Assembly: GCF_012295575.1 (NCBI RefSeq)
Contig: NZ_CP051180.1
Coordinates: 1,426,001-1,490,000, forward strand
Length of the DNA stretch: 64,000 bases
From: Ferrimonas lipolytica
Lineage (GTDB): Bacteria; Pseudomonadota; Gammaproteobacteria; Enterobacterales; Shewanellaceae
Reading direction: 5' to 3'
Below the pieces are notes generated by a model. That model made no database searches. It was not told the DNA's origin and saw nothing but the letters and a program-made list of their open reading frames with translations. Both the position numbers and the translations under genes were made by a program. Below, piece by piece: positions 1 to 64,000 of the stretch (the stretch's first letter is position 1; each line of letters starts with the position of its first letter).

Positions 1-471
1 ATGCCATATACCGCGCTACAGATGGAAGGCCGTGACATCTACATCCGCGAAGGGTGTGTAGGCTGCCACAGCCAGATGATCCGTCCGTTCCGCGCTGAAA
101 CTGAGCGATACGGTCACTACAGCGTTGCCGGTGAAAGCGTTTGGGAACACCCGTTCCTTTGGGGTTCTAAGCGTACCGGTCCTGACTTGGCTCGTGTTGG
201 CGGTCGTTACTCCGATGATTGGCACCGAGTTCACCTTATCGATCCCCGTGCCGTTGTACCAGAGTCCAACATGCCCGGTTTCCCTTGGTTAGAGGAAAAC
301 CGAGTTGATAGCTCCGACACCGTTGCCAAGTTGAAACTGTTCCGCGATAACTTTGGCGTACCATACGGCAGTGACGAAGAGTTGGAACAGGATGCAGCAA
401 CCTTGGCTGATAAGACTGAAATGGACGCACTGATTGCCTACTTACAGGTTCTCGGTACTGGTCTCAAATAA
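1..471 (+). CDS. ccoO: cbb3-type cytochrome c oxidase subunit II, C-terminal part
   Basis: Membrane-anchored monohaem cytochrome c subunit that passes electrons to the catalytic CcoN subunit. The single CxxCH haem motif (CVGCH, residues 19-23 of the visible part) is followed by the family block [15 protein letters not shown] and by [15 protein letters not shown]. The distal ligand methionine is probably the one in ESNMPGFPW. Only 156 residues are visible against about 200 for the family, and the N-terminal membrane helix is missing. The ATG at base 1 is therefore an internal methionine and the gene starts before the window. It is followed after 7 bases by ccoQ. Confidence 0.95.
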
Positions 472-478
472 GGAATTG

Positions 479-640
479 ATGATGACTATCGGAACGTTTC
501 AAGCTTATTACACCCTGACGCTGTTCGTAATCATGATCGGCATTATTGGTTGGGCCTACTCTAAGCGAAACCGCAGTAGCTTCGATGAAGCAGCTGATTT
601 GGTGTTTGCCGATGAGTCCGAACGGACTGATAAGGAGTAG
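479..640 (+). CDS. ccoQ: cbb3 oxidase small subunit CcoQ
   Basis: A 53-residue protein with one membrane helix (about residues 8-24, TLTLFVIMIGIIGWAYS) and a charged cytoplasmic tail ending in DESERTDKE. This is the layout of CcoQ/FixQ, the small accessory subunit that stabilises the oxidase. There are two adjacent in-frame ATGs (479 and 482). AAGGA at 470-474 lies 4 bases before the first and 7 before the second, so 482 may be the true start. An in-frame extension upstream to 434 would run back into ccoO and lacks support. It sits between ccoO and ccoP as in other proteobacteria. Confidence 0.88.
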   Translation: MMTIGTFQAYYTLTLFVIMIGIIGWAYSKRNRSSFDEAADLVFADESERTDKE

Positions 641-646
641 CACTAA

Positions 647-1999
647 ATGAATACATTTTTAAGCCTAATGGTCATGTTCTGCACCACTGTGGTGTTGGTT
701 GGCTGTTTCTTTTTGCTTCGTCACTGTTTGAAGAACAACACCGATGTTAAAGAAGGTGAGTCCATGGGACACTCCTTTGATGGCATCGAGGAGATGAATA
801 ACCCGCTACCTAAATGGTGGTCGGTGATGTTCTTTATCACCATTATCTACTCGGTAGGTTACTTGGTGTTGTTCCCTGGTTTTGGTAACTTCGCCGGGGT
901 CCTGAACTGGAGTTCATCTAACCAAGCGGTGTTGAGCTTAGCTGAATCAGAAGAGGCTGCTGCAGTAGCTAAAGCTGAAGGCACTCAGGTTATGGTGCAA
1001 TACGACCGAGAAGTAGCACAGGCAGATGATAAGTTTGGTCCTATCTTCGCTGCGTTTGCAGCTAAGCCAATTGAAGCGCTTGCCGCAGATCCGGATGCCA
1101 CCAAGGTTGGTCAGCGCCTGTTTTTACAAAACTGTGCCCTTTGTCATGGCTCCGACGCCCGTGGCTCACGCGGTTTTCCTAACTTAACTGACGCCGATTG
1201 GCTGTATGGCGGTAGCCCTGAAACCATCAAAGCGTCATTGCTGCATGGTCGAAACGGCATGATGCCGCCCAAAGGTGGCTTACCAATTGACGACGCGGAA
1301 GTACCGGCGTTGGTTGAGTATGTGCGTAGCCTTTCTGGGACTCCTCACGACAAATTGATGGCATCGGAAGGACTCGCTTCATACCAAAAGGGCTGTTTTG
1401 CCTGTCATGGTATGGCCGGTGAAGGTAACCAAGCGCTTGGCGCCCCAGCGTTAAATGACACCGTATGGCTATATGGTAGCGGTCGTGCTGACATTACCCA
1501 CTCCATCGTCAATGGTCGTTCTGGCAAAATGCCAGCATGGGACAAGGTACTAGGCGAAGATAAGGTTCACCTTATCACCGCTTACGTATACAGCCTCTCA
1601 GTTGGTAAAACTGCCGAGGTTAACGCTAACATCGCGCCAGTTAAAGCGCGACCTGGCGCACCTGCTAGCTCGAGCAATGACGACACAAGCACTGATTTCG
1701 CTGCGTTAGCCAGCCGTCCAATGGAAGAGCTTGCTACTGATGTCGATGCTCAGGCAGCCGGTAAGACGTTGTTTGCTGCCAACTGTACTGTCTGTCATGG
1801 TTCAGAAGGTCAAGGTATGGGGGCTTTCCCTAATCTAACCGATTCCGAATGGATCTATGGTGGCACCACCGCTGACATCAAAACCACTATCATGCACGGT
1901 CGTACCGGTGCTGCTGGTAATATGCCGGCGTGGGATAAGGTGTTGGGCGAGGACAAAGTCCACGTTCTTAGCTCCTATGTTTACAGTCTAAGCAACTGA
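647..1999 (+). CDS. ccoP: cbb3 oxidase subunit III with three haem c domains
   Basis: Electron-entry subunit of cbb3 oxidase. It has two N-terminal membrane helices (about residues 5-25 and 58-77) around the conserved GHSFDGIEEMNNPLPKWW block, then periplasmic cytochrome c domains. Haem motifs are at C163-ALC-H167, C250-FAC-H254 and C380-TVC-H384. Most CcoP/FixP proteins have two such domains and about 300 residues; this one has 450 and three. Domain 3 (about 350-450) shares FPNLTD and IYGG-type residues with domain 1, and an identical 14-residue stretch MPAWDKVLGEDKVH with domain 2 (295-308 and 426-439). A proline/serine/aspartate-rich linker (about 330-350) joins it. AAGGAG at 632-637 supports the start. 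Tri-haem CcoP is known in Neisseria. Confidence 0.95.
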   Translation: MNTFLSLMVMFCTTVVLVGCFFLLRHCLKNNTDVKEGESMGHSFDGIEEMNNPLPKWWSVMFFITIIYSVGYLVLFPGFGNFAGVLNWSSSNQAVLSLAESEEAAAVAKAEGTQVMVQYDREVAQADDKFGPIFAAFAAKPIEALAADPDATKVGQRLFLQNCALCHGSDARGSRGFPNLTDADWLYGGSPETIKASLLHGRNGMMPPKGGLPIDDAEVPALVEYVRSLSGTPHDKLMASEGLASYQKGCFACHGMAGEGNQALGAPALNDTVWLYGSGRADITHSIVNGRSGKMPAWDKVLGEDKVHLITAYVYSLSVGKTAEVNANIAPVKARPGAPASSSNDDTSTDFAALASRPMEELATDVDAQAAGKTLFAANCTVCHGSEGQGMGAFPNLTDSEWIYGGTTADIKTTIMHGRTGAAGNMPAWDKVLGEDKVHVLSSYVYSLSN

Positions 2000-2006
2000 T
2001 AACAGA

Positions 2007-2036
2007 AGCTAAGCCCCGCAATCGCGGGGCTTTTTT
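2007..2036 (+). terminator. rho-independent terminator after ccoP
   Basis: Perfect stem GCCCCGC (2013-2019) / GCGGGGC (2024-2030), loop AATC, followed by six T. It closes the structural ccoNOQP genes and separates them from the assembly genes. Confidence 0.93.
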
Positions 2037-2074
2037 AGCTTAGCTATACATCCATTTAATCAAAGGACTCCCGA

Positions 2075-2551
2075 ATGAAAGTACAACCATGGTACCAGCA
2101 GTTTTGGCCTTGGTTTCTGATTGTCTTACCATTGTGTGCAGTCAGTGCTTCGCTTTACACCTTCTATCTTGCTAATACTTCCCAGTTCTCACTCGTATCT
2201 GAGGATTACTACAAGAAAGGTAAAGGCATCAATCAAGATTTAAGTCGTCTTCGTGCCGCTAAATCATTAGGGTTGGTGTTTCGAATCGATCAAACTGGCA
2301 ATACCATTGCACTAAGCCAACACGGAGGTGATGAGATAGGTACCGCTCTCACTATTCGCTTCCACCACGCAACCATTGCCGCCAACGACTTTGAACAGGT
2401 TGTTACCGCCGACGGTGACGGCCACTACCGCATTGTTACTGATACACCAGTGACCGGAAAATGGCGGGTTCAGATTGAAAGCTACGATTCATCGTGGCAG
2501 CTAAAAACAAAAATAACGCTGCCGTTGTCAGACTCTCACTGGTTAAATTAA
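2075..2551 (+). CDS. FixH family protein (cbb3 oxidase assembly)
   Basis: A 158-residue protein with one N-terminal membrane helix (about residues 14-32) after PWYQQFWPWFLI, then a periplasmic domain. The YYKKGKGINQDLSR stretch after the helix is typical of FixH-type proteins, which are needed for cbb3 oxidase biogenesis together with the CcoI copper pump. AAAGGA lies 8 bases before the ATG. The stop codon at 2549-2551 overlaps the likely ribosome binding site of ccoI, so the two are probably translationally coupled. Confidence 0.85.
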   Translation: MKVQPWYQQFWPWFLIVLPLCAVSASLYTFYLANTSQFSLVSEDYYKKGKGINQDLSRLRAAKSLGLVFRIDQTGNTIALSQHGGDEIGTALTIRFHHATIAANDFEQVVTADGDGHYRIVTDTPVTGKWRVQIESYDSSWQLKTKITLPLSDSHWLN

Positions 2552-2560
2552 GGCTCTTCT

Positions 2561-4924
2561 GTGTCGCAAAGCTGTTTTCACTGCGCCGAGCCGATCCCGG
2601 CTAACACGCACTTTTCTAGCGATATCAATGGCACTGATGAAGCCATGTGTTGCCCCGGCTGTGCCGCCGTAGCCGATGCTATTATGGCCGCTGGCCTTAC
2701 CGATTATTATCGATACCGCACCGATGCCGGCCAGCGCCAAAACGTGCCGGCGGAGTTAGCGACACTTGCAGCCTACGATCTGGCTGAAGTTCAACAAGAG
2801 TTTGTTGCTCAAAACGGAAATTTTAGTGAAGTGTTGCTAAGCCTCGATGGGATCAGCTGTGCTGCCTGCGCTTGGCTAATCGAAAAGCACCTACATCGGA
2901 TTGATGGCATTAGTCGGATCGACGTTAATACCACCACACAACGAGCAGTATTGGTGTGGGATAACAATCTGATTTCTCTCTCTCAGGTATTAACTGAAGT
3001 CGCCACTATTGGCTACCGCGCCGCGCCGTTTCAACTCGACCAGCAAGAGCAAGAGAACGCCAAGCAAAGTCAAACATTGCTATTACGGGTTGGCCTAGCG
3101 GGACTTGCAGCAATGCAGGTGATGATGCTTGCCGTGGCGCTGTATACTGGATATTTCTACGATCTCGAAGTTGAATACCGCAACTATTTTCGGTGGGTCA
3201 GCTTGGTGTTTGCCACCCCAGTAGTGTTGTATTCAGCCCAGCCATTTTATTTCAGTGCCCTGCGAGCACTATTCAGCCTAAAAGTGAATATGGACGTGCC
3301 GGTGTCGCTCGCCATCGTTTTGGCCTACGGTGCCTCCGTCGCAGCAACGGTCTCCGGCAGAGGCGAGGTCTACTTCGAATCAGTGGCGATGTTCACCTTC
3401 TTTTTATTACTTGGGCGCTTAGCGGAACAAAGGGCACGACGTAAAGCATCTGAGCACGCCAGTAACCGCCAAAAGCTGATCCCAGTTACCGCCTCCATTG
3501 TTACCGCTGACGGCGTGATGCAGGTTGTGGCGAAAAGCGTTCAGGTCAGCAATACCGTGCGCATCCTACCGGGAGAAAGCCTGCCAGCGGATGGGGTGAT
3601 CTCTAGCGGTAGCACAGAGATTAATGAAGCGATGTTAACTGGCGAAGAACGCCCAGTCGCCAAATCTATCGGTGATACGGTATTCGCCGGTACCGTTAAC
3701 CTTGGCCAGCCGTTTGATTATCAGGTCACCGCCATCGGTGCTGAGCTTAGAATCAACACCTTGGTTCGTCTGCAGGAACAAGCGGCAATCGATAAACCTG
3801 CTATTGCACAACGTGCTGATGAGATAGCAGCTTATTTTGTACCAGCGTTGCTCGTTATTGCCGCGCTTACCTATGGTTATTGGCATTTCGTTAAACCGGC
3901 TGATGCCTTTTGGATAACGCTGTCGGTATTAGTGGCGACCTGCCCATGTGCACTTGCCCTAGCAACACCAGCAGCACTAACCTGTGGTACCAACCGCATG
4001 ATGAAACACGGCCTGTTAGTCCGAAGTGCTCGAGTTCTTGAAACCTTACCTAAACTTACTACGTTGCTGTTTGATAAAACCGGTACGCTTACCTACGGCA
4101 AGTTTTCACTACAACACACTGAGCTATTGCAATCCGATGTCGACCAACAACGTATTGTCGCAATAGCTGCAGCGCTGGAAAGCCATAGTTCTCACCCATA
4201 TGCTTCCGCGTTTGCGCCATTTCAAACCGCGAGCGTTGTCGCCAATACCAATCGCAATGTCATTGGCCAAGGTTTGATTGGGGTGGTTGATGGTGTTGAA
4301 TATCGAATCGGCCGTGCCTCTTTTGCCGATGGCACTGACGACAACTATATCTACCTTGCGAATAACAGTGGTGCACTAGCACGGTTCCTTGTCAGCGATA
4401 GTATCCGCAACGACGCAGCCTCAACCATTACTGAACTTCGCCTGCGTAAGTTAAACTGCCAAATGCTCTCGGGCGATCCCAACCCGAGTTCACTAACGGT
4501 TGCCAACGAACTGAATCTCGATAGTGCCAAGCATAATTGCTCACCGGAGCAAAAACTTGATTATCTCAAGCGCTGTCGTCAACAGGGGCAAACCGTTGCC
4601 ATGTTTGGCGACGGCATTAACGATGGTCCGGTTTTAGCTGGTGCGGACGTATCGGTTGCAATGGGTCATGGTACCGATTTGGCCAAGTGCCATGCGGATT
4701 TGATCCTACTGGGAGACAAATTACAGCCGATTATTGACGGTATTAAGGTAGCTAAACGAACCAATAGAGTGATTAAGCAGAATTTGTTGCTGTCGCTGTG
4801 TTACAACAGCCTTATCGTGCCATTGGCAGTGTCTGGTTTGGTGGCGCCCTATGTAGCAGCAGCGGGTATGTCACTTAGTTCATTAGTGGTATTAGCCAAC
4901 AGTTTGCGGCTTCTTAAGGATTAG
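2561..4924 (+). CDS. ccoI: copper-translocating P1B-type ATPase CcoI/FixI
   Basis: Inner-membrane copper pump supplying cbb3 oxidase assembly. The 787 residues show an N-terminal cysteine-rich region (CFHC, CCPGC), a heavy-metal-associated domain with GISCAACAW (CAAC at 100-103), a membrane helix pair, the TGEE actuator motif, the intramembrane CPCALALATPAALT metal site (about 463), the phosphorylation motif DKTGTLT (about 505) and GDGINDGPVLAGADV (about 683). The start is GTG at 2561, with AAGG overlapping the fixH stop. The N-terminal zinc-finger-like cysteines before the HMA domain are usual for the CcoI/FixI subgroup. ccoS follows after 2 bases. Confidence 0.95.
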   Translation: MSQSCFHCAEPIPANTHFSSDINGTDEAMCCPGCAAVADAIMAAGLTDYYRYRTDAGQRQNVPAELATLAAYDLAEVQQEFVAQNGNFSEVLLSLDGISCAACAWLIEKHLHRIDGISRIDVNTTTQRAVLVWDNNLISLSQVLTEVATIGYRAAPFQLDQQEQENAKQSQTLLLRVGLAGLAAMQVMMLAVALYTGYFYDLEVEYRNYFRWVSLVFATPVVLYSAQPFYFSALRALFSLKVNMDVPVSLAIVLAYGASVAATVSGRGEVYFESVAMFTFFLLLGRLAEQRARRKASEHASNRQKLIPVTASIVTADGVMQVVAKSVQVSNTVRILPGESLPADGVISSGSTEINEAMLTGEERPVAKSIGDTVFAGTVNLGQPFDYQVTAIGAELRINTLVRLQEQAAIDKPAIAQRADEIAAYFVPALLVIAALTYGYWHFVKPADAFWITLSVLVATCPCALALATPAALTCGTNRMMKHGLLVRSARVLETLPKLTTLLFDKTGTLTYGKFSLQHTELLQSDVDQQRIVAIAAALESHSSHPYASAFAPFQTASVVANTNRNVIGQGLIGVVDGVEYRIGRASFADGTDDNYIYLANNSGALARFLVSDSIRNDAASTITELRLRKLNCQMLSGDPNPSSLTVANELNLDSAKHNCSPEQKLDYLKRCRQQGQTVAMFGDGINDGPVLAGADVSVAMGHGTDLAKCHADLILLGDKLQPIIDGIKVAKRTNRVIKQNLLLSLCYNSLIVPLAVSGLVAPYVAAAGMSLSSLVVLANSLRLLKD

Positions 4925-4926
4925 AA

Positions 4927-5082
4927 ATGGAAATCATCTACCTGTTGATCCCTATAGCAATGTTGTTTGTCGGCATCGCGGTGGCAGTATTCTTTTGGGC
5001 CGTGCGTTCTAAACAATACGACGATCTCGATCGGGCCGGTTCATCAATTTTGTTTGATGAAGACCAACACAAGCCTAAATAA
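4927..5082 (+). CDS. ccoS: cbb3-type oxidase assembly protein CcoS
   Basis: A 51-residue single-helix membrane protein: MEIIYLLIPIAMLFVG, then FFWAVRSKQYDDLDRAGSSI, the family signature, with a hydrophilic C-terminus (FDEDQHKPK). CcoS is needed for cofactor insertion into cbb3 oxidase. It starts 2 bases after the ccoI stop. Its own TAA overlaps the next gene's ATG (TAATG at 5080-5084), so the run is tightly coupled. Confidence 0.92.
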   Translation: MEIIYLLIPIAMLFVGIAVAVFFWAVRSKQYDDLDRAGSSILFDEDQHKPK

Positions 5083-5771
5083 TGCAGCAATATGATTTTT
5101 TCGCGGCATTGATTGTCGGTCTGCTCGGTGCTGGCCATTGTTTTGGTATGTGCGGAGGGGTTGTTGGTGCATTCAGTCAGGCGCTTGCACCGGCCCATCG
5201 GCTAAGTTTGCAGCATCGAATCACCTATACCCTATCCTATAATCTCGGCCGGATAAGCAGCTATGTGATTGCTGGGGCTGTTGTTGGCTTAAGCAGCAGT
5301 GCTCTGGTCACTATCAGTTCAACTGACCACGTAATTAGCGTTTTACAGGCGTTAGCCGGAATCATGCTAGTATTAATGGGCCTATATGTTGCTCAGTGGC
5401 TTAAATGGCTGGCGTTTGTCGAGCAATTAGGCAAGCCACTTTGGCAGGCATTGACTCCCGTCCGACAAGCATTAAACGTCATTGACTCGCCATCAAAGGC
5501 ATACGCTGCCGGTATGGTATGGGGCTGGCTCCCCTGTGGTTTAGTGTACTCAACCCTGACTTGGGCACTGGCATCTGGTAGCGCTATTAGCGGTGCTCAG
5601 ATTATGCTTGGATTTGGATTGGGAACCTTACCCGCGCTGATCACAATGGGTGCGGCTTCAACCCTAATTTACAACCTCTTGCGGAAGAAAAAACTACGAA
5701 TAATTAGTGGTTTAGTCTTAATTGCTTATGGTGCGCAAATGGCATATATTGCGCTAAATCAATTTGTTTAA
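5082..5771 (+). CDS. TauE/SafE-like membrane protein of the cbb3 assembly cluster
   Basis: A 229-residue polytopic inner-membrane protein with about six hydrophobic segments. It carries the paired motifs GLLGAGHCFGMCGGVVGAF near the N-terminus and WGWLPCGLVYS in the middle. The HCFGMCGG and PCG cysteines are characteristic of the subgroup encoded with ccoI and ccoS (often called CcoH or sulfite exporter TauE/SafE family), thought to take part in copper delivery or oxidase maturation. The exact substrate is not known. It overlaps ccoS by one base and ends 16 bases before fnr. Confidence 0.85.
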   Translation: MQQYDFFAALIVGLLGAGHCFGMCGGVVGAFSQALAPAHRLSLQHRITYTLSYNLGRISSYVIAGAVVGLSSSALVTISSTDHVISVLQALAGIMLVLMGLYVAQWLKWLAFVEQLGKPLWQALTPVRQALNVIDSPSKAYAAGMVWGWLPCGLVYSTLTWALASGSAISGAQIMLGFGLGTLPALITMGAASTLIYNLLRKKKLRIISGLVLIAYGAQMAYIALNQFV

Positions 5772-5787
5772 TCGACGGGTGTAATGG

Positions 5788-6573
5788 ATGACGTTCGAGC
5801 GTACTAACTTTAGAGATCAATTGTCCTCTAAAAGCAGTGAAGACAATAAAGTTGGACTCTGTAATGAGATCCATTGCCACAATTGCAGCATGAAATCGCT
5901 GTGTATTCCATTCTCGCTTAACCTCAATGATATAGACGATCTCGACTCCATTATCGAGCGTAAACGTCCTATCCATAAAGGCGACTTGCTGTTCCAATCG
6001 GGTCAGCCACTCAAGTCACTTTACGCTATCCGTTCTGGCTCAATAAAGTCCTACACCATCACCGAGTCAGGTGAAGAACAGATAACCGCGTTTCATTTAG
6101 CTGGCGACGTGATTGGTTTTGACGGGATCCATAAAGACTGTCACCAAAGTTTTGCTCAGGCGCTTGAAACCGCAATGGTGTGCGAAATCCCATACGATAC
6201 TCTCGATGCACTCTCGGCAGAATCACCGGCACTACGCCATCAAATGATGCGTTTGATGAGTCACGAAATTGTTAGCGATCAAGAGATGATTCTGCTTCTG
6301 TCTAAAAAGAATGCCGAACAGCGCCTCGCTGCATTTCTGAGTAACCTAGCTAACCGTTTTGGCAGTCGTGGTTTTTCGAGCAAGGAATACCGCTTGACCA
6401 TGACCCGCGGTGATATCGGTAACTACCTTGGTCTTACGGTCGAAACCATTAGCCGTTTGTTAGGCCGCTTCCAAAAATCGGGTTGGATTGATGTCCAAGG
6501 TAAGTACATTAAGATCCTTGATATGGCTGTGTTAACCAAGGCCTCTGGTCAACAAGGCAATCAAGGCAGCTGA
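5788..6573 (+). CDS. fnr: FNR/EtrA-type oxygen-responsive transcription regulator
   Basis: CRP/FNR family regulator of 261 residues. An N-terminal cysteine cluster C25..C30-HN-C33-SMKSL-C39 and central C132 (ETAMVCEIP) match the four [4Fe-4S] ligands of E. coli FNR (the last three of the cluster plus the central one). A cAMP-fold domain follows, then a helix-turn-helix with [15 protein letters not shown]. The recognition residues E, S and R are as in E. coli FNR, so TTGATnnnnATCAA should be the target. It begins 16 bases after the TauE-like gene and may be read with the cbb3 assembly genes, placing the oxygen sensor with the oxidase it usually regulates. An upstream ATG at 5784 is out of frame. 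Confidence 0.95.
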
Positions 6574-6609
6574 ATGCCATTCATGCGCGCTGTTATTTCG
6601 GAAACAAAA

Positions 6610-6623
6610 CTGATCTAGAACAA
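6610..6623. promoter_or_regulatory. possible FNR-type site upstream of uspE
   Basis: CTGAT-CTAG-AACAA matches 8 of the 10 fixed positions of TTGATnnnnATCAA. It lies about 60 bases before the uspE start, in the only non-coding gap (6574-6682) of this part. No good -10 element is seen at the class II distance, so this is a weak call. Confidence 0.3.
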
Positions 6624-6682
6624 GATAATTCCATAGTTTCATGCCAACATCTAAGTAACGGATGAAATGGTGAGGTACTAAT

Positions 6683-7615
6683 ATGAGCAATTATCAGCAC
6701 ATTCTTGTTGTCATAGATCCAAGCAAAGAGGAGCAAGGCGCGCTTAATCGTGCTCAGTTGATGGCGCAGCGTTGCAACGGACAACTTACCCTTTTTATGA
6801 GTATCTTCGACTTCTCTTATGAGATGACATCGATGCTCTCCGCCGAAGATCGAGAAACCCTGCGCGACGGCATTATCGACCAACGTCAACGTTGGCTGGA
6901 ACAACTCGCGGCGCCGCTTCGGGAAAAAGGCCTCAACGTGCTAACTAAGCTCTGTTGGCACAACCGCCCCTTTGAAAGCATCATTCAGCACGCGTTAACT
7001 GCCAAATGCGACATGATAGTCAAAAGCACCCACGTCCACGCCAAACTTAAGTCTGTTATCTTTACCCCAACCGATTGGTCATTGATGCGCAAAGCCCCAA
7101 TGCCGGTATTGCTGGTTAAGGAACACGACTGGTCATCGCAAGGCGCCATTCTGGTTGCTGTAAATGTTGCTGCGGAAGATGAAGATCATCGCTCCCTCAA
7201 CGATAAACTGATCAAACGGGCCCAATCTCTAGTTCAATTTAATGATGCGCCAATCCATTTGGTTAATGGTTATCCGGGTACGCCCGTTAATATCGCTATT
7301 GAACTGCCCGACTTCGACGCCCACGCTTATAACAATTCGCTCCGTACTCACCATGAAGAGCGCATCTATGAGTTAGGTGCACATTATCAGTTAGGTAAAG
7401 ATCGGTGCCACGTGCTCGAAGGGATGCCTGAGGATGTGATCCCAGACTTAGCGAAAGAGATGAATGCGTCAATAGTGATTATCGGAACCATTGGTCGAAG
7501 TGGTTTATCCGCGGCATTAATTGGCAACACCGCCGAACACGTAATTGACCAAATTGACTGCGATCTACTCACCGAAAAACCAGCAAGCTTCGTTAGTCCC
7601 GTTGCTAACAACTAA
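6683..7615 (+). CDS. uspE: tandem-domain universal stress protein UspE
   Basis: 310 residues, two Usp domains in tandem: about 1-150 (MSNYQHILVVIDPSKEEQGAL to MPVLLVKEHDW) and about 155-305. The second domain ends with the family's IIGTIGRSGLSAALIGNTAE segment, a G-x2-G-x9-G(S/N)-type motif. UspE acts in stress resistance and motility/adhesion in E. coli, where the gene is also next to fnr. The fnr-uspE-ttcA order seen here is a common gammaproteobacterial arrangement. GAGG at 6672-6675 supports the start. Confidence 0.93.
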   Translation: MSNYQHILVVIDPSKEEQGALNRAQLMAQRCNGQLTLFMSIFDFSYEMTSMLSAEDRETLRDGIIDQRQRWLEQLAAPLREKGLNVLTKLCWHNRPFESIIQHALTAKCDMIVKSTHVHAKLKSVIFTPTDWSLMRKAPMPVLLVKEHDWSSQGAILVAVNVAAEDEDHRSLNDKLIKRAQSLVQFNDAPIHLVNGYPGTPVNIAIELPDFDAHAYNNSLRTHHEERIYELGAHYQLGKDRCHVLEGMPEDVIPDLAKEMNASIVIIGTIGRSGLSAALIGNTAEHVIDQIDCDLLTEKPASFVSPVANN

Positions 7616-7640
7616 CCTTATTGATGTAACGCTGATATCA

Positions 7641-7670
7641 AGACCCGAAGAGTTTTGCCTTCGGGTCTTT
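7641..7670 (+). terminator. terminator after uspE
   Basis: Perfect 10-bp stem AGACCCGAAG (7641-7650) / CTTCGGGTCT (7659-7668) with a short T stretch. It lies 25 bases after the uspE stop. Confidence 0.85.
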
Positions 7671-7730
7671 ACCCTGCCCCTTCATGCTGTAAAATGCCCG
7701 CCCTTATCTTAATCAACGAGAGGGTTGCTG

Positions 7731-8666
7731 GTGGAAGAGCTCAGCCAAACACAGAAAACACGCTTAGCCAAATTGCAAAAACGACTGCGCCATGAAATGG
7801 GCAGCGCTATCCAAGACTACAACATGGTCGAGGAAGGTGATGTGGTTATGGTGTGCCTATCTGGTGGCAAAGACAGCTATACCATGCTCGATATCCTGCA
7901 GAACCTGCAACAGCGAGCGCCGGTAAACTTTAAACTGGTTGCGGTTAACCTTGATCAGAAGCAGCCTGGTTTCCCAGAAGATGTACTGCCGAACTACCTC
8001 AAGAGTACCGGCGTGACCTATCACATCCTGGAAAAAGATACCTATTCCATCGTTAAAGATAAAATCCCAGAAGGTAAGACGACCTGCTCGTTATGTTCGC
8101 GCCTTCGCCGTGGCACCTTATATGGATTTGCACAAAAGATTGGTGCAACCAAAATTGCTCTCGGTCACCATCGCGATGACATCATCGAAACCATGTTTCT
8201 TAACATGTTTTTTGCCGGCAAGCTGAAGGCAATGCCACCGAAGCTACTTTCCGACGACGGCGCCAACGTGGTTATCCGTCCGATGGCCTACAGCCGCGAA
8301 AATGACATCGCCGAGTATGCCGAACTGAAGCAGTTTCCAATCATCCCTTGTAATTTGTGTGGTAGCCAAGAAAACCTGAAGCGGAAACAGGTTAAACAGA
8401 TGCTTATCGATTGGGATACTCAGTTCCCTGGACGTATCGAAACCATTTTTACTGCCATGCAAAACACGGCACCATCGCAGCTAGTTGATCGCAACCAGTT
8501 TGATTTTGTCAGTTTGAAGCAGGATCCAGATGCCAAATTTGAAGGTCAGGTAGCGGAAGCAGATCTGCCAGCCTTCGACTTTCTCGATATCGACAATTCT
8601 GGCAACATTAACCTTGATAAGAGGTCTGCCGAATCAATTGATGTGGTGCAGGTATTTAAACCTTAA
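7731..8666 (+). CDS. ttcA: tRNA 2-thiocytidine(32) synthetase TtcA
   Basis: PP-loop ATPase carrying a [4Fe-4S] cluster that thiolates cytidine 32 of tRNA. The PP-loop [10 protein letters not shown] is at about residues 44-53. The two CxxC pairs CSLC (about 119-122) and CNLC (about 207-210) are the conserved Fe-S/sulfur-transfer cysteines. I chose GTG at 7731 (311 residues) because GAGAGGG at 7718-7724 sits 6 bases before it. TTG at 7725 is in frame but directly abuts the Shine-Dalgarno sequence. Confidence 0.93.
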
Positions 8667-8683
8667 CTGCAATTATGTGAGTT

Positions 8684-8720
8684 CACTAAAAAGCCCGCTA
8701 GATAAGCGGGCTTTTTAGTG
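8684..8720 (+). terminator. strong terminator after ttcA
   Basis: 16-bp perfect stem, 8684-8699 and 8705-8720, loop AGATA, including the AAAAAGCCCGC/GCGGGCTTTTT core. The A-run and T-run on the two sides could make it act in both directions. Repeat copy A begins directly after it. Confidence 0.9.
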
Positions 8721-8938
8721 CTGTGTCGCGGTGGCGACGGCACATTCTTGTATGCATTAGGGGGGAGCTTCGCCCTAATGCAATCCCCCTTGCCTTAGGT
8801 CGCAGTCCAAAACGCTTCGCTGAACTGCTCCAATGCGGCAGAAGAACAATAGCGGTAGTGCTTTACCCTTGTATCGCGACTTGCCTAACCAGTGCTTTAA
8901 CAGCATTGAAAAGAGCAACACTTAATCGGTACACAGCC
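8721..8938 (+). repeat. dispersed intergenic repeat, copy A (left end missing)
   Basis: 218 bases filling most of the gap between ttcA and the bax-like gene. It shares with copy C the block TGTCGCGGTGGCGAC, then CATTCTTGTATGCA, GGGGAGCT and CCTTAGGTCGCAGTCCAAAA. It shares with copies B and D the other end (ACCCTTGTATC, ACTTGCCTA, GTGCTTTAACAGCATTG, CAACACTTAA) and stops at ACACAGCC. Compared with copies B, C and D about 70 bases of the left end are absent. An extra hairpin TGCATTAGGG/CCCTAATGCA (8753-8762, 8773-8782) is unique to this copy. No protein is encoded: the open frame across it is a by-product. Confidence 0.8.
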
Positions 8939-8966
8939 CTTTTTGATCCAATCAGCAGCCTTACTG

Positions 8967-9755
8967 CTACAGCAAGCGGCGGTTATGAACCAGCATATCT
9001 AGCAGTTCATCGACGTAATCTTGCTTTCGTTCCGAGTACGCCGTTAACGAAGGAATTAAGTCCTTTGCTTCAACCGGCTGCTCAGCAGCGCGGAGCCAAC
9101 TCCGAACCTTGCGCAACTCTTGATAAGCTGGATTGGTATTGACGTTATTAAGGTAAGACGCAACCGAAGCGTCAACATCTTTGAACCGAGCCACTTCATG
9201 ATTTAAGCCGCTGCTGCGCGCATTCGGAACCAAACCACAGCCCTTAGAAAAACACCATTGGCCAAAGTAGTTATTGCCTTCAACAGCGAAGCGACTGCTG
9301 CCCCAACCGGACTCATTGGCCGCCTGAACAAGCACCATCTCCGTTGGCAACACGTCAACACGCTCTAACAAGCCCTTAATTGACTCTTCATCTAATTTTC
9401 GCGCTTCAAAGCGATAGTTATGAGCAATGGTGGTTAGCTGCTCACGCTCAAGTTCCGTTAAAGCACGTTGGTCCTTAACGCTTTGCTTAATCGACAGCAA
9501 AAACTCACGTTCTCGAGCAACTACACGATTTTGCTGTTCGACCTTCGGCCGCAGGTAATCAAAGAAGGTCACTTTTTTCGCTGCGATATCGTTAATGCTG
9601 GCAAAATCGGGCGCGTCGCTGCTGCGCTCATTCTTAGTTAATGGCAGCGTGTCGATACTGAGTTTCTGGCTCGGAAATTGGCTGGCGATGATAATCAAAC
9701 CGAAGCCAACGGCAGCGAGCCCTAGCGTTACTTTTTTTATTCTTCCAGATTTCAT
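8967..9755 (-). CDS. Bax-like glucosaminidase domain protein
   Basis: 262 residues: an N-terminal membrane anchor or signal (about 8-25, VTLGLAAVGFGLIIIASQ), a linker with a coiled-coil-like charged part, then a glucosaminidase (Bax/FlgJ-C type) domain. The domain shows QAANESGWGSSRFAVEGNN, with the likely catalytic glutamate in NESGWG, then YFGQWCFSKGCG and SYLNNVNTNPAY. It is expected to cleave peptidoglycan in the periplasm. It lies 6 bases after the membrane protein gene 9762-10484 and is probably co-transcribed with it. Confidence 0.88.
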   Translation of the reverse strand: MKSGRIKKVTLGLAAVGFGLIIIASQFPSQKLSIDTLPLTKNERSSDAPDFASINDIAAKKVTFFDYLRPKVEQQNRVVAREREFLLSIKQSVKDQRALTELEREQLTTIAHNYRFEARKLDEESIKGLLERVDVLPTEMVLVQAANESGWGSSRFAVEGNNYFGQWCFSKGCGLVPNARSSGLNHEVARFKDVDASVASYLNNVNTNPAYQELRKVRSWLRAAEQPVEAKDLIPSLTAYSERKQDYVDELLDMLVHNRRLL

Positions 9756-9761
9756 CTGCGA

Positions 9762-10484
9762 TCAGGCCTCAAAGCTACTCGACTCGCTTGGCGAATCAGT
9801 GGTTTCAGTAGGAGCTGGTTGTTGTTGATTAGGGATGAACTGCGGGAAAAGTTCATTAAACAACAGCGCCTTACCATAAAAATACATTGGCACAGTAAAC
9901 ACCAAGCCCAAACCGAATGGAATGGCCGACAACATAATCACTGTGCCCATTGCCATATGAAACATAACAATAAGAAATAGATTTTTATGGACAACCTGCG
10001 CCGACTCCCACATCGCTTTAAGCGGTGAGCCTCGTCGGAACAGGTAATAAATATTAGCAAAACTCAGCACAGCGATAAGATATAAACCGGGGATCACAAA
10101 AGCAGCTAAGCCAACGTTACCTGCAACACTCGACAAAATCGCTATCGCTATCAGCGGTGTTGCCATTGCCCATGGTTGAAACAGTTGCTTCATCGTCACC
10201 GGTAAATTATTTACCTTTAACCAAGCCATATAAGCCAAGCCGGCCTCGAACGGTGCCGCGATAATCAAGATAACCAACTGAAGCGGCAATGACGCTTCAG
10301 CAATCGCTTCCTCAGAGCTTGGGTCAATGCCATTAAATTCAACAATAAGCTGAAATCCGACTAGCGCAACAGCAAATAGTATTGCTAGCACAAGGGCTGC
10401 AGCCCCAAGCATTGGCTGGATACTGTGCCGAGCTGTAGCAAAAGCAGTTTTAAGGGTATGGGACAAGACATCAATTTTGAACAT
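9762..10484 (-). CDS. polytopic membrane protein of unknown function
   Basis: 240 residues with about six hydrophobic segments (for example 27-47, 71-90, 105-145, 175-205) and a short hydrophilic, serine- and proline-rich C-terminal tail (QQQPAPTETTDSPSESSS). The layout resembles the YciC/UPF0259 and BPSS1780-type membrane proteins, but I see no motif that fixes a function. It is the upstream partner of the Bax-like gene. The start is ATG at 10484, and the promoter must lie in the 314-base gap before the pot operon. Confidence 0.75.
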   Translation of the reverse strand: MFKIDVLSHTLKTAFATARHSIQPMLGAAALVLAILFAVALVGFQLIVEFNGIDPSSEEAIAEASLPLQLVILIIAAPFEAGLAYMAWLKVNNLPVTMKQLFQPWAMATPLIAIAILSSVAGNVGLAAFVIPGLYLIAVLSFANIYYLFRRGSPLKAMWESAQVVHKNLFLIVMFHMAMGTVIMLSAIPFGLGLVFTVPMYFYGKALLFNELFPQFIPNQQQPAPTETTDSPSESSSFEA

Positions 10485-10798
10485 TCAGTTGATTACATAT
10501 TGGTTACAAGCAGGAAGCTAAGTATACCTGCCAACGGCGCCAGACAAAATCCCCGCACCAAAGAGCGGTTTAAATCAATTAAGGTGACGTTCAGCGATGC
10601 TAAATTATTCCACTTCACCCTCGCTAAACCGAACTAAAATTAACCAAGTATCAACATTGGCAACTCGGTTCAGCCAGCAACAGGAAAACAGTGCAATGGG
10701 TCACAAATAATTATGAATTTTTGGAAAAAAATCTTTAGCTAAGAACCGCATGCGCGTAATATCCGACCTTCGATTTTTCACCCGACCTGAGGCGGCTA
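10485..10798. other. divergent intergenic region before potABCD
   Basis: 314 bases between divergently read genes. No protein or RNA gene is seen. A possible CRP-type site, AGTGC-AATGGG-TCACA (10690-10705), matches 8 of 10 fixed positions. An A/T-rich stretch (10705-10740) lies just before the pot genes. Neither is strong enough to assign a promoter. Confidence 0.4.
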
Positions 10799-11926
10799 AT
10801 GTGCCGCGTGATAGAATTGATGAGCAAAGACAAACCTTCGGCAGTCCTCCAACTTAATGCTGCCAATAAAGCATATCGTGACAAATCTATCCTAAGTGAC
10901 TTTGACTTGACCATCTATGACGGTGAGTTTGTTACTCTACTCGGCCCTTCAGGCTGCGGCAAAACCACGGTGTTGCGTATTATCGCCGGATTAGAGCCAC
11001 TCGATGGCGGCGCGATCTATCTTGGTAACGAAGATATCACTCGCGTTCCCGCTGAAAAGCGCCACATTAATACCGTTTTCCAAAGCTATGCGCTGTTTCC
11101 ACACATGACGGTATATGAAAATATCGCCTTTGGCTTGCGTACCCAAAAAGTTGCCGAAGCCGAGATCCGCCAGCGCGTAAATGAAGCATTGGCAGCTGTG
11201 CAGCTTAATGATTTTCACGCACGTATGCCGAGTGAATTAAGCGGTGGTCAGCAGCAGCGGGTCGCCATTGCTCGCGCTGTGGTCAATAAGCCTCGGCTGC
11301 TATTACTCGACGAAAGCCTGAGTGCGCTCGATTACAAACTGCGAAAGCAGATGCAAAACGAGTTGAAACGACTGCAACGTCAATTGGGCATTACCTTTGT
11401 TTTTGTTACTCACGATCAGGAAGAGGCATTATCAATGTCTGATCGTATCGTCGTTATGAACAACGGCACGATTGAACAACAAGGTTCACCACGAGAGATT
11501 TACGAAAACCCAGCGAACCTATTCGTTGCTCAATTCATTGGTGAGTCGAATATCTTCGATGCATTAGTATTGCAAGCAACAGCCCAAGATGAATACCAGG
11601 TAGAGATTGAACAACGCCAGTTTACGATCCATAGCGAATTACCATTGCAGCCCCAGCAACGGGTGCATGTATTGTTGCGCCCGGAAGATATGCGGCTGGT
11701 TGAGATCGCTAATGGCGCAGAGCAACAGGGCTTAATTGGTAAGGTTCTCGAGCGCAACTATAAAGGCATGACCCTTGATTCGGTGATCGAACTGGAAAGC
11801 GGTAAACAGATGCAGATCTCGGAATTCTTCGACGAAGACGACCCAGATTTTGACCACAGCTTAGGTCAACAAGTCGCAATTACCTGGGTAGCGAGTTGGG
11901 AAGTGGTATTGCCTTATGAAGGCTAG
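10799..11926 (+). CDS. potA: spermidine/putrescine ABC transporter ATP-binding protein
   Basis: ATPase of the polyamine importer, 375 residues. Walker [10 protein letters not shown] (about 50), the ABC signature [15 protein letters not shown] (about 143), Walker [13 protein letters not shown], the H-loop [16 protein letters not shown] and a C-terminal TOBE-type regulatory domain (RPEDMRLVE) are visible. ATG at 10799 has TGAGG 6 bases upstream. ATG at 10820 (MSKDKPSAV) is an alternative start but has no clear Shine-Dalgarno sequence. It overlaps potB by 11 bases. The TOBE domain and the potABCD order identify polyamine uptake rather than another MalK-like importer. Confidence 0.93.
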
Positions 11927-12767
11927 AGATCAGTTCAAATGGGTCAGTCTTGGGCTGTTAACCACCTGGTTGGTACTGTTCGTGCTCTTCCCTAACCTGA
12001 TGGTGGTTGCAGTCTCCTTTTTGACATCCGACGTCAAAGAGATGATCCGCCCCGAGTTTAGCCTCGATAGCTATGCCAAGTTGATTGATCCGCTTTACGC
12101 TAAGGTATTGCTGCATTCAATCTATCTGGCGGGCGTGACAACCATCATCTGCCTATTAGTGGGGTACCCCGCTGCGTGGTTGATCAGCACCTGCTCAAAA
12201 CGAGTGCAAGGATTACTGCTGTTCCTTATTGTCGTGCCTTTTTGGACCAACTCATTGATCCGTACCTACGCAATGAAGGTAATTTTGGGTAACCGCGGCA
12301 TTATCAACAAGGGGTTAATGGAGTTGGGCATTATCGATAGCCCAATACGGATGATGTATACCGAAACGGCGGTAATCATCGCCTTGGTCTACATTTTGCT
12401 GCCGTTCATGATTCTGCCGTTATTCAGTGCTATCGAAAAGATGCCTAATACCTACCTTGAAGCGGCCCGAGATCTTGGCTCGACCAAATTGAATACGTTC
12501 CGGACGGTGGTTTGGCCGTTAACCCTACCTGGGGTTATCTCTGGTTGTTTATTGGTATTCCTCCCGGCCCTTGGCATGTTCTACATCGCAGATCTATTAG
12601 GCGGTGCTGGTAACTTATTGATTGGTAATATCATTCGAGATCAAATTTTGGTTGCACGGAACTGGCCTTTTGGGGCTGCGCTCAGTGTTAGCTTAATCGC
12701 CATTATGGGTCTATTGATGTGGGCGTATCACCGTGCAAATACCAGCGTTAAAGAGGCCAAAGCATGA
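11916..12767 (+). CDS. potB: spermidine/putrescine ABC transporter permease PotB
   Basis: Inner-membrane permease, 283 residues, about six membrane helices. The family motif for contact with the ATPase, [25 protein letters not shown], is present in the C-terminal half. The N-terminus [30 protein letters not shown] is typical of PotB. It overlaps potA by 11 bases and potC by 4 bases, so the three are translationally coupled. Confidence 0.93.
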
Positions 12768-13540
12768 TCGGTCGTATCGGTAAGTGGGGATTTATATCGC
12801 TGCTATTTATCTACCTATATCTGCCTATTGTGGTGCTGGTAGTCAACTCATTCAATAGCACCAAAAGCGGGATCCGATGGGGGGAGTTCACCACTAAGTG
12901 GTATAGCGCTATGTGGAACAACAGTGGCTTGATGGACGCTGCTATGAACTCATTGTTAGTGGCGACGGTAGCAGCGACCGCAGCCACCGTCATTGGTACC
13001 CTTGCCGCAGTGGCACTGCACCGCTACCGTTTCCGCGGTAAGGGAGCGCTAAATGGCATGCTGTTTGTTGTTATGGCATCGCCAGACATCGTAATGGCGG
13101 TGTCACTGCTTGCTTTGTTTGTCACCATTGGTGTCCAGCTTGGCTTCTGGTCATTACTGATCGCACACATCACCTTCTGCTTACCCTTTGTGGTCGTCAG
13201 TGTTTATAGCCGCTTGTCAGGTTTCGATCCGTTCCTTATTGAAGCTGCCCGAGATCTTGGAGCCAGTCAATGGCGCACATTTATTAAAATCATTGTGCCA
13301 ATGGCCTTCCCTGCTGTTGCTGCCGGTTGGCTTCTCAGCTTCACCTTATCGCTTGATGACGTGATCATCAGTTCGTTTGTAACTGGACCAAGTTTCGAAA
13401 TTTTGCCATTGAAAGTATTTTCGATGGTTAAGGTTGGCGTTAAACCGTCAGTCAACGCACTTGCTGCAGTTATGCTGCTGTTATCGCTGATAATGGTCGC
13501 CATCTCGCAATTTTTACTTAAACAAAAACCCAGCGCCTAA
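12764..13540 (+). CDS. potC: spermidine/putrescine ABC transporter permease PotC
   Basis: Second permease subunit, 258 residues, six predicted helices. The EAA loop is EAARDLGASQWRTFIKIIVPMAFP, and LPIVVLVVNSFNSTKSG near the N-terminus and SFTLSLDDVIISSFVTGP in the last third are family blocks. ATG overlaps the potB stop (ATGA). It is followed after 41 bases by potD. Confidence 0.93.
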   Translation: MIGRIGKWGFISLLFIYLYLPIVVLVVNSFNSTKSGIRWGEFTTKWYSAMWNNSGLMDAAMNSLLVATVAATAATVIGTLAAVALHRYRFRGKGALNGMLFVVMASPDIVMAVSLLALFVTIGVQLGFWSLLIAHITFCLPFVVVSVYSRLSGFDPFLIEAARDLGASQWRTFIKIIVPMAFPAVAAGWLLSFTLSLDDVIISSFVTGPSFEILPLKVFSMVKVGVKPSVNALAAVMLLLSLIMVAISQFLLKQKPSA

Positions 13541-13581
13541 TACCCAGTTAAGCGCATTCCAACCAAGGGGAGTTATTTACG

Positions 13582-14622
13582 ATGAATAAAATTAAAGCGT
13601 TGCTGATTACCGCATTGCTGGCGGTTACAGCTACCGCTGCAAACGCCAAAGACAACGTACTGTATTTCTATAACTGGTCTGAATACATGCCAGAAGAGTT
13701 GTTGCAGGAGTTCGAACAGGAAACTGGCATTAAAGTTATCTACACCACCTATGACTCTAATGAGATGATGTTCGCTAAGGTAGATCAGCTTAAGGGTAAG
13801 GGTTATGACATCGTGGTGCCGAGTACCTATTACGTTAAGAAGATGGCTGACGCAGGTTTGCTGCAAGCGGTTGATAAAACCAAGCTAAGCAACTTTAAGC
13901 ACCTTGATACCGCCATGCTCGATAAAGAGTACGATCCAAACAATACCTACTCAATACCATACATCTGGGGATCAACCGGAATTGGTATCTACACCGATGA
14001 GATCGATCCTACCACCATCACCTCGTGGAAGGATCTGTGGGACCCTAAATGGGAAGGTCAGCTGATGCTGATGAATGACCCACGTGAAGTATTCCATATG
14101 GCACTGCGGATATTAGGTTACTCAACTAACAGTCAAGATCCGGCGCAGATCAAAGAGGCTTATGAGCTGCTGCGTAAGTTAATGCCGAACGCATTAACCT
14201 TCAACAGTGACAACCCAGGCGCACCATACGTTGCTGGCGACGTGTCGTTGGGAATGATCTGGAACGGTTCTACCTATGAAGCACAAAAGGAAGATCCTGC
14301 CATCAGCATGATCTACCCAACTGAAGGCGCAGTATTTTGGATGGATAACATGTCTATCCCGGTTGGTGCTGAGAACGTTGAAGCAGCGCACAAGATGATC
14401 AACTTCCTACTGCGTCCAGAAATTGCTGCACGTGTGAGCGAAGAGATCGGTTACCCAACCGCTAACAAGAGCGCTAAAGCGTTAATGGATCCAGATTTCG
14501 CTGGCAACCCACTGGTGTTCCCATCAGCCGAAGTTATCGAAGCAGGTGAGTTCCAATCAGATGTAGGTGATGCCGTTCAGCTGTACAGCGACTATTGGGA
14601 TAAACTGCGCGCCGGTATGTAA
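13582..14622 (+). CDS. potD: periplasmic spermidine/putrescine-binding protein PotD
   Basis: Polyamine receptor, 346 residues with a cleavable signal peptide (about 1-22, ending TAANA before KDN). Binding-site blocks known from PotD are visible: YNWSEYMP near the start of the mature protein, VPSTYYV, LMNDPREVF, GMIWNGSTYEA and FWMDNMSIP. The aromatic and acidic residues that hold the polyamine amines are conserved, but the sequence does not show whether putrescine or spermidine is preferred. AAGGGGAG precedes the ATG. The operon ends with the terminator at 14652-14678. Confidence 0.94.
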   Translation: MNKIKALLITALLAVTATAANAKDNVLYFYNWSEYMPEELLQEFEQETGIKVIYTTYDSNEMMFAKVDQLKGKGYDIVVPSTYYVKKMADAGLLQAVDKTKLSNFKHLDTAMLDKEYDPNNTYSIPYIWGSTGIGIYTDEIDPTTITSWKDLWDPKWEGQLMLMNDPREVFHMALRILGYSTNSQDPAQIKEAYELLRKLMPNALTFNSDNPGAPYVAGDVSLGMIWNGSTYEAQKEDPAISMIYPTEGAVFWMDNMSIPVGAENVEAAHKMINFLLRPEIAARVSEEIGYPTANKSAKALMDPDFAGNPLVFPSAEVIEAGEFQSDVGDAVQLYSDYWDKLRAGM

Positions 14623-14651
14623 TCGTTGCGAGTTTATCGTGCCATAGCCAC

Positions 14652-14678
14652 AAAAAAGGAGCCTTAGGCTCCTTTTTT
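14652..14678. terminator. bidirectional terminator between potD and aspC
   Basis: AAAAAAGGAGCC, 3-base loop, GGCTCCTTTTTT. The symmetry and the A/T runs on both sides suit the convergent genes it separates. Confidence 0.92.
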
Positions 14679-14704
14679 ATTGCTATGGATAAACAGCGGT
14701 TACA

Positions 14705-15895
14705 TTATGAAACCGCTTTAATCGCTGCAATTAAGTGTGGCAGGTTATCATTGGTGATGCCGGCGACGTTTATACGACCAGAACCTACGATGTAGATAGC
14801 GAACTCCTCTTTTAGCTGCCCTACTTGTGCTGGGGTTAAGCCGGAAAAGCTAAACATGCCGTTCTGGTACTCAATAAAGCTAAAATCGCCTGCAACACCT
14901 GCATCCGCTAACCCTTTTACAAATGCGCCGCGCATCAGTTTAATACGGCTGCGCATCTGTTCCAATTCGTCTAGCCATTGGCTGCGTAATGCGGGCTCGG
15001 CCAGGACGGTTGCGACCACTTCAGCACCATGACTTGGTGGATTTGAGTAGTTTGCACGGATTACACGTTTGATCTGCGATAGCGACCGCTCGGCTGCGTC
15101 AGTATCTTTAGCGACCACTGAAACCGCACCAATGCGCTCGTTGTATAAACCGAAGTTCTTTGAGAATGAATTGGCAATTAACAGCTCTTCAAGCTCAGCG
15201 GCAAAGTAACGCAAACCAGCAGCGTCTTCATCAACCCCGGTGGCGAAACCTTGGTAGGCAAAATCAAACAACGGTAACCAGCCGTTGCGTTTGGCGCTAG
15301 CGGCCATCTGTTGCCATTGCGCTAGGGTTGGATCAATACCGCTAGGGTTGTGACAACAGCCGTGTAATACCACAACGTCGTTATCGCTAAGGGTATCAAG
15401 ATCGGCCATCAAACCATCAAAATCTAAACTACGGCGTTCTGCATCATAGTAGCGATACTGATTTACGGTTAAACCCGCGGTAGTGAAGATCTGTTTATGG
15501 TTGGCCCAACTCGGATTAGAGATCCAGATGGTTTTGTCACCCAAGTTTGATTTGATAAAGTCGCCTGCGATACGAAGAGCACCGGTACCGCCTGGCGCTT
15601 GAGCGGCTCGAACTCTATCCGCATTGACCACCGGATGGTCGCAACCAAACAACAGCCCTTTTATTTGCTGACGGTAGGCGATGTGGCCATCAATTCCAAG
15701 GTAACTTTTGGTCTGCTCGCGCTCTAAAATCAGTGCTTCTGCGGCTTTTACACAACCAAGAATTGGAGTACGACCGGCGTCATCTTTATATACGCCAACA
15801 CCAAGATTGATTTTGTTACTTCGGCTGTCGGCTTTAAAGGCTTCGTTTAAACCAAGAATAGGATCGGCTGGAGCTTGTTTTATCTTTTCAAACAT
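14705..15895 (-). CDS. aromatic/aspartate aminotransferase (AspC/TyrB family)
   Basis: PLP-dependent class I aminotransferase, 396 residues, the usual length. MFEKIKQAPADPILGLNEAFKADSR, NLGVGVYKDDAGRTP, QAPGGTGALRIAGDF, the ISNPSWANHK block, HGCCHNPSGIDPT and the PLP-lysine segment ANSFSKNFGLYNERIGA are all present. It interconverts aspartate/oxaloacetate and probably aromatic amino acids and their keto acids. The sequence alone does not separate AspC from TyrB. It is single-gene and convergent with potD. Confidence 0.93.
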   Translation of the reverse strand: MFEKIKQAPADPILGLNEAFKADSRSNKINLGVGVYKDDAGRTPILGCVKAAEALILEREQTKSYLGIDGHIAYRQQIKGLLFGCDHPVVNADRVRAAQAPGGTGALRIAGDFIKSNLGDKTIWISNPSWANHKQIFTTAGLTVNQYRYYDAERRSLDFDGLMADLDTLSDNDVVVLHGCCHNPSGIDPTLAQWQQMAASAKRNGWLPLFDFAYQGFATGVDEDAAGLRYFAAELEELLIANSFSKNFGLYNERIGAVSVVAKDTDAAERSLSQIKRVIRANYSNPPSHGAEVVATVLAEPALRSQWLDELEQMRSRIKLMRGAFVKGLADAGVAGDFSFIEYQNGMFSFSGLTPAQVGQLKEEFAIYIVGSGRINVAGITNDNLPHLIAAIKAVS

Positions 15896-15953
15896 GGGTC
15901 TACGACTATAAGTGGAATGACAATATCACTTTACCATTTGCGGCGACTGGCTG

Positions 15954-17018
15954 TTAACGAAAATCCTCGCCCCGACCAGTCATTTCGATAAAACCATAAC
16001 CGGAATTGCTACCACTGATTATTGTCGGGCCTTCCCAATAAGTGGTAGACAATCTATTTAGTTGGTCATTGCTTCTACTGCGCACCATTACGTCGATCTC
16101 TTTGTGCGGAACAACCACTCGCCATTCAAGTGGATAATCGCCGCCATCAACCTCAACAAAATTGCTTGGAGCCAATGAGAATCGGTCGCCACCAAAGGTA
16201 CTAACCGTGCCGTTGGCATCGATCCACGTTGCTTCGCAATTGCTGGCATGACCATCACCACGTAAGCAAAACAACATCATGTTGTCACCGTCGTCAAAAT
16301 TGAGAGCTAACCAATCCCAGCCACTAAAACGGTCATCTAACAGTGCTGATGACCACTCCCGGTCGAGCCACGCGGTGCCATTAACCTGAAATGGTTCGCC
16401 GTCAGCGCTGATGGATCCGCTTACCTGTAATCGTGGCAAACTATAATAATATGAAGCTAAACTACCATCGCCACTTTTATCGCTAAAGCCTTGGTCGCCA
16501 TGTAATACCAACGGTGAGTCGGCTAACACCAAATCAAGTGTTAACTCAGCTGTGGTCGCAGTAAGTGCCAGTGGTAAATAATCATCCCCGACACTTTGCA
16601 GGCGCCAATCATCAACCCAAGCAGCAAATGGCATCGCAACCACGCCAGCCTGCCCTACACCGCGACCAAACCGCTCCCAGGCCAGATGCTGCCCTTGGTG
16701 CTCCCACATCAAATGGCCCATGTACCATTGACCATCCCACCACTCGCCTTGATCTGCGGTTGGCCCTAGAAAACGAAACAGAGTGTATTGGATACCATGA
16801 TGAAGCCCATTTTGATCAGTTACGTTGGCGGTGAGATACCACCATTCAAGACCATAATCGTTATGAGGGCCGTGATCTTTAGGGAAGCTTATCGGTTTAC
16901 CGGCAACAACCTTGGCACCACGAGAATTGCTGGTATCGTTAATGCCCTCGTTAGTTGGCTGCTCAGAACAGCCACCGATTGCGATGGCAAACAGCAATAC
17001 TACTAACACCCTAGTCAT
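15954..17018 (-). CDS. AttH/CrtC-like lipocalin-domain lipoprotein
   Basis: 354 residues with a lipoprotein signal (MTRVLVVLLFAIAIGGC, lipidated C17). The family hallmark is HNDYGLEWWYLTANV near the N-terminus, followed by QYTLFRF, GHLMWEHQ and, in the second domain, WLDREWSSALLDDRFSGWDW. These are the two lipocalin-like halves of AttH/carotenoid hydratase-like (CrtC) proteins. The ATG at 17018 is chosen because it overlaps the permease stop as ATGA. A longer open frame to 17147 lacks a signal and lies inside the permease gene. Its job is probably to work with the ABC system in the envelope, perhaps on a lipid or other hydrophobic compound (inference). Confidence 0.85.
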   Translation of the reverse strand: MTRVLVVLLFAIAIGGCSEQPTNEGINDTSNSRGAKVVAGKPISFPKDHGPHNDYGLEWWYLTANVTDQNGLHHGIQYTLFRFLGPTADQGEWWDGQWYMGHLMWEHQGQHLAWERFGRGVGQAGVVAMPFAAWVDDWRLQSVGDDYLPLALTATTAELTLDLVLADSPLVLHGDQGFSDKSGDGSLASYYYSLPRLQVSGSISADGEPFQVNGTAWLDREWSSALLDDRFSGWDWLALNFDDGDNMMLFCLRGDGHASNCEATWIDANGTVSTFGGDRFSLAPSNFVEVDGGDYPLEWRVVVPHKEIDVMVRSRSNDQLNRLSTTYWEGPTIISGSNSGYGFIEMTGRGEDFR

Positions 17019-19357
17019 AAGCGCTCCCCAACCGCGTGAATGTGAGCCTGCTTTGCTGGCAGCAGTGCCAACAGCAGCGACAATGCCATAACAATACCTA
17101 TCCACACCCACCATTGACCGGCCATAGGGTATATCGGCATGCTCCAACCGAACGAAAGCGGGTTAACCCGAGCCAATAACTGCCAGCCAAGTAGAACCCC
17201 CAATGCAGCAGAAAAAGTCAGCGCCAAGCTAAGCAGCAGCCCAAGCTGACCAATACGCGCACCAAATAGCTGCGCTGGGGTCATACCTAACGTCGACAAC
17301 AAGTCGTTAGTAGGCGACCACAGCTTTCGCTGCGCCATCAGGCTCGCCAACCACGATATTAACGCCACTCCCAAGGTGAGCCATGCCAAGGCATCGGTTA
17401 TCGCAAACGTGCGCTTAAACAAACTCTGAGCAGTAGCGAGAACATCTTGTTGCCAGAATACCGCTGCTGCGGGAATACCAAGATCGGATTCAAGTTGTTG
17501 GGCCAATGAATCGCTATAGCTCATCGACTCCGTTTTTAGGCCGAGCCCGAGCAACGGCAAGCTCCGCATCTCAGTAATCGCAAAAGATCGTTCTACGGTG
17601 ATTTCCCAATTGGGATTGCCATAGTCGTAATAGATCCCAGCGACGTTACAGCTAAATTGGGCATGACCACTACTTACCTCTATCTGTTGACCCACAGTTA
17701 ACCCTTGCTGCAGAGCCATCGGCTCGTTGATTAAACAAGCACCATTTGCAGCGGCCAACCACCAGTGCTCGTCAGCTTGCTTAAAGTGAAAGGTGTCCAC
17801 TGGTACCTGCTTTGACGAAACCACTTTGATATTAGTTGCCCTGCCGACAACCTCACCCTCGCGCTGACTTAACGATTTTACGTCGGTGATGCCATCGAGT
17901 TGTTCAAGCTTTGGCAGCCACATCTCAAGCTGTTCGGTTGGTGCACGAATATAGGCAACTGCAAACAGCCGTTGCGATAGATGCTGATCTAGGGCGATGG
18001 CGAACGAACCAGTAAGTATGCGCGTGGCAATCGCGGTTGCTAACGCCAGACTTATCGCCACCAACGCCATAGTAAGACTGACACGGCTTTGCTTTAGATC
18101 GGCTAGTGCCCAATTCAGATTGACTGGTAATCGGCTAGTGTAATTGGCCAGTAGACCGATGGACTTAGCCAATAGCAGCGGGATCGCTGCCATTGCTAGT
18201 AGCAAGGTGAGACCGGATAATATTAATGCCTGCGCTTGTGTTGCGGCATAAAGTGTTAGCCATATCACGGCGGTAACTAGTGGCAGTAATAACCAACGAC
18301 CAAAGGATTGGAGTTTGTGCCATGGCGCTAACTTTGCCGCCAATAACAACGACAAAGTCAGTACCATCAACAAACAGCAATACAGGCCATATTGCCAACG
18401 CCAGTGAATCTCAAATACCGAATCGGCTTGATAAAGTGCTGTTAAGGTGAGTTCTACCCCTGGACTCAACCATTGAGCAATAGTTACCCCAACCACACTG
18501 CCACCAACCCCTGTAACCAAGCTGAGTAACATTAGTTCAACTGCGGTTGCAGTTGCCAGCTGTTTCGGAGCAACCCCAAGCTGAGTCAAAACCTGATAGC
18601 GATATTGCCGATGGCGAACCAAACTGGATAAAGCGTGATATGCCAGAAGTAGCCCAACTAAAAAACTCAACACCGCCAAGGCGGTGAGGTTCATGCTAAA
18701 TGCACTTAGCAGCGGTTGTTGTTGCTGCGCCTTGTCTGATTGCAACGCCAAACGCCAATCGTCATCTAGCTGAGCAGTTAACCATTGATGCTGTGTGCTC
18801 GTTAGGCTGGCAATATCCAGAAACGAGACTTTATCTTCGCTGCCTAACAGCCGTGCAGCTGGGGCCAGATCCATCCAAAGCCAACTTCCTAGCCCAGCAA
18901 CAACCTGCGACCGCGGTAACATTTGGCCAGTATGATCGGAGGCTACCGTGTCGTTACTCCAGCCTAGCCTTGATGCAGTTTGAGGAGAAACGAGGGTTTG
19001 CCAATGCGGACGACCGTCTACTGTTGGCAGCGACAACCCCCGTAACGGCAACCAGGTTAAATCGGCGAGTTTAATCCGCCCGATCAACACCGGTTGCGCC
19101 TCAATGCCTTTTAGCCTCAGTTTAAGCCAAAAGCTGTGCGGGATCTGATAGCCGGGATTGAGTGAGTACAATCGGTAAGATGGTTGTTGGTCGCCACTGC
19201 CTTCCGCTTGGCTAAAACTGCTTTTGGCGGCGCGATTCAACACCTCAACACCGCTGAGTAAACCAGCAGCTAGTACTAACCCAACCACTAGCCATAGGTA
19301 CAGCAGCGCATGTTGACGCCATTCGCCCAGCAATAACCGCAGCCACATGCTACTCAT
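17015..19357 (-). CDS. ABC transporter permease with two FtsX-type domains
   Basis: 780 residues. An N-terminal membrane helix (about 13-37) is followed by a periplasmic domain, then helices, a second periplasmic domain (about 470-640) and a final group of helices near the C-terminus. This is the double FtsX/MacB-like layout of AttF/AttG-type or LolCE-like permeases, here in one polypeptide. It overlaps the ATPase gene by 8 bases and the lipocalin-like gene by 4. Such permeases often move substrates or mechanical force across the periplasm rather than importing solutes; the substrate is unknown. Confidence 0.85.
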   Translation of the reverse strand: MSSMWLRLLLGEWRQHALLYLWLVVGLVLAAGLLSGVEVLNRAAKSSFSQAEGSGDQQPSYRLYSLNPGYQIPHSFWLKLRLKGIEAQPVLIGRIKLADLTWLPLRGLSLPTVDGRPHWQTLVSPQTASRLGWSNDTVASDHTGQMLPRSQVVAGLGSWLWMDLAPAARLLGSEDKVSFLDIASLTSTQHQWLTAQLDDDWRLALQSDKAQQQQPLLSAFSMNLTALAVLSFLVGLLLAYHALSSLVRHRQYRYQVLTQLGVAPKQLATATAVELMLLSLVTGVGGSVVGVTIAQWLSPGVELTLTALYQADSVFEIHWRWQYGLYCCLLMVLTLSLLLAAKLAPWHKLQSFGRWLLLPLVTAVIWLTLYAATQAQALILSGLTLLLAMAAIPLLLAKSIGLLANYTSRLPVNLNWALADLKQSRVSLTMALVAISLALATAIATRILTGSFAIALDQHLSQRLFAVAYIRAPTEQLEMWLPKLEQLDGITDVKSLSQREGEVVGRATNIKVVSSKQVPVDTFHFKQADEHWWLAAANGACLINEPMALQQGLTVGQQIEVSSGHAQFSCNVAGIYYDYGNPNWEITVERSFAITEMRSLPLLGLGLKTESMSYSDSLAQQLESDLGIPAAAVFWQQDVLATAQSLFKRTFAITDALAWLTLGVALISWLASLMAQRKLWSPTNDLLSTLGMTPAQLFGARIGQLGLLLSLALTFSAALGVLLGWQLLARVNPLSFGWSMPIYPMAGQWWVWIGIVMALSLLLALLPAKQAHIHAVGERL

Positions 19358-20024
19358 TACTGTTACTCGCAGCCGTTAGCTTGCCATTGGCGAGTATCAA
19401 ATTTTGACGAAATTGCTGCGCTAAGCGTTGACTGTGGGTCACCATTAACAGTGTTGCCCCCTGCTGACGAGCAAGCGACTGCAGTAGTTGGCACACCACA
19501 GTGGAGTTAGTTTGATCAAGGTTACCGGTCGGCTCATCCGCTAGCACTAATTTAGGTTGATGAATTAGCGCTCGGGCAATGGCAACCCGTTGCTGTTCGC
19601 CACCAGACAGTTGTTGTGGCATTCGGTCGAGCAAAGATGATATCCCCAGTTGTTCTACCAGTGGCTCAAATAGGGGCGGCGAGCCGTGGCCGTCAGCGAG
19701 ACGGTACGTGAGCAAAATGTTGTCGCGAACGGATAAGGTAGACAACAGTTGGCAGTCTTGAAACACCACACCTTGCTTACGCCGATGCAGTGCTCGATCT
19801 GTCGCATCTAATTGGGATAGCTCGGTTCCGTTGACCCACAACTTACCTTGTTGCAGCGGTTCTAACGCACCAATCAGCCGCAAAAGCGTAGTTTTGCCTG
19901 CGCCACTATCGCCAAGCAGAGCGATCTGACTGCCCTGTTCGATCTGGTGGCTTAGTTGGTCGACAATTTTACGGCTTCGTTGGCCGTCAGCACGGCTGAA
20001 TGTAACGTTTTCGAGTTTAATCAT
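19350..20024 (-). CDS. LolD/MacB-type ABC transporter ATP-binding protein
   Basis: 224 residues. Walker A GDSGAGKTT (about 38), Q-loop VVFQDCQLLSTLSVRDN, signature [15 protein letters not shown], Walker B LVLADEPTGNLD and H-loop MVTHSQRLA are all intact. The LADEPTGNLD form is typical of the LolD/MacB/FtsE group, which pairs with FtsX-type permeases as encoded just downstream. It is the first gene of the three-gene operon, with the start at 20024. Confidence 0.92.
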   Translation of the reverse strand: MIKLENVTFSRADGQRSRKIVDQLSHQIEQGSQIALLGDSGAGKTTLLRLIGALEPLQQGKLWVNGTELSQLDATDRALHRRKQGVVFQDCQLLSTLSVRDNILLTYRLADGHGSPPLFEPLVEQLGISSLLDRMPQQLSGGEQQRVAIARALIHQPKLVLADEPTGNLDQTNSTVVCQLLQSLARQQGATLLMVTHSQRLAQQFRQNLILANGKLTAASNSNE

Positions 20025-20058
20025 ATTTAAACTTTACGCTACAAATCAGTTACTAGGA

Positions 20059-21255
20059 TCACTCTGAATGACGTTTTGCGAAAATCAGTATGTTTCTAGG
20101 GGTGATCTGGTCCTGACAGAACCTAGATATACTTACTTGATAACCGTTTTCAGCCAAATATAGGGCACGATCTAGCACCAGATAGCTTTCCAATGCAGGT
20201 CGAAACAGTTGCCGAGCGAGATCAAGCCGCCGTTGCCGTTGCCAATCAGCCTGACCTTGCAGCTCAAGCTCATCCCAGCAGGGTGTTGTATTCAACTCAA
20301 TCCGCAGTTCGGCACACGCCCAGCGGCAAAATGACTCAAACCCTTGAGAGAATATCGCTTTACCACAAGACGGTAGTGGTTGTTGCAGTACATTAATGCT
20401 CGCCAACAAACGCTTAAAGCCAAGTCGATAGCTAACTTCTGTTGCCCTTAAACGCCGAACCCGCTCCGGTGCCGTTTTGGTCTGCAAGACCGCTAAACGT
20501 AGATGACTGCGATCCAAGGGTAACGATAACTCGAGAGCAAGGTTAGACAGCGGCTGATAGAGTTCTTCGGTAGTTAGATGGTAACAGCAAGGACTTATGG
20601 CTAACTGTTCCGTTTTGTTGTTGACTCCGTGGTGCAACAGCTGCCGGTGAAGATCGCCACAGGCATGTAAGGCAACTGCGCGCTGACGTGATTGGACAAC
20701 ATCTGCTGCTTCAGTGGCTAATGCATCTTGGCAAATGAATCGTTGTGGTAGTTGCGCCCGCGCTGCCAACTCAGTGCCACTGTCACACAGCGCTTTATCG
20801 TATTCCAAGCTCACAACACTATTGCCGTGCTGCTGAGCGAACAAGCGGCCGAGGTGGCCTTTGCCTGAACACCACTCCAATAATTTACCGTCGTATGGAG
20901 GTAATGCCGCTACAAAAGATTGGATCTGTTCCAACTTCCTACCGGGGATATGAGCGAACTGGCGAGGGTTAATCGGCTTCGGTAACGCTACCTCTACCAA
21001 GTCAAATTGGGAGAGCTTAGCAAGGTCATAAAGATCATTTAAATAGACGCTAGCGTCAGTAATTAATGCAGCTTGGTTCAAGTCGTACTCGATTACCTGC
21101 TGCTCTGGCAGCGCCAACAGCCAATCTGCAAGTTGTGGGTGTTGTTGCAACCACAACGGCTGCGGTTGATTGAACACACTTTCATGCCACAGACTTCGGT
21201 AGCTGCCAAGGTAGTGAACCAGCTGGGTTATTCTCTGCTGCCATTGAGAGACCAA
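20059..21255 (-). CDS. class I SAM-dependent methyltransferase
   Basis: 398 residues. The cofactor-binding segment is LLEWCSGKGHLGRLFAQQ with the acidic SLEYD after the next strand, then AVALHACGDLHRQLL and SPCCYHLT. These blocks are typical of the Methyltransf_32 group (related to GSTCD and RrnAD-like enzymes); the substrate is not known. The start is TTG at 21255: AAGGAG lies 7 bases before it on the minus strand. A stretch rich in glutamine and leucine precedes the catalytic domain. It is read in the same direction as the attE-like operon, 35 bases upstream of it, but belongs to a different pathway. Confidence 0.82.
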   Translation of the reverse strand: MVSQWQQRITQLVHYLGSYRSLWHESVFNQPQPLWLQQHPQLADWLLALPEQQVIEYDLNQAALITDASVYLNDLYDLAKLSQFDLVEVALPKPINPRQFAHIPGRKLEQIQSFVAALPPYDGKLLEWCSGKGHLGRLFAQQHGNSVVSLEYDKALCDSGTELAARAQLPQRFICQDALATEAADVVQSRQRAVALHACGDLHRQLLHHGVNNKTEQLAISPCCYHLTTEELYQPLSNLALELSLPLDRSHLRLAVLQTKTAPERVRRLRATEVSYRLGFKRLLASINVLQQPLPSCGKAIFSQGFESFCRWACAELRIELNTTPCWDELELQGQADWQRQRRLDLARQLFRPALESYLVLDRALYLAENGYQVSISRFCQDQITPRNILIFAKRHSE

Positions 21256-21293
21256 AGGGTTACTCCTTACTCAACACGAAACAAAAACAAAAA

Positions 21294-21316
21294 CAAAAAA
21301 AGCAGCCTAAGCTGCC
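21294..21316 (-). terminator. terminator after pssA
   Basis: On the minus strand GCAGC-TTAG-GCTGC followed by seven T. The stem is only 5 bp but the T-run is good and it directly follows the pssA stop. Confidence 0.7.
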
Positions 21317-21322
21317 TTTCTG

Positions 21323-22678
21323 TTACAGGATTCGCTTAAGCAGCAAATCCGCTTTGACGCGATGGATTCGCTTTAACAACTTAGCCACCTTAGGTGGGTA
21401 GACACTGTTGTGTTCGATATCCCTAAAGTGACTTACCCGGTCTGTATTGCGCAGAATACATTGGCGTTCATTGGCAAACTGGGAGGTTAGTGTCCCTTGT
21501 TTATCATGAACCAACAGGCCGTTTTCAAGATCCAAATTCCACGCTCGTGGATTAAGGTTATTACCAGTTAACACATAGATGCTGTCGTCTATCTGCAATC
21601 CCTTTAAGTGGTAGCTGTGATTGTCACACTTCCACAATTGGATATTGAGTTTGCCATTATCGATGTAACGCTGATAACGATAAGCAAAGCGCTTTAGGTT
21701 TTGTTCGTACAGGTAAGGCAATGCTGAAACCGCGGAAAACGGTTCGTCAGGCGGCGTAAAGAAGTCGTTCGCCGTTTTGTCACCAACCACTACGGTTACT
21801 TCTACGCCTTGCTTCATTAACTTGCCAATAGCAGACATTACCGGTGCCGGGAAGTTGAAGTAAGGTGTACAGACAAACACACGCTTTTGCGCGCTTTTTA
21901 GTGCCTTGACGATTGTTTGGTTTAGCTGGTTGCTGGTTCGGCCTAAGCCCAACAGTGGGTAGATGTTAATGCCATCATTGCACTCGACCTTATCATTAAA
22001 TCGATAACGGGTACGGGCTAGCTTCAGCTTGAATTTGCGGATCTCGCGCCGCATCTCTTTGGCTGTCGGGATCGGAAGCTCCAAGAGCGACACTACTGCA
22101 TCGTCGTTGATCAGTTCGTTGGCCATAAAGGCAACCATCGAATCGGTCAGTGCTTGATTGCTAATTACGTGGTAGCGATCGTAGCGGTAGCGTTCATTCC
22201 AACCAAGGTAAACATCGTTAATGCTGGCACCGCTATACAATAGGGTGTCATCTATAACGAATCCTTTTAGGTGCAGTACTCCACTCCACTCTCGACTTTT
22301 AACCGGCACACCGTGAACGCCAATCTCAGCAGGAGCAAATTTTTCAGCCCAGTCGCGGTAAAACTTATCGTTACCGACCTGTGGGCCTTTGCCGATCAAG
22401 CCGCGCTGGGCACGATGAAAGTCGACCAAAACTTGAATGTCTAATTGGGGCTCACGCTGCTTGGCCTGATAAAGCTCAGTCAGAATAGCTCGACCAGCCT
22501 CGTCATCTTGCAGATACAACGCCGCCAGATAGATTCGCTTAGTTGCGGTACGGATCAGTTCAATCAACCGTTCGCGATACTCCTGTGTCGACGTGAGTAC
22601 TTCGAATTCGGTTGGAGATACGGTTACACCATCAAGTTGGTCTAACCATGGATGAATTGATTGAGTTGCTAGATGCAT
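21323..22678 (-). CDS. pssA: CDP-diacylglycerol-serine O-phosphatidyltransferase
   Basis: Makes phosphatidylserine, the precursor of phosphatidylethanolamine, at the inner membrane surface. It belongs to the phospholipase D superfamily: HLKGFVIDDTLLYSGASINDVY and HLKGLQIDDSIYVLTGNNLNPR are the two HxK-type active-site motifs. VDFHRAQRGLIG and VVGDKTANDFFTP also match E. coli PssA. With the ATG at 22678 the protein has 451 residues, exactly the E. coli length. An in-frame TTG at 22771 would add 31 residues without a Shine-Dalgarno sequence and is not used. Confidence 0.94.
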   Translation of the reverse strand: MHLATQSIHPWLDQLDGVTVSPTEFEVLTSTQEYRERLIELIRTATKRIYLAALYLQDDEAGRAILTELYQAKQREPQLDIQVLVDFHRAQRGLIGKGPQVGNDKFYRDWAEKFAPAEIGVHGVPVKSREWSGVLHLKGFVIDDTLLYSGASINDVYLGWNERYRYDRYHVISNQALTDSMVAFMANELINDDAVVSLLELPIPTAKEMRREIRKFKLKLARTRYRFNDKVECNDGINIYPLLGLGRTSNQLNQTIVKALKSAQKRVFVCTPYFNFPAPVMSAIGKLMKQGVEVTVVVGDKTANDFFTPPDEPFSAVSALPYLYEQNLKRFAYRYQRYIDNGKLNIQLWKCDNHSYHLKGLQIDDSIYVLTGNNLNPRAWNLDLENGLLVHDKQGTLTSQFANERQCILRNTDRVSHFRDIEHNSVYPPKVAKLLKRIHRVKADLLLKRIL

Positions 22679-23087
22679 ACTTTTCTTAATTAGCGACGAC
22701 CAAAGGCCTCGAGTAAAAACATTGTAAGCGCCATTCGTTAATCCCGGAGAACAAAAAACAGCCTCTCTCAAGGGGTTTAGCGAAAAACACAGCTTTAACG
22801 CCGCTATGTTAAACAGAGGATTAGCACAGTAGCAAGCATCTAATAGCCCTTAATGGATCACTATTGTAGAACTTGCTTTAGCAACAATCAGAACGTGAGT
22901 CAGTTCACACCATTGCAAGACCAGTCACTATCGATAAAACAACCGAAATTCAGGAAGTAGTGATAGCGACTACAGACAAAGCGACAATTGATGCCATAAT
23001 GGCGACTGTTGCGTACAAGGCATAACGAAGGTCTTGATTCATAATTTTTCGCAAGCGGTTCAGCCTGCCTCCAGATACGATTAATAG
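22679..23087. other. divergent intergenic region pssA/dacB
   Basis: 409 bases between two divergent genes. A good CRP-type site is at 22894-22909 (listed separately). No RNA gene, repeat or other coding sequence was recognised. The rest is unassigned promoter sequence. Confidence 0.5.
22894..22909. promoter_or_regulatory. putative CRP binding site
   Basis: CGTGA-GTCAGT-TCACA matches 9 of the 10 fixed positions of TGTGAnnnnnnTCACA. It lies about 180 bases before dacB and 215 before pssA, so either gene could be the target. No -10 element was matched to it. Confidence 0.5.
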
Positions 23088-24491
23088 ATGAGCATTAAAA
23101 TCACTACTAAATCTAGCTTAAAGTCACTGATTTTGAGTGTCCTATTAACCGTTCCAGCTGTATCCGCTCGCGCTAATTATGCAGATTTCGGCACCTTACT
23201 GCCGCAAGGCAGTGAAATGGGGTTCATTCTTACCAATACCGCTGGCACGGTTTTGGCGGAACATAACGCCGACAACATGATGCTTCCGGCTTCAACACTA
23301 AAGCTGGTAACTGCGACGGCGGCGTGGCTCGAGCTTGGGCCAGACTTTCGTTACCACACGCGAGTATTTACCGGCGAAGTCAATAATGGCGTAGCTGAAG
23401 GCGACCTGATTATTCAAATGAGTGGTGATCCAACGTTCAGCCGCGCCGATCTCTACCAACTGCTCAAGCAGGTTCAGCTGCAAGGCATCCATACCATCAA
23501 GGGTCAGCTGATCTTCGACGACCAACTGTTTTATGGTTACGATCGAGCTAAAGGATGGCCGTGGGATGATCTTGGTGTTTGTTTCTCAGCCCCTGCGTCA
23601 GCAGTTATGCTCGATGGCAACTGCGTTCACGTCGCACTTGAACCTAAAGCTGGCCATATCGCCGTCAATAAATCAGCTCATATCCCGCTTAACATCGAAT
23701 CTAATGTCCGCTATGAGCCGATGAGCTCGTTCTGCCCGCTTGAGCTTAATGTTGACCATCAGGTGTATCGACTCAGTGGCTGCACTAATAAAAAGACTAA
23801 CTTAGCGTTGGCGTTAGACGAGCCTGAAGATTACGTGCGCAAGGTGATATATCAGCAATTACAACAGCTCAATATCTCACTTGAGGGAGATCCAGACCAA
23901 CAGCAAGCCGTAACCAGCCAAGTTGGTTTGCATCGTTCGGCAACGCTGCCCAAATTACTCACTCTGGTGTTGAGCAATTCAGATAACTTAGTCAGTGACA
24001 GTATCCTCCGTACCCTAGGTGCACGAAAGTACAATGTTGGTAGCTTCCAAGCTGGCATCAGCGCCATGCGCGACAGTCTTAAAATCAATTTGGATATGGA
24101 TCTTGGTAGCAGTGATCTCTATGACGGCTCTGGCTTGTCCCGCTACAATCTTATTAGCCCGCGCACATTGGCTACTTTGCTCAGTTCTTGGCAGCAGGAC
24201 CCACGCTTACAGCCACTCAACGATATGCTACCGATAGCAGGTCAAACCGGAACGCTGCGTTACCGCAAGAGTACCGCAAAACTCAACGGCAAACTTAAAG
24301 CGAAAACTGGCACGTTTAAACAAGTCGCCAACCTTGCAGGTATAATTACCACCAAGGATGATCAACAACTGGTTGTTGTTCAGTTCGTTAACGGCATCAA
24401 TGGCAATAGTGCCGACGCTAAGGCTCAGGTCAGTGAGTTTGAACAAGCCTTATTACAATGTATCCATCATCGTTGCTTCAGCGACAATTAA
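23088..24491 (+). CDS. dacB: D-alanyl-D-alanine carboxypeptidase/endopeptidase (PBP4)
   Basis: Class C low-molecular-mass penicillin-binding protein of 467 residues that trims and cuts peptide cross-links in periplasmic peptidoglycan. A signal peptide (about 1-29, ending VSARA) precedes the enzyme. The active-site motifs are S69-TL-K72 in PASTLKLVTATAA, SDN in VLSNSDNLVSD and KTG in KLKAKTGTFK. The inserted domain II between the first and second motifs, with GDLIIQMSGDPTFSRADL, is as in E. coli PBP4. No clear Shine-Dalgarno sequence precedes the ATG. Confidence 0.94.
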   Translation: MSIKITTKSSLKSLILSVLLTVPAVSARANYADFGTLLPQGSEMGFILTNTAGTVLAEHNADNMMLPASTLKLVTATAAWLELGPDFRYHTRVFTGEVNNGVAEGDLIIQMSGDPTFSRADLYQLLKQVQLQGIHTIKGQLIFDDQLFYGYDRAKGWPWDDLGVCFSAPASAVMLDGNCVHVALEPKAGHIAVNKSAHIPLNIESNVRYEPMSSFCPLELNVDHQVYRLSGCTNKKTNLALALDEPEDYVRKVIYQQLQQLNISLEGDPDQQQAVTSQVGLHRSATLPKLLTLVLSNSDNLVSDSILRTLGARKYNVGSFQAGISAMRDSLKINLDMDLGSSDLYDGSGLSRYNLISPRTLATLLSSWQQDPRLQPLNDMLPIAGQTGTLRYRKSTAKLNGKLKAKTGTFKQVANLAGIITTKDDQQLVVVQFVNGINGNSADAKAQVSEFEQALLQCIHHRCFSDN

Positions 24492-24518
24492 TGCAATTAG
24501 GTACACTTTTGCCGCTAT

Positions 24519-24535
24519 TTATCACAAAGTGATAA
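24519..24535. promoter_or_regulatory. 17-bp palindrome, possible operator
   Basis: TTATCAC-AAA-GTGATAA, a perfect 7-bp inverted repeat, lies 28 bases after the dacB stop and about 104 bases before the small gene at 24639. It is not followed by a T-run, so it does not look like a terminator. Its regulator is unknown. Confidence 0.4.
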
Positions 24536-24638
24536 CCATTCGTTGTTTGGGGAATAAATAATTCGCGATGTTTTTGTAGAATTTGACTATACCTAAAGTA
24601 TTGAATTAGAAGTTTTCTTGCTCTTGTGGGAGACATAT

Positions 24639-24959
24639 ATGTCAATGAAAAGTGCTAAAGAGTTTGCTGTTTGGATGATCGACCGGTTTGGTAATCAAGC
24701 AGAAGGGGTGTATCTCGACCGCGCGGACATTCGCGAACTGTCTGGTCGTCAGACTATTCGCCAAGATTTTATTGCTGATGTTCATGCTGAAGTCTGTCGC
24801 CACGGCATGGGGTTTGTAACCAATAACCTGAAAGAGCGTTACTTCCTGTTTTATTTACCGAAGCACCATTGGAAAGAGGTTGCAGATCGTTATGCTCCAC
24901 AACCAAGTTCCAATATTCATAGCCTCGAAAAGCAAAAACTAAGCCGAAGTGGACGTTAA
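24639..24959 (+). CDS. small protein of unknown function
   Basis: 106 residues, basic, no membrane segment or signal. MSMKSAKEFAVWMIDRFG at the N-terminus, a charged middle (RADIRELSGRQTIRQDFIADVHAEVCR) and an aromatic stretch (KERYFLFYLPKHHW) suggest a small folded cytoplasmic protein, perhaps with a winged-helix-like shape (guess). I do not recognise the family. ATG at 24639 has GGGAG 6 bases upstream; an in-frame TTG at 24618 is less likely. Its TAA overlaps the stop of the convergent acyl-CoA dehydrogenase gene by 4 bases, with no terminator between them. Confidence 0.75.
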   Translation: MSMKSAKEFAVWMIDRFGNQAEGVYLDRADIRELSGRQTIRQDFIADVHAEVCRHGMGFVTNNLKERYFLFYLPKHHWKEVADRYAPQPSSNIHSLEKQKLSRSGR

Positions 24960-26716
24960 AATAGCTCGTTTGCTAACTTCATCGTTACGTCGGTTGGCGC
25001 AAGTGCGCTGGCTAAATGGGCATCAAAGCGTGGCATTAAACGCCCGAAATAAAACTCAGCGATAGCAACTTTACGTTGCTTGAACTGCTGACTTTGAGAA
25101 GATGTAGGTAAAGCATTAAGCATTTTCAACCATAGGTAACCGTAGGTTGCGTACCCCATTGCATGCAAGTAGTCGACGGCAGCGGCATTGACGCTGTCTG
25201 TTGCATTATCGGCATTCTTAATTGTCTGCGCTGCATCCAATAACCGCCCAAAGGCGCTATCAACGCTATCAGCCCACCCCTTATACTCCGGCGCTACCGC
25301 TGCAGTAACCTCACTAACTTGAACTTGTAGCGCCTTTAACGCCGCACCCTCATGAGGAATCACCTTCCGTGCTAATAGATCAAGTGCTTGAATGCCGTTA
25401 GTGCCTTCATAGATTTGGGCAATACGAACATCACGAACCAATTGTTCTACTCCGGTTTCACGGATAAAACCATGGCCGCCAAATACTTGCTGGGCATGGA
25501 TGGTGCTATCAAGGCCTAAGTCAGTGAAAAACGACTTACATAGTGGCACTAGCAGATTCACCATCTGCTCCGCTTCTTTAGTACCGGCAGTGGCATACTT
25601 CGATTTATCAAGCTCCATACCCGCCATAACAGCTAATGCTCGGCTAGGCTCCGTCATCGCTGCAATGGTTAACAACATCCGCCGAACATCACCATGAACC
25701 ACAATAGGATCAGCAGTAGCGTCAGTCTTGTGGACGCCACCTTTACCCTGATTTCGGTCCTTAGCGTATTCTGCAGCCATCTGATAACCCATCTCAGCAC
25801 AGCCAATGCCTTGTAAGCTTATCGACAAGCGTTCGTAATTCATCATGGTAAACATGGCGATAAGGCCACGGTTGGCTTTGCCAATCAAATAGCCAGTCGC
25901 CTCTTCAAAATGCATAACACAGGTGGCCGAGGCCTTAATGCCCATTTTATGTTCCAACGCACCGACGTTAACACCATTGCGCGCACCAATGGAGCCATCG
26001 TCATTGGCGATAAACTTCGGAACAATAAATAGCGACAAACCGCGGGACCCTGCAGGCGCATCTGGTAAACGTGCCAGTACTAAATGAACGACATTTTCGG
26101 TTAGGTCTTGATCACCACCGGTGATAAAAATTTTGGTGCCCGAGACTTTATAGCTACCGTCCTCTTGCGGACTGGCTTTAGTACGTACCCCACCAAGGTC
26201 AGAACCGGACTGTGGTTCAGTCATGTCCATAGCTCCAGCCCATTCGCCGCTGTACAATTTTGGTAAATACAGCTTTTTTTGTGCTTCGGTTCCATGACGA
26301 TGAATACACAACGCTGCGCCGGCACTCAGTGCACCATAAAGGGTAAATGAGTTATTGGCGCTGTAACACATCTCTTCGAACAGCACCCCAAGACTCTTTG
26401 GCATACCCATGCCACCAAATTCAGGATCGCCGCCGAAACCTGCCCAACCGGATTCGGCGTAGGTGTTATAGGCTTCCTTAAACCCGTCTGGGGTAATGAC
26501 AACGCCGTCAACCAACTTAACGCCCTGCTCGTCACCATTACGGTTAATTGGGGCAAGCAATTCAGAGGTGATCTTGGCGCCTTCATCCAAAATGGCTAAA
26601 GCGGTGTCTGCATCGATGTTGTCAGCTAACGCAGGCATCGACTGCCACTGCTCAGCCGCTCCAAATACGTCCATCAATACAAATTGCATATCTTGAAGCG
26701 GAGCTTGGTAAGTCAT
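24956..26716 (-). CDS. acyl-CoA dehydrogenase with C-terminal extension
   Basis: FAD-dependent enzyme introducing the trans-2 double bond into acyl-CoA. Its 586 residues exceed the roughly 380 of short-chain enzymes and fit the group with an extra C-terminal domain, often annotated as FadE-like or DmdC-like. MTEPQSGSDLGGVRTKA (flavin/substrate block), KIFITGGDQ, MGIKASATCVMHFEEATGYLIG, and QVFGGHGFIRETGVEQLVRDVRIAQIYEGTNGIQ with the likely catalytic glutamate in YEGTNG are visible. The substrate chain length cannot be read from the sequence. A PsrA-like palindrome lies upstream (26751-26766), consistent with fatty acid control. Confidence 0.9.
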   Translation of the reverse strand: MTYQAPLQDMQFVLMDVFGAAEQWQSMPALADNIDADTALAILDEGAKITSELLAPINRNGDEQGVKLVDGVVITPDGFKEAYNTYAESGWAGFGGDPEFGGMGMPKSLGVLFEEMCYSANNSFTLYGALSAGAALCIHRHGTEAQKKLYLPKLYSGEWAGAMDMTEPQSGSDLGGVRTKASPQEDGSYKVSGTKIFITGGDQDLTENVVHLVLARLPDAPAGSRGLSLFIVPKFIANDDGSIGARNGVNVGALEHKMGIKASATCVMHFEEATGYLIGKANRGLIAMFTMMNYERLSISLQGIGCAEMGYQMAAEYAKDRNQGKGGVHKTDATADPIVVHGDVRRMLLTIAAMTEPSRALAVMAGMELDKSKYATAGTKEAEQMVNLLVPLCKSFFTDLGLDSTIHAQQVFGGHGFIRETGVEQLVRDVRIAQIYEGTNGIQALDLLARKVIPHEGAALKALQVQVSEVTAAVAPEYKGWADSVDSAFGRLLDAAQTIKNADNATDSVNAAAVDYLHAMGYATYGYLWLKMLNALPTSSQSQQFKQRKVAIAEFYFGRLMPRFDAHLASALAPTDVTMKLANELF

Positions 26717-26750
26717 GGGTATCCCTTCTCTAACTGGTTTAAACGATTTT

Positions 26751-26766
26751 TTAAACGGTCGTTTGA
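26751..26766. promoter_or_regulatory. possible PsrA/FadR-type operator
   Basis: TTAAAC-GGTC-GTTTGA, an almost perfect inverted repeat with AAAC-N4-GTTT at the centre, 35 bases before the acyl-CoA dehydrogenase ATG. The AAAC-N4-GTTT form resembles PsrA sites of Pseudomonas and Shewanella fatty-acid genes. Assigned by resemblance and position only. Confidence 0.45.
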
Positions 26767-26965
26767 TTCTAATCTGAGCCGAGGCTAAATCAAGTCATTG
26801 AGACCAATTTTATTGGAAAAGTTACCAAACGGGAAACTACGCCTGATTTGAGCGAAATGTAGCGAACAAACAGCGAAGTAACGTTTATTGAAGGGGAAAA
26901 GCCGCCAAAACGTCGGCTGTGATAGCAACCAACAGGCATATAGATCGATTCTAACCAATAAAAAA

Positions 26966-27160
26966 CGGGGTGTACCAACTAAGTGTTGTTCTTACCAATG
27001 CTATTAAAGCACCGGCTAGGCAAGTTTTGATACAAGGGTGAGACACTGCCGTCATTGAGATCCTGCCTTAGGTCGCCGCCGCGACATCCTCGCCTAAAGC
27101 ACCGCAATTGCTAGAGCCGAAGGCTCGATATAAACCTCAACACTTAACTGTGAAACAGCC
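26966..27160 (-). repeat. dispersed intergenic repeat, copy B (long form)
   Basis: 195 bases in the gap between the acyl-CoA dehydrogenase and pyrF genes. Read on the minus strand it begins GGCTGTTTCACAG and contains GTTTAT, GAGCCTTCGGCTCTA, GTCGCGGCGGCGACCTAAGGC, ACCCTTGTATC, ACTTGCCTAGC and TAGCATTGG, ending in CAACACTTAGTTGGTACAC. TAAAGCACCG occurs twice as a direct repeat (27005-27014 and 27095-27104). Removal of the 90 bases between these gives the length and sequence order of copy D. Confidence 0.82.
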
Positions 27161-27166
27161 ATAAAA

Positions 27167-27187
27167 AAAGGAGGCCGAGCCTCCTTT
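27167..27187 (-). terminator. terminator after pyrF
   Basis: AAAGGAGGC, loop CGA, GCCTCCTTT, with an A-run on the plus strand that is a T-run on the minus strand, 16 bases after the pyrF stop. Confidence 0.88.
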
Positions 27188-27203
27188 ATTTCAACGCAAT
27201 AAC

Positions 27204-27899
27204 TTAAATCGTTTGGTTAATGGCATCGAGCACAGCAATTGGTTGCTCACTTTGAGTGATAGGGCGTCCTATAACTAGATAGTCGCTGCCCGCCGTTACT
27301 GCTTCTGCAGGTGTCATGACCCGCTGCTGATCACCGCGGTCGGTACCAGCAGGACGGATCCCAGGGGTAACCAACAGGAACTCATGACCAAGGGCTTGTT
27401 TAAGCATTACCGCTTCTTTAGCTGAACAGACCACACCGTCAAGGCCAGACTCTTTCGCCAAAGTAGCTAACGACAGCACATGTTCATTGGCACTTTTGCT
27501 GACATTCAGCTGGCTTAGTTCCTCTTCGACCATGCTAGTTAGCATGGTTACACCAATAAGTAGCGGTGCTTTGTCACCATATGGTTTTAATGCTTCTGCG
27601 GCCGCAGACATCATCTTCGCGCCACCACTAGCGTGAACGTTTACCATCCAAACTCCCAATTCTGCCGCCGCAGTAACCGCCTTGGCGACAGTATTTGGAA
27701 TGTCGTGGAACTTAAGATCGAGGAAGATTTGAAAATCTTTGGCTACTAACGCTTTAACGATCTGCGGCCCGAACAAAGTAAACAGCTCTTTGCCAACTTT
27801 AAGTCGACATTTACTCGGATCGAGTTGTTCTACCAGCGCCATAACCTGGTCATAATTATCAAAATCTAGCGCTACTAAAACTTTTGGATCGTTACTCAT
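27204..27899 (-). CDS. pyrF: orotidine 5'-phosphate decarboxylase
   Basis: Last step of de novo UMP synthesis. 231 residues, TIM-barrel. The catalytic charged network is visible as VALDFDNY near the N-terminus and [17 protein letters not shown] (the DxKxxD signature). GVTMLTSM and [26 protein letters not shown] form the phosphate-binding end. It follows lapB after 18 bases, the same lapA-lapB-pyrF order as in enterobacteria and Shewanella. Confidence 0.96.
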
Positions 27900-27917
27900 T
27901 ATTTTACTCCGTAGGGG

Positions 27918-29066
27918 TTAATCGCCGTCGAGGCCCTGGATCCGTTGAATTTGCCCCCATGACTTACACGAGGGGCAATGCCAGTGAAGGCTATGGCCAG
28001 GAAACCCACATTGAAGACAACGATATTTGGGTCTTAATCTAATCTGTTTTTCTACCAAGTCGCTTAGCAGCAATAGGCTGTCTCGGCTCGAGTCTGAAGC
28101 CATTGCGTCCGCATGAAGCTTCATCAAGTGGTGAAAGCCTTTCATGGTTGGCTGGCGTTTTAGCTGCGCTAGGATCATTGCTTGCGCATCCTCCGCAGGC
28201 ATCGTATCAGCCAGTGCCAGCGTCACCGTTGCGGACTGATGTTTATCGAGCACACTATGCAGCATTTGCTGGTATTCAGGCTCTAAATTTTGCTGTTGAA
28301 ACGGTTGTATCGCTTGAGGCAACGTCTCTGCAAACCATTCAGGACAATGAGTGGTAATCATGCTGAGTACATTAATGGCGCGATCGAACTGCTGTTGCTC
28401 ACAATACGCCTTAAACTGCGCGATATAGGCACGACCACAGCGCTGATCAAGTTTTATCGCTTGCTGCCAGTAGCCAAAACGCTCTTTGTCGTCTTTGCTT
28501 TCATCGGCTAACTGACAATAAAAATGGGCGAGTTGAGGCTGAAGCTGTTTGCGGTTCGCGCGTTTAAAGCGTTTAACTAGATTGATCGCTTTCCACCACT
28601 CCTTAGTGGCTTGATATACTGATAACAGTTGCTTCTCAGCTTCATCACTGTGATCTGGCTCCTTTATCAATTGCACTAAGATCTCTTCAGCACGGTCAAA
28701 CAAACCGGCAGCCAAATAGTCCTTAGCTAGCTCCATCATCGCCATATCTTTTTGTTCTAGCGACAGGCTTGGGCGAGCAATCAAGTTTTGATGTAAGCGG
28801 ATGGAGCGATCCACCTCACCGCGTTTGCGGAAAAGGTTTCCTAGCGATAAGTGGGTATCAAAGGTATGAGAGTCAACTTGAAGCAGTTCGATAAACCGAT
28901 CTACCGCTTTATCTGGCTGATCAGACAGTAAAAAGTTTAACCCTTCAAAGTAATTCTTAGTCAGGTTGTCGCTGCTGCGTTGCTGAGTAATACGGTTGCT
29001 TCTTTTGCCCATATACCAGCCGTAGGCTGCTGCTATCGGCAGAAGCAAAAAAAGCAGTTCAAGCAT
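27918..29066 (-). CDS. lapB: lipopolysaccharide assembly protein LapB
   Basis: 382 residues: an N-terminal membrane anchor (about 1-17), about eight tetratricopeptide repeats, and a C-terminal rubredoxin-like metal-binding domain YRCLQCGF...HWHCPSCKSW with two CxxC pairs. LapB recruits LpxC to FtsH and so limits lipid A synthesis; it acts with LapA on the cytoplasmic face. Its ATG overlaps the lapA TGA by one base. Confidence 0.94.
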   Translation of the reverse strand: MLELLFLLLPIAAAYGWYMGKRSNRITQQRSSDNLTKNYFEGLNFLLSDQPDKAVDRFIELLQVDSHTFDTHLSLGNLFRKRGEVDRSIRLHQNLIARPSLSLEQKDMAMMELAKDYLAAGLFDRAEEILVQLIKEPDHSDEAEKQLLSVYQATKEWWKAINLVKRFKRANRKQLQPQLAHFYCQLADESKDDKERFGYWQQAIKLDQRCGRAYIAQFKAYCEQQQFDRAINVLSMITTHCPEWFAETLPQAIQPFQQQNLEPEYQQMLHSVLDKHQSATVTLALADTMPAEDAQAMILAQLKRQPTMKGFHHLMKLHADAMASDSSRDSLLLLSDLVEKQIRLRPKYRCLQCGFPGHSLHWHCPSCKSWGQIQRIQGLDGD

Positions 29067-29329
29067 CAGCTAGTGGTTTCTGACGTTTGCTTTGCTAAAC
29101 GCGCCTTCATACCACGAATGGTCACCTTCTGACGTACGATGATAGCAAATGCCATCAGCCAACTGATGGTGAAACCGGCTAAGAACATTGCTCCAACGAT
29201 CCAAGAAAGGGCAAACTCTCCCTGAGCGATGAAGTAGTTAACCTCAACCAACTGATTATTACGGGCGCCAAACGCCATGGTAACGATGAACAGTACAGCG
29301 ATCACTGCCGTAACTAAAAATGCTTTCAC
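29066..29329 (-). CDS. lapA: lipopolysaccharide assembly protein LapA
   Basis: 87-residue inner-membrane protein with two helices (about 2-20 and 42-64) linked by ARNNQLVEVNYFIAQGEF, a DUF1049 signature (compare GAQNDQQVTFNYLLAQGEY in E. coli). GTG at 29329 aligns the protein with E. coli LapA; the open frame continues upstream to 29374 but that extension is hydrophilic and unsupported. The C-terminus is basic (RQKVTIRGMKARLAKQ). Confidence 0.88.
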   Translation of the reverse strand: MKAFLVTAVIAVLFIVTMAFGARNNQLVEVNYFIAQGEFALSWIVGAMFLAGFTISWLMAFAIIVRQKVTIRGMKARLAKQTSETTS

Positions 29330-29654
29330 GATCTTGCCTTTAACCCAAAGGAAATTAACCGAATTATCCAACAAAAAACGTTTTCAAGCCACTATTACCA
29401 AGTAGATTAAATAGTTGATCTCATCAGATACGCGCACAAAGGCCGCATGTAGGCACACACCCGTAGGGATAACGCGAACTCTCCGCAGACCAAATCATGA
29501 TAACAGCAGGCTTTAAGGACCGCATCCAAGCTGATACTTACGCTGTTGATCAATCTGACTTTCGAACTAATTAACGGTCTAGCAATTGTTTGGCAGTAGT
29601 TACTTTGAATTTAGATAACGGCGTAAACAATTAATACAGCTAACAAAAAGGCAT
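29330..29654. other. intergenic region between lapA and ihfB
   Basis: 325 bases with no recognised gene, repeat or RNA. CTTGAAA near 29380 (minus strand) is reminiscent of a -35 element for lapA, whose E. coli counterpart is heat-inducible, but no matching -10 was found. Confidence 0.4.
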
Positions 29655-29686
29655 AAAAAAACCCCGCGAAAATCGCGGGGTTTTTT
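29655..29686 (-). terminator. terminator after ihfB
   Basis: AAAAAACCCCGCGA, 3-4 base loop, TCGCGGGGTTTTTT: a very stable stem with T-run on the minus strand, ending the gyrA-ihfB gene run and separating it from lapA. Confidence 0.93.
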
Positions 29687-29696
29687 AACAACAAAC

Positions 29697-29978
29697 TTAG
29701 GCGTTATTCACGCGCTCGCGCAATTCCTTGCCCGGTTTGAAATGTGGAACATACTTGCCGTTAAGTTCTACCGATTGCCCAGTCTTAGGATTACGCCCAA
29801 CACGAGGGGCACGATAGTGCAATGAGAAGCTACCGAACCCACGGATTTCGATGCGATCACCGTTCTCCAGTGCGCCCGCCATCTGCTCGATCATCTCTTT
29901 AATGGCACCTTCCACATCCTTACAGGAAAGGTGCGACTGCTTGCTGGCAAGTCGTTCAATAAGTTCGGATTTTGTCAT
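29697..29978 (-). CDS. ihfB: integration host factor subunit beta
   Basis: 93 residues, DNA-bending histone-like protein. [42 protein letters not shown] and [15 protein letters not shown] cover the dimer core and the beta arm with the proline (NPKTG) that intercalates in the minor groove. It is downstream of rpsA, as in most gammaproteobacteria. Confidence 0.96.
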
Positions 29979-30045
29979 CCTCGCTCTCCTGAATAGCCAA
30001 AATACAGTCGCCTATGGGAGGCTATACCTCCCATTTTGCAGGCGA

Positions 30046-31716
30046 TTAGTCGTTGCGTGCAGCTTTGAAAGCTTCAGCCATCGCGCTAGAGAACACAGTT
30101 TCTTCTTTCTGGTTCAAAGTTTCGATAGCTTCTTTTTCTTCAGCTTCGTCTTTCGCACGGATAGACAAGGAGATAGTGCGGTTCTTACGGTCTACGCCCA
30201 TAATCTTCGCTTCAACTTGCTCACCAGCGTTCAGAACGGTGCTCGCGTCTTCGATACGGTCACGAGAAATGTCAGCTACACGGATGTAACCTTCAGCGTT
30301 CTCGCCCAACTCAACGGTTGCGCCTTTAGCGTCAACTGCAGTGATGGTACCAATAACGATAGTACCTTTTTTGTTGTCTGCTAGGTACTTGTTGAACGGA
30401 TCTTCTTCGATCTGCTTAACACCCAGAGAGATACGCTCGCGCTCAGGATCAACAGACAGTACAACTGCGTTGATTTCGTCGCCCTTCTTGAAGTCACGAA
30501 CAGCTTCATCGCTGTTAGCAGCCCAAGAGATATCAGACAGGTGAACCAGACCGTCGATGCCGCCGTCCAAGCCGATGAAGATACCGAAGTCAGTGATAGA
30601 CTTGATCTTACCGGTAACCTTGTCGCCTTTAGCGAAGTTCTGAGAGAAGTCTTCCCATGGGTTAGACTTACACTGTTTCAGACCCAAGGAGATGCGACGA
30701 CGCTCTTCATCGATGTCCAGAACCATAACTTCCACAGAATCACCCAGGTTAACAACCTTAGATGGGTGGATGTTCTTGTTGGTCCAATCCATTTCAGAAA
30801 CGTGTACCAGACCTTCAACGCCTTCTTCGATTTCAACGAAGCAACCGTAGTCAGTCAGGTTGGTAACGCGACCAGTCAGGCGTGCGCCTTCTGGGTAACG
30901 GTTAGCGATAGAAACCCATGGATCTTCACCCAGTTGCTTCAGACCCAGAGATACACGGGTACGCTCACGGTCAAACTTCAGAACCTTAACGTTGATTTCG
31001 TCACCAACGTTAACGATTTCAGAAGGATGCTTAACGCGCTTCCAAGCCATATCAGTGATGTGCAGCAGGCCGTCAACACCGCCCAGATCTACGAACGCGC
31101 CGTAGTCGGTCAGGTTCTTAACGATACCTTTAACTTCTTGGCCTTCAGCCAAGTTTTCTAGCAGCTGCTCACGCTCAACAGAGTTTTCAGATTCGATAAC
31201 TGCACGACGAGAAACAACAACGTTGTTACGCTTCTGGTCAAGCTTGATTACTTTGAATTCTAAGTCTTTGCCTTCCAAGTGCAGAGTGTCACGCACTGGA
31301 CGAACGTCAACCAAAGAACCAGGCAAGAATGCACGGATGCCGTCTAATTCAACAGTAAAGCCACCTTTAACTTTGCCGTTGATAACACCGATAACAGTCT
31401 CTTGCTCTTCGTAAGCTTTCTCCAAGCGTACCCAAGCTTCGTGGCGCTTAGCTTTCTCGCGAGACAGTTGAGTCTCACCGAAGCCATCTTCGATAGCGTC
31501 TAGAGCAACGTCTACTTCAGAACCAACTTCAATTTCAAGTTCGCCTTTAGCGTTCTTGAACTGTTCAGCAGGGATTGGGGACTCGGATTTCAGGCCAGCG
31601 TCAACCAGAACGATACCGTTCTCGATTGCAATTACAGTACCTTTAACGATTGCACCTGGACGAGTTTCCAGTTGTTGCAACGACTCTTCAAACAGTTGAG
31701 CAAATGATTCAGTCAT
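30046..31716 (-). CDS. rpsA: 30S ribosomal protein S1
   Basis: 556 residues with six S1 (OB-fold) repeats, each recognisable by GxVxxxxxxGxxVxL-type cores: [91 protein letters not shown] and [17 protein letters not shown]. The first two bind the ribosome and the others mRNA. The length matches the E. coli protein. The first base of the gene is 94 bases after the cmk stop; the untranslated leader could support autoregulation (inference). Confidence 0.97.
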
Positions 31717-31810
31717 GAATATTCTTTTAAATTTAGGTCATCCACGGCCATCCTGGACGCGGGGTTGTTGTCCTTTGCCTATTTCATCCTTGAAGTAGAC
31801 GCTAATTGGA

Positions 31811-32503
31811 TTACGCCGATTTAACGCAATCCACTTTGGTTACTACGTAATTGATGACCACATCAACCACTTGGTCGATGTTCAACGACGTAGTGTCAAT
31901 TTCCAGTGCATCCTCAGCAGGCTTAAGTGGAGCAACCTTACGGTTAGCATCACGGTAGTCCCGATCTTGGATCTCTGTCAAAAGGCGGTCAATGCTAACA
32001 TCATAGCCTTTATCCTTCAACTGAGCGTAACGACGTTTCGCACGTTCTTCTGCGCTTGCGGTTAAAAAAATCTTAGCTTCAGCGTCAGTAAACACCACAG
32101 TTCCCATATCGCGGCCGTCAGCAATCAAGCCGGGACTCTGACGAAATGCTCGTTGTCGACGCAGTAGCGCCTCACGAACGCGGGGGAACACCGCAACTTT
32201 CGAAGCTGCGTCGGCACACTCTTGGCTGCGGATCTCGGTGGAAACGTCTTCCCCCTCTAAGATCACGCGAACGCCTTCGTCATGTGGTACGAACTGCACG
32301 TCAAGATGAGCAGCCAACAACGCAAGCGCGTCTTCGTTGCCCAAGTCAACATTATGATGCAATGCCGCTAGCGCCAGCACGCGAAATGTCGCGCCAGAGT
32401 CCAGCAAATGCCAACCCAAACGATCGGCAAGCACTTGGCAAATAGTACCTTTACCTGCGCCGCTTGGGCCGTCAATGGTAATAACCGGTGCCTGTTCAGG
32501 CAT
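31811..32503 (-). CDS. cmk: cytidylate kinase
   Basis: 230 residues, P-loop kinase converting CMP/dCMP to the diphosphates. [19 protein letters not shown] holds the P-loop, [13 protein letters not shown] and [16 protein letters not shown] the substrate and lid residues. ATG at 32503 has GGAGGAT just upstream; the longer open frame to 32578 has no such site and would add 25 residues not found in the family. Downstream of aroA, upstream of rpsA. Confidence 0.95.
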
Positions 32504-32631
32504 AGTTATCCTCCAAAAAGTTTTGAGCACTACGTTGTTAACGCAGCGCTCGATGAAAATGCGACCGATATTATACACACTTAATATCTTTTCGTATCAG
32601 AATTAAAATAAGAGCTTATTGCTAATAATGA

Positions 32632-33915
32632 CTAATTGCTGATCCGATGTAATTGGTCAAAGTAATCAGGGAAGGTTTTAGCGGTACAATCCGGATCGTT
32701 AATGGTTACTTGCTGGCCGCCAACGGCGAGCATCGAAAAGCACATCGCCATGCGGTGGTCATTATAGGTGTCGATTGCCGCGTGTTGTAGTGGTGCTGGC
32801 GTAACACTGATGTAATCTTGACCTTCATCCACCGTAGCTCCCACTTTACGCAACTCAGTTGCCATCGCTGCTAACCGATCGGTTTCCTTTACTCGCCAAT
32901 TGTAAATATTACGGATGGTAGTGGTACCTTCGGCAAATAACGCAACCGTAGCGATGGTCATCGCCGCATCAGGAATATGGTTCATATCCATATCAATGCC
33001 TTTCAATGGCGCTCCGGTCGCGACAATGTAATCATCGTGCCAATCGATAGTTGCGCCCATCGCTGCGAGTACATCAGCAAAATACTTATCCCCTTGCAGA
33101 CTTAACCGCCCAACACCATGGACAGCAACTGGCCCATGGCCAAGTGCTCCGGCCGCTAAAAAGTACGAGGCTGATGAGGCATCGCCCTCAACCAGAAACC
33201 GACCCGGAGCGATATAGCGTTGCCCTGCTTTAACTATGAGTTGCTGATATTCATTGTTATCGACAGTAACGCCAAAGCGCGCCATCAAGGCGATAGTGAT
33301 ATCGATATAAGGCTTCGACACCAGATCGCCGATAACGTTGATCACTAAGTCTTGGTTGATCAATGGCGCAGTCATCAACAATGCGGTTAAGAACTGCGAC
33401 GAGATTGACCCATCAATATCAACACTGCCGCCATGCAATGTCCCGCCGCTTATCTTCAATGGCGGGAAGCCATCATCCTGCAGATACTCAACCTGTGCAC
33501 CAAGCTTACGCAGGGCATCAATTTGGTGACCAATTGGTCGCTCAGACATCCGCTCTTCACCAGTGAGCACGTATTCGCCCTGCCCTACCGTTAACGCTGC
33601 GGCCAATGGCCTCATCGCTGTGCCAGCATTTCCAAGATAGAGCTCTAAAGGTTGCTCAGCTTGCGCTAATAAACCGCCATTACCCTCAATCTCAATTTCA
33701 CCTTGTGCTTGATTAAGCCAGCGCCATTTGACCTGCAGCGACGTCAGGGCGGCCAGCATGTGGCGGACATCATCAGAGTCAAGTAGGTTCGATAACACTG
33801 TTGTTCCAGTGGCAACCGCCGCCAATAACAGGGCTCGATTAGAGATACTCTTCGAGCCCGGCAGACGGATCTCACCACTGACACTAGCAATCGGTTCGAG
33901 GGTAATTTGTTTCAT
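32632..33915 (-). CDS. aroA: 3-phosphoshikimate 1-carboxyvinyltransferase (EPSP synthase)
   Basis: Sixth step of the shikimate pathway, 427 residues. [16 protein letters not shown] is the phosphoenolpyruvate/shikimate-3-phosphate binding signature, with [15 protein letters not shown] and [20 protein letters not shown]. The GNAGTAMRP form is the class I, glyphosate-sensitive type. It lies 10 bases downstream of hisC. Confidence 0.96.
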
Positions 33916-33925
33916 GCGCTTCCTT

Positions 33926-35038
33926 TTATTTTTTGGTCGCTAATATTTCATTAAGCGCCGCCATCAGGCGGTCATTTTCTTGCACCAGACCAATACTGAT
34001 TCGTAGATGGTTTGGCATACCGTAGCCACCGATTGGGCGAACGATAACTCCCTGCTGGAGTAGTTTACGGTAGACCGATTGCGCGTCATCAACCTGGACG
34101 GTAAGAAAGTTACCGTAGCTAGGGATGTAATCGATCTTATTATCATCACACCATTGAGTTAAACGCGCCATCTCTTGGCTATTCAACAGCACACTTTGGT
34201 TAACGTAATCGCTGTCATCGAGAACCGCTTCAGCGGCTGCCAGCGCCAGCATATTGCAGTTAAACGGCTCACGAACACGATTGAGCAGATCGGCCAGTTC
34301 TGGCGTCGATACCAAATAACCAACCCGTAAACCGGCCAGACCAAAAGCTTTGGAGAAGGTTCGGGTAACCACTAGGTTTGGATAATCACTGATCCAGCCA
34401 ATTGAATTAGCACGCTCAGCTACGGGCACATACTCAAAATAGGCTTCGTCTAACACCACAATGACCTGTTCAGGCACTTTAGCTAGGAATTGCTGCAGCT
34501 GCAGTGGGGTTAGGAATGTTCCGGTTGGATTATTCGGATTCGCAATACAGATCATCCGCGTTTTTGCAGTAACTGCCGCTAACATTGCATCAAGATCGTG
34601 ACCCCAATCCACCGACGGAATTGCTACGCTTGTGGCGCCAGCACTTTGAGTAAGCAAGGCGTACACGATAAACGCGTGCTTATCGAAGATCACTTCGTCG
34701 CCAGAGCTAACAAAGGTTCGAAACAGAATTTCAAGTACTTCGTTAGAGCCATTACCTAACGTAAGTTGGTCAGCGTCAACGCCGCAGTAGTTGGTTAATT
34801 TCTGTTTGAGATAGAAGCCATTAGCGTCTGGATAACGCGCTAATTCAACACTCGCTTTAGCGATTGCCGCTGCGGCTTTCGGGCTTAATCCCAGAGGATT
34901 CTCGTTGGAAGCTAACTTGATGATGTTGCTAATGCCAAGTTCACGTTCCAGCTCTTCTACCGGCTTGCCTGGTTGATACGGGTGTAAACCGTTAACGCCT
35001 TCATTAGCGAGTGCTTTGATATCTAAAGCCAAATCCAT
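33926..35038 (-). CDS. hisC: histidinol-phosphate aminotransferase (HisC2 type)
   Basis: PLP-dependent aminotransferase, 370 residues. [52 protein letters not shown] and the PLP-lysine block [18 protein letters not shown] are present. The [17 protein letters not shown] start is the form found in hisC genes between serC and aroA in Pseudomonas, where the product may act on aromatic keto acids as well as imidazole acetol phosphate. ATG at 35038 follows GAGGA; an in-frame upstream ATG at 35074 is less likely. Confidence 0.93.
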
Positions 35039-35093
35039 TTCCTCGTTGTTGTTGCCAGCCTGCGCAGGCAACAATGCAAGGCAGGCTTGGCGC

Positions 35094-36161
35094 TTATTGG
35101 TGGGATTGTGCGAATTTATCCATAAAGTCGATAAGCGCAGCGATTCCTGCCATCGGCATGGCGTTATAGATGCTGGCGCGCATACCGCCGACCATACGGT
35201 GTCCCTTGAGAGCTAACAAGCCTTGGCTTTCCGCTTCTGCGAGAAAACGTTGGTTAAGCTCAGCATCATGCAACTGGAACGTTACATTCATTTCCGAACG
35301 AAATGATGGGTTAACCTCATTTCGATAGAAGCTACTGTCGTCAATAAATTGGTACAGCGCTTGTGCTTTGCTCTGATTTCGCTGTTCCATTTGCGCAACA
35401 CCACCTAATCCTTTGACCCACTTAAATACTTCACCAGCAAGATACCAAGCGAAGGTAGGCGGTGTGTTGTACATGGAGTCATTATCTTGAGCCAATTGAT
35501 AGTTGAGGATTGCCGGGGTCGCTGTGTGCTGTTGGCCGATTAAATCACGACGAACAATAACCAAGGTCAAACCGGCTGGGCCGACGTTCTTTTGTGCACC
35601 AGCATAGATTAGTCCGAACTTTGATACGTCAATATCACGGCCAAGAATACAGGACGACATATCTGCCACTAATGGCGAATTGCAACTTGGGATATCGTAG
35701 ATGGCAACGCCATCTACGGTCTCGTTAGGACAATAGTGAACGTAATCATAACCACTAGTATCGCCAAACAGACTCAAATCGATGTCGCCTTTGCCAATGC
35801 GAATATCGCGCACATCAACATCACCAAATTTAGCCGCTTCTTTGGCCGCAGCCACAGACCACTGACCGGATTCAATGTAGAGCGCCTTACCACCAGTCTT
35901 TAAGAGATTTAGTGGAATTGCAGAGAATTGTCCGCGGGCACCACCATGCATAAACAGCACGGCGTAGTTGTCAGGGATGCGCATTAGGTCGCGCAGGTTC
36001 TGTTCAGCTTCTTCGGCGACTTGAGTAAACTCTGCACTGCGGTGTGACAGTTCCATTACCGAAACACCCAGATCGTTATAATCACAAAGCTGTCTTTGCG
36101 CTTGTTGCATAACCTCGGTTGGCAACATTGCAGGGCCAGCGCAAAAGTTAAATGTGGTCAT
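35094..36161 (-). CDS. serC: phosphoserine aminotransferase
   Basis: Serine and pyridoxal biosynthesis; 355 residues. FNFCAGPAMLPTEVMQQAQ, SVMELSHRS, MHGGARGQFSA, CPNETVDGV and the PLP-lysine segment YAGAQKNVGPAGLTLVIV are diagnostic. ATG at 36161 is taken rather than 36167, because AGGGA abuts the first ATG but lies 7 bases before the second. It lies just after gyrA in the serC-hisC-aroA-cmk-rpsA run. Confidence 0.95.
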   Translation of the reverse strand: MTTFNFCAGPAMLPTEVMQQAQRQLCDYNDLGVSVMELSHRSAEFTQVAEEAEQNLRDLMRIPDNYAVLFMHGGARGQFSAIPLNLLKTGGKALYIESGQWSVAAAKEAAKFGDVDVRDIRIGKGDIDLSLFGDTSGYDYVHYCPNETVDGVAIYDIPSCNSPLVADMSSCILGRDIDVSKFGLIYAGAQKNVGPAGLTLVIVRRDLIGQQHTATPAILNYQLAQDNDSMYNTPPTFAWYLAGEVFKWVKGLGGVAQMEQRNQSKAQALYQFIDDSSFYRNEVNPSFRSEMNVTFQLHDAELNQRFLAEAESQGLLALKGHRMVGGMRASIYNAMPMAGIAALIDFMDKFAQSHQ

Positions 36162-36178
36162 TATCATTCCCTAGATAC

Positions 36179-36207
36179 AACACGGGCGCCATATAGGCGC
36201 CCGTGTT
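36179..36207. terminator. stable hairpin between gyrA and serC
   Basis: 12-bp perfect stem AACACGGGCGCC / GGCGCCCGTGTT with a 5-base loop. There is no T-run on the minus side, so it may be an mRNA-stabilising or attenuating hairpin rather than a full terminator. Confidence 0.6.
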
Positions 36208-36217
36208 TCAGTTTGAC

Positions 36218-38914
36218 TTACTCTTCGTTAGCGCTTTGGTCAGCATCATCTGCCGCCGGCACTTCCGCAGTTGGAGCGTCGGTTTGCTCTGCAACCTCAC
36301 CCTCTTCGCCTAACTCGTTTTCAACGTCGTCGATCTCATCAATTCGTTGCAACGCCACAACCTGCTCTTCCTCACCGGTACGGATAAGAATCACACCTTG
36401 GGTGTTACGACCAACCTCAGACACTTCAGATACGCGAGTTCGAACCAGAGTGCCACCATTGGTGATCATCATGATTTCATCTTTCTCGCTGACCTGAACT
36501 GCACCAATTACCGCTCCATTTCGCTCGCTTACCTTGATGGAGATAACCCCTTTGGTTGCACGGCTCTTGGTTGGGTATTCTGATTCAGCAGTACGCTTGC
36601 CGTAACCATTTTCGGTCACAGTAAGAATATGACCATCACCACGAGGGATAATCATCGATACTACTTTCTGATCGCCTTCCAACGCGATACCACGAACACC
36701 CGCTGCAGTGCGGCCCATGGCACGCAATGCTTGCAGTGGCTCGTTAGTTTCTGGATCAAGCTTAGGCAAACCAGTTTCAGAGTCACGCTGAATCTCGTTG
36801 AAACGGACGACCTTACCGGCGTCAGAGAACAGCATTACGTCGTTATCACCTTCAGTAATATCAACGCCAATTAGTTCATCTTCGTCGTTCAAGTTAATTG
36901 CACGGATACCGGAAGACAGTGGGCGGCTGTATGCGCTCAAAGCCGTCTTCTTCACCGTACCTTTGGCGGTAGCGAAAATGATGAACTTGTTCGGATCATA
37001 TTCGTCAACCGGCAAGATAGCGGTAATACGTTCATCATCACCTAACGGCAACAAGTTAACGATTGGCCGGCCTCGTGCAGTACGGGATGCCAATGGCAAC
37101 TGGAATACGCGCATCCAATACACTTTACCGATACTAGAGAAACACAAAATGGTGTCGTGGGTATTAGCAACCAGCAGCCTCTCAATGAAGTCTTCATCCT
37201 TCATTCGGGTTGCTGCTTTACCTTTACCACCGCGACGCTGTGCTTCGTAATCGCTCAGCGGCTGGTACTTAACGTAACCTTCATGCGACAACGTGACGAC
37301 AACATCTTCTTGAGTGATCAAGTCTTCCATGTTGATGTCGGCTGACGAGGCACTGATTTCAGTTTTACGTTCATCACCGAAGTTGGCTTTCACCTCCTCC
37401 AGCTCTTCACGAATCACTTCCATCAAGCGTTCGGTGCTAGCCAAAATGTGTAGCAATTCAGCAATCTGAAGCAACAATTCGCGGTATTCGCCAAGGATAC
37501 TTTCGTGTTCCATGCCGGTTAGCTTGTGCAAGCGCAGATCCAAGATCGCTTTGGCCTGCTCTTCGGTCAGGTAATATTTACCATCGCGAATACCGTAATG
37601 CGGTTCCAACCACTCTGGGCGAGCAGCGTCGTCACCTGCTTTTTCAAGCATCGAAGCAACGTTACCTAAATCCCAACCTTGATCTTGTAGGGCTTGGCGC
37701 GCTTCTGCTGGTGTTGCAGCGTTACGGATCAGTTCAATAACCGGATCGATGTTGGCAAGCGCAATGGCTAAGCCTTCAAGGATATGGGCACGATCGCGAG
37801 CTTTACGCAGTTCATACACGGTACGACGGGTAACAACTTCACGGCGGTGACGCACGAACGCTTCTAAGGTTTCCTTAAGATTAAAAATCTTAGGTTGACC
37901 GTTAGTCAACGCAACCATATTGATACCAAACACAGTTTGCATCTGAGTTTGAGAGAACAGGTTGTTCAGCACCACTTCTGGCACTTCGTTACGCTTCAAC
38001 TCGATAACGATGCGCATGCCGTCTTTATCGGACTCATCACGCAAGCCGCTAATGCCTTCAATCTTCTTATCTTTAACCAGCTCGGCAATCTTTTCGATTA
38101 GTCGTGCTTTGTTTACCTGATAAGGAAGTTCATTAACGATGATCGCTTCACGACCATTCTTATCGGTCTCAACTTCAGTTACCGAACGAACGTAGATTTT
38201 GCCACGACCAGTACGGTAAGCATCAAAGATACCTTTACGACCGTTGATGATACCGCCAGTCGGGAAATCCGGACCTGGGATAACTTCAATCAATTCATCG
38301 ATGCTAACATCAGGATTATCGATTACGGTCAAACAACCATCTACCACTTCCGTCAAGTTATGCGGAGGGATGTTAGTTGCCATACCTACCGCAATACCAG
38401 AGGCACCGTTTACCAGAAGGTTCGGTACTCTTGTTGGTAGTACTGCAGGAATGTGCTCAGTGCCATCATAGTTCGGCACATAGTCGACAGTATCCTTGTC
38501 TAGATCCGCCAGCAACTGGTGCGCGATCTTGTCCATACGCACTTCGGTGTAACGCATTGCTGCGGCGGAGTCGCCATCAACAGAACCGAAGTTACCTTGG
38601 CCATCAACCAAGGTATAGCGTAGCGAGAAAGGCTGCGCCATACGAACGATTGTATCGTAAACGGCGCTGTCGCCGTGTGGGTGATATTTACCAATTACAT
38701 CACCAACCACACGAGCTGATTTTTTGTAGGGCTTGTTCCAATCGTTGCCCAACTCGTTCATTGCAAATAGCACGCGACGGTGTACTGGTTTCAGTCCGTC
38801 TCGTACATCAGGCAAAGCACGTCCAACAATAACGCTCATGGCGTAATCGAGGTAAGAGGTTCTCATCTCTTCTTCGATGTTAATTGGCGTGATTTCTTTG
38901 GCCAGATCAGTCAT
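36218..38914 (-). CDS. gyrA: DNA gyrase subunit A
   Basis: 898 residues; breaks and reseals DNA in the gyrase A2B2 complex. The catalytic tyrosine is Y122 ([10 protein letters not shown]). The quinolone-resistance region [19 protein letters not shown] keeps S83 and D87, the quinolone-susceptible residues. The C-terminal domain has the QRRGGKG GyrA-box (about 560) and ends in an acidic tail rich in E and D (about 850-898), as in E. coli. It is the first gene of the minus-strand run and is divergent from ubiG. Confidence 0.97.
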
Positions 38915-39101
38915 AAAATGCGCGATCCCCTCACAGCGGCTTCCCCAACGGAACCCGCCCCGGTGCTACCGGATAAAACAGTGGATTTGGATAATAACAC
39001 AAGGATTTAGCATTAGTAGGGCGATCTAACGATTCCCCCATTCATCTGTCGCGGATATAATCAATACGCTCCCAAATAATGTAGGACTTGGCGCTAACAA
39101 T

Positions 39102-39815
39102 ATGAATAACAATACAAACGTAGATCCACAGGAAGTGGCAAAATTTGAGCAATTGGCAGCCACATGGTGGGACCCAGAAGGTCACTCAGGTCCACTCCAC
39201 GCTATGAACCCAGTTCGGGTGTCATTTATTGAACGTCACTGTGGTGGTTTATTCGACAAAAAGGTTGCCGACGTTGGTTGCGGTGGTGGTTTAGTCAGTG
39301 AAGCCATTGCTAAATGCGGCGCCCAAGTTACCGGATTAGATATGGGCGAAGAGCCCCTGGAAGTTGCAAGATTACACGCACTAGAAACGGGTATTGAGGT
39401 TGATTACCTTAATAGTACCGCTGAGCAACACGCCGATGGCTTCCAAGGCAAATACGATGTTGTTTGTTGCCTCGAGATGCTTGAGCACGTGCCTGATCCA
39501 CAATCAGTTATTAATGCCTGTATCAAGATGCTGAGGCCCGGCGGCCACTTGTTTATGTCGACCATAAATAAGACCCCAGAAGCGTACCTAACCACTATTG
39601 TTGGTGCCGAGCATCTGGTCAAGGCGTTACCTAAAGGAACTCACGACTTCAATAAGTTCCTGCGCCCATCCCAGCTTAGTCGCTGGTGTGAACAGCAAGG
39701 GATGCTTATGCAGCACGCCAGTGGTCTATTCTATAACCCGCTAACCAAAACGGTATCGCTGAACAAGTCACTGCGGGTTAACTACATCCTGCACGCGCAG
39801 AAGCCACAATCATGA
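39102..39815 (+). CDS. ubiG: ubiquinone biosynthesis O-methyltransferase
   Basis: SAM-dependent methyltransferase for both O-methylations of ubiquinone; 237 residues. The N-terminal ATWWDPEGHSGPLHAMNPVR block is specific to UbiG, the SAM site is VADVGCGGGLVSEAIA, and later LEMLEHVPDPQSV and TINKTPEAYL. A TATAAT at 39056-39061 lies about 40 bases before the ATG, a plausible -10. Divergent from gyrA, coupled to the following phosphatase gene with a 4-base overlap. Confidence 0.95.
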   Translation: MNNNTNVDPQEVAKFEQLAATWWDPEGHSGPLHAMNPVRVSFIERHCGGLFDKKVADVGCGGGLVSEAIAKCGAQVTGLDMGEEPLEVARLHALETGIEVDYLNSTAEQHADGFQGKYDVVCCLEMLEHVPDPQSVINACIKMLRPGGHLFMSTINKTPEAYLTTIVGAEHLVKALPKGTHDFNKFLRPSQLSRWCEQQGMLMQHASGLFYNPLTKTVSLNKSLRVNYILHAQKPQS

Positions 39816-40480
39816 GCGCCTCAGCCTACCAAGGGGTGTTGTTTGATCTCGATGGCACCCTACTCGACACAGCGCCCGATCTTGGCCTAGCAGCCAATGT
39901 CGCACTTGCGCAGTATGGCTTTCCGCCGATCAGCGCAGTTACCGCATCGCAGGTTAGTTCTCATGGCGCAGCGGGGTTGTTACGAGCAGGCCTAGGCGCA
40001 CATTATGATCGCACTGACATCATGCCGTTAAGAACCGCCCTGCTGGATTCATACGCTGATAACATCTGTATCGGTACATCACTTTACGATGGCGTGGCTG
40101 AGCTGATCGAATGGCTCGATGAAGAAGGAATCCCTTGGGGTATTGTCACCAACAAACCTGCATGGCTCACCACCCCGCTACTTAAGCACTTTCCACAGTT
40201 TAGTAACCGCAGCTGTACCGTCTCAGGTGATACCTGTGGCGTAGCCAAGCCCGATCCTAAACCAATGCACTTCGCAGCCCAGCAGATAGGCGTAGCGGAG
40301 TCAGACATTCTCTATGTTGGTGATGCTCAGCGCGATGTCGAGGCTGGTAAAAGCAGTGGCATGGATACCGTTGCCGCCCTCTGGGGCTATATTCGCCCAC
40401 AAGACCACCCGCAACAATGGCTGGCTAGCCATGATTGCCGAACGGTTAACGATCTACTTTCTCTACTCAAAAGCAAGTAG
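39812..40480 (+). CDS. HAD-family phosphoglycolate phosphatase-like hydrolase
   Basis: 222 residues. The haloacid dehalogenase motifs are FDLDGTLLDTAPDL (nucleophile aspartate and general acid), VTNKP, KPDPKP (lysine) and VGDAQRDVEAGKSSG. Members next to ubiG are annotated as phosphoglycolate phosphatase (Gph) or MupP-like N-acetylmuramate-6-phosphate phosphatase. The sequence does not separate these. The ATG overlaps the ubiG stop (ATGA). Confidence 0.88.
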   Translation: MSASAYQGVLFDLDGTLLDTAPDLGLAANVALAQYGFPPISAVTASQVSSHGAAGLLRAGLGAHYDRTDIMPLRTALLDSYADNICIGTSLYDGVAELIEWLDEEGIPWGIVTNKPAWLTTPLLKHFPQFSNRSCTVSGDTCGVAKPDPKPMHFAAQQIGVAESDILYVGDAQRDVEAGKSSGMDTVAALWGYIRPQDHPQQWLASHDCRTVNDLLSLLKSK

Positions 40481-40489
40481 ATCTCAGCA

Positions 40490-40528
40490 AACGATCGAAA
40501 AAATTATTTTTTCGATCGTTCATTTTTT
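40490..40528 (+). terminator. terminator after the ubiG-phosphatase pair
   Basis: 15-bp arms AACGATCGAAAAAAT and ATTTTTTCGATCGTT around a single central T, then a T7 run. Because the inner part is A/T only, the folded loop is probably larger. Confidence 0.85.
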
Positions 40529-40605
40529 TGATTGAAATTGACCAAAACCAAACGGGTAAAGCGCTTCAGCGTTAGGTGCTACTAACCCCGCTATTGTTCA
40601 CACTT

Positions 40606-40614
40606 TTATGCACA
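40606..40614. promoter_or_regulatory. DnaA box upstream of nrdA
   Basis: TTATGCACA fits the TTATNCACA DnaA consensus. A second weaker match, TTGTTCACA, lies at 40594-40602. DnaA is known to act on nrdAB in E. coli. Position is about 195 bases before nrdA. Confidence 0.5.
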
Positions 40615-40653
40615 GCATGTTCACAGTAAGCCCACTTGATCCCTTCGCCCAAC

Positions 40654-40669
40654 CGCTCTATCTTGTATC
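40654..40669. promoter_or_regulatory. NrdR box 1
   Basis: CCGCTCTATCTTGTAT matches about 11 of 16 positions of the NrdR consensus acaCwAtATaTwGtgt and lies 30 bases (about three helical turns) from box 2. NrdR represses ribonucleotide reductase genes. Confidence 0.72.
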
Positions 40670-40683
40670 CCCATCCAATAGAG

Positions 40684-40699
40684 GCACTATATCTTGTGC
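40684..40699. promoter_or_regulatory. NrdR box 2
   Basis: GCACTATATCTTGTGC matches nearly all positions of the NrdR consensus. A TATAAT at 40720-40725 is the likely -10 of nrdA, so this box covers the -35 region and would block RNA polymerase. Confidence 0.82.
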
Positions 40700-40808
40700 C
40701 CCGAAGCAAAAGTAATAACTATAATTACCTACGTCACAGGATCAGTGACGATGGCCACATGACAAGGAACTGTCTTCGGCCACCACACACGGATAATAAA
40801 ATCACGCT

Positions 40809-43085
40809 ATGAATGGCAACCTACTCGTCACCAAACGCAACGGCACCAAAGAATCGATAGATCTGGAAAAGATCCATCGCGTGATAACTTGGGCTGCAAA
40901 GGATCTTCACAACGTGTCAGTTTCCCAAGTGGAACTGGCCGCTCATATCCACTTTTTTGATGGCATCGAGACCGAAGCCATTCACGAAACCATCATTAAA
41001 GCCGCAGCAGACCTTATCAGCGAAGAAACCCCAGATTACCAATATCTCGCAGCGCGATTAGCGGTATTTCATTTGCGTAAAAAGGCCTATGGCCAATTTG
41101 AGCCGCCGCATCTTTATGATCACGTTACCAAGATGGCCGAAGCGGGACTGTACGACCAACACCTGTTAGCAGACTATAGCCGTGATGAATTAAACGAGCT
41201 AAACGAGCACCTTGACCATTGGCGTGATATGGACTTCTCCTATGCCGCAGTCAAGCAGCTTGAAGGCAAGTACTTGGTCCAGAATCGAGTAACTGGCCAG
41301 ATCTACGAGAGCGCTCAGTTTCTGTATATGTTGGTATCGGCGTGCTTGTTCTCCAATTACTCGCGCGCTACCCGTTTGGATTACGTCAAACGCTTCTATG
41401 ATGCGGTGTCGCAGTTTAAGATCTCACTGCCTACCCCCATCATGAGCGGGGTACGCACACCCACTCGCCAATTTAGTTCCTGCGTGCTGATTGAGTGTGG
41501 CGATAGTTTAGATTCCATCAATGCCACCTCGGCCTCAATCGTTAAGTACGTCAGCCAGCGAGCAGGTATTGGTATCAATGCCGGTAACATCCGTGCATTG
41601 GGCAGCCCTATCCGTGGCGGCGAAGCGTTTCATACCGGTTTACTGCCATTCTTTAAGCACTTCCAGACCGCGGTGAAGTCATGCTCGCAAGGCGGTGTTC
41701 GTGGTGGTGCCGCTACCCTGTTCTACCCGTTGTGGCATCTAGAGGTAGAAGATCTGCTGGTGCTCAAGAACAACCGCGGTACCGAAGCCAACCGTATCCG
41801 TCATATGGATTACGGTGTTCAGATCAACAAAACCCTTTACCAACGCTTGATTGATGGTGCCAGCGTTACCCTCTTCTCGCCGTCCGACGTACCAGGCCTG
41901 TATGACGCATTCTTTGCCGATCAAGATAAATTTGAAGCGCTGTACTGCCAATATGAACAGGATCCATCTATTCGTAAGCGCAGCGTTAAAGCGGTCGAAT
42001 TGTTCTCACTGTTGATGCAAGAACGCGCCTCTACCGGTCGTATTTACATCCAACACGTTGATCACTGCAATACCCACAGCCCATTTGATCCAAGTGTGGC
42101 ACCAATCAAGCAGTCAAATCTCTGCTTAGAGATCGCTCTGCCGACCAAGCCGTTACAAGATTTCAACGACGAAAACGGTGAGATCGCGCTGTGCACTCTA
42201 TCCGCCTTTAACCTCGGAGCCATCGACTCACTAGACGAGTTGGAAGAGCTGGCCCAGTTAGCAGTACGTGCTCTGGATAGCCTCTTGGATTACCAAGACT
42301 ATCCCGTTAACGCAGCACGGATTAGTACCATGAATCGCCGTACGTTAGGCATTGGTGTCATCAACTTTGCGTACTATCTCGCTAAGAATGGCAAACGCTA
42401 CAGTGATGGCAGCGGCAACGGCCTGACCCACAAAACCTTTGAAGCGATTCAATACTACTTACTCAAGGCTTCAAACGAATTGGCTCAAGAGCATGGAGCT
42501 TGCCCAGCGTTTGACGAAACAACGTATAGCCAAGGTGTGCTCCCTATCGACACCTACAAGCGCAGCTTGGATGAGATTGTCGATGAACCACTGCACCTTG
42601 ACTGGGAAACACTGCGTAGCAATATTGTTAAGCACGGCTTACGTAACTCAACTCTCTCAGCGTTAATGCCGTCGGAGACCTCATCGCAAATATCCAATGC
42701 TACTAATGGCATCGAACCGCCTCGTGGATTGGTGTCGGTTAAAGCATCGAAAGATGGCGTAATGAAACAGGTAGTTCCGGGTATTGAGACCTTAGCAGAT
42801 AGCTATGAACTGCTTTGGAATATCCCGTCGAACAACGGTTACTTACAGTTGGTTGGGGTGATGCAGAAGTTTGTCGACCAAGCGATCTCAGCCAACACCA
42901 ACTACGACCCCTCTCGATTCCCAGAGGGTCGTATGCCAATCAAGACATTATTAACCGACCTGATGCTTGCTTATAAATACGGCCTCAAGACGCTGTACTA
43001 CCAGAACACCCGCGATGGTCAAACCGATGCAACCGCCGATACCGACGGTGATGATGATTGCGCCGGCGGCGCGTGCAAGATTTAA
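40809..43085 (+). CDS. nrdA: ribonucleoside-diphosphate reductase subunit alpha (class Ia)
   Basis: 758 residues. N-terminal ATP-cone (LVTKRNGTKESIDLEKIHRV) for allosteric activity control, then the catalytic barrel with RQFSSCVLIECGDSLDS, NLCLEIALPT and ALCTLSAFNLGAI holding the active-site cysteines, and the C-terminal redox pair in CAGGACKI. Makes dNDPs with NrdB. Preceded by NrdR boxes and a DnaA box. nrdB follows after 12 bases. Encoded with yfaE in the usual enteric-type order. Confidence 0.97.
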   Translation: MNGNLLVTKRNGTKESIDLEKIHRVITWAAKDLHNVSVSQVELAAHIHFFDGIETEAIHETIIKAAADLISEETPDYQYLAARLAVFHLRKKAYGQFEPPHLYDHVTKMAEAGLYDQHLLADYSRDELNELNEHLDHWRDMDFSYAAVKQLEGKYLVQNRVTGQIYESAQFLYMLVSACLFSNYSRATRLDYVKRFYDAVSQFKISLPTPIMSGVRTPTRQFSSCVLIECGDSLDSINATSASIVKYVSQRAGIGINAGNIRALGSPIRGGEAFHTGLLPFFKHFQTAVKSCSQGGVRGGAATLFYPLWHLEVEDLLVLKNNRGTEANRIRHMDYGVQINKTLYQRLIDGASVTLFSPSDVPGLYDAFFADQDKFEALYCQYEQDPSIRKRSVKAVELFSLLMQERASTGRIYIQHVDHCNTHSPFDPSVAPIKQSNLCLEIALPTKPLQDFNDENGEIALCTLSAFNLGAIDSLDELEELAQLAVRALDSLLDYQDYPVNAARISTMNRRTLGIGVINFAYYLAKNGKRYSDGSGNGLTHKTFEAIQYYLLKASNELAQEHGACPAFDETTYSQGVLPIDTYKRSLDEIVDEPLHLDWETLRSNIVKHGLRNSTLSALMPSETSSQISNATNGIEPPRGLVSVKASKDGVMKQVVPGIETLADSYELLWNIPSNNGYLQLVGVMQKFVDQAISANTNYDPSRFPEGRMPIKTLLTDLMLAYKYGLKTLYYQNTRDGQTDATADTDGDDDCAGGACKI

Positions 43086-43097
43086 GGGCCTACTAAC

Positions 43098-44246
43098 ATG
43101 ACCGAAGCAATGACTCATAAATACAGCACCTTCTCTCGGGTAGCCAATAATGCGCTAACCGAGCCGATGTTCTTAGGTAATCCAGTAAATGTGGCCCGAT
43201 TTGATCAACAACGTCACCCTCATTTCGAACGTCTGATTGAAAAGCAGTTATCTTTTTTCTGGCGACCAGAGGAGGTTGATGTAGCTAAAGACCGGATCGA
43301 CTACAACGCCTTGGCACCGCACGAGCAGCACATCTTCATCTCCAATTTGAAGTACCAAACCCTGCTTGATTCCATTCAAGGCCGTAGTCCTAACGTGGCA
43401 TTGCTGCCATTGGTGTCATTGCCAGAGCTCGAAACGTGGATTGAAACCTGGTCGTTCTACGAGACCATCCACTCTCGCTCGTACACCCACATCATCCGTA
43501 ATATTATCGGCAACCCCGCCGAAGTGTTCGACGATATCGTAGTTAATGAAGAGATCTTAAAACGCGCAGGGGATATCTCAAAGTACTACGACGATCTGAT
43601 CGATATCAGCCAAAAGTATCAACAACTCGGTGAAGGTGAGCATCAACTTAACGGCGAAACCATCAACATCCGAAAACGTGATATCAAGAAAAAGCTCTAT
43701 CTGTGTTTGATGTCAGTCAACGTACTGGAAGCGGTACGTTTCTACGTATCCTTTGCTTGCTCCTTCGCTTTTGCTGAGCAAGAAAAGATGGAAGGCAACG
43801 CCAAGATCATTCGCCTTATCGCCCGTGACGAACAGCTGCACCTCCAAGGCACCCAGCACATGATCAACCTGATGCTGGACGGTAAAGATGATCCAGACAT
43901 GGCTGCCATTGGCATGGAGTGTCATATGGACGCCATCGACATCTTCCGTAAGGCAGCGCAGCAAGAGAAAGAGTGGGCGGAGTATCTGTTTAAAGACGGT
44001 TCAATGTTGGGCATGAACAAAACCATTCTTGAGGATTACGTCGAGTTCATTACCAACCAACGAATGGAAGCCATTGGTTTACCACCGCTGTTTGAGAAGC
44101 GCTCTAATCCACTGCCGTGGATGAGCAAATGGCTAGAGTCTGACGCAGTCCAGGTTGCGCCCCAAGAAGTTGAGGTAAGCTCATACCTGACCAACCAGAT
44201 TGACAACCAGATTGAAGAACAAGATCTGGCGGACTTTACTCTATGA
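43098..44246 (+). CDS. nrdB: ribonucleoside-diphosphate reductase subunit beta
   Basis: 382 residues. The di-iron and tyrosyl radical subunit: [31 protein letters not shown] with the radical tyrosine, and the iron-binding glutamates and histidines in [11 protein letters not shown] and [14 protein letters not shown]. The C-terminus ([10 protein letters not shown]) ends with the residues that dock to NrdA. A second ATG at 43110 could also be the start. Its stop overlaps yfaE as ATGA. Confidence 0.97.
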
Positions 44247-44488
44247 TCCATCAAGTCACCTTGCCTAACGGCGATTTAGCTGAACATAAAGAGGGCGAAC
44301 CTTTACTCGCTTTGCTTAAAGAGAACGGCTTGTACAGCGAATGCCAAAACGGCTTTTGTGGCGCTTGTAAGACCAAGGTGAAATGCGGCAGCGTCCGTTA
44401 TCTGTTTGAGCCGATGGCACGTATCCAAGCGGATGAGGTGCTGCCTTGCTGCTGTACACCAACCAGCAATATTGAAGTTGAGTATTGA
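44243..44488 (+). CDS. yfaE: 2Fe-2S ferredoxin-like protein YfaE
   Basis: 81 residues; a plant-type [2Fe-2S] ferredoxin with C-Q-NGF-C-GA-C (CQNGFCGAC) and a later cysteine (CCCTP). YfaE maintains the NrdB diferric-tyrosyl radical cofactor. It overlaps nrdB by 4 bases and is followed by a terminator. Confidence 0.93.
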
Positions 44489-44512
44489 TGTGGTCTCGAC
44501 AGATTGAAATAT

Positions 44513-44537
44513 AGGAGCTTTTAGCTCCTTTATTTTT
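44513..44537 (+). terminator. terminator after yfaE
   Basis: AGGAGC (44513-44518), loop, GCTCCT (44524-44529), then TTATTTTT. It lies 24 bases after the yfaE stop. Confidence 0.85.
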
Positions 44538-44658
44538 ACCTGGTACAGCCAAACACTAAAATACTGGTAGTCAATTACTGCCGATCACAAATCGATAGCT
44601 GCAGCCCACGCAACAGATACCACATTCATCGTAACTGACCATCACCGCTCAATGTCCG

Positions 44659-44672
44659 ATGATATAGATCAA
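44659..44672. promoter_or_regulatory. FNR box upstream of the C_GCAxxG_C_C gene
   Basis: ATGAT-ATAG-ATCAA matches 9 of the 10 fixed positions of TTGATnnnnATCAA. The centre (44665.5) lies 32 bases before the centre of the -10 candidate TATATT at 44695-44700, which puts it near -41.5 relative to the expected start point: the class II activation geometry. Confidence 0.78.
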
Positions 44673-44694
44673 ACTGAATATCAATTAATTAACC

Positions 44695-44700
44695 TATATT
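44695..44700 (+). promoter_or_regulatory. -10 element of the putative FNR-dependent promoter
   Basis: TATATT, 5 of 6 to TATAAT. No good -35 is present, as expected for an activator-dependent promoter. The start codon at 44776 is about 70 bases downstream of the expected transcription start. Confidence 0.6.
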
Positions 44701-44775
44701 GGCAGCGGAACTTCTCTCCTTTTTTGTTACCTATTTAACGTGACACAGGGATAATTACTCCTGTGGAGGACAGCT

Positions 44776-45351
44776 ATGCCATTACCACTACGTACCGAAC
44801 CCAATGCTCACCTTCCCGTAAGAAAACAGCGCTTAGAAAACCGCAAAGCGGAAAGGGCTCGAAGCTATTCACCCAGCAGTACTGAAACGCGTGTCGAAGC
44901 TGAATCGCTCTACCGCGAAGGTAAATTTCTCTGCTCAGAGGCGGTTTTTACTACGGTTAACAACTATCTTGGTCAACCAGCGGACAGCACAATGGTTAAA
45001 ATGGCATCGGGGTTTCCGGTTGGCATCGGTATGGCAGGATGTTTATGTGGTGCTTTGTCCGGTGGGGTAATGGCATTAGGGCTAAAACATGGCCGTGAAC
45101 AAGCTGGGGAGGAACTGTCCGATGAGATATTTCCGTTATCTGCCGAGTTACATGACCGTTTTATACGTCGTAATAAAGTGAGTTGTTGTCGCAAGTTGAT
45201 TAGCAAAATGGAATTTGGTTCTGAGCAACATCTACAACAATGTATCCGTTTTACCGGTGAAGTAGCGGCAGACGTAATTGATCTACTCGAACACGGCATT
45301 ACGCACCCTCAAGCCGCAGCTACAGCGATTGATGAGTGCAGCGGCTGTTGA
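44776..45351 (+). CDS. C_GCAxxG_C_C family redox protein
   Basis: 191 residues. The family is named for its cysteine pattern; here CSEAVF (first C), GCLCGALSGG (GC-x-C-G-A-x2-G), the CC pair in KVSCCRKLI and the QQCIRFTG cysteine, with a C-terminal ECSGC. Members are linked with anaerobic or redox metabolism, but no precise reaction is established. The first 40-45 residues (basic, LENRKAERARSYS) precede the family domain and have no recognisable signal. GGAGG 8 bases before the ATG supports the start. The promoter has a well-placed FNR box, so expression in low oxygen is likely. Confidence 0.86.
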   Translation: MPLPLRTEPNAHLPVRKQRLENRKAERARSYSPSSTETRVEAESLYREGKFLCSEAVFTTVNNYLGQPADSTMVKMASGFPVGIGMAGCLCGALSGGVMALGLKHGREQAGEELSDEIFPLSAELHDRFIRRNKVSCCRKLISKMEFGSEQHLQQCIRFTGEVAADVIDLLEHGITHPQAAATAIDECSGC

Positions 45352-45453
45352 GCAATATACTGGCGCAAAAACAATTAGGGCGTGGTAGTGATAGCGCGCC
45401 CTAACTTGTTCACATAGCTAATGGTGACAGTCAAAATAACGACTGTTACCGAC

Positions 45454-45708
45454 TTAGTTTACCAAGCGTTTAACCAAATCAATGTACTCTTCCATACACT
45501 CTTCGGCGCTCCGACCAGCTTGTTTTTCCCATGCCGTAAATTTAGCAAATTTAGCCATCGAAAATGCTGACGGGCGAGTACCGGTGCAATCCCCTTCGGA
45601 TGCTTGTTTGAACAAGCTATATAGCGACAAAAGCATATCGTTATTCGGCCGAGTGGTTAACGTATTCAATTGCTCTTGTGCCTGTTCGAACTGCTGGTGA
45701 ATATCCAT
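45454..45708 (-). CDS. acyl-CoA-binding protein
   Basis: 84 residues, the length of the ACBP family. LLSLYSLFKQASEGDCTGTRPSAF and AKFAKFTAWEKQAGRSAEECMEEYIDLV match the signature (YxLFKQAxxGD...RP...KxxAW). Binds long-chain acyl-CoA in the cytoplasm. ATG at 45708 is chosen because the 24 residues upstream in the open frame are not family sequence. It is close to fadH, consistent with fatty acid handling. Confidence 0.9.
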   Translation of the reverse strand: MDIHQQFEQAQEQLNTLTTRPNNDMLLSLYSLFKQASEGDCTGTRPSAFSMAKFAKFTAWEKQAGRSAEECMEEYIDLVKRLVN

Positions 45709-45862
45709 ATGGTGGTTCCATTCCTTGATTAGGTACGCCGATCCAATACGGCGCCCTCTATGTAAATAGAGTATTAACACTAAATTATTAGTGAATTTAG
45801 CTCAAGAAAAGAAACGAAAACACTTTGTCCATAAATAAAGTATGGGTAATTGCCGTTCACTT

Positions 45863-46040
45863 TGACTGTGTAATAGTTAGCTGTTGAAGTTTATCTTAAG
45901 CCTTCGGCTCTACCGATTGCAGTACTCTTAAGGGGTTATGTCGCGGTGGCGACGGCACATTCTTGTATGCAGGGGAGCTCCGCCCCCTTTGGAATCCCAC
46001 TTACCTTAGGTCGCAGTCCAAAACGCTTCACTGACCAGCC
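45863..46040 (+). repeat. dispersed intergenic repeat, copy C
   Basis: About 178 bases. TGTTGAAGTTTATCTTAAG, GCCTTCGGCTCTACCGAT, TGTCGCGGTGGCGACGGCA, CATTCTTGTATGCA, GGGGAGCTCCGCCCC and CCTTAGGTCGCAGTCCAAAA link the left half to copies B and D and the middle to copy A. The right end beyond CGCTTCACTGA is not recognisable, so this copy appears truncated there. Confidence 0.8.
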
Positions 46041-46206
46041 ATGCAATAAATTGGCACTATTTCATAAAGCGTTTCGCGCCGATAACGTACGGTAACTTAT
46101 CAAAAAATGTTGCCGCTTTTGGAGAATCATTGCTACCTAAGGTGAGGTGACACAGCCAATCAGTTAATCTTACCGCCGTGTGGTGGAGTCACTACCTAAA
46201 CCATAG
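46041..46206. other. rest of the intergenic region before the fadH terminator
   Basis: About 165 bases, together with 45709-45862 the only unassigned part of the 553-base gap between the acyl-CoA-binding protein and fadH genes. No gene or motif was recognised. The promoter of the acyl-CoA-binding protein gene must lie in 45709-45862. Confidence 0.4.
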
Positions 46207-46207
46207 T

Positions 46208-46232
46208 AAAAAGGCCGCCTTTGGGCAGCCTT
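46208..46232 (-). terminator. terminator after fadH
   Basis: On the minus strand AAGGCTGCC, short loop, GGCGGCCTT followed by a T-run. One mismatch in the stem. It lies about 30 bases past the fadH stop. Confidence 0.75.
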
Positions 46233-46261
46233 GATGCTGAATATACCAACCACGTGATTGG

Positions 46262-48304
<2,043 letters not shown>

Positions 48305-48438
48305 TTATTTGTTACACAGTAATAGCTCTAGAGTAACGACTCAACCCCCGTTTGATATAACACCTTACAATTGCCGTTCCATAGTTAGAACCCAATCAGG
48401 TAGCATTACAGTAATGTCAAAATAAAGGAATTACCTCC

Positions 48439-50280
48439 ATGCCCAAACGGCCTTCATTAATCGGACGTTTCTTTCGGTTAATATTTTCGGTAATCAACGG
48501 CTTTCGCCGATTAGTGCTCAACGTTTTGTTCTTCGGGATCTTAGCTGCAATCATCGTTAGCTTAGGTTCAGATAGTCAGTCACCTAGCCTACAGAACGGC
48601 GCTGCGTTGGTTATCCCACTCAATGGCATTGTGGTTGAAGAGCTTAGCGAAGTGGATCCCGTCGCTGCGCTGTTCGGGCAAAACAGCGAGGAACCGCAAG
48701 AGATATTGTTGTCGGAACTGCTGCATACCATTCAACAGGCAGGTAAAGACGACCGCATTGGCGGCATCGTGTTAAAGCCCGGCAATCTTGGTGCCGGTTT
48801 GTCAAAGTTGGAAGACATTGGCCACGCTCTAACTGAATACAAAGAGAGCGGCAAACCACTGCTATTTATCGGTGGTGGCATTGAACAAACCAATTACTAT
48901 TTGGCGTCGTTTGCTGACAACATCACCATCAACAGTGGTGGCGGAGTTGCTATTGAAGGTCTGGGCATGAGTCGCCTCTACTATAAAGAAGCGCTTGATA
49001 AGCTGCAGATCACCACGCACCTATACCGTGTAGGTAAATATAAATCATTCGCTGAATCGTACACTCGCAACGACATGTCCGATCCTGCTCGTGAAGCCTC
49101 ACAAGCTGTAATAGACGACCTATGGGGCAGCTACGTTGATACTGTTAGTAGCAATCGAGATATTGACCCGCGAGTGTTAGCACCGAGTTTGGATAATGTT
49201 TCACAGCTGCTCGAAGAGAGCGATAACGATACCGCGAAGATGGCGCTGAGCACTGGCTTGGTTGATCAACTGGCAACGGATATTGAGATGCGTGCTGGTT
49301 TAATGCAAACCTTCGGAGCTGATGAAGATGACGAGCATCAGCTTAATGCTATCGGCTACCGTGATTACGCCAGCTTAGTGGCAACCAGCAGTAATCCGCT
49401 CATCGAAGACAAGATTGCCATTGTTGTAGCAAAAGGCACCATCCTTAACGGCGACCAGCCACCAGGTACCATTGGTGGTGTGTCCACTGCGAAGCTGCTG
49501 CGCGAAGCCCGTTTCGACGAGCAGGTTAAAGCCGTGGTATTACGAGTAGACAGCGGCGGTGGCAGTGCCTATGCCTCAGAGCAACTGCGCCAAGAGGTAT
49601 TAGCGCTGCAAGCTGCTGGTAAACCAGTTGTGGCCTCAATGGGCTCTGTGGCCGCGTCAGGTGGTTATTGGATTTCTGCCAGTGCCGATCGGATCTTTGC
49701 CCAAGAGGATACCATCACCGGCTCTATCGGTATCATCAGTATGTTCCAAACCTTTGAAAAGGCAGCTGAGTTTGTCGGTGTTCATCAAGACGGTGTCGCA
49801 ACCAGTGATATTCGAGAAATCAGCTTTATCGAGCCGTTGAACGAAAAGATCGGGCCAATTGTACAGCGCTTAATGGACAAGGGTTATCACGATTTTATCA
49901 GCCTTGTTTCACAATCCCGTGGTTTGGATTTGGCGACGGTCGATTCAGTCGCTCAAGGGCGAATTTGGAGCGGTATCGACGCGCTTGAATTGGGATTGGT
50001 TGATGAGATAGGTAGCCTTGATCAAGCGATTGCCGCCGCTGCAGACTTAGCGTCCATCGGCAGCTATGACACTAAGGTAATTAGCCATGAACTTACTCCA
50101 GAACAGGAGCTTATCCGCGAGATCCTAAACTCTGTTTCGGTATACATGCCCGAGCCAAGTACCGACACCAAGCTGCTGTGGCAGTTGAAAGGGTTACTCA
50201 AACCGATTGAAGCTCAACTGCGACTCAACGATCCCAATAACCTGTACTACCTGTGTGTTGAGTGTGACAACATCCGCTAA
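48439..50280 (+). CDS. sppA: signal peptide peptidase SppA, 67 kDa type
   Basis: 613 residues; cleaves remnant signal peptides at the inner membrane. N-terminal membrane helix (about 24-44), then two tandem S49 domains. The catalytic lysine is K202 in VGKYKSFAESYTRNDM and the nucleophile serine is S407 in SVAASGGYWIS, separated between the two halves as in E. coli (K209, S409). AAAGGA precedes the ATG. Confidence 0.95.
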   Translation: MPKRPSLIGRFFRLIFSVINGFRRLVLNVLFFGILAAIIVSLGSDSQSPSLQNGAALVIPLNGIVVEELSEVDPVAALFGQNSEEPQEILLSELLHTIQQAGKDDRIGGIVLKPGNLGAGLSKLEDIGHALTEYKESGKPLLFIGGGIEQTNYYLASFADNITINSGGGVAIEGLGMSRLYYKEALDKLQITTHLYRVGKYKSFAESYTRNDMSDPAREASQAVIDDLWGSYVDTVSSNRDIDPRVLAPSLDNVSQLLEESDNDTAKMALSTGLVDQLATDIEMRAGLMQTFGADEDDEHQLNAIGYRDYASLVATSSNPLIEDKIAIVVAKGTILNGDQPPGTIGGVSTAKLLREARFDEQVKAVVLRVDSGGGSAYASEQLRQEVLALQAAGKPVVASMGSVAASGGYWISASADRIFAQEDTITGSIGIISMFQTFEKAAEFVGVHQDGVATSDIREISFIEPLNEKIGPIVQRLMDKGYHDFISLVSQSRGLDLATVDSVAQGRIWSGIDALELGLVDEIGSLDQAIAAAADLASIGSYDTKVISHELTPEQELIREILNSVSVYMPEPSTDTKLLWQLKGLLKPIEAQLRLNDPNNLYYLCVECDNIR

Positions 50281-50306
50281 ATTTAATCGCACTTAAGAAC
50301 TTCGTT

Positions 50307-50335
50307 AAGCCTAGCAATTTGCTAGGCTTTCTTTT
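50307..50335 (+). terminator. terminator after sppA
   Basis: AAGCCTAGC (50307-50315), 5-base loop, GCTAGGCTT (50321-50329), then TCTTTT. Confidence 0.85.
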
Positions 50336-50387
50336 GTAAAAAGGGGCGCTATAATCCCGCCCTATTCTCTTTATTTGGGTCTTTCGC

Positions 50388-51398
50388 ATGCACCGTAAAC
50401 GCATCTATGTCGCCTATACCGGCGGCACAATCGGTATGCAACATACTGAAAAAGGCTTCGTTCCAGCTGCTGGCTTTCTTACCGAAAGCGTTAAGACCAA
50501 CCCCGAATTCCATCGTGCCGAGATGCCACGGTTTGAGATCCATGAATACGATGAGTTGATCGATTCATCCAATGCCTCTCCAGACGATTGGCAACGCATA
50601 GCCGATGACATCGCCAACAATTACCACGATTACGATGGCTTTGTGATCCTCCACGGCACCGACACTATGGCGTTCACCGCTTCAGCGCTGTCGTTTATGC
50701 TCGAAGGTCTAGCTAAGCCGGTTATCGTAACCGGCTCACAAATCCCGCTGGCGGAGCTGCGCTCTGATGGTCAACCAAACCTACTTAACTCGTTATTTAT
50801 CGCTGCCAACTACCCCATTGCCGAGGTATGTCTGTTTTTCAATAATGTGTTGTTACGAGGCAATCGAAGCACCAAGGTTCATGCGGATGGCTTTGCAGCA
50901 TTCGACAGCCCTAACATCGCACCATTGCTGAATGCGGGCATCGAGATCCGCACTGGTACGCCAGCGCTTGTGCCCGCAGCTGATGCCAAGCTAAAGGTGT
51001 CACCAATTACCACTCAGGCCGTTGGTGTAGTGACCCTATACCCAGGGATCAGCACTGAGGTCATCGCCAATATTCTGCAGCAGCCGGTTAAAGCACTTAT
51101 CTTGCTCTCGTTCGGCGTAGGTAACGCACCGGAGCGAGCCGATCTGCTCGAATTGCTCAATGACGCTCATAAGCGCGAGATCATGGTGCTCAATCTGACT
51201 CAGTGCTTGCAAGGTAAGGTTAATATGGCAGGCTACGCCACCGGCAATGCACTGTCTGAGGTTGGGGTGCTATCTGGTTATGACATGACTACGGAGGCGG
51301 CCCTAACCAAACTTCACTATCTGTTGTCGCAATCGTTAAGCTTTAGCGAACGTTGCCAGCTTATTGGGCAACCGCTCCGAGGCGAACTCAGTCACTAA
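50388..51398 (+). CDS. ansA: type I (cytoplasmic) L-asparaginase
   Basis: 336 residues without a signal peptide. AYTGGTIGMQHTEKG holds the first catalytic threonine and VILHGTDTMAFTASALSFM the second (TDTM). The NGLAKPVIVTGSQIPL-type block (LAKPVIVTGSQIPL) is family-typical. Lack of a signal sequence separates it from the periplasmic AnsB type. A TATAAT at 50350-50355 may be its -10. Often found downstream of sppA in this order of bacteria. Confidence 0.94.
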   Translation: MHRKRIYVAYTGGTIGMQHTEKGFVPAAGFLTESVKTNPEFHRAEMPRFEIHEYDELIDSSNASPDDWQRIADDIANNYHDYDGFVILHGTDTMAFTASALSFMLEGLAKPVIVTGSQIPLAELRSDGQPNLLNSLFIAANYPIAEVCLFFNNVLLRGNRSTKVHADGFAAFDSPNIAPLLNAGIEIRTGTPALVPAADAKLKVSPITTQAVGVVTLYPGISTEVIANILQQPVKALILLSFGVGNAPERADLLELLNDAHKREIMVLNLTQCLQGKVNMAGYATGNALSEVGVLSGYDMTTEAALTKLHYLLSQSLSFSERCQLIGQPLRGELSH

Positions 51399-51436
51399 TG
51401 CTGTGATAGGGAATGAACAGTAGATAGCCCCACAAC

Positions 51437-51465
51437 AAAAAACGGAGCGCTAAGCTCCGTTTTTT
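51437..51465. terminator. bidirectional terminator between ansA and yeaC
   Basis: AAAAAACGGAGC, 5-base loop, GCTCCGTTTTTT. Serves two convergent genes. Confidence 0.9.
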
Positions 51466-51738
51466 CTATTCCGCGGTTTTGGTTTCAATCGCATTTGGAT
51501 CAAACTGACGCTTCTGTTGCGCCTTGCTGAGGTGATTAATTTCGCCGTCGCGGTTAATCGTAAGGTGATCCTTATTATCAGCATACCGTGCTTGCCAAGC
51601 GATTAACGCCTGCATTGCGCTTTCTCGCTGTTGATCTGTCAGCAAACTGCCATCTGGCCATTTTCCGGTTTCTACTCCGGTTTGTAATCGAGCGACGATC
51701 TCTGGCGTCAGGCCGTCAATCATGTGGTTAAAATCCAT
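51466..51738 (-). CDS. yeaC: DUF1315 family protein YeaC
   Basis: 90 residues, the same length as E. coli YeaC. MIDGLTPEIVARLQTGVETGKWPDGSLLT and ALIAWQARYAD match the family pattern (MTPEVYQRL..AVELGKWPDG...LWQAR). The function is unknown. Its ATG overlaps the stop of the zinc-ribbon gene (TAATG). Confidence 0.9.
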   Translation of the reverse strand: MDFNHMIDGLTPEIVARLQTGVETGKWPDGSLLTDQQRESAMQALIAWQARYADNKDHLTINRDGEINHLSKAQQKRQFDPNAIETKTAE

Positions 51739-52061
51739 TATCTACCTCGCTTGTTTAACACAATCCGGATCCGAGTAATCAAGTACATGCCAAAGCCTAA
51801 TGCCATTGAACCGATGCCGACCGTCTTACGCCAGCCGTCACTTGGCTCACCACCCCACCACCAAATAGCAAAACCACCGACAAACAACAGTAACGCGACA
51901 AAGCTATGGTTCATCAATTGTTGTTGCATGTGAATAGCGCGGATCCGTGCCGCTTGCTCCTGCTTCTCAGGATCGTCTGAAATCGAAAAGCCGCAGTGCG
52001 GACAGACTCCAGCACGATTTGAGATTTTCTTACTGCAGGCCGCGCAGTGGATCAAAGCCAT
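51738..52061 (-). CDS. zinc-ribbon membrane protein
   Basis: 107 residues. The N-terminal zinc ribbon has CAAC (6-9 region) and CPHC pairs (HCAACSKKISNRAGVCPHCGF), then a linker and two membrane helices (about 55-70 and 80-98). ATG at 52061 has GGAAG 5 bases upstream; the open frame upstream to 52121 has no site. Function unknown; probably translated together with yeaC. Confidence 0.82.
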   Translation of the reverse strand: MALIHCAACSKKISNRAGVCPHCGFSISDDPEKQEQAARIRAIHMQQQLMNHSFVALLLFVGGFAIWWWGGEPSDGWRKTVGIGSMALGFGMYLITRIRIVLNKRGR

Positions 52062-52121
52062 GGCATCTTCCTTGTTTATTATTAGCCAAAGCACTATACG
52101 ATTTCGTAAGTTACGGTACAA

Positions 52122-52149
52122 AAAAATCCAGCCTAACGGCTGGATTTTT
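52122..52149 (-). terminator. terminator after the larger GAPDH gene
   Basis: AAAAATCCAGCC, loop TAAC, GGCTGGATTTTT. The T-run on the minus strand suits the GAPDH gene that ends at 52179. Confidence 0.9.
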
Positions 52150-52178
52150 GAGCTAACAAAACCGATACAGGTGCTTGG

Positions 52179-53603
52179 TTAAGGCAGGACAACGCTGGTG
52201 GCGTTAAGCATCTTCTGCATTACCTGAACTACCTGGCAACTGTAACCAAACTCGTTGTCGTACCATACGTACAGAACGGCTCGGTCATCTTCAACAATGG
52301 TTGCCTGTGAATCAACAACACCAGCAAAACGACTACCAACCAAATCGGTCGATACTACTTCAGTAGACGCGGTGAAATCGATCTGATTTTGCAGATCTGA
52401 GAATAATGCGGTTTTACGCAAGTACTCATTCATCTCTTCGCGGGTGGTGTGCTTACCTAAGTTTAAGTTCATGATCGCCATCGACACGTTTGGTGTCGGT
52501 ACCCGAATAGCATTACCAGTCAGTTTGCCCTTAAGCTCAGGAAACGCCTTGGAAACCGCTTTGGCTGCACCGGTAGAAGTCAGTACCATATTCAATGGTG
52601 CTGAGCGACCACGACGGTCCGCTTTGTGGTAGTTGTCAATCAAGTTTTGATCGTTAGTGTACGAGTGAACGGTTTCAACGTGACCGTTGTTAATACCAAA
52701 TTCGTCGTAAACGGCTTTCAGTACTGGAGTAATGGCGTTAGTGGTACAAGAGGCGGCAGATAAAATGAGATCTGAATCAAGTACATCGCTGTCGTTAACG
52801 CCGTATACCACGTTTTTGATATCGCCTTTCGCAGGTGCAGTCAGTAGCACCTTAGCCGCGCCTTTCGATTTAAGGTGCTGACCCAGTCCCTCTTCGTCAC
52901 TCCAAATACCGGTGTTATCAACAACCAAAGCGTTATCGATACCGTACTGAGTGTAATCAACCTGATCTGGAGAGTTAGCGTAGATCACTTGAATGTAGGT
53001 GCCGTTAGCTATCAAGGCGTTGTTTTCTTCGTCAACTTCAATCGAACCATTGAATGGACCATGGATAGAATCGCGACGTAATAAGCTAGCACGCTTCTCT
53101 AGATCACCTTCACGACCACCTCGAACTACAATGGCACGCAAACGCATAGTGTTGGATACGCCAGTACGTTCAATCAACAGGCGGGCTAACAACCGTCCGA
53201 TCCGGCCAAAGCCATACAGAACCACATCGCGCTGCTCAACGTCTTTATCCACTGCCGGTGCTAAATGCTCCTTCATGTAAGCATCAATCTCTTCAGCACT
53301 TGAATGGTTACGCCAGTAGTTGATGGCCAGCTTACCGATGTCTACTTTCGCGTGCTTAACGTTCAAGCGGCTCAGCGCTTCAATAAATGGGAAGCTTTCA
53401 CGTAAACGAAGTTTGTCACCTTCATACTTCTTCACTAATCGATGCGCTTTGGTGATCTCGATAGTTGAAGAGTTAAGCAATGGCCGACCATAGATAAGAA
53501 CCTCAACGCCTTGGTTGCGGTAGAGCTTGCCAATCAGTGGTTGCATCGCTTCTGCTAGCTCGAATCGTTCTTGCCAGCTTTGAAGATGTTTATCAGCGGT
53601 CAT
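52179..53603 (-). CDS. glyceraldehyde-3-phosphate dehydrogenase with N-terminal extension
   Basis: 474 residues. About 125 residues of helical sequence precede the NAD-binding start VVLYGFGRIGRLLARLLIE. The catalytic motif ASCTTNAITP and the phosphate-site TGAAKAVSKAFPELKGKLTGNAIRVPTPN are intact, as is WYDNEFGYS near the end. This is the longer GAPDH form that Shewanella and Vibrio relatives carry next to gapA. Its preferred direction (glycolytic or gluconeogenic) cannot be read from the sequence. It is divergent from the DUF2989-type gene, with about 220 bases between. Confidence 0.92.
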   Translation of the reverse strand: MTADKHLQSWQERFELAEAMQPLIGKLYRNQGVEVLIYGRPLLNSSTIEITKAHRLVKKYEGDKLRLRESFPFIEALSRLNVKHAKVDIGKLAINYWRNHSSAEEIDAYMKEHLAPAVDKDVEQRDVVLYGFGRIGRLLARLLIERTGVSNTMRLRAIVVRGGREGDLEKRASLLRRDSIHGPFNGSIEVDEENNALIANGTYIQVIYANSPDQVDYTQYGIDNALVVDNTGIWSDEEGLGQHLKSKGAAKVLLTAPAKGDIKNVVYGVNDSDVLDSDLILSAASCTTNAITPVLKAVYDEFGINNGHVETVHSYTNDQNLIDNYHKADRRGRSAPLNMVLTSTGAAKAVSKAFPELKGKLTGNAIRVPTPNVSMAIMNLNLGKHTTREEMNEYLRKTALFSDLQNQIDFTASTEVVSTDLVGSRFAGVVDSQATIVEDDRAVLYVWYDNEFGYSCQVVQVMQKMLNATSVVLP

Positions 53604-53825
53604 GTACTCGTTTCCTACGAAAAAACCCCAACGCTTTCAATTGGAGCCAAAGATAAATAGGGTAATTATTTTTGAATCACGTAGTTAGATCGCGGCCTAA
53701 ATACGGGAGAAAGCGCGGCCATTCTACAGAAAAAAGTGATAGAGTTTCCAGCGGAAGAAATTCTACAAACTGTTGCTACACAACACCTTAACGGTTGATT
53801 CAGGTTTATTTGGTAATTTTATTTC

Positions 53826-54617
53826 ATGAAGTACTCATTCGTTGCATTGGCAACTGTTGTTGTTTTAACCGCTTGCCAACCACAACTGAATTCGAAGCAG
53901 ATCTGTGCCGACAATCCACAGCTGTGTGCAGACATTGATCAGAAACGCTGGTGTCGCCGGCCACGCTCAGAATTGGTTCATACCCGTTACATGGCCGAGC
54001 AAATGCCCTCTGCTACCAATACTTATCAACTGTTAATTGATACCGAGAGCTACCAAAACTGCATGGCCACTATCGCTGACATGGTTGCCAAGCCTGGTAC
54101 CAATAGCAACAGTAATAGTACCCAATGGTACCTACGCTCAATTGATACCTTAGAGAATTTACAAAAACAAACCGAGACCGATCCAGATCCACTGCTTTCC
54201 TTGTACCACTGGGCTAGAAGTAAGGATCCTGCCGCTAAACAACGGTTCCTTGCTGCGGAATCTGCCGGTAAGGTAATTGAACGTAAAGCGAAACACCAAG
54301 CTGCAGTGTACTTCCTCAAGAATGAGCCGGCTAAAGCTCACGGTTATGTGATGCAATTGCTTAGCAACTATGAAATAGACCAGGAAAACGACAAGGAATT
54401 GCTCGACCTTAGTGCCCTTAGCTACCTCAAAAATAATCTGCAAGAGGAGGCATTGGTTATGATGATTATCGGTAATTCACCGCAGATTGCGGTTGGCATG
54501 ATCGGTGGTCACTTCAAGGTATCCGACGCCGAGTTAGCACGATTTGAGCAAGAAGCAGACAAAGTAAGAAGATTACTAAATAAAGGAAATTTCGAAGCAG
54601 AGCATTGGAAGTTGTAA
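53826..54617 (+). CDS. DUF2989-type lipoprotein
   Basis: 263 residues. A lipoprotein signal ends at C17 (VVVLTAC). The mature start QICADNPQLCADIDQKRWCRRPRSEL with cysteine-rich, arginine-rich composition matches the DUF2989 family as I remember it from Vibrio and Shewanella, where it also sits between two gap genes. The rest is helical with TPR-like character. Function unknown. About 208 bases separate it from gapA. Confidence 0.8.
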   Translation: MKYSFVALATVVVLTACQPQLNSKQICADNPQLCADIDQKRWCRRPRSELVHTRYMAEQMPSATNTYQLLIDTESYQNCMATIADMVAKPGTNSNSNSTQWYLRSIDTLENLQKQTETDPDPLLSLYHWARSKDPAAKQRFLAAESAGKVIERKAKHQAAVYFLKNEPAKAHGYVMQLLSNYEIDQENDKELLDLSALSYLKNNLQEEALVMMIIGNSPQIAVGMIGGHFKVSDAELARFEQEADKVRRLLNKGNFEAEHWKL

Positions 54618-54825
54618 CTCAATTTCATCACATTTTATTGAGCTTCAGCACGATAGCTACAGTGACAGACCAAACTGTCGCATAATTTAACCCGTCAAAT
54701 GCACACAATTCGATTAGTGTGATCTAGGCTTGTCATATAAACCAACGTTTTGTAGTTAATGTCTTGACGATACCCCATTTTCTTGTAATTTTACTACATA
54801 GATACTATCCATAGGAATGTTCACC

Positions 54826-55833
54826 ATGATTAAGATCGCAATTAACGGCTACGGCCGCATTGGTCGAAATGTAGTTCGTGCTTTGTATGAAAGTGAAAAG
54901 GATTACCCAATCCAGATTGTTGCCATTAATGACCTTGGTGACGCTGCAATCAACGCCCACTTAACCAAGTACGATTCTGTTCATGGCCGCTTCAATGCCA
55001 AGGTTGAGCATGAAGAAGGCGCCATCACGATTAATGGCGATCGTATCCAAACGTTCTCTGAGCGTGACCCTTCAGCCCTGCCTTGGGCCGATCTTGAGGT
55101 TGACGTGGTATTGGAATGTACTGGTATTTTTACTACAAAAGCGACCGCATCCAAGCATATTCAAGCTGGCGCCAAGAAAGTCATTATTTCTGCACCAGGT
55201 AAAGAAGTCGATGCGACCGTGGTCTATGGCGTTAACCACGACATCGTTACCGCAGACATGACCGTTATCTCCAACGCATCTTGTACCACCAACTGTTTGG
55301 CACCGTTTGCTAAACCACTTAACGATGCGCTAGGTATTGAGTCTGGTTTGATGACCACTATCCATGCATACACCAACGATCAACGTCTTTCTGATGTATA
55401 CCACACCGACTTGCGTCGTGCTCGTGCTGCCGCAGTAAACATGATCCCAACTCGCACCGGTGCAGCCGCTGCTGTTGGCTTAGTAGTACCGGAACTGGCC
55501 GGTAAATTTGACGGTGGTGCAGTACGTGTTCCTACCGTAAACGTTTCTTTGGTTGATTTAACCTTCGTTGCTGGTCGCGATACTACCATCGAAGAAGTAA
55601 ACGAGATCGTTACTAAAGCTTGCGCTACTGGAGCAATGGCTGAAGTAATGGCGGTAAACCACGAGCCTCTGGTTTCTATCGACTTCAACCACAGTCCAAT
55701 GTCCTCAACCTTCGACGCGACCCAAACCCGTGTTAATGGCCGTTTAGTTAAGGTAATGGCTTGGTACGACAACGAGTGGGGTTTCTCTAACCGCATGCTC
55801 GATAACGCTGTGGTATTGATGAACGCCAAGTAA
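54826..55833 (+). CDS. gapA: type I glyceraldehyde-3-phosphate dehydrogenase
   Basis: 335 residues. [19 protein letters not shown] (NAD site), [19 protein letters not shown] with the catalytic cysteine, and [20 protein letters not shown] and [13 protein letters not shown] are all present. Phosphorylating GAPDH of central carbon metabolism. ATG at 54826 is chosen ([12 protein letters not shown] 11 bases upstream); an ATG at 54817 abuts AGGA. A 24-bp copy of the last bases of this gene is found 3.2 kb downstream (59038-59061). Confidence 0.96.
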
Positions 55834-55836
55834 GCA
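55813..55836 (+). repeat. 24-bp direct repeat, first copy (end of gapA)
   Basis: Starts GTATTGATGAACGCC and covers the last coding bases and TAA stop of gapA plus 3 bases. An identical copy is at 59038-59061, outside any gene. Confidence 0.9.
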
Positions 55837-55859
55837 CCTTGTCTTAGTGACTGAATCTA

Positions 55860-55885
55860 AAAACGCAGGCTTCGGCCTGCGTTTT
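55860..55885 (+). terminator. terminator after gapA
   Basis: AAAACGCAGGC, loop TTCG, GCCTGCGTTTTT. A nearly identical stem with the same downstream 14 bases recurs at 58384-58409. Confidence 0.93.
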
Positions 55886-56196
55886 TGCGTTTGGGCTTTA
55901 ATAACAAACGCAGACTAATCGGTACCCTGCCCTTGGCCAAACCGGGTTATGCGTTTTCATCATCCGGGTACCTACAAGACAAAAGATGAACATTTTCTCA
56001 ATGACGCATAACGGCCAGTAGGTAGTGGTAGCCACATGTCTACTTTGGAGCGTTAAGCCGACACTTCCTTGTCGACACATCACCATGACAGCCGCCTTTG
56101 TGCTACTCAGTAAATGTACTCAGATTTACTCTCAAGATCGCAGGGTAAACTAGCAGATTTCTCTGTCGTTCAGAACGATAAGCATCCGTTGTCGAT
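55886..56196. other. intergenic region after gapA
   Basis: About 310 bases with no recognised gene. It contains TCGTTC-A-GAACGA (56166-56178), a perfect 13-bp palindrome of unknown meaning, and ends at the dyad before the small membrane protein gene. Confidence 0.4.
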
Positions 56197-56229
56197 ACGA
56201 CAAAAAACCATCGTTTTTCAATTTGTCGT
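56197..56229. promoter_or_regulatory. inverted repeat before the small membrane protein gene
   Basis: ACGACAAA (56197-56204) and TTTGTCGT (56222-56229) form a perfect inverted repeat with a 17-base centre. The left arm's context, ACGACAAAAAACCATCGTT, resembles ACGACAAAAATCAATCGTT at 57484-57502 in the promoter of the convergent LysR gene. LysR-type operator is the likely reading. Confidence 0.5.
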
Positions 56230-56277
56230 TTTGGCTTCATAAAGTGCGCTCATTTTTCAGCATGCGGTTTTAAGTAA

Positions 56278-56577
56278 GTGGATCTGTTCAATTTCATTGG
56301 TTCTATTGGTACCGGTTTGTACCTGTTTGCCTATGCACTCCTGAGTCTCAAAAAGACCCGCGCTGACAGCGTTACCTATATGGGAATGAACCTGATTGCA
56401 TCTTGTTGCATGCTTATCTCGTTGACCGTGAACTGGAACGCACCGTCGTTCTTCGGCCAGATTTGCTGGGCAGCCATCTCCCTCTACGGGCTGATGAATT
56501 GTGTCATGGCCCGCAGAGCACTGGCCAAAGAGATTGGTCAAATCAACCCGTCAGGTTCCCCAACTGTTGCAAACTGA
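56278..56577 (+). CDS. small membrane protein (CBU_0592-like)
   Basis: 99 residues with three hydrophobic segments (about 4-22, 36-52, 57-77): DLFNFIGSIGTGLYLFAYAL, GMNLIASCCMLISL and FGQICWAAISLYGLMN. The layout matches the CBU_0592-type small membrane proteins of unknown function. The start is GTG at 56278 with a weak Shine-Dalgarno sequence. Its 3' end overlaps the convergent LysR gene by 35 bases. The shared promoter motif suggests the LysR protein may control it. Confidence 0.7.
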   Translation: MDLFNFIGSIGTGLYLFAYALLSLKKTRADSVTYMGMNLIASCCMLISLTVNWNAPSFFGQICWAAISLYGLMNCVMARRALAKEIGQINPSGSPTVAN

Positions 56578-57430
56578 ATGCCCCTGATGGCTCGGTATCG
56601 CCGATAAGACTCTGAACTCGCTGGATTGCCTCAAGCGCAGCCGCATCCTTTCGGAACGACAGATAAACCGGTCGTGGCCAACGAGAAGCCCCTTCAACCA
56701 GATACAGTTGGCCGGTTCCCGTCAGGGGCTCCACCAGCGGCTGCGGTAAATATGCCGCGCCGCCTTTCTCCAGAATAAAATCCAGCGCGATGCGACCACT
56801 GGAGGTCCGCAGCCAAGGCGGCGGGATCCGTGGGTGTCGTTCGGCATGCTCTTGGGCAAAGCGGGTACCCCAATCGACATATACGTAACGTTTTTCCAGC
56901 GCCTCGGTAAGCGATTGCTGTTCAGTCGACACCAGTTGTAGTGACAAGGTGGTGACCTGTTGACACTTCAGTTCATCTGCTTTTAACGCATCGAACACCA
57001 AACCAATATCCAGGGTGCGTTCCAGCAGACCACGGTGGATCTGTTCCCGGCTCAGTGTCTCGGCATTAAAGGCATACCCATCAAAGGCATCGGTGATCAC
57101 GCTCAGCGCATGTTGCAGGTAGGCATCCCACAGGTTTGGCGTACCGGCCAAGGTTAACTGGATCGATTGGTAACTTTGCAGCGAGATATCCTGCTTGGCC
57201 TGCTCGAGAGTATTCACCATCACCTCGGCATAAGGCACTAAGCGCTCACCGGCTGATGTTAACTTGATGTTGTTGCGCTCACGCTGAAATAGCTGGGTAG
57301 AAAAGAAACCCTCAAGCTGTTTGATGCGTGCGCTGACTGCCACTTGGGTGATGTACAAGTTTTCCGCAGCGCGCCCGAAATGACGCTCCTTGGCAACTTC
57401 CAAAAATGTACGGAACACTTTGACATCCAT
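56543..57430 (-). CDS. LysR-family transcription regulator (HdfR-like)
   Basis: 295 residues. The N-terminal helix-turn-helix MDVKVFRTFLEVAKERHFGRAAENLY, ITQVAVSARIKQLE, is close to HdfR-type regulators (FLEV, RHFGRAAE, QLE). The C-terminal effector domain is a periplasmic-binding-protein fold (LTLAGTPNLWDAY, TSSGRIALDFILEKGGAAYLPQPLV). AGG lies 7 bases before ATG 57430; an in-frame TTG at 57436 is less likely. Effector unknown. A motif shared with the 56278 gene's promoter lies upstream (57484-57502). Confidence 0.9.
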   Translation of the reverse strand: MDVKVFRTFLEVAKERHFGRAAENLYITQVAVSARIKQLEGFFSTQLFQRERNNIKLTSAGERLVPYAEVMVNTLEQAKQDISLQSYQSIQLTLAGTPNLWDAYLQHALSVITDAFDGYAFNAETLSREQIHRGLLERTLDIGLVFDALKADELKCQQVTTLSLQLVSTEQQSLTEALEKRYVYVDWGTRFAQEHAERHPRIPPPWLRTSSGRIALDFILEKGGAAYLPQPLVEPLTGTGQLYLVEGASRWPRPVYLSFRKDAAALEAIQRVQSLIGDTEPSGAFSLQQLGNLTG

Positions 57431-57483
57431 ACACAAACCTCATTTTTATAACCGGCTGCAAGTTAACAAAAAATGCAGTCGAG

Positions 57484-57502
57484 ACGACAAAAATCAATCG
57501 TT
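57484..57502. promoter_or_regulatory. motif shared with the 56197 dyad, before the LysR gene
   Basis: ACGACAAAAATCAATCGTT differs from 56197-56215 at 2 of 19 positions. It is 54 bases upstream of the LysR start, a usual place for an autoregulatory site. Confidence 0.45.
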
Positions 57503-57586
57503 ATCTTTAGTGACCAAACTGGCCTATAAAATACGCCTCAGAGAACCCTCTCTACAGAATTCCCCTTTTTTGTTGCGAGAAAATAA

Positions 57587-58338
57587 ATGCGCATCTGTTT
57601 TATCCTGCACGCAGCTGAGTTGGAAGAGCCCCGTGGTGACACTGTGGATGCATCAAGCGCACAACGCTGGCTTACCGAACAGGCCAAACGCTGGCAACTG
57701 CCGTGCAAGATTGGTCTCAGTAGCCAGATGGCAGCCAGAGCGATGGTGGTGAATGACAACCCTAAACTGCTACTCAATCGGTATAGCGACTTTAGTCAGG
57801 GGAGCTGAGTAACCTCGCTCAGCATGAGCTGGGAGTTCACGTGGCGACTACGTTAAACGCCCGCCAGCAGCCTCTTAAGCTACTCCGGCTAGGGCTGCCC
57901 GGTGCGACCTTTACTCAAGAAGGGCTCGCCATTTTAGCTGAGTTCACCTCTGGAGGCATGTGGCTTAGCCGGCTAAAACAACTGGCAGCGCGTGTTCTTG
58001 CAGTGGACGCCTTGGTGCGCCGACATAGTTTTGTCGATACCTGCCAACTGTTGCAGCAGCATGGCATTGACGAGCAACAAGCGTTTAGCATCACCGCCCG
58101 GGCTTATCGAGGTGGTGGCTTTACCAAGGATTACCTCTATCTGAGTGGCTTTGTGGCGATGTTACGGGCCTGCCAACAACGTTGTCCAAACAACCTATTG
58201 GTCGGTAAAGCGGGCATTGAACACATTGATATTCTAAACGAGTTGGTCGAGCGGGAGGTATTTGTGATGCCTAAGCCTCTGGTGGCTTTGCAACCTGACA
58301 CCAAGAAACAAGGTGAATTAGCTTACCTGGTGCGCTAA
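57587..58338 (+). pseudogene. frameshifted, N-terminally truncated QEGLA-motif (DUF1704/MATCAP-like) peptidase gene
   Basis: Two adjoining frames together encode one protein. Frame 1 (57587-57808) ends in ...NRYSDFSQGS-stop. In the next frame, bases 57802-57843 read ELSNLAQHELGVHVA and continue into the QEGLA segment (TLNARQQPLKLLRLGLPG, TQEGLAILAEF). Adding one G to the GGGG at 57799-57802 joins them as DFSQGELSNLAQHELGVH. HELGVH is the zinc-binding-type motif and TQEGLA the name-giving motif of flavohaemoglobin expression-modulating QEGLA proteins. Roughly 150-200 N-terminal residues usual for the family are missing. Confidence 0.82.
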
Positions 58339-58383
58339 CTTCACTAGGGCTAACCGCATTGCTTTGAGAAGGCGACTAAACAG

Positions 58384-58409
58384 AAAACGCAGGCTTTGCC
58401 TGCGTTTTT
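58384..58409 (+). terminator. terminator after the QEGLA pseudogene, copy of the gapA terminator
   Basis: AAAACGCAGGC, loop TTT, GCCTGCGTTTTT, followed by GCGTTTGGGCTT as at gapA. Identity continues for about 38 bases with a difference only in the loop. Confidence 0.88.
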
Positions 58410-58553
58410 GCGTTTGGGCTTGAGTGGCAGGCTCAGATCATCTCGTGAATATCCCGAGAAGTTACAGAATTAGCGCCTCTAGCAGCTTGAACCGCTGCTA
58501 CGTTACCCTCTGATAGTGATACCATCTGCGCATCAGAATTACCGAGAAAATCT

Positions 58554-58892
58554 ATGTTTATCCATCATGTTAACGGCATCGACTGGCTAGTGATTACCGC
58601 TTTTGAAGAACTGAAAGCTCTATTTATCGAAGAAGCCGGTGCGATCCCCTCTTGCTTCTCTGCCACCAGCGAATTGAACCTGATTGATCAAGCCAAACGA
58701 ACTTATGGACATCTACCTGGATTCAGGGGCGTAATCACCGATACCGGCACTTATCAACGTCAGGCTAACCAAGAAGATTTAAAGCCACAGCTTGCCGCCC
58801 TAGTTGAGGGACGCGGCCGGGTGTTTATCTATCACAGTGGCTTTGTCGCTTTTGTGGATGATGCGCAAACCTTTATTACCAAGATGGACTGA
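58554..58892 (+). CDS. hypothetical protein, orphan
   Basis: 112 residues, no signal or membrane segment. Visible features are WLVITAFEELKALF near the start, a middle with TSELNLIDQAKRTYGHLPGF and RGVITDTGTYQRQANQ, and an end RGRVFIYHSGFVAFVDDAQTFITKM. I do not recognise the family. The Shine-Dalgarno sequence is weak (CCGAGAAAATCT before the ATG). It lies in the disturbed region, followed by insertion-sequence remains, so it may be a fragment or recently acquired. Confidence 0.5.
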   Translation: MFIHHVNGIDWLVITAFEELKALFIEEAGAIPSCFSATSELNLIDQAKRTYGHLPGFRGVITDTGTYQRQANQEDLKPQLAALVEGRGRVFIYHSGFVAFVDDAQTFITKMD

Positions 58893-59037
58893 ACATCATT
58901 TAACAGGTTGAAATCGGCGAACTGGCAGCCTAAGCAAAATAGGGACAGAAATGAGTCAACGCCAATCTTGGCCGCGAAACGATCCTTCACCCATGAGCTG
59001 AGCATCCAACCGTAGTACACCCATACATATCACGGTT
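58893..59037. other. unassigned sequence before the gapA-tail copy
   Basis: 145 bases with no intact gene. It contains AAATAGGGACAG (58938-58949), reminiscent of sequence found beside REP-associated transposases, but too short to assign. The bases lead into the 24-bp gapA-tail copy. Confidence 0.35.
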
Positions 59038-59061
59038 GTATTGATGAACGCCAAGTAAGCA
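59038..59061 (+). repeat. 24-bp direct repeat, second copy (gapA 3' end)
   Basis: Identical to 55813-55836 including the TAA stop codon, but here not attached to any coding sequence. It marks one edge of the disturbed segment. Confidence 0.9.
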
Positions 59062-59128
59062 TTGAGCTTCTAACCGTTTCAACTGTGTATAAAAACGCTG
59101 GCCGTAGCCATAATGCCAGTCAGTTAAG

Positions 59129-59413
59129 CTAACTAGCTTGCACAAGAGCACTTGGAGCAACAAATGGCCGCTTCCCTGGCAGCACAATATCGAGGTTGTT
59201 GATGACCTGGGACATCGCGGTATTACGGAACAGGGACATACCAACCACACTCCAAATCATCAACTCCATAGGCAGACGACGCTTACGGATTGTCACTACA
59301 CCAGTGTCTCTTAGACACTCATCGATTAACTCAGGCTCGAGCAACCCTGACAGTGAGGTGAAGTTTTCTGGGGCGAAGTCGTGGAGAATATCGAGGGCTT
59401 GGCTGAGAAGCAT
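59129..59413 (-). pseudogene. IS4-family transposase, N-terminal fragment
   Basis: 94 residues of the IS4 transposase N-terminal domain: LSGLLEPELIDECLRDTGVVTIRKRRLPMELM, WSVVGMSLFRNTAMSQVINNLDIVLPG and PFVAPSALVQA, which in intact elements continues as RQRLG. The frame stops here at QAS, and the catalytic DDE part is not found in any frame nearby. It is a dead remnant. CCGAGTT...AACTCGG (59421-59443) upstream may belong to the element. Confidence 0.85.
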
Positions 59414-59519
59414 AAAAAATCCGAGTTCCTTAGGGAAACTCGGGTTCTGTCACGCTCAGAGGATCGGTCAACCGATCGCTAACTGATCAGCATTAGGCCG
59501 AAGCCAGCGTTTTTTTTAT
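59414..59519. other. flank of the IS4 fragment
   Basis: About 105 bases between the transposase fragment and repeat copy D. CCGAGTT-N9-AACTCGG hairpin (59421-59443) and GGTCAACCGATCGCTAACTG are seen. This may be the old left end of the insertion sequence; no complete terminal inverted repeat can be shown. Confidence 0.35.
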
Positions 59520-59623
59520 GGCTGTGAAGCAATTAAGTGTTGTTCTTGCCAATGCTGTTAAAGCACCGAAATCGGTGTAGCCGAGGCTTAAGATAAACTT
59601 CAACAGCTGACTACGACACAGCC
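59520..59623 (-). repeat. dispersed intergenic repeat, copy D (short form)
   Basis: 104 bases with perfect 7-bp terminal inverted repeats GGCTGTG and CACAGCC. Shares the left segment TGTTGAAGTTTATCTTAAG with copy C and the right segment GCATTGGNAAGAACAACACTTA with copy B. TAAAGCACCG occurs once (59559-59568), at the point where copy B has two copies 90 bases apart. 195 minus 90 is 105, almost exactly this length. Confidence 0.85.
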
Positions 59624-59636
59624 TTTTTTATTTTCA

Positions 59637-59810
59637 TTGAAGCAACAAATTAATACCACCTACGTAGCGAAGGCTCGCCAAAACTATCTGGACAACGCCG
59701 TGATTCAAACACAAGTGGAGTACAAAGCCTCAATCCAACAGTTTGTCGCTAAGCTAGCGCCCATCACTGTTGGTTTCATGTTTGTGCGTCAACCAGAGCT
59801 GCATGTCTAA
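59637..59810 (+). pseudogene. short open frame, probable gene remnant
   Basis: 57 codons from a possible TTG to TAA: LKQQINTTYVAKARQNYL, then DNAVIQTQVEYKASIQQF and VAKLAPITVGFMFVRQPE. It reads like a protein C-terminus with normal amino-acid composition, but the frame stays open upstream into repeat copy D without a start codon. Probably a C-terminal fragment whose gene was cut by the repeat or IS. Family not recognised. Confidence 0.35.
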
Positions 59811-59828
59811 ACCTCCGCCTTTTGGAAA

Positions 59829-59864
59829 CAAAAAAGGCTTCGAATAAATGAGCCATTCGAAGCC
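59829..59864 (-). terminator. terminator after the RND efflux operon
   Basis: GGCTTCGAAT (59836-59845) and ATTCGAAGCC (59855-59864) form a perfect 10-bp stem. The A-run at 59829-59835 is a T-run on the minus strand. Confidence 0.9.
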
Positions 59865-59912
59865 AAAACCTTTCGGCTGATGATCAAGCCTAAGACTACT
59901 AACCGCTGTAAT

Positions 59913-62900
59913 TTACAATGCGGGTTTCACCTTAATTCTGAAAAATAGGCTGTAGCAAACCGGCAAAATGACTAACGTAAGTAAAGTCGCAAAGCCCAAA
60001 CCAAAAAAGATAACCACTGACAACGACTGGAAGAACGCATCCGATAACAACGGCAGCATGCCTAACATGGTAGTCAGCGCCGCCATCACCACCGGACGCA
60101 CACGGCTCACGGCAGAATCGATGACAGCTTGATATGGCGATTTGCCAAGTCCTTGTTCCACATTGATTTGATCAACAAGCACAATGCCATTCTTAATTAC
60201 CATGCCGCTAAGGCTTAAAATTCCCAAAATAGCCATGAAACTTAGAGCGGCATCAAACAGCAACAGACCAGCTGCTACGCCGACCATAGATAACGGCACA
60301 CAAATCCAAATCGCAGCCGCTTGACGTACGGAATTAAACAACAACACCGTAATAACAAACATTGCTAAAAAGCCAAACGGTACTGATGATTGTACGCCTG
60401 CATCTGCCTCGGTCGACATTTCGTACTCGCCACCCCACTCAAGCTGATATCCTGCGGGTAGATCAATTGCTTCAATTTGATCGCGAATTTTGACCAGCAA
60501 CGCATCGGAAGTCGCACCTTGTTCCAGAGCAGGATCAGCCATCACCGTGATTACTCGTCGACGATCACGTCGCATAATGATCGGGTTTTCCCACTCCGAT
60601 TGAAACGCTGAAACCACTTGGCGCACCGGCACATAAGTGTTATTCGAACTGCTCCATACCTGCAACTTATCGATACCGTCGAGTCCCAAACGCTCCTCTA
60701 ACGGCGAACGTGCAACAATAGGTAACTGGTGAGACCCATCTCGGTAGACTCCTACGGTTTGTCCACTGAAATTGCGCAATAGCGCAGCATCAAGATCTTG
60801 CTTACTGACCCCGGCACTGCGTGCGTCGCTAAGATTCAACTGAGGCCGCACCATTAAGGTCTGATTACGCCAATTATGACGAATATTATCGGCCAATGGT
60901 TCATGCTCTAATACCAGCTCAGCTTGTGCCGCTAATGCTCGAAGTACTTGCGGGTCATCGCCATAAAAGCGCGCTTCTATCTTCGCCGCAGGGCTTGGAC
61001 CGTTTTGCAGTGTTTTAACTCGGTATTCAGCTTCGGGGTAGTCAGATCTTAGCCAACCTTGAACCGCTGCCATATGAGCGCCCATGTTATCTAAGGAGTC
61101 CATCTCAACCAGCAGCTGCCCATAAGCGGCGTAACTTTTTTCTGGGACATACTCCAGCACAAAACGTTGCGCCCCTTGACCAACTACTGAAGTTAAATTG
61201 ACCATACCCGATGGGCGTTGCGCTTCACGGTCTAGCAGATGCTGCTCGATGTTATTAACAAATTGTTGAGTTCGCAGTACATCAGTGCCTTCTGGCATCC
61301 AAATATCGACCATATAGATAGGCGTAGCGGACTGGGGGAAAAAGACCTTTTTAACTTTCCCCATTCCAAACATAGCCGACCCCATCAACGCAATCACGAC
61401 CAAAATCGTTATCGCTCGATGGTGGATCGCCGCATCCAACAATCCGCGATATAAACGAAAACCAACCCCTTGGTATAGTTCGCTAGCTGCACCGTTTTCC
61501 TGATTTTTAAATAACATATGACAGAAAAATGGCGTAATACTGATTGCGGTCAACCAACTGATGGAGAGCGACAATAGCAAGATCGTAAACAGCGAACCGC
61601 AGAACTCTCCAGATGCATCGTCAGATAACCCAATTGGAGCAAAAGCAATAATAGCAATCGCGGTCGCGCCTAATAGCGGCCACTGCGTCTGATTGACGAT
61701 TGTTTTAGCTGCTTCTAATCGTGTTAAGCCTTTGCGAATTCCTACCAAAATGCCGTCAGTCACCACAATGGCGTTATCAACTAACATCCCTAGTGCAATG
61801 ATCAATGCACCAAGTGAAATAGATTGCAGTTGGATTCCCAACACCCGCATACCAATAAAGGTACCTAGTATTGTGATCAACAATACCGCTCCCATTAATA
61901 CGCCAGAGCGCAGGCCCATAGTTAACAGTAATACTGCAATGACGATAACAACCGAACAAGCCAAGTTAACTAAGAAACCACTTACCGCAACGTCTACCAC
62001 TGCGCCTTGGTTATAGAGCGAAGTCAGCTCCATTCCAACCGGCATAAAATGGTTGAGTTCCGTTATTTTTGTGGTAATTGCTTGTGATACCTCCACGACG
62101 TTAACGCCACTCATAAATGAGATGCCGATAGATAAAGCGGGCTTACCTTGACTATGGAACATAGTCTGAGGCGTATCGGTATCGGCTTTATAAACCTTGG
62201 CAATATCACCAAGATAAACCAACTCCGTGCTGCCTGGAGGGCTAACAATTACCCGTTGTAAATCGTTGATATCGGTAAATTCGCCAGTAGGGTGCAACCG
62301 AATACGATTGCCGTTCAATAACGCCTTGCCGGCATTAGACACACCATTTTGGGTCTGCAATAAGCCATAGAGATAATCTGGGCTGAGCCCCATCGCAACC
62401 AACTTTTGTTGGCTAAATTCCACCATTACTTGTTCTTGAATTTTGCCTTCAACCGCAATCTTTTTAATACCAGGAATTAACACTAACTCACGTCGCAAAT
62501 AGTCAGCTTGGTTACTCAGCTCCCGATTACTAAAGCCATCGCCACTTAAAGTCAGCATATAGCCATAAACGTCAGAAAAATCATCAATAACTATTGGGGC
62601 ATATGCACCAGCTGGTAGCGCTTGCGAGGCATCACTGACCCGCCGACGCAGTTCGTCCCAAACTTGCGGCAGCTCAGTTTTATCGAACGAGTCCTTCATC
62701 TGAACTTCGATCTGCGATACACCAGCGGCGTTAATCGACGTTACGTGCTTAAGTTGGGGCATCTGCTGAATGGCATCTTCCAACCCCAGCGTCACCTCTT
62801 CTTCTACCTGATCCGCAGACGCTCCAGGGTATTGAGTTATCACCAATGCATTTTTGATGGTGAACTCTGGCATCTCCAACTGGCCCAACTTGGTAAACGA

Positions 62901-62984
62901 TAGCGCACCACCAACAGCCAAAAGAACGACTACTAACCAGCTAATTACCTTATTTCTGATGCTAAATTCAGCAATGTTCATCAC
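59913..62984 (-). CDS. RND-family efflux transporter permease
   Basis: 1023 residues, proton-driven inner-membrane pump of the AcrB/HAE-1 superfamily. N-terminal helix (about 10-30), the first large periplasmic loop, a block of helices with GMLVDNAIVVTDGILVG (the relay aspartate in TM4), a second loop and LSGMVIKNGIVLVDQ with the TM10 lysine. Substrates unknown. The motif LVDN is as in non-AcrB RND pumps, where the second aspartate is asparagine. It directly follows the membrane fusion protein gene with no spacer. Confidence 0.93.
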   Translation of the reverse strand: MMNIAEFSIRNKVISWLVVVLLAVGGALSFTKLGQLEMPEFTIKNALVITQYPGASADQVEEEVTLGLEDAIQQMPQLKHVTSINAAGVSQIEVQMKDSFDKTELPQVWDELRRRVSDASQALPAGAYAPIVIDDFSDVYGYMLTLSGDGFSNRELSNQADYLRRELVLIPGIKKIAVEGKIQEQVMVEFSQQKLVAMGLSPDYLYGLLQTQNGVSNAGKALLNGNRIRLHPTGEFTDINDLQRVIVSPPGSTELVYLGDIAKVYKADTDTPQTMFHSQGKPALSIGISFMSGVNVVEVSQAITTKITELNHFMPVGMELTSLYNQGAVVDVAVSGFLVNLACSVVIVIAVLLLTMGLRSGVLMGAVLLITILGTFIGMRVLGIQLQSISLGALIIALGMLVDNAIVVTDGILVGIRKGLTRLEAAKTIVNQTQWPLLGATAIAIIAFAPIGLSDDASGEFCGSLFTILLLSLSISWLTAISITPFFCHMLFKNQENGAASELYQGVGFRLYRGLLDAAIHHRAITILVVIALMGSAMFGMGKVKKVFFPQSATPIYMVDIWMPEGTDVLRTQQFVNNIEQHLLDREAQRPSGMVNLTSVVGQGAQRFVLEYVPEKSYAAYGQLLVEMDSLDNMGAHMAAVQGWLRSDYPEAEYRVKTLQNGPSPAAKIEARFYGDDPQVLRALAAQAELVLEHEPLADNIRHNWRNQTLMVRPQLNLSDARSAGVSKQDLDAALLRNFSGQTVGVYRDGSHQLPIVARSPLEERLGLDGIDKLQVWSSSNNTYVPVRQVVSAFQSEWENPIIMRRDRRRVITVMADPALEQGATSDALLVKIRDQIEAIDLPAGYQLEWGGEYEMSTEADAGVQSSVPFGFLAMFVITVLLFNSVRQAAAIWICVPLSMVGVAAGLLLFDAALSFMAILGILSLSGMVIKNGIVLVDQINVEQGLGKSPYQAVIDSAVSRVRPVVMAALTTMLGMLPLLSDAFFQSLSVVIFFGLGFATLLTLVILPVCYSLFFRIKVKPAL

Positions 62985-64000
62985 CTAAATCCCTCTAGGC
63001 CAAACCAGAGGTTTGACCTGCTGCTCAGGAGTAAGAATCGATACACCGGTTTCAACGATTAACGTACCCGGTGCCAACCCCGACAAGATTTCAACCCCTT
63101 GATCGGATAAGGAACCAATGGTGACTAGACGTGGCGATACCTGCTGCGAATGTGCGTCAAATACCCAAACTTGCGATTGGGCAACGCCATCGCTAAATTC
63201 GACGGCGTTTTGCGGCACCACAACAGTAGCCTTTGTAGCTGCATTAAACGCATCAAAATTCACTTCAATCTCGGCGCTCATACCAGCCACCACATTTAAA
63301 TCACGTGGTGGCTCCATCACAAAAGTCATCTCAAAACTCTGACTTCCGGAGGTCACTACACTACTGTGCTCTAGATAGCGAAGTGGGTGATGCCGCTGGT
63401 CTGCGTCGAAGCTAGCCGAAGCACGTAGCTGTGCAGACAACACCGCGGGATCGGCATGCAATAACAACGACTCAGGTATTTGCGCTTTTAGCTCAATAAG
63501 GTTGTCACGCTGCAAGGTCAAAATAACCTGAGTCGCTTGAACCATTTGAAAGTTTTCAGTGAAGACCTTCGCCACAACCCCTGAGAATGGCGCCAATATA
63601 TCAGTGTATTCAAGCTGGTTTTCAGCCATCTCTAACGCCGCGTGACTAGACTTTAACTGAGCCTTTGAAACGTCTACCTCGGCTTTTGATATAAGCGATT
63701 TAGACAATAGTTTCAGGTTTCGTTGATGATCCAATTCGGCCAATTCATAATTGGCTTGGGCATTCAGCAACGCTTGACTGGCATCACGCTGATCCAGCTG
63801 CGCCAACAGCTGACCTTGCTCAACACGTTGACCTTCAATGAGTGCAAGCTCAGTTAACACACCACTAACCCGAAAAGCCAAGTCAGCAGGTTTATGGGAA
63901 GCCACTATTGCAGGAAGTCGATTATGATGTTGTTGTACTACCTGTACTTGATGCAATTTAACAGGGCGGGGTAAAGCTTGTTGTTCTTCCTGCACAGCAG
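62985..64000 (-). CDS. RND efflux membrane fusion protein (HlyD family), N-terminus beyond window
   Basis: Periplasmic adaptor for the RND pump. Visible residues show the lipoyl/barrel-sandwich part FRVSGVLTELALIEGQRVEQGQLLAQLDQRD, an alpha-helical hairpin (AQANYELAELDHQRNLKLLSKSLISKAEVDVSKAQLKSS), YTDILAPFSGVVAKVF and a C-terminal beta-barrel (GMSAEIEVNF, PQNAVEF). A GTG at 63995 is possible as start, but the frame stays open to the window end and a signal or lipid anchor would be expected before it, so the gene is partial. The stop is immediately before the pump gene. Confidence 0.9.
   Translation of the reverse strand, partial: AVQEEQQALPRPVKLHQVQVVQQHHNRLPAIVASHKPADLAFRVSGVLTELALIEGQRVEQGQLLAQLDQRDASQALLNAQANYELAELDHQRNLKLLSKSLISKAEVDVSKAQLKSSHAALEMAENQLEYTDILAPFSGVVAKVFTENFQMVQATQVILTLQRDNLIELKAQIPESLLLHADPAVLSAQLRASASFDADQRHHPLRYLEHSSVVTSGSQSFEMTFVMEPPRDLNVVAGMSAEIEVNFDAFNAATKATVVVPQNAVEFSDGVAQSQVWVFDAHSQQVSPRLVTIGSLSDQGVEILSGLAPGTLIVETGVSILTPEQQVKPLVWPRGI

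Follow-up and report, generated by a model that had tools for sequence, protein, structure and literature searches.

The gene at 647-1999 of the window (the whole stretch of 64,000 nt of Ferrimonas lipolytica DNA that was analysed) encodes, by homology, CcoP, the subunit through which a cbb3 oxidase, a high-affinity enzyme of oxygen reduction, takes up electrons. The architecture of this CcoP is altered, in that three haem c domains are predicted from the sequence instead of two. The third domain (D3) is, by sequence comparison, a mosaic of parts like those of the first two (D1 and D2). We propose, with a probability of about 0.5, that D3 is a tethered electron carrier, through which electrons from the bc1 complex would enter CcoP.

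The cco cluster of Ferrimonas lipolytica

The ccoP gene lay in a ccoNOQP-H cluster, with the genes for CcoO and CcoQ directly upstream and that for CcoH downstream. The genes in this part of the window were as follows.

1..471, + strand: ccoO/fixO, mono-haem subunit II (FixO, 6.1e-69), with its 5' end cut by the window
482..640, + strand: ccoQ/fixQ, 52 aa (FixQ, 6.3e-10)
647..1999, + strand: ccoP, 450 aa, three haem c domains (TIGR00782, FixP_N and three Cytochrome_CBB3 stretches)
2075..2551, + strand: ccoH/fixH assembly factor (FixH, 3.7e-38)
2561..4924, + strand: ccoI/fixI-like copper P-type ATPase (open reading frame, named by eye and from gene order)

The full frame of ccoO (L135) was 203 aa long and contained one CxxCH. 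CcoN was found upstream of the window, as a COX1 match at G000:C1:1424462-1425751, where G000 is the window's genome. The frame at 2561..4924 is putatively ccoI/fixI-like. Downstream of the cco assembly genes, at 5788-6573, was a gene that by eye encodes an FNR/EtrA-like regulator.

In the profile search, CcoP matched TIGR00782 with 347 bits (cut-off 179.95). It also gave an N-terminal FixP_N anchor (4.6e-22) and three Cytochrome_CBB3 stretches. The three CxxCH motifs, at residues 163, 250 and 380, were read from the 450-aa frame, as the preliminary description had reported; two are the normal number. No other ccoP was found in the 4.13-Mb single-contig genome. Two further matches reached just 27 and 22 bits, and were by eye CoxB and a c4-like protein.

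Domain layout and haem ligands

The domains of CcoP were placed as follows.

1040..1345, + strand: haem domain 1, ca. residues 132-233, with CxxCH 163 and Met-ligand motif GRNGMMPPKGGLP (alignments)
1346..1600, + strand: haem domain 2, ca. residues 234-318, with CxxCH 250 and Met-ligand motif GKMPAWDKVLGEDKVH (alignments)
1601..1690, + strand: linker with Ala, Pro and Ser that joins domains 2 and 3; residues 322-347 with pLDDT under 50
1691..1996, + strand: haem domain 3, ca. residues 349-450, with CxxCH 380 and, ahead of the Met ligand, a 3-residue insertion (GRTG-AAG-NMPAW)
1892..1930, + strand: approximate mosaic breakpoint, M416 to A428 around GRTG (diagnostic columns)

The linker between D2 and D3 was 28, 29 and 27 aa long in the three species with a tri-haem CcoP (see below), lengths that depend on the cut used. 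In all three, the CxxCH and the Met of NMPAW were kept in D3, and the 3-residue insertion before the Met was the same. This insertion was absent from the aligned D1 and D2 rows. Longer insertions before the Met were present in many alphaproteobacterial-looking D1s.

The AlphaFold model placed the helices of D3 between residues 351 and 449, with pLDDT of 58-89 in blocks of ten. The model as a whole was poor (mean pLDDT 60.3, pTM 0.36), and was used for helix content and linker disorder only. With a CxxCH, a distal Met and a predicted helical fold, D3 has the features of a class I cytochrome c, as read from sequence and model, and is expected to carry a bound haem.

Distribution of the third domain

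A tri-haem CcoP was found in 3 of the 14 Ferrimonas genomes. The carriers besides the window's genome were Ferrimonas senticii DSM 18821 (L034/G009; 75 per cent identity) and the uncultured Ferrimonas isolate 1028 (L033/G010; 85 per cent identity). The other 11 genomes were di-haem, and their CcoP ended at about residue 320, without linker or third domain. Ten of these 11 had two CxxCH by count; the eleventh, G001, was classed as di-haem from its match range and its 325-aa frame. The set of 47 di-haem CcoPs used below excludes G001, L064 (N-terminus missing) and identical sequences. L033 and L034 were dropped as the same genes as L004 and L005, and L065-L070 were without a CcoP frame. No tri-haem CcoP of Ferrimonas was found in the open-licence literature.

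An assembly or frame error, with two genes read as one, would produce a false third domain. We saw no sign of such an artefact and regard it as extremely improbable, since the same architecture occurred in one open frame each in three separate assemblies (that of the window being a single contig), among which D3 had diverged to 64-85 per cent identity.

A rooted tree of CcoN, CcoO, CcoH and part of CcoI was made with 11 Shewanella-family rows as the outgroup. In this tree the tri-haem species were monophyletic, with an ultrafast support of 99, and their clade lay inside the genus, where it grouped with G002, G003, G005, G006 and G013 (support 100). The three species were also monophyletic in the tree of the aa3 CoxA (0.964). 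This monophyly, nested in the genus, suggested that, most simply, the third domain was gained once within Ferrimonas.

Wider samples were also searched. The phylum sample gave a match in 273 of 398 genomes, the class sample in 170 of 369 and the order sample in 231 of 394; the search for a third domain covered the matches listed, and is not a count of tri-haem CcoPs. Among the matches listed in the class and order samples, none but the window's own genome reached residue 450. The longest other span among the matches listed was that of G714, which ran to residue 379 with a stop inside. From the phylum sample 20 regions were fetched, including the ten listed rows with frames of at least 370 aa, and one of the 20 contained three CxxCH (L077, Neisseria-like).

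Altogether, 60 CcoP regions outside the family-level set were read. They gave 49 distinct frames that passed the filter, 48 with two CxxCH and one (L077) with three; 10 regions failed the filter (five of them with two CxxCH), and one was a duplicate. The recovery of L077 indicated that the survey was able to detect tri-haem CcoPs.

In the tri-haem CcoP of L077 (from G161), the linker is rich in Ala and Pro and the third domain is c5-like; by eye the protein resembles the Neisseria form.

Mosaic make-up of domain 3

The 47 distinct di-haem CcoPs, from Ferrimonas and the Shewanella family, were used to build half-domain HMMs. Against these, the haem half of D3 from the three species scored 81-83 bits to D1 and 48-53 bits to D2. 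On the other hand, the Met half scored 47-72 bits to D2 and 5.5-7 bits to D1. D1 and D2 of the same three proteins scored consistently in both halves. This comparison is the fair test of a mosaic, because the columns are matched.

The 20 diagnostic columns along D3 read 12111211122222222222, of which 18 fit a single switch (permutation p 0.003). Upstream of the breakpoint D3 was mostly domain-1-like, and downstream it was domain-2-like. The helix that precedes domain 1 (FAAFAAKPIEALA) also has a counterpart that precedes domain 3 (FAALASRPMEELA).

The halves of D3 were also compared by BLAST with 99 D1 and 99 D2 sequences. The medians favoured D1 for the haem half and D2 for the Met half in each of five groups; in this set the D2 windows start later and the D1 windows are longer, which favours D1 for the haem half. 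The mosaic that the preliminary description had noticed was thus confirmed at the level of sequence, with a domain-1-like haem half and a domain-2-like Met-ligand half. Nor did D3 fall into an unrelated cytochrome family, the finding that was to count against that description, as it matched D1 and D2 of CcoP. We infer as the simplest history that a D1-D2 stretch was copied, and that its middle was lost by recombination around GRxG.

Cytochromes c4, c5 and c6 were considered as sources of D3 and rejected. Matches in the same genome besides CcoP were weak, and CcoP chains were the best in the PDB search. With D3 as the query in its own genome, CcoP was followed by two frames that are, by eye, CoxB-like (33 bits) and c4-like (16 bits).

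A foreign CcoP, brought in by gene transfer and later reshaped, is a less likely candidate source. It concerns the origin of D3 and not its function. Several matches of single sequences leaned this way. The haem half of L001 D3 matched D1 of another family in the order best (L203, 87.0 bits, against 80.9 for its own D1), the full-length D3 of L001 did best with D1 of L203, L197 and L195, and the Met half of L005 D3 scored higher with D2 of the order (48.1) than with D2 of Ferrimonas and Shewanella (45.8). HMMs of distant CcoPs hardly separated D1 from D2 for the haem half (73-76 against 71-74 bits), so that the preference was nearly gone, and for the Met half of L005 they gave a tie (28.3 against 28.7 bits). 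However, these HMMs were weak, being made from 4 D1 and 9 D2 sequences only, with the split rule failing for the others. The Met halves of L001 and L004 were best with D2 of Ferrimonas and Shewanella (53.9 and 57.4), and the BLAST medians kept the D1 and D2 preferences in all five groups. The halves, of about 55 and 28 residues, have too few positions for a decisive tree.

The 14-residue identity between domains 2 and 3

An exact match of 14 residues between D2 and D3 had also been described, and it was verified: MPAWDKVLGEDKVH was identical at 295-308 and 426-439. In the DNA, 32 of the 42 bases agreed and 9 of the 14 codons differed. Domain 2 of the di-haem relatives already has the motif MPAW[KDN]..LG[EK][DEQ]KVH, in some with MPAWD. 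This suggested that the stretch is an ordinary domain-2 motif of the family, and the identity alone neither dates nor proves copying.

The Met half of L001 D3 agreed with its own D2 at 21 of 28 positions, and with D2 of the other two species at 20 of 28 each. That of L004 agreed at 23 of 29 with its own D2 and at 24 of 29 with D2 of L001; that of L005 at 17 of 28 with its own, against 16 and 15 with the others. A fresh duplication and an ongoing gene conversion between D2 and D3 were rejected, as the Met half was hardly closer to D2 of its own species. The earlier view that D3 is not a fresh duplication agrees with this and with the 10 differences in 42 bases.

Constraint and change on the tri-haem branch

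The dN/dS of D3 was 0.07, 0.14 and 0.16 for the three species pairs. For D1 and D2 it was 0.11, 0.03 and 0.05 where defined, dS being undefined for 3 of the 6 pairs. These values give no sign of a stronger constraint on D3 than on D1 or D2. D3 also diverged more: the distant pairs were identical at 67/105 and 70/105 positions in D3, against 86/108 and 87/108 in D1.

The rest of CcoP had changed faster on the tri-haem branch. CcoP 1-318 had a branch length of 0.333 against 0.153 for CcoN, CcoO, CcoH and CcoI together, or 2.2 times. The same ratio was about 1 in two di-haem clades (0.070 against 0.072, and 0.193 against 0.209). In 30 bootstraps the ratio of the tri-haem branch was 1.8-2.9, and it was above that of clade A in 29 and above that of clade B in all 30. 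This test was made without five Shewanella-family rows, identical copies having been removed earlier.

The change was greatest in domain 2, of which the stem was 0.474 on the tri-haem branch, against 0.000 and 0.075 in the two di-haem clades. In 60 bootstraps it was 0.22-0.84, against 0.02-0.15 in clade B. The N-terminal part of CcoP showed a smaller excess than domain 2 (0.367 against 0.180 and 0.245). The stem of domain 1 (0.201) exceeded that of clade A (0.021) but not that of clade B (0.256), and the stem of CcoO was also somewhat longer on the tri-haem branch (0.154 against 0.018 and 0.102).

No excess of changes was seen at the sites that at least 95 per cent of the di-haem relatives share: 7 of 143 were changed in all tri-haem species, and 9 of 158 in di-haem clade A. 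Two domain-2 sites that are at least 95 per cent conserved in the 47 di-haem relatives were changed on the tri-haem stem, residue 247 from M to Q and residue 279 from S to G/R.

Domain 2 may lie next to D3 or exchange electrons with it, or may have been relieved of part of its task. Its faster change could also reflect relaxed constraint instead of adaptation.

Possible partners and the missing caa3 oxidase

In the 14 Ferrimonas genomes, NirK (TIGR02376, E 0.001) was found in none, and neither was NirS. NrfA-type nitrite reductases were present in all 14, with 3 to 6 per genome. The preliminary description had pointed to a nitrite reductase as a possible partner; the NrfA type was the only one that turned up, and it did not track the third haem, being present in tri-haem and di-haem species alike.

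A short PF13442 frame was also present in all 14 genomes, and the copy in the window's genome (L106) is a c5-like monohaem protein. As this carrier was kept in every genome, D3 did not replace it. A c4-like frame was present in the window's genome as well (L003).

In the survey of haem-copper oxidases, each of the 14 genomes had one COX1 match of the aa3 type and one of the cbb3 type. A further, caa3-type COX1, in frames of 586-656 aa, was present in all 11 di-haem genomes (G001-G008 and G011-G013) and in none of the three tri-haem genomes (G000, G009 and G010). In the four loci read (L149-L152), the adjoining CoxB contained two CxxCH. This oxidase has relatives, with 75-76 per cent identity, in three more genomes, two of the same family and one of another. 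Of the genomes that lacked it, G000 is a single contig; the others are drafts, with a stated completeness of 100 per cent for G009 and 99 per cent for G010.

Loss of the caa3 oxidase is the simpler reading, since the tri-haem clade is nested among carriers. With one event on one branch (n = 1), this makes no statistical link between the third haem and the loss. The missing oxidase suits electron input through D3 better than electron exit, though on one branch only.

Two other observations were made here. In three of the four caa3 loci read, a short gene with the pattern ..SLWEL..IE.QLEK.GLSPAQIHV (by eye) lay near the COX1. A relative of COX1, in frames of 770-782 aa, was scattered over G004, G007, G008, G010, G011 and G012, of which G010 is tri-haem. 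By size and score we presume that it is perhaps a quinol-dependent NO reductase.

A proposed role for domain 3

In the scheme that we propose, the ancestor of the three Ferrimonas species would have gained a C-terminal third class-I cytochrome c domain made of CcoP-type parts, namely a stretch from the helix before domain 1, joined around GRxG to the Met-ligand half of domain 2. On its linker of about 28 residues, which has low confidence in the model, D3 could swing. Its electrons would come from the bc1 complex, either directly or by way of c4 or c5, and would pass to domain 2 and then to CcoO and CcoN. D3 would thereby play in cis the part that may fall to a soluble cytochrome in the relatives. 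Such a tethered carrier would matter more after the loss of the further cytochrome c oxidase.

The proposal was made because a Rhodobacter fusion of cytochrome cy to CcoP is reported to be active, and because bc1 feeds cbb3 in Shewanella. For Shewanella oneidensis, the text available from PMC4335978 names bc1 as the main electron source of cbb3, either directly or via a cytochrome c that it leaves undetermined. Sequence does not show which way the electrons flow, and the input role is our inference. The preliminary description had offered electron exit and entry side by side; entry is the one we favour, at roughly even odds, and exit to nitrite was not supported, with NirK and NirS in none of the 14 genomes and the NrfA type uncorrelated. 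The fuller picture, a natural fused relay from bc1 to cbb3 made from the first two haem domains, with D2 reshaped as its docking partner and the caa3 oxidase lost, is put forward as a tentative possibility.

Two comparisons speak against input. The third haem of Neisseria serves as a branch to nitrite reduction, with oxygen uptake near wild type after its loss. The linker of about 28 residues is also shorter than the ca. 45 that were proficient for cytochrome cy, though the geometry differs. The first of these is the precedent for an exit, in which D3 would be a branch point as in Neisseria gonorrhoeae, delivering electrons at low oxygen to a periplasmic acceptor. Candidate acceptors would be a peroxidase, an NrfA-type enzyme (which all 14 genomes have) or soluble cytochromes. 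In L001 and L005, D3 is more acidic than any other domain (net -6 and -7), as a separate docking surface might be; in L004, however, it is only -2, against -3 for D1. D3 is of CcoP type and not of c5 type, and the NrfA-type enzymes are as frequent in di-haem as in tri-haem species. The absence of NirK and NirS together with the missing caa3 oxidase disfavours an exit, which we consider rather unlikely.

It is less probable still that D3 is a neutral accretion, a domain copy that folds and is tolerated without a selected electron role. The greater divergence of D3 than of D1 between species would be expected of such a copy. The correlates come from a single origin, and the changed conserved sites were no more than in the control clade. 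On the other hand, D3 was kept in three species with low dN/dS and with its CxxCH, Met and 3-residue insertion intact, and the change in D2 coincides with it on the same branch. Electron input remains the reading that we prefer.

Comparison with known systems

The di-haem CcoPs of Ferrimonas and Shewanella share the FixP_N-type anchor, D1 and D2 with the tri-haem form, at 57-65 per cent identity (G015 at 42). With 3 tri-haem and 11 di-haem species, Ferrimonas offers a clean comparison of close relatives. The electron route from bc1 to cbb3, which the available part of PMC4335978 states to be uncertain for Shewanella, becomes testable in this group. The comparison would also test whether haem domains can join an oxidase as ready-made carriers.

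If the proposed role is correct, the Ferrimonas protein would parallel, as a natural form, the engineered bc1-cbb3 supercomplex of Rhodobacter capsulatus. In that supercomplex a cytochrome cy domain was fused to the C-terminus of CcoP, and it was reported to be active in the text available from PMC7876108, which also states that cytochrome cy linkers of ca. 45 residues are proficient in respiration. In both, the C-terminus of CcoP bears a haem c domain attached by a linker (PDB 6xkx/6xkz for the Rhodobacter fusion). According to the same text, the Rhodobacter fusion differs in being man-made, in that its domain is cytochrome cy, and in that cytochrome c1 is also fused to CcoP.

The tri-haem CcoP of Neisseria gonorrhoeae obtained its third domain from cytochrome c5, with the last 81 residues 74 per cent identical, and its third haem is used for the reduction of nitrite by NirK/AniA (Aspholm et al. 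2010, PMC2924362). In the part of that paper available, CcoP was di-haem in all other annotated cases as of 2010, and a single event was argued for Neisseria. The third haem is described as taking electrons from bc1 before the paths split, and its loss left oxygen uptake near wild type (PMC8552683, citing others, in the text available).

As far as these sources describe it, the Neisseria protein resembles that of Ferrimonas in having a C-terminal haem c domain after an Ala/Ser/Pro-rich stretch, with 439 residues there and 450 here. The linker is of 42 residues in Neisseria and of 27-29 in Ferrimonas with the cut used. The parallel drawn in the preliminary description does not extend to origin or partner. 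The third domain of Neisseria is c5-derived and that of Ferrimonas is made of parts of the D1 and D2 type of CcoP, and no counterpart of NirK/AniA, nor NirS, was found in the 14 Ferrimonas genomes. Since the Neisseria domain came from cytochrome c5, the tri-haem CcoP of Ferrimonas has a separate origin, and would represent a second, independent route to this form. It thus shows the same architecture as in Neisseria, with a different origin and probably a different partner.
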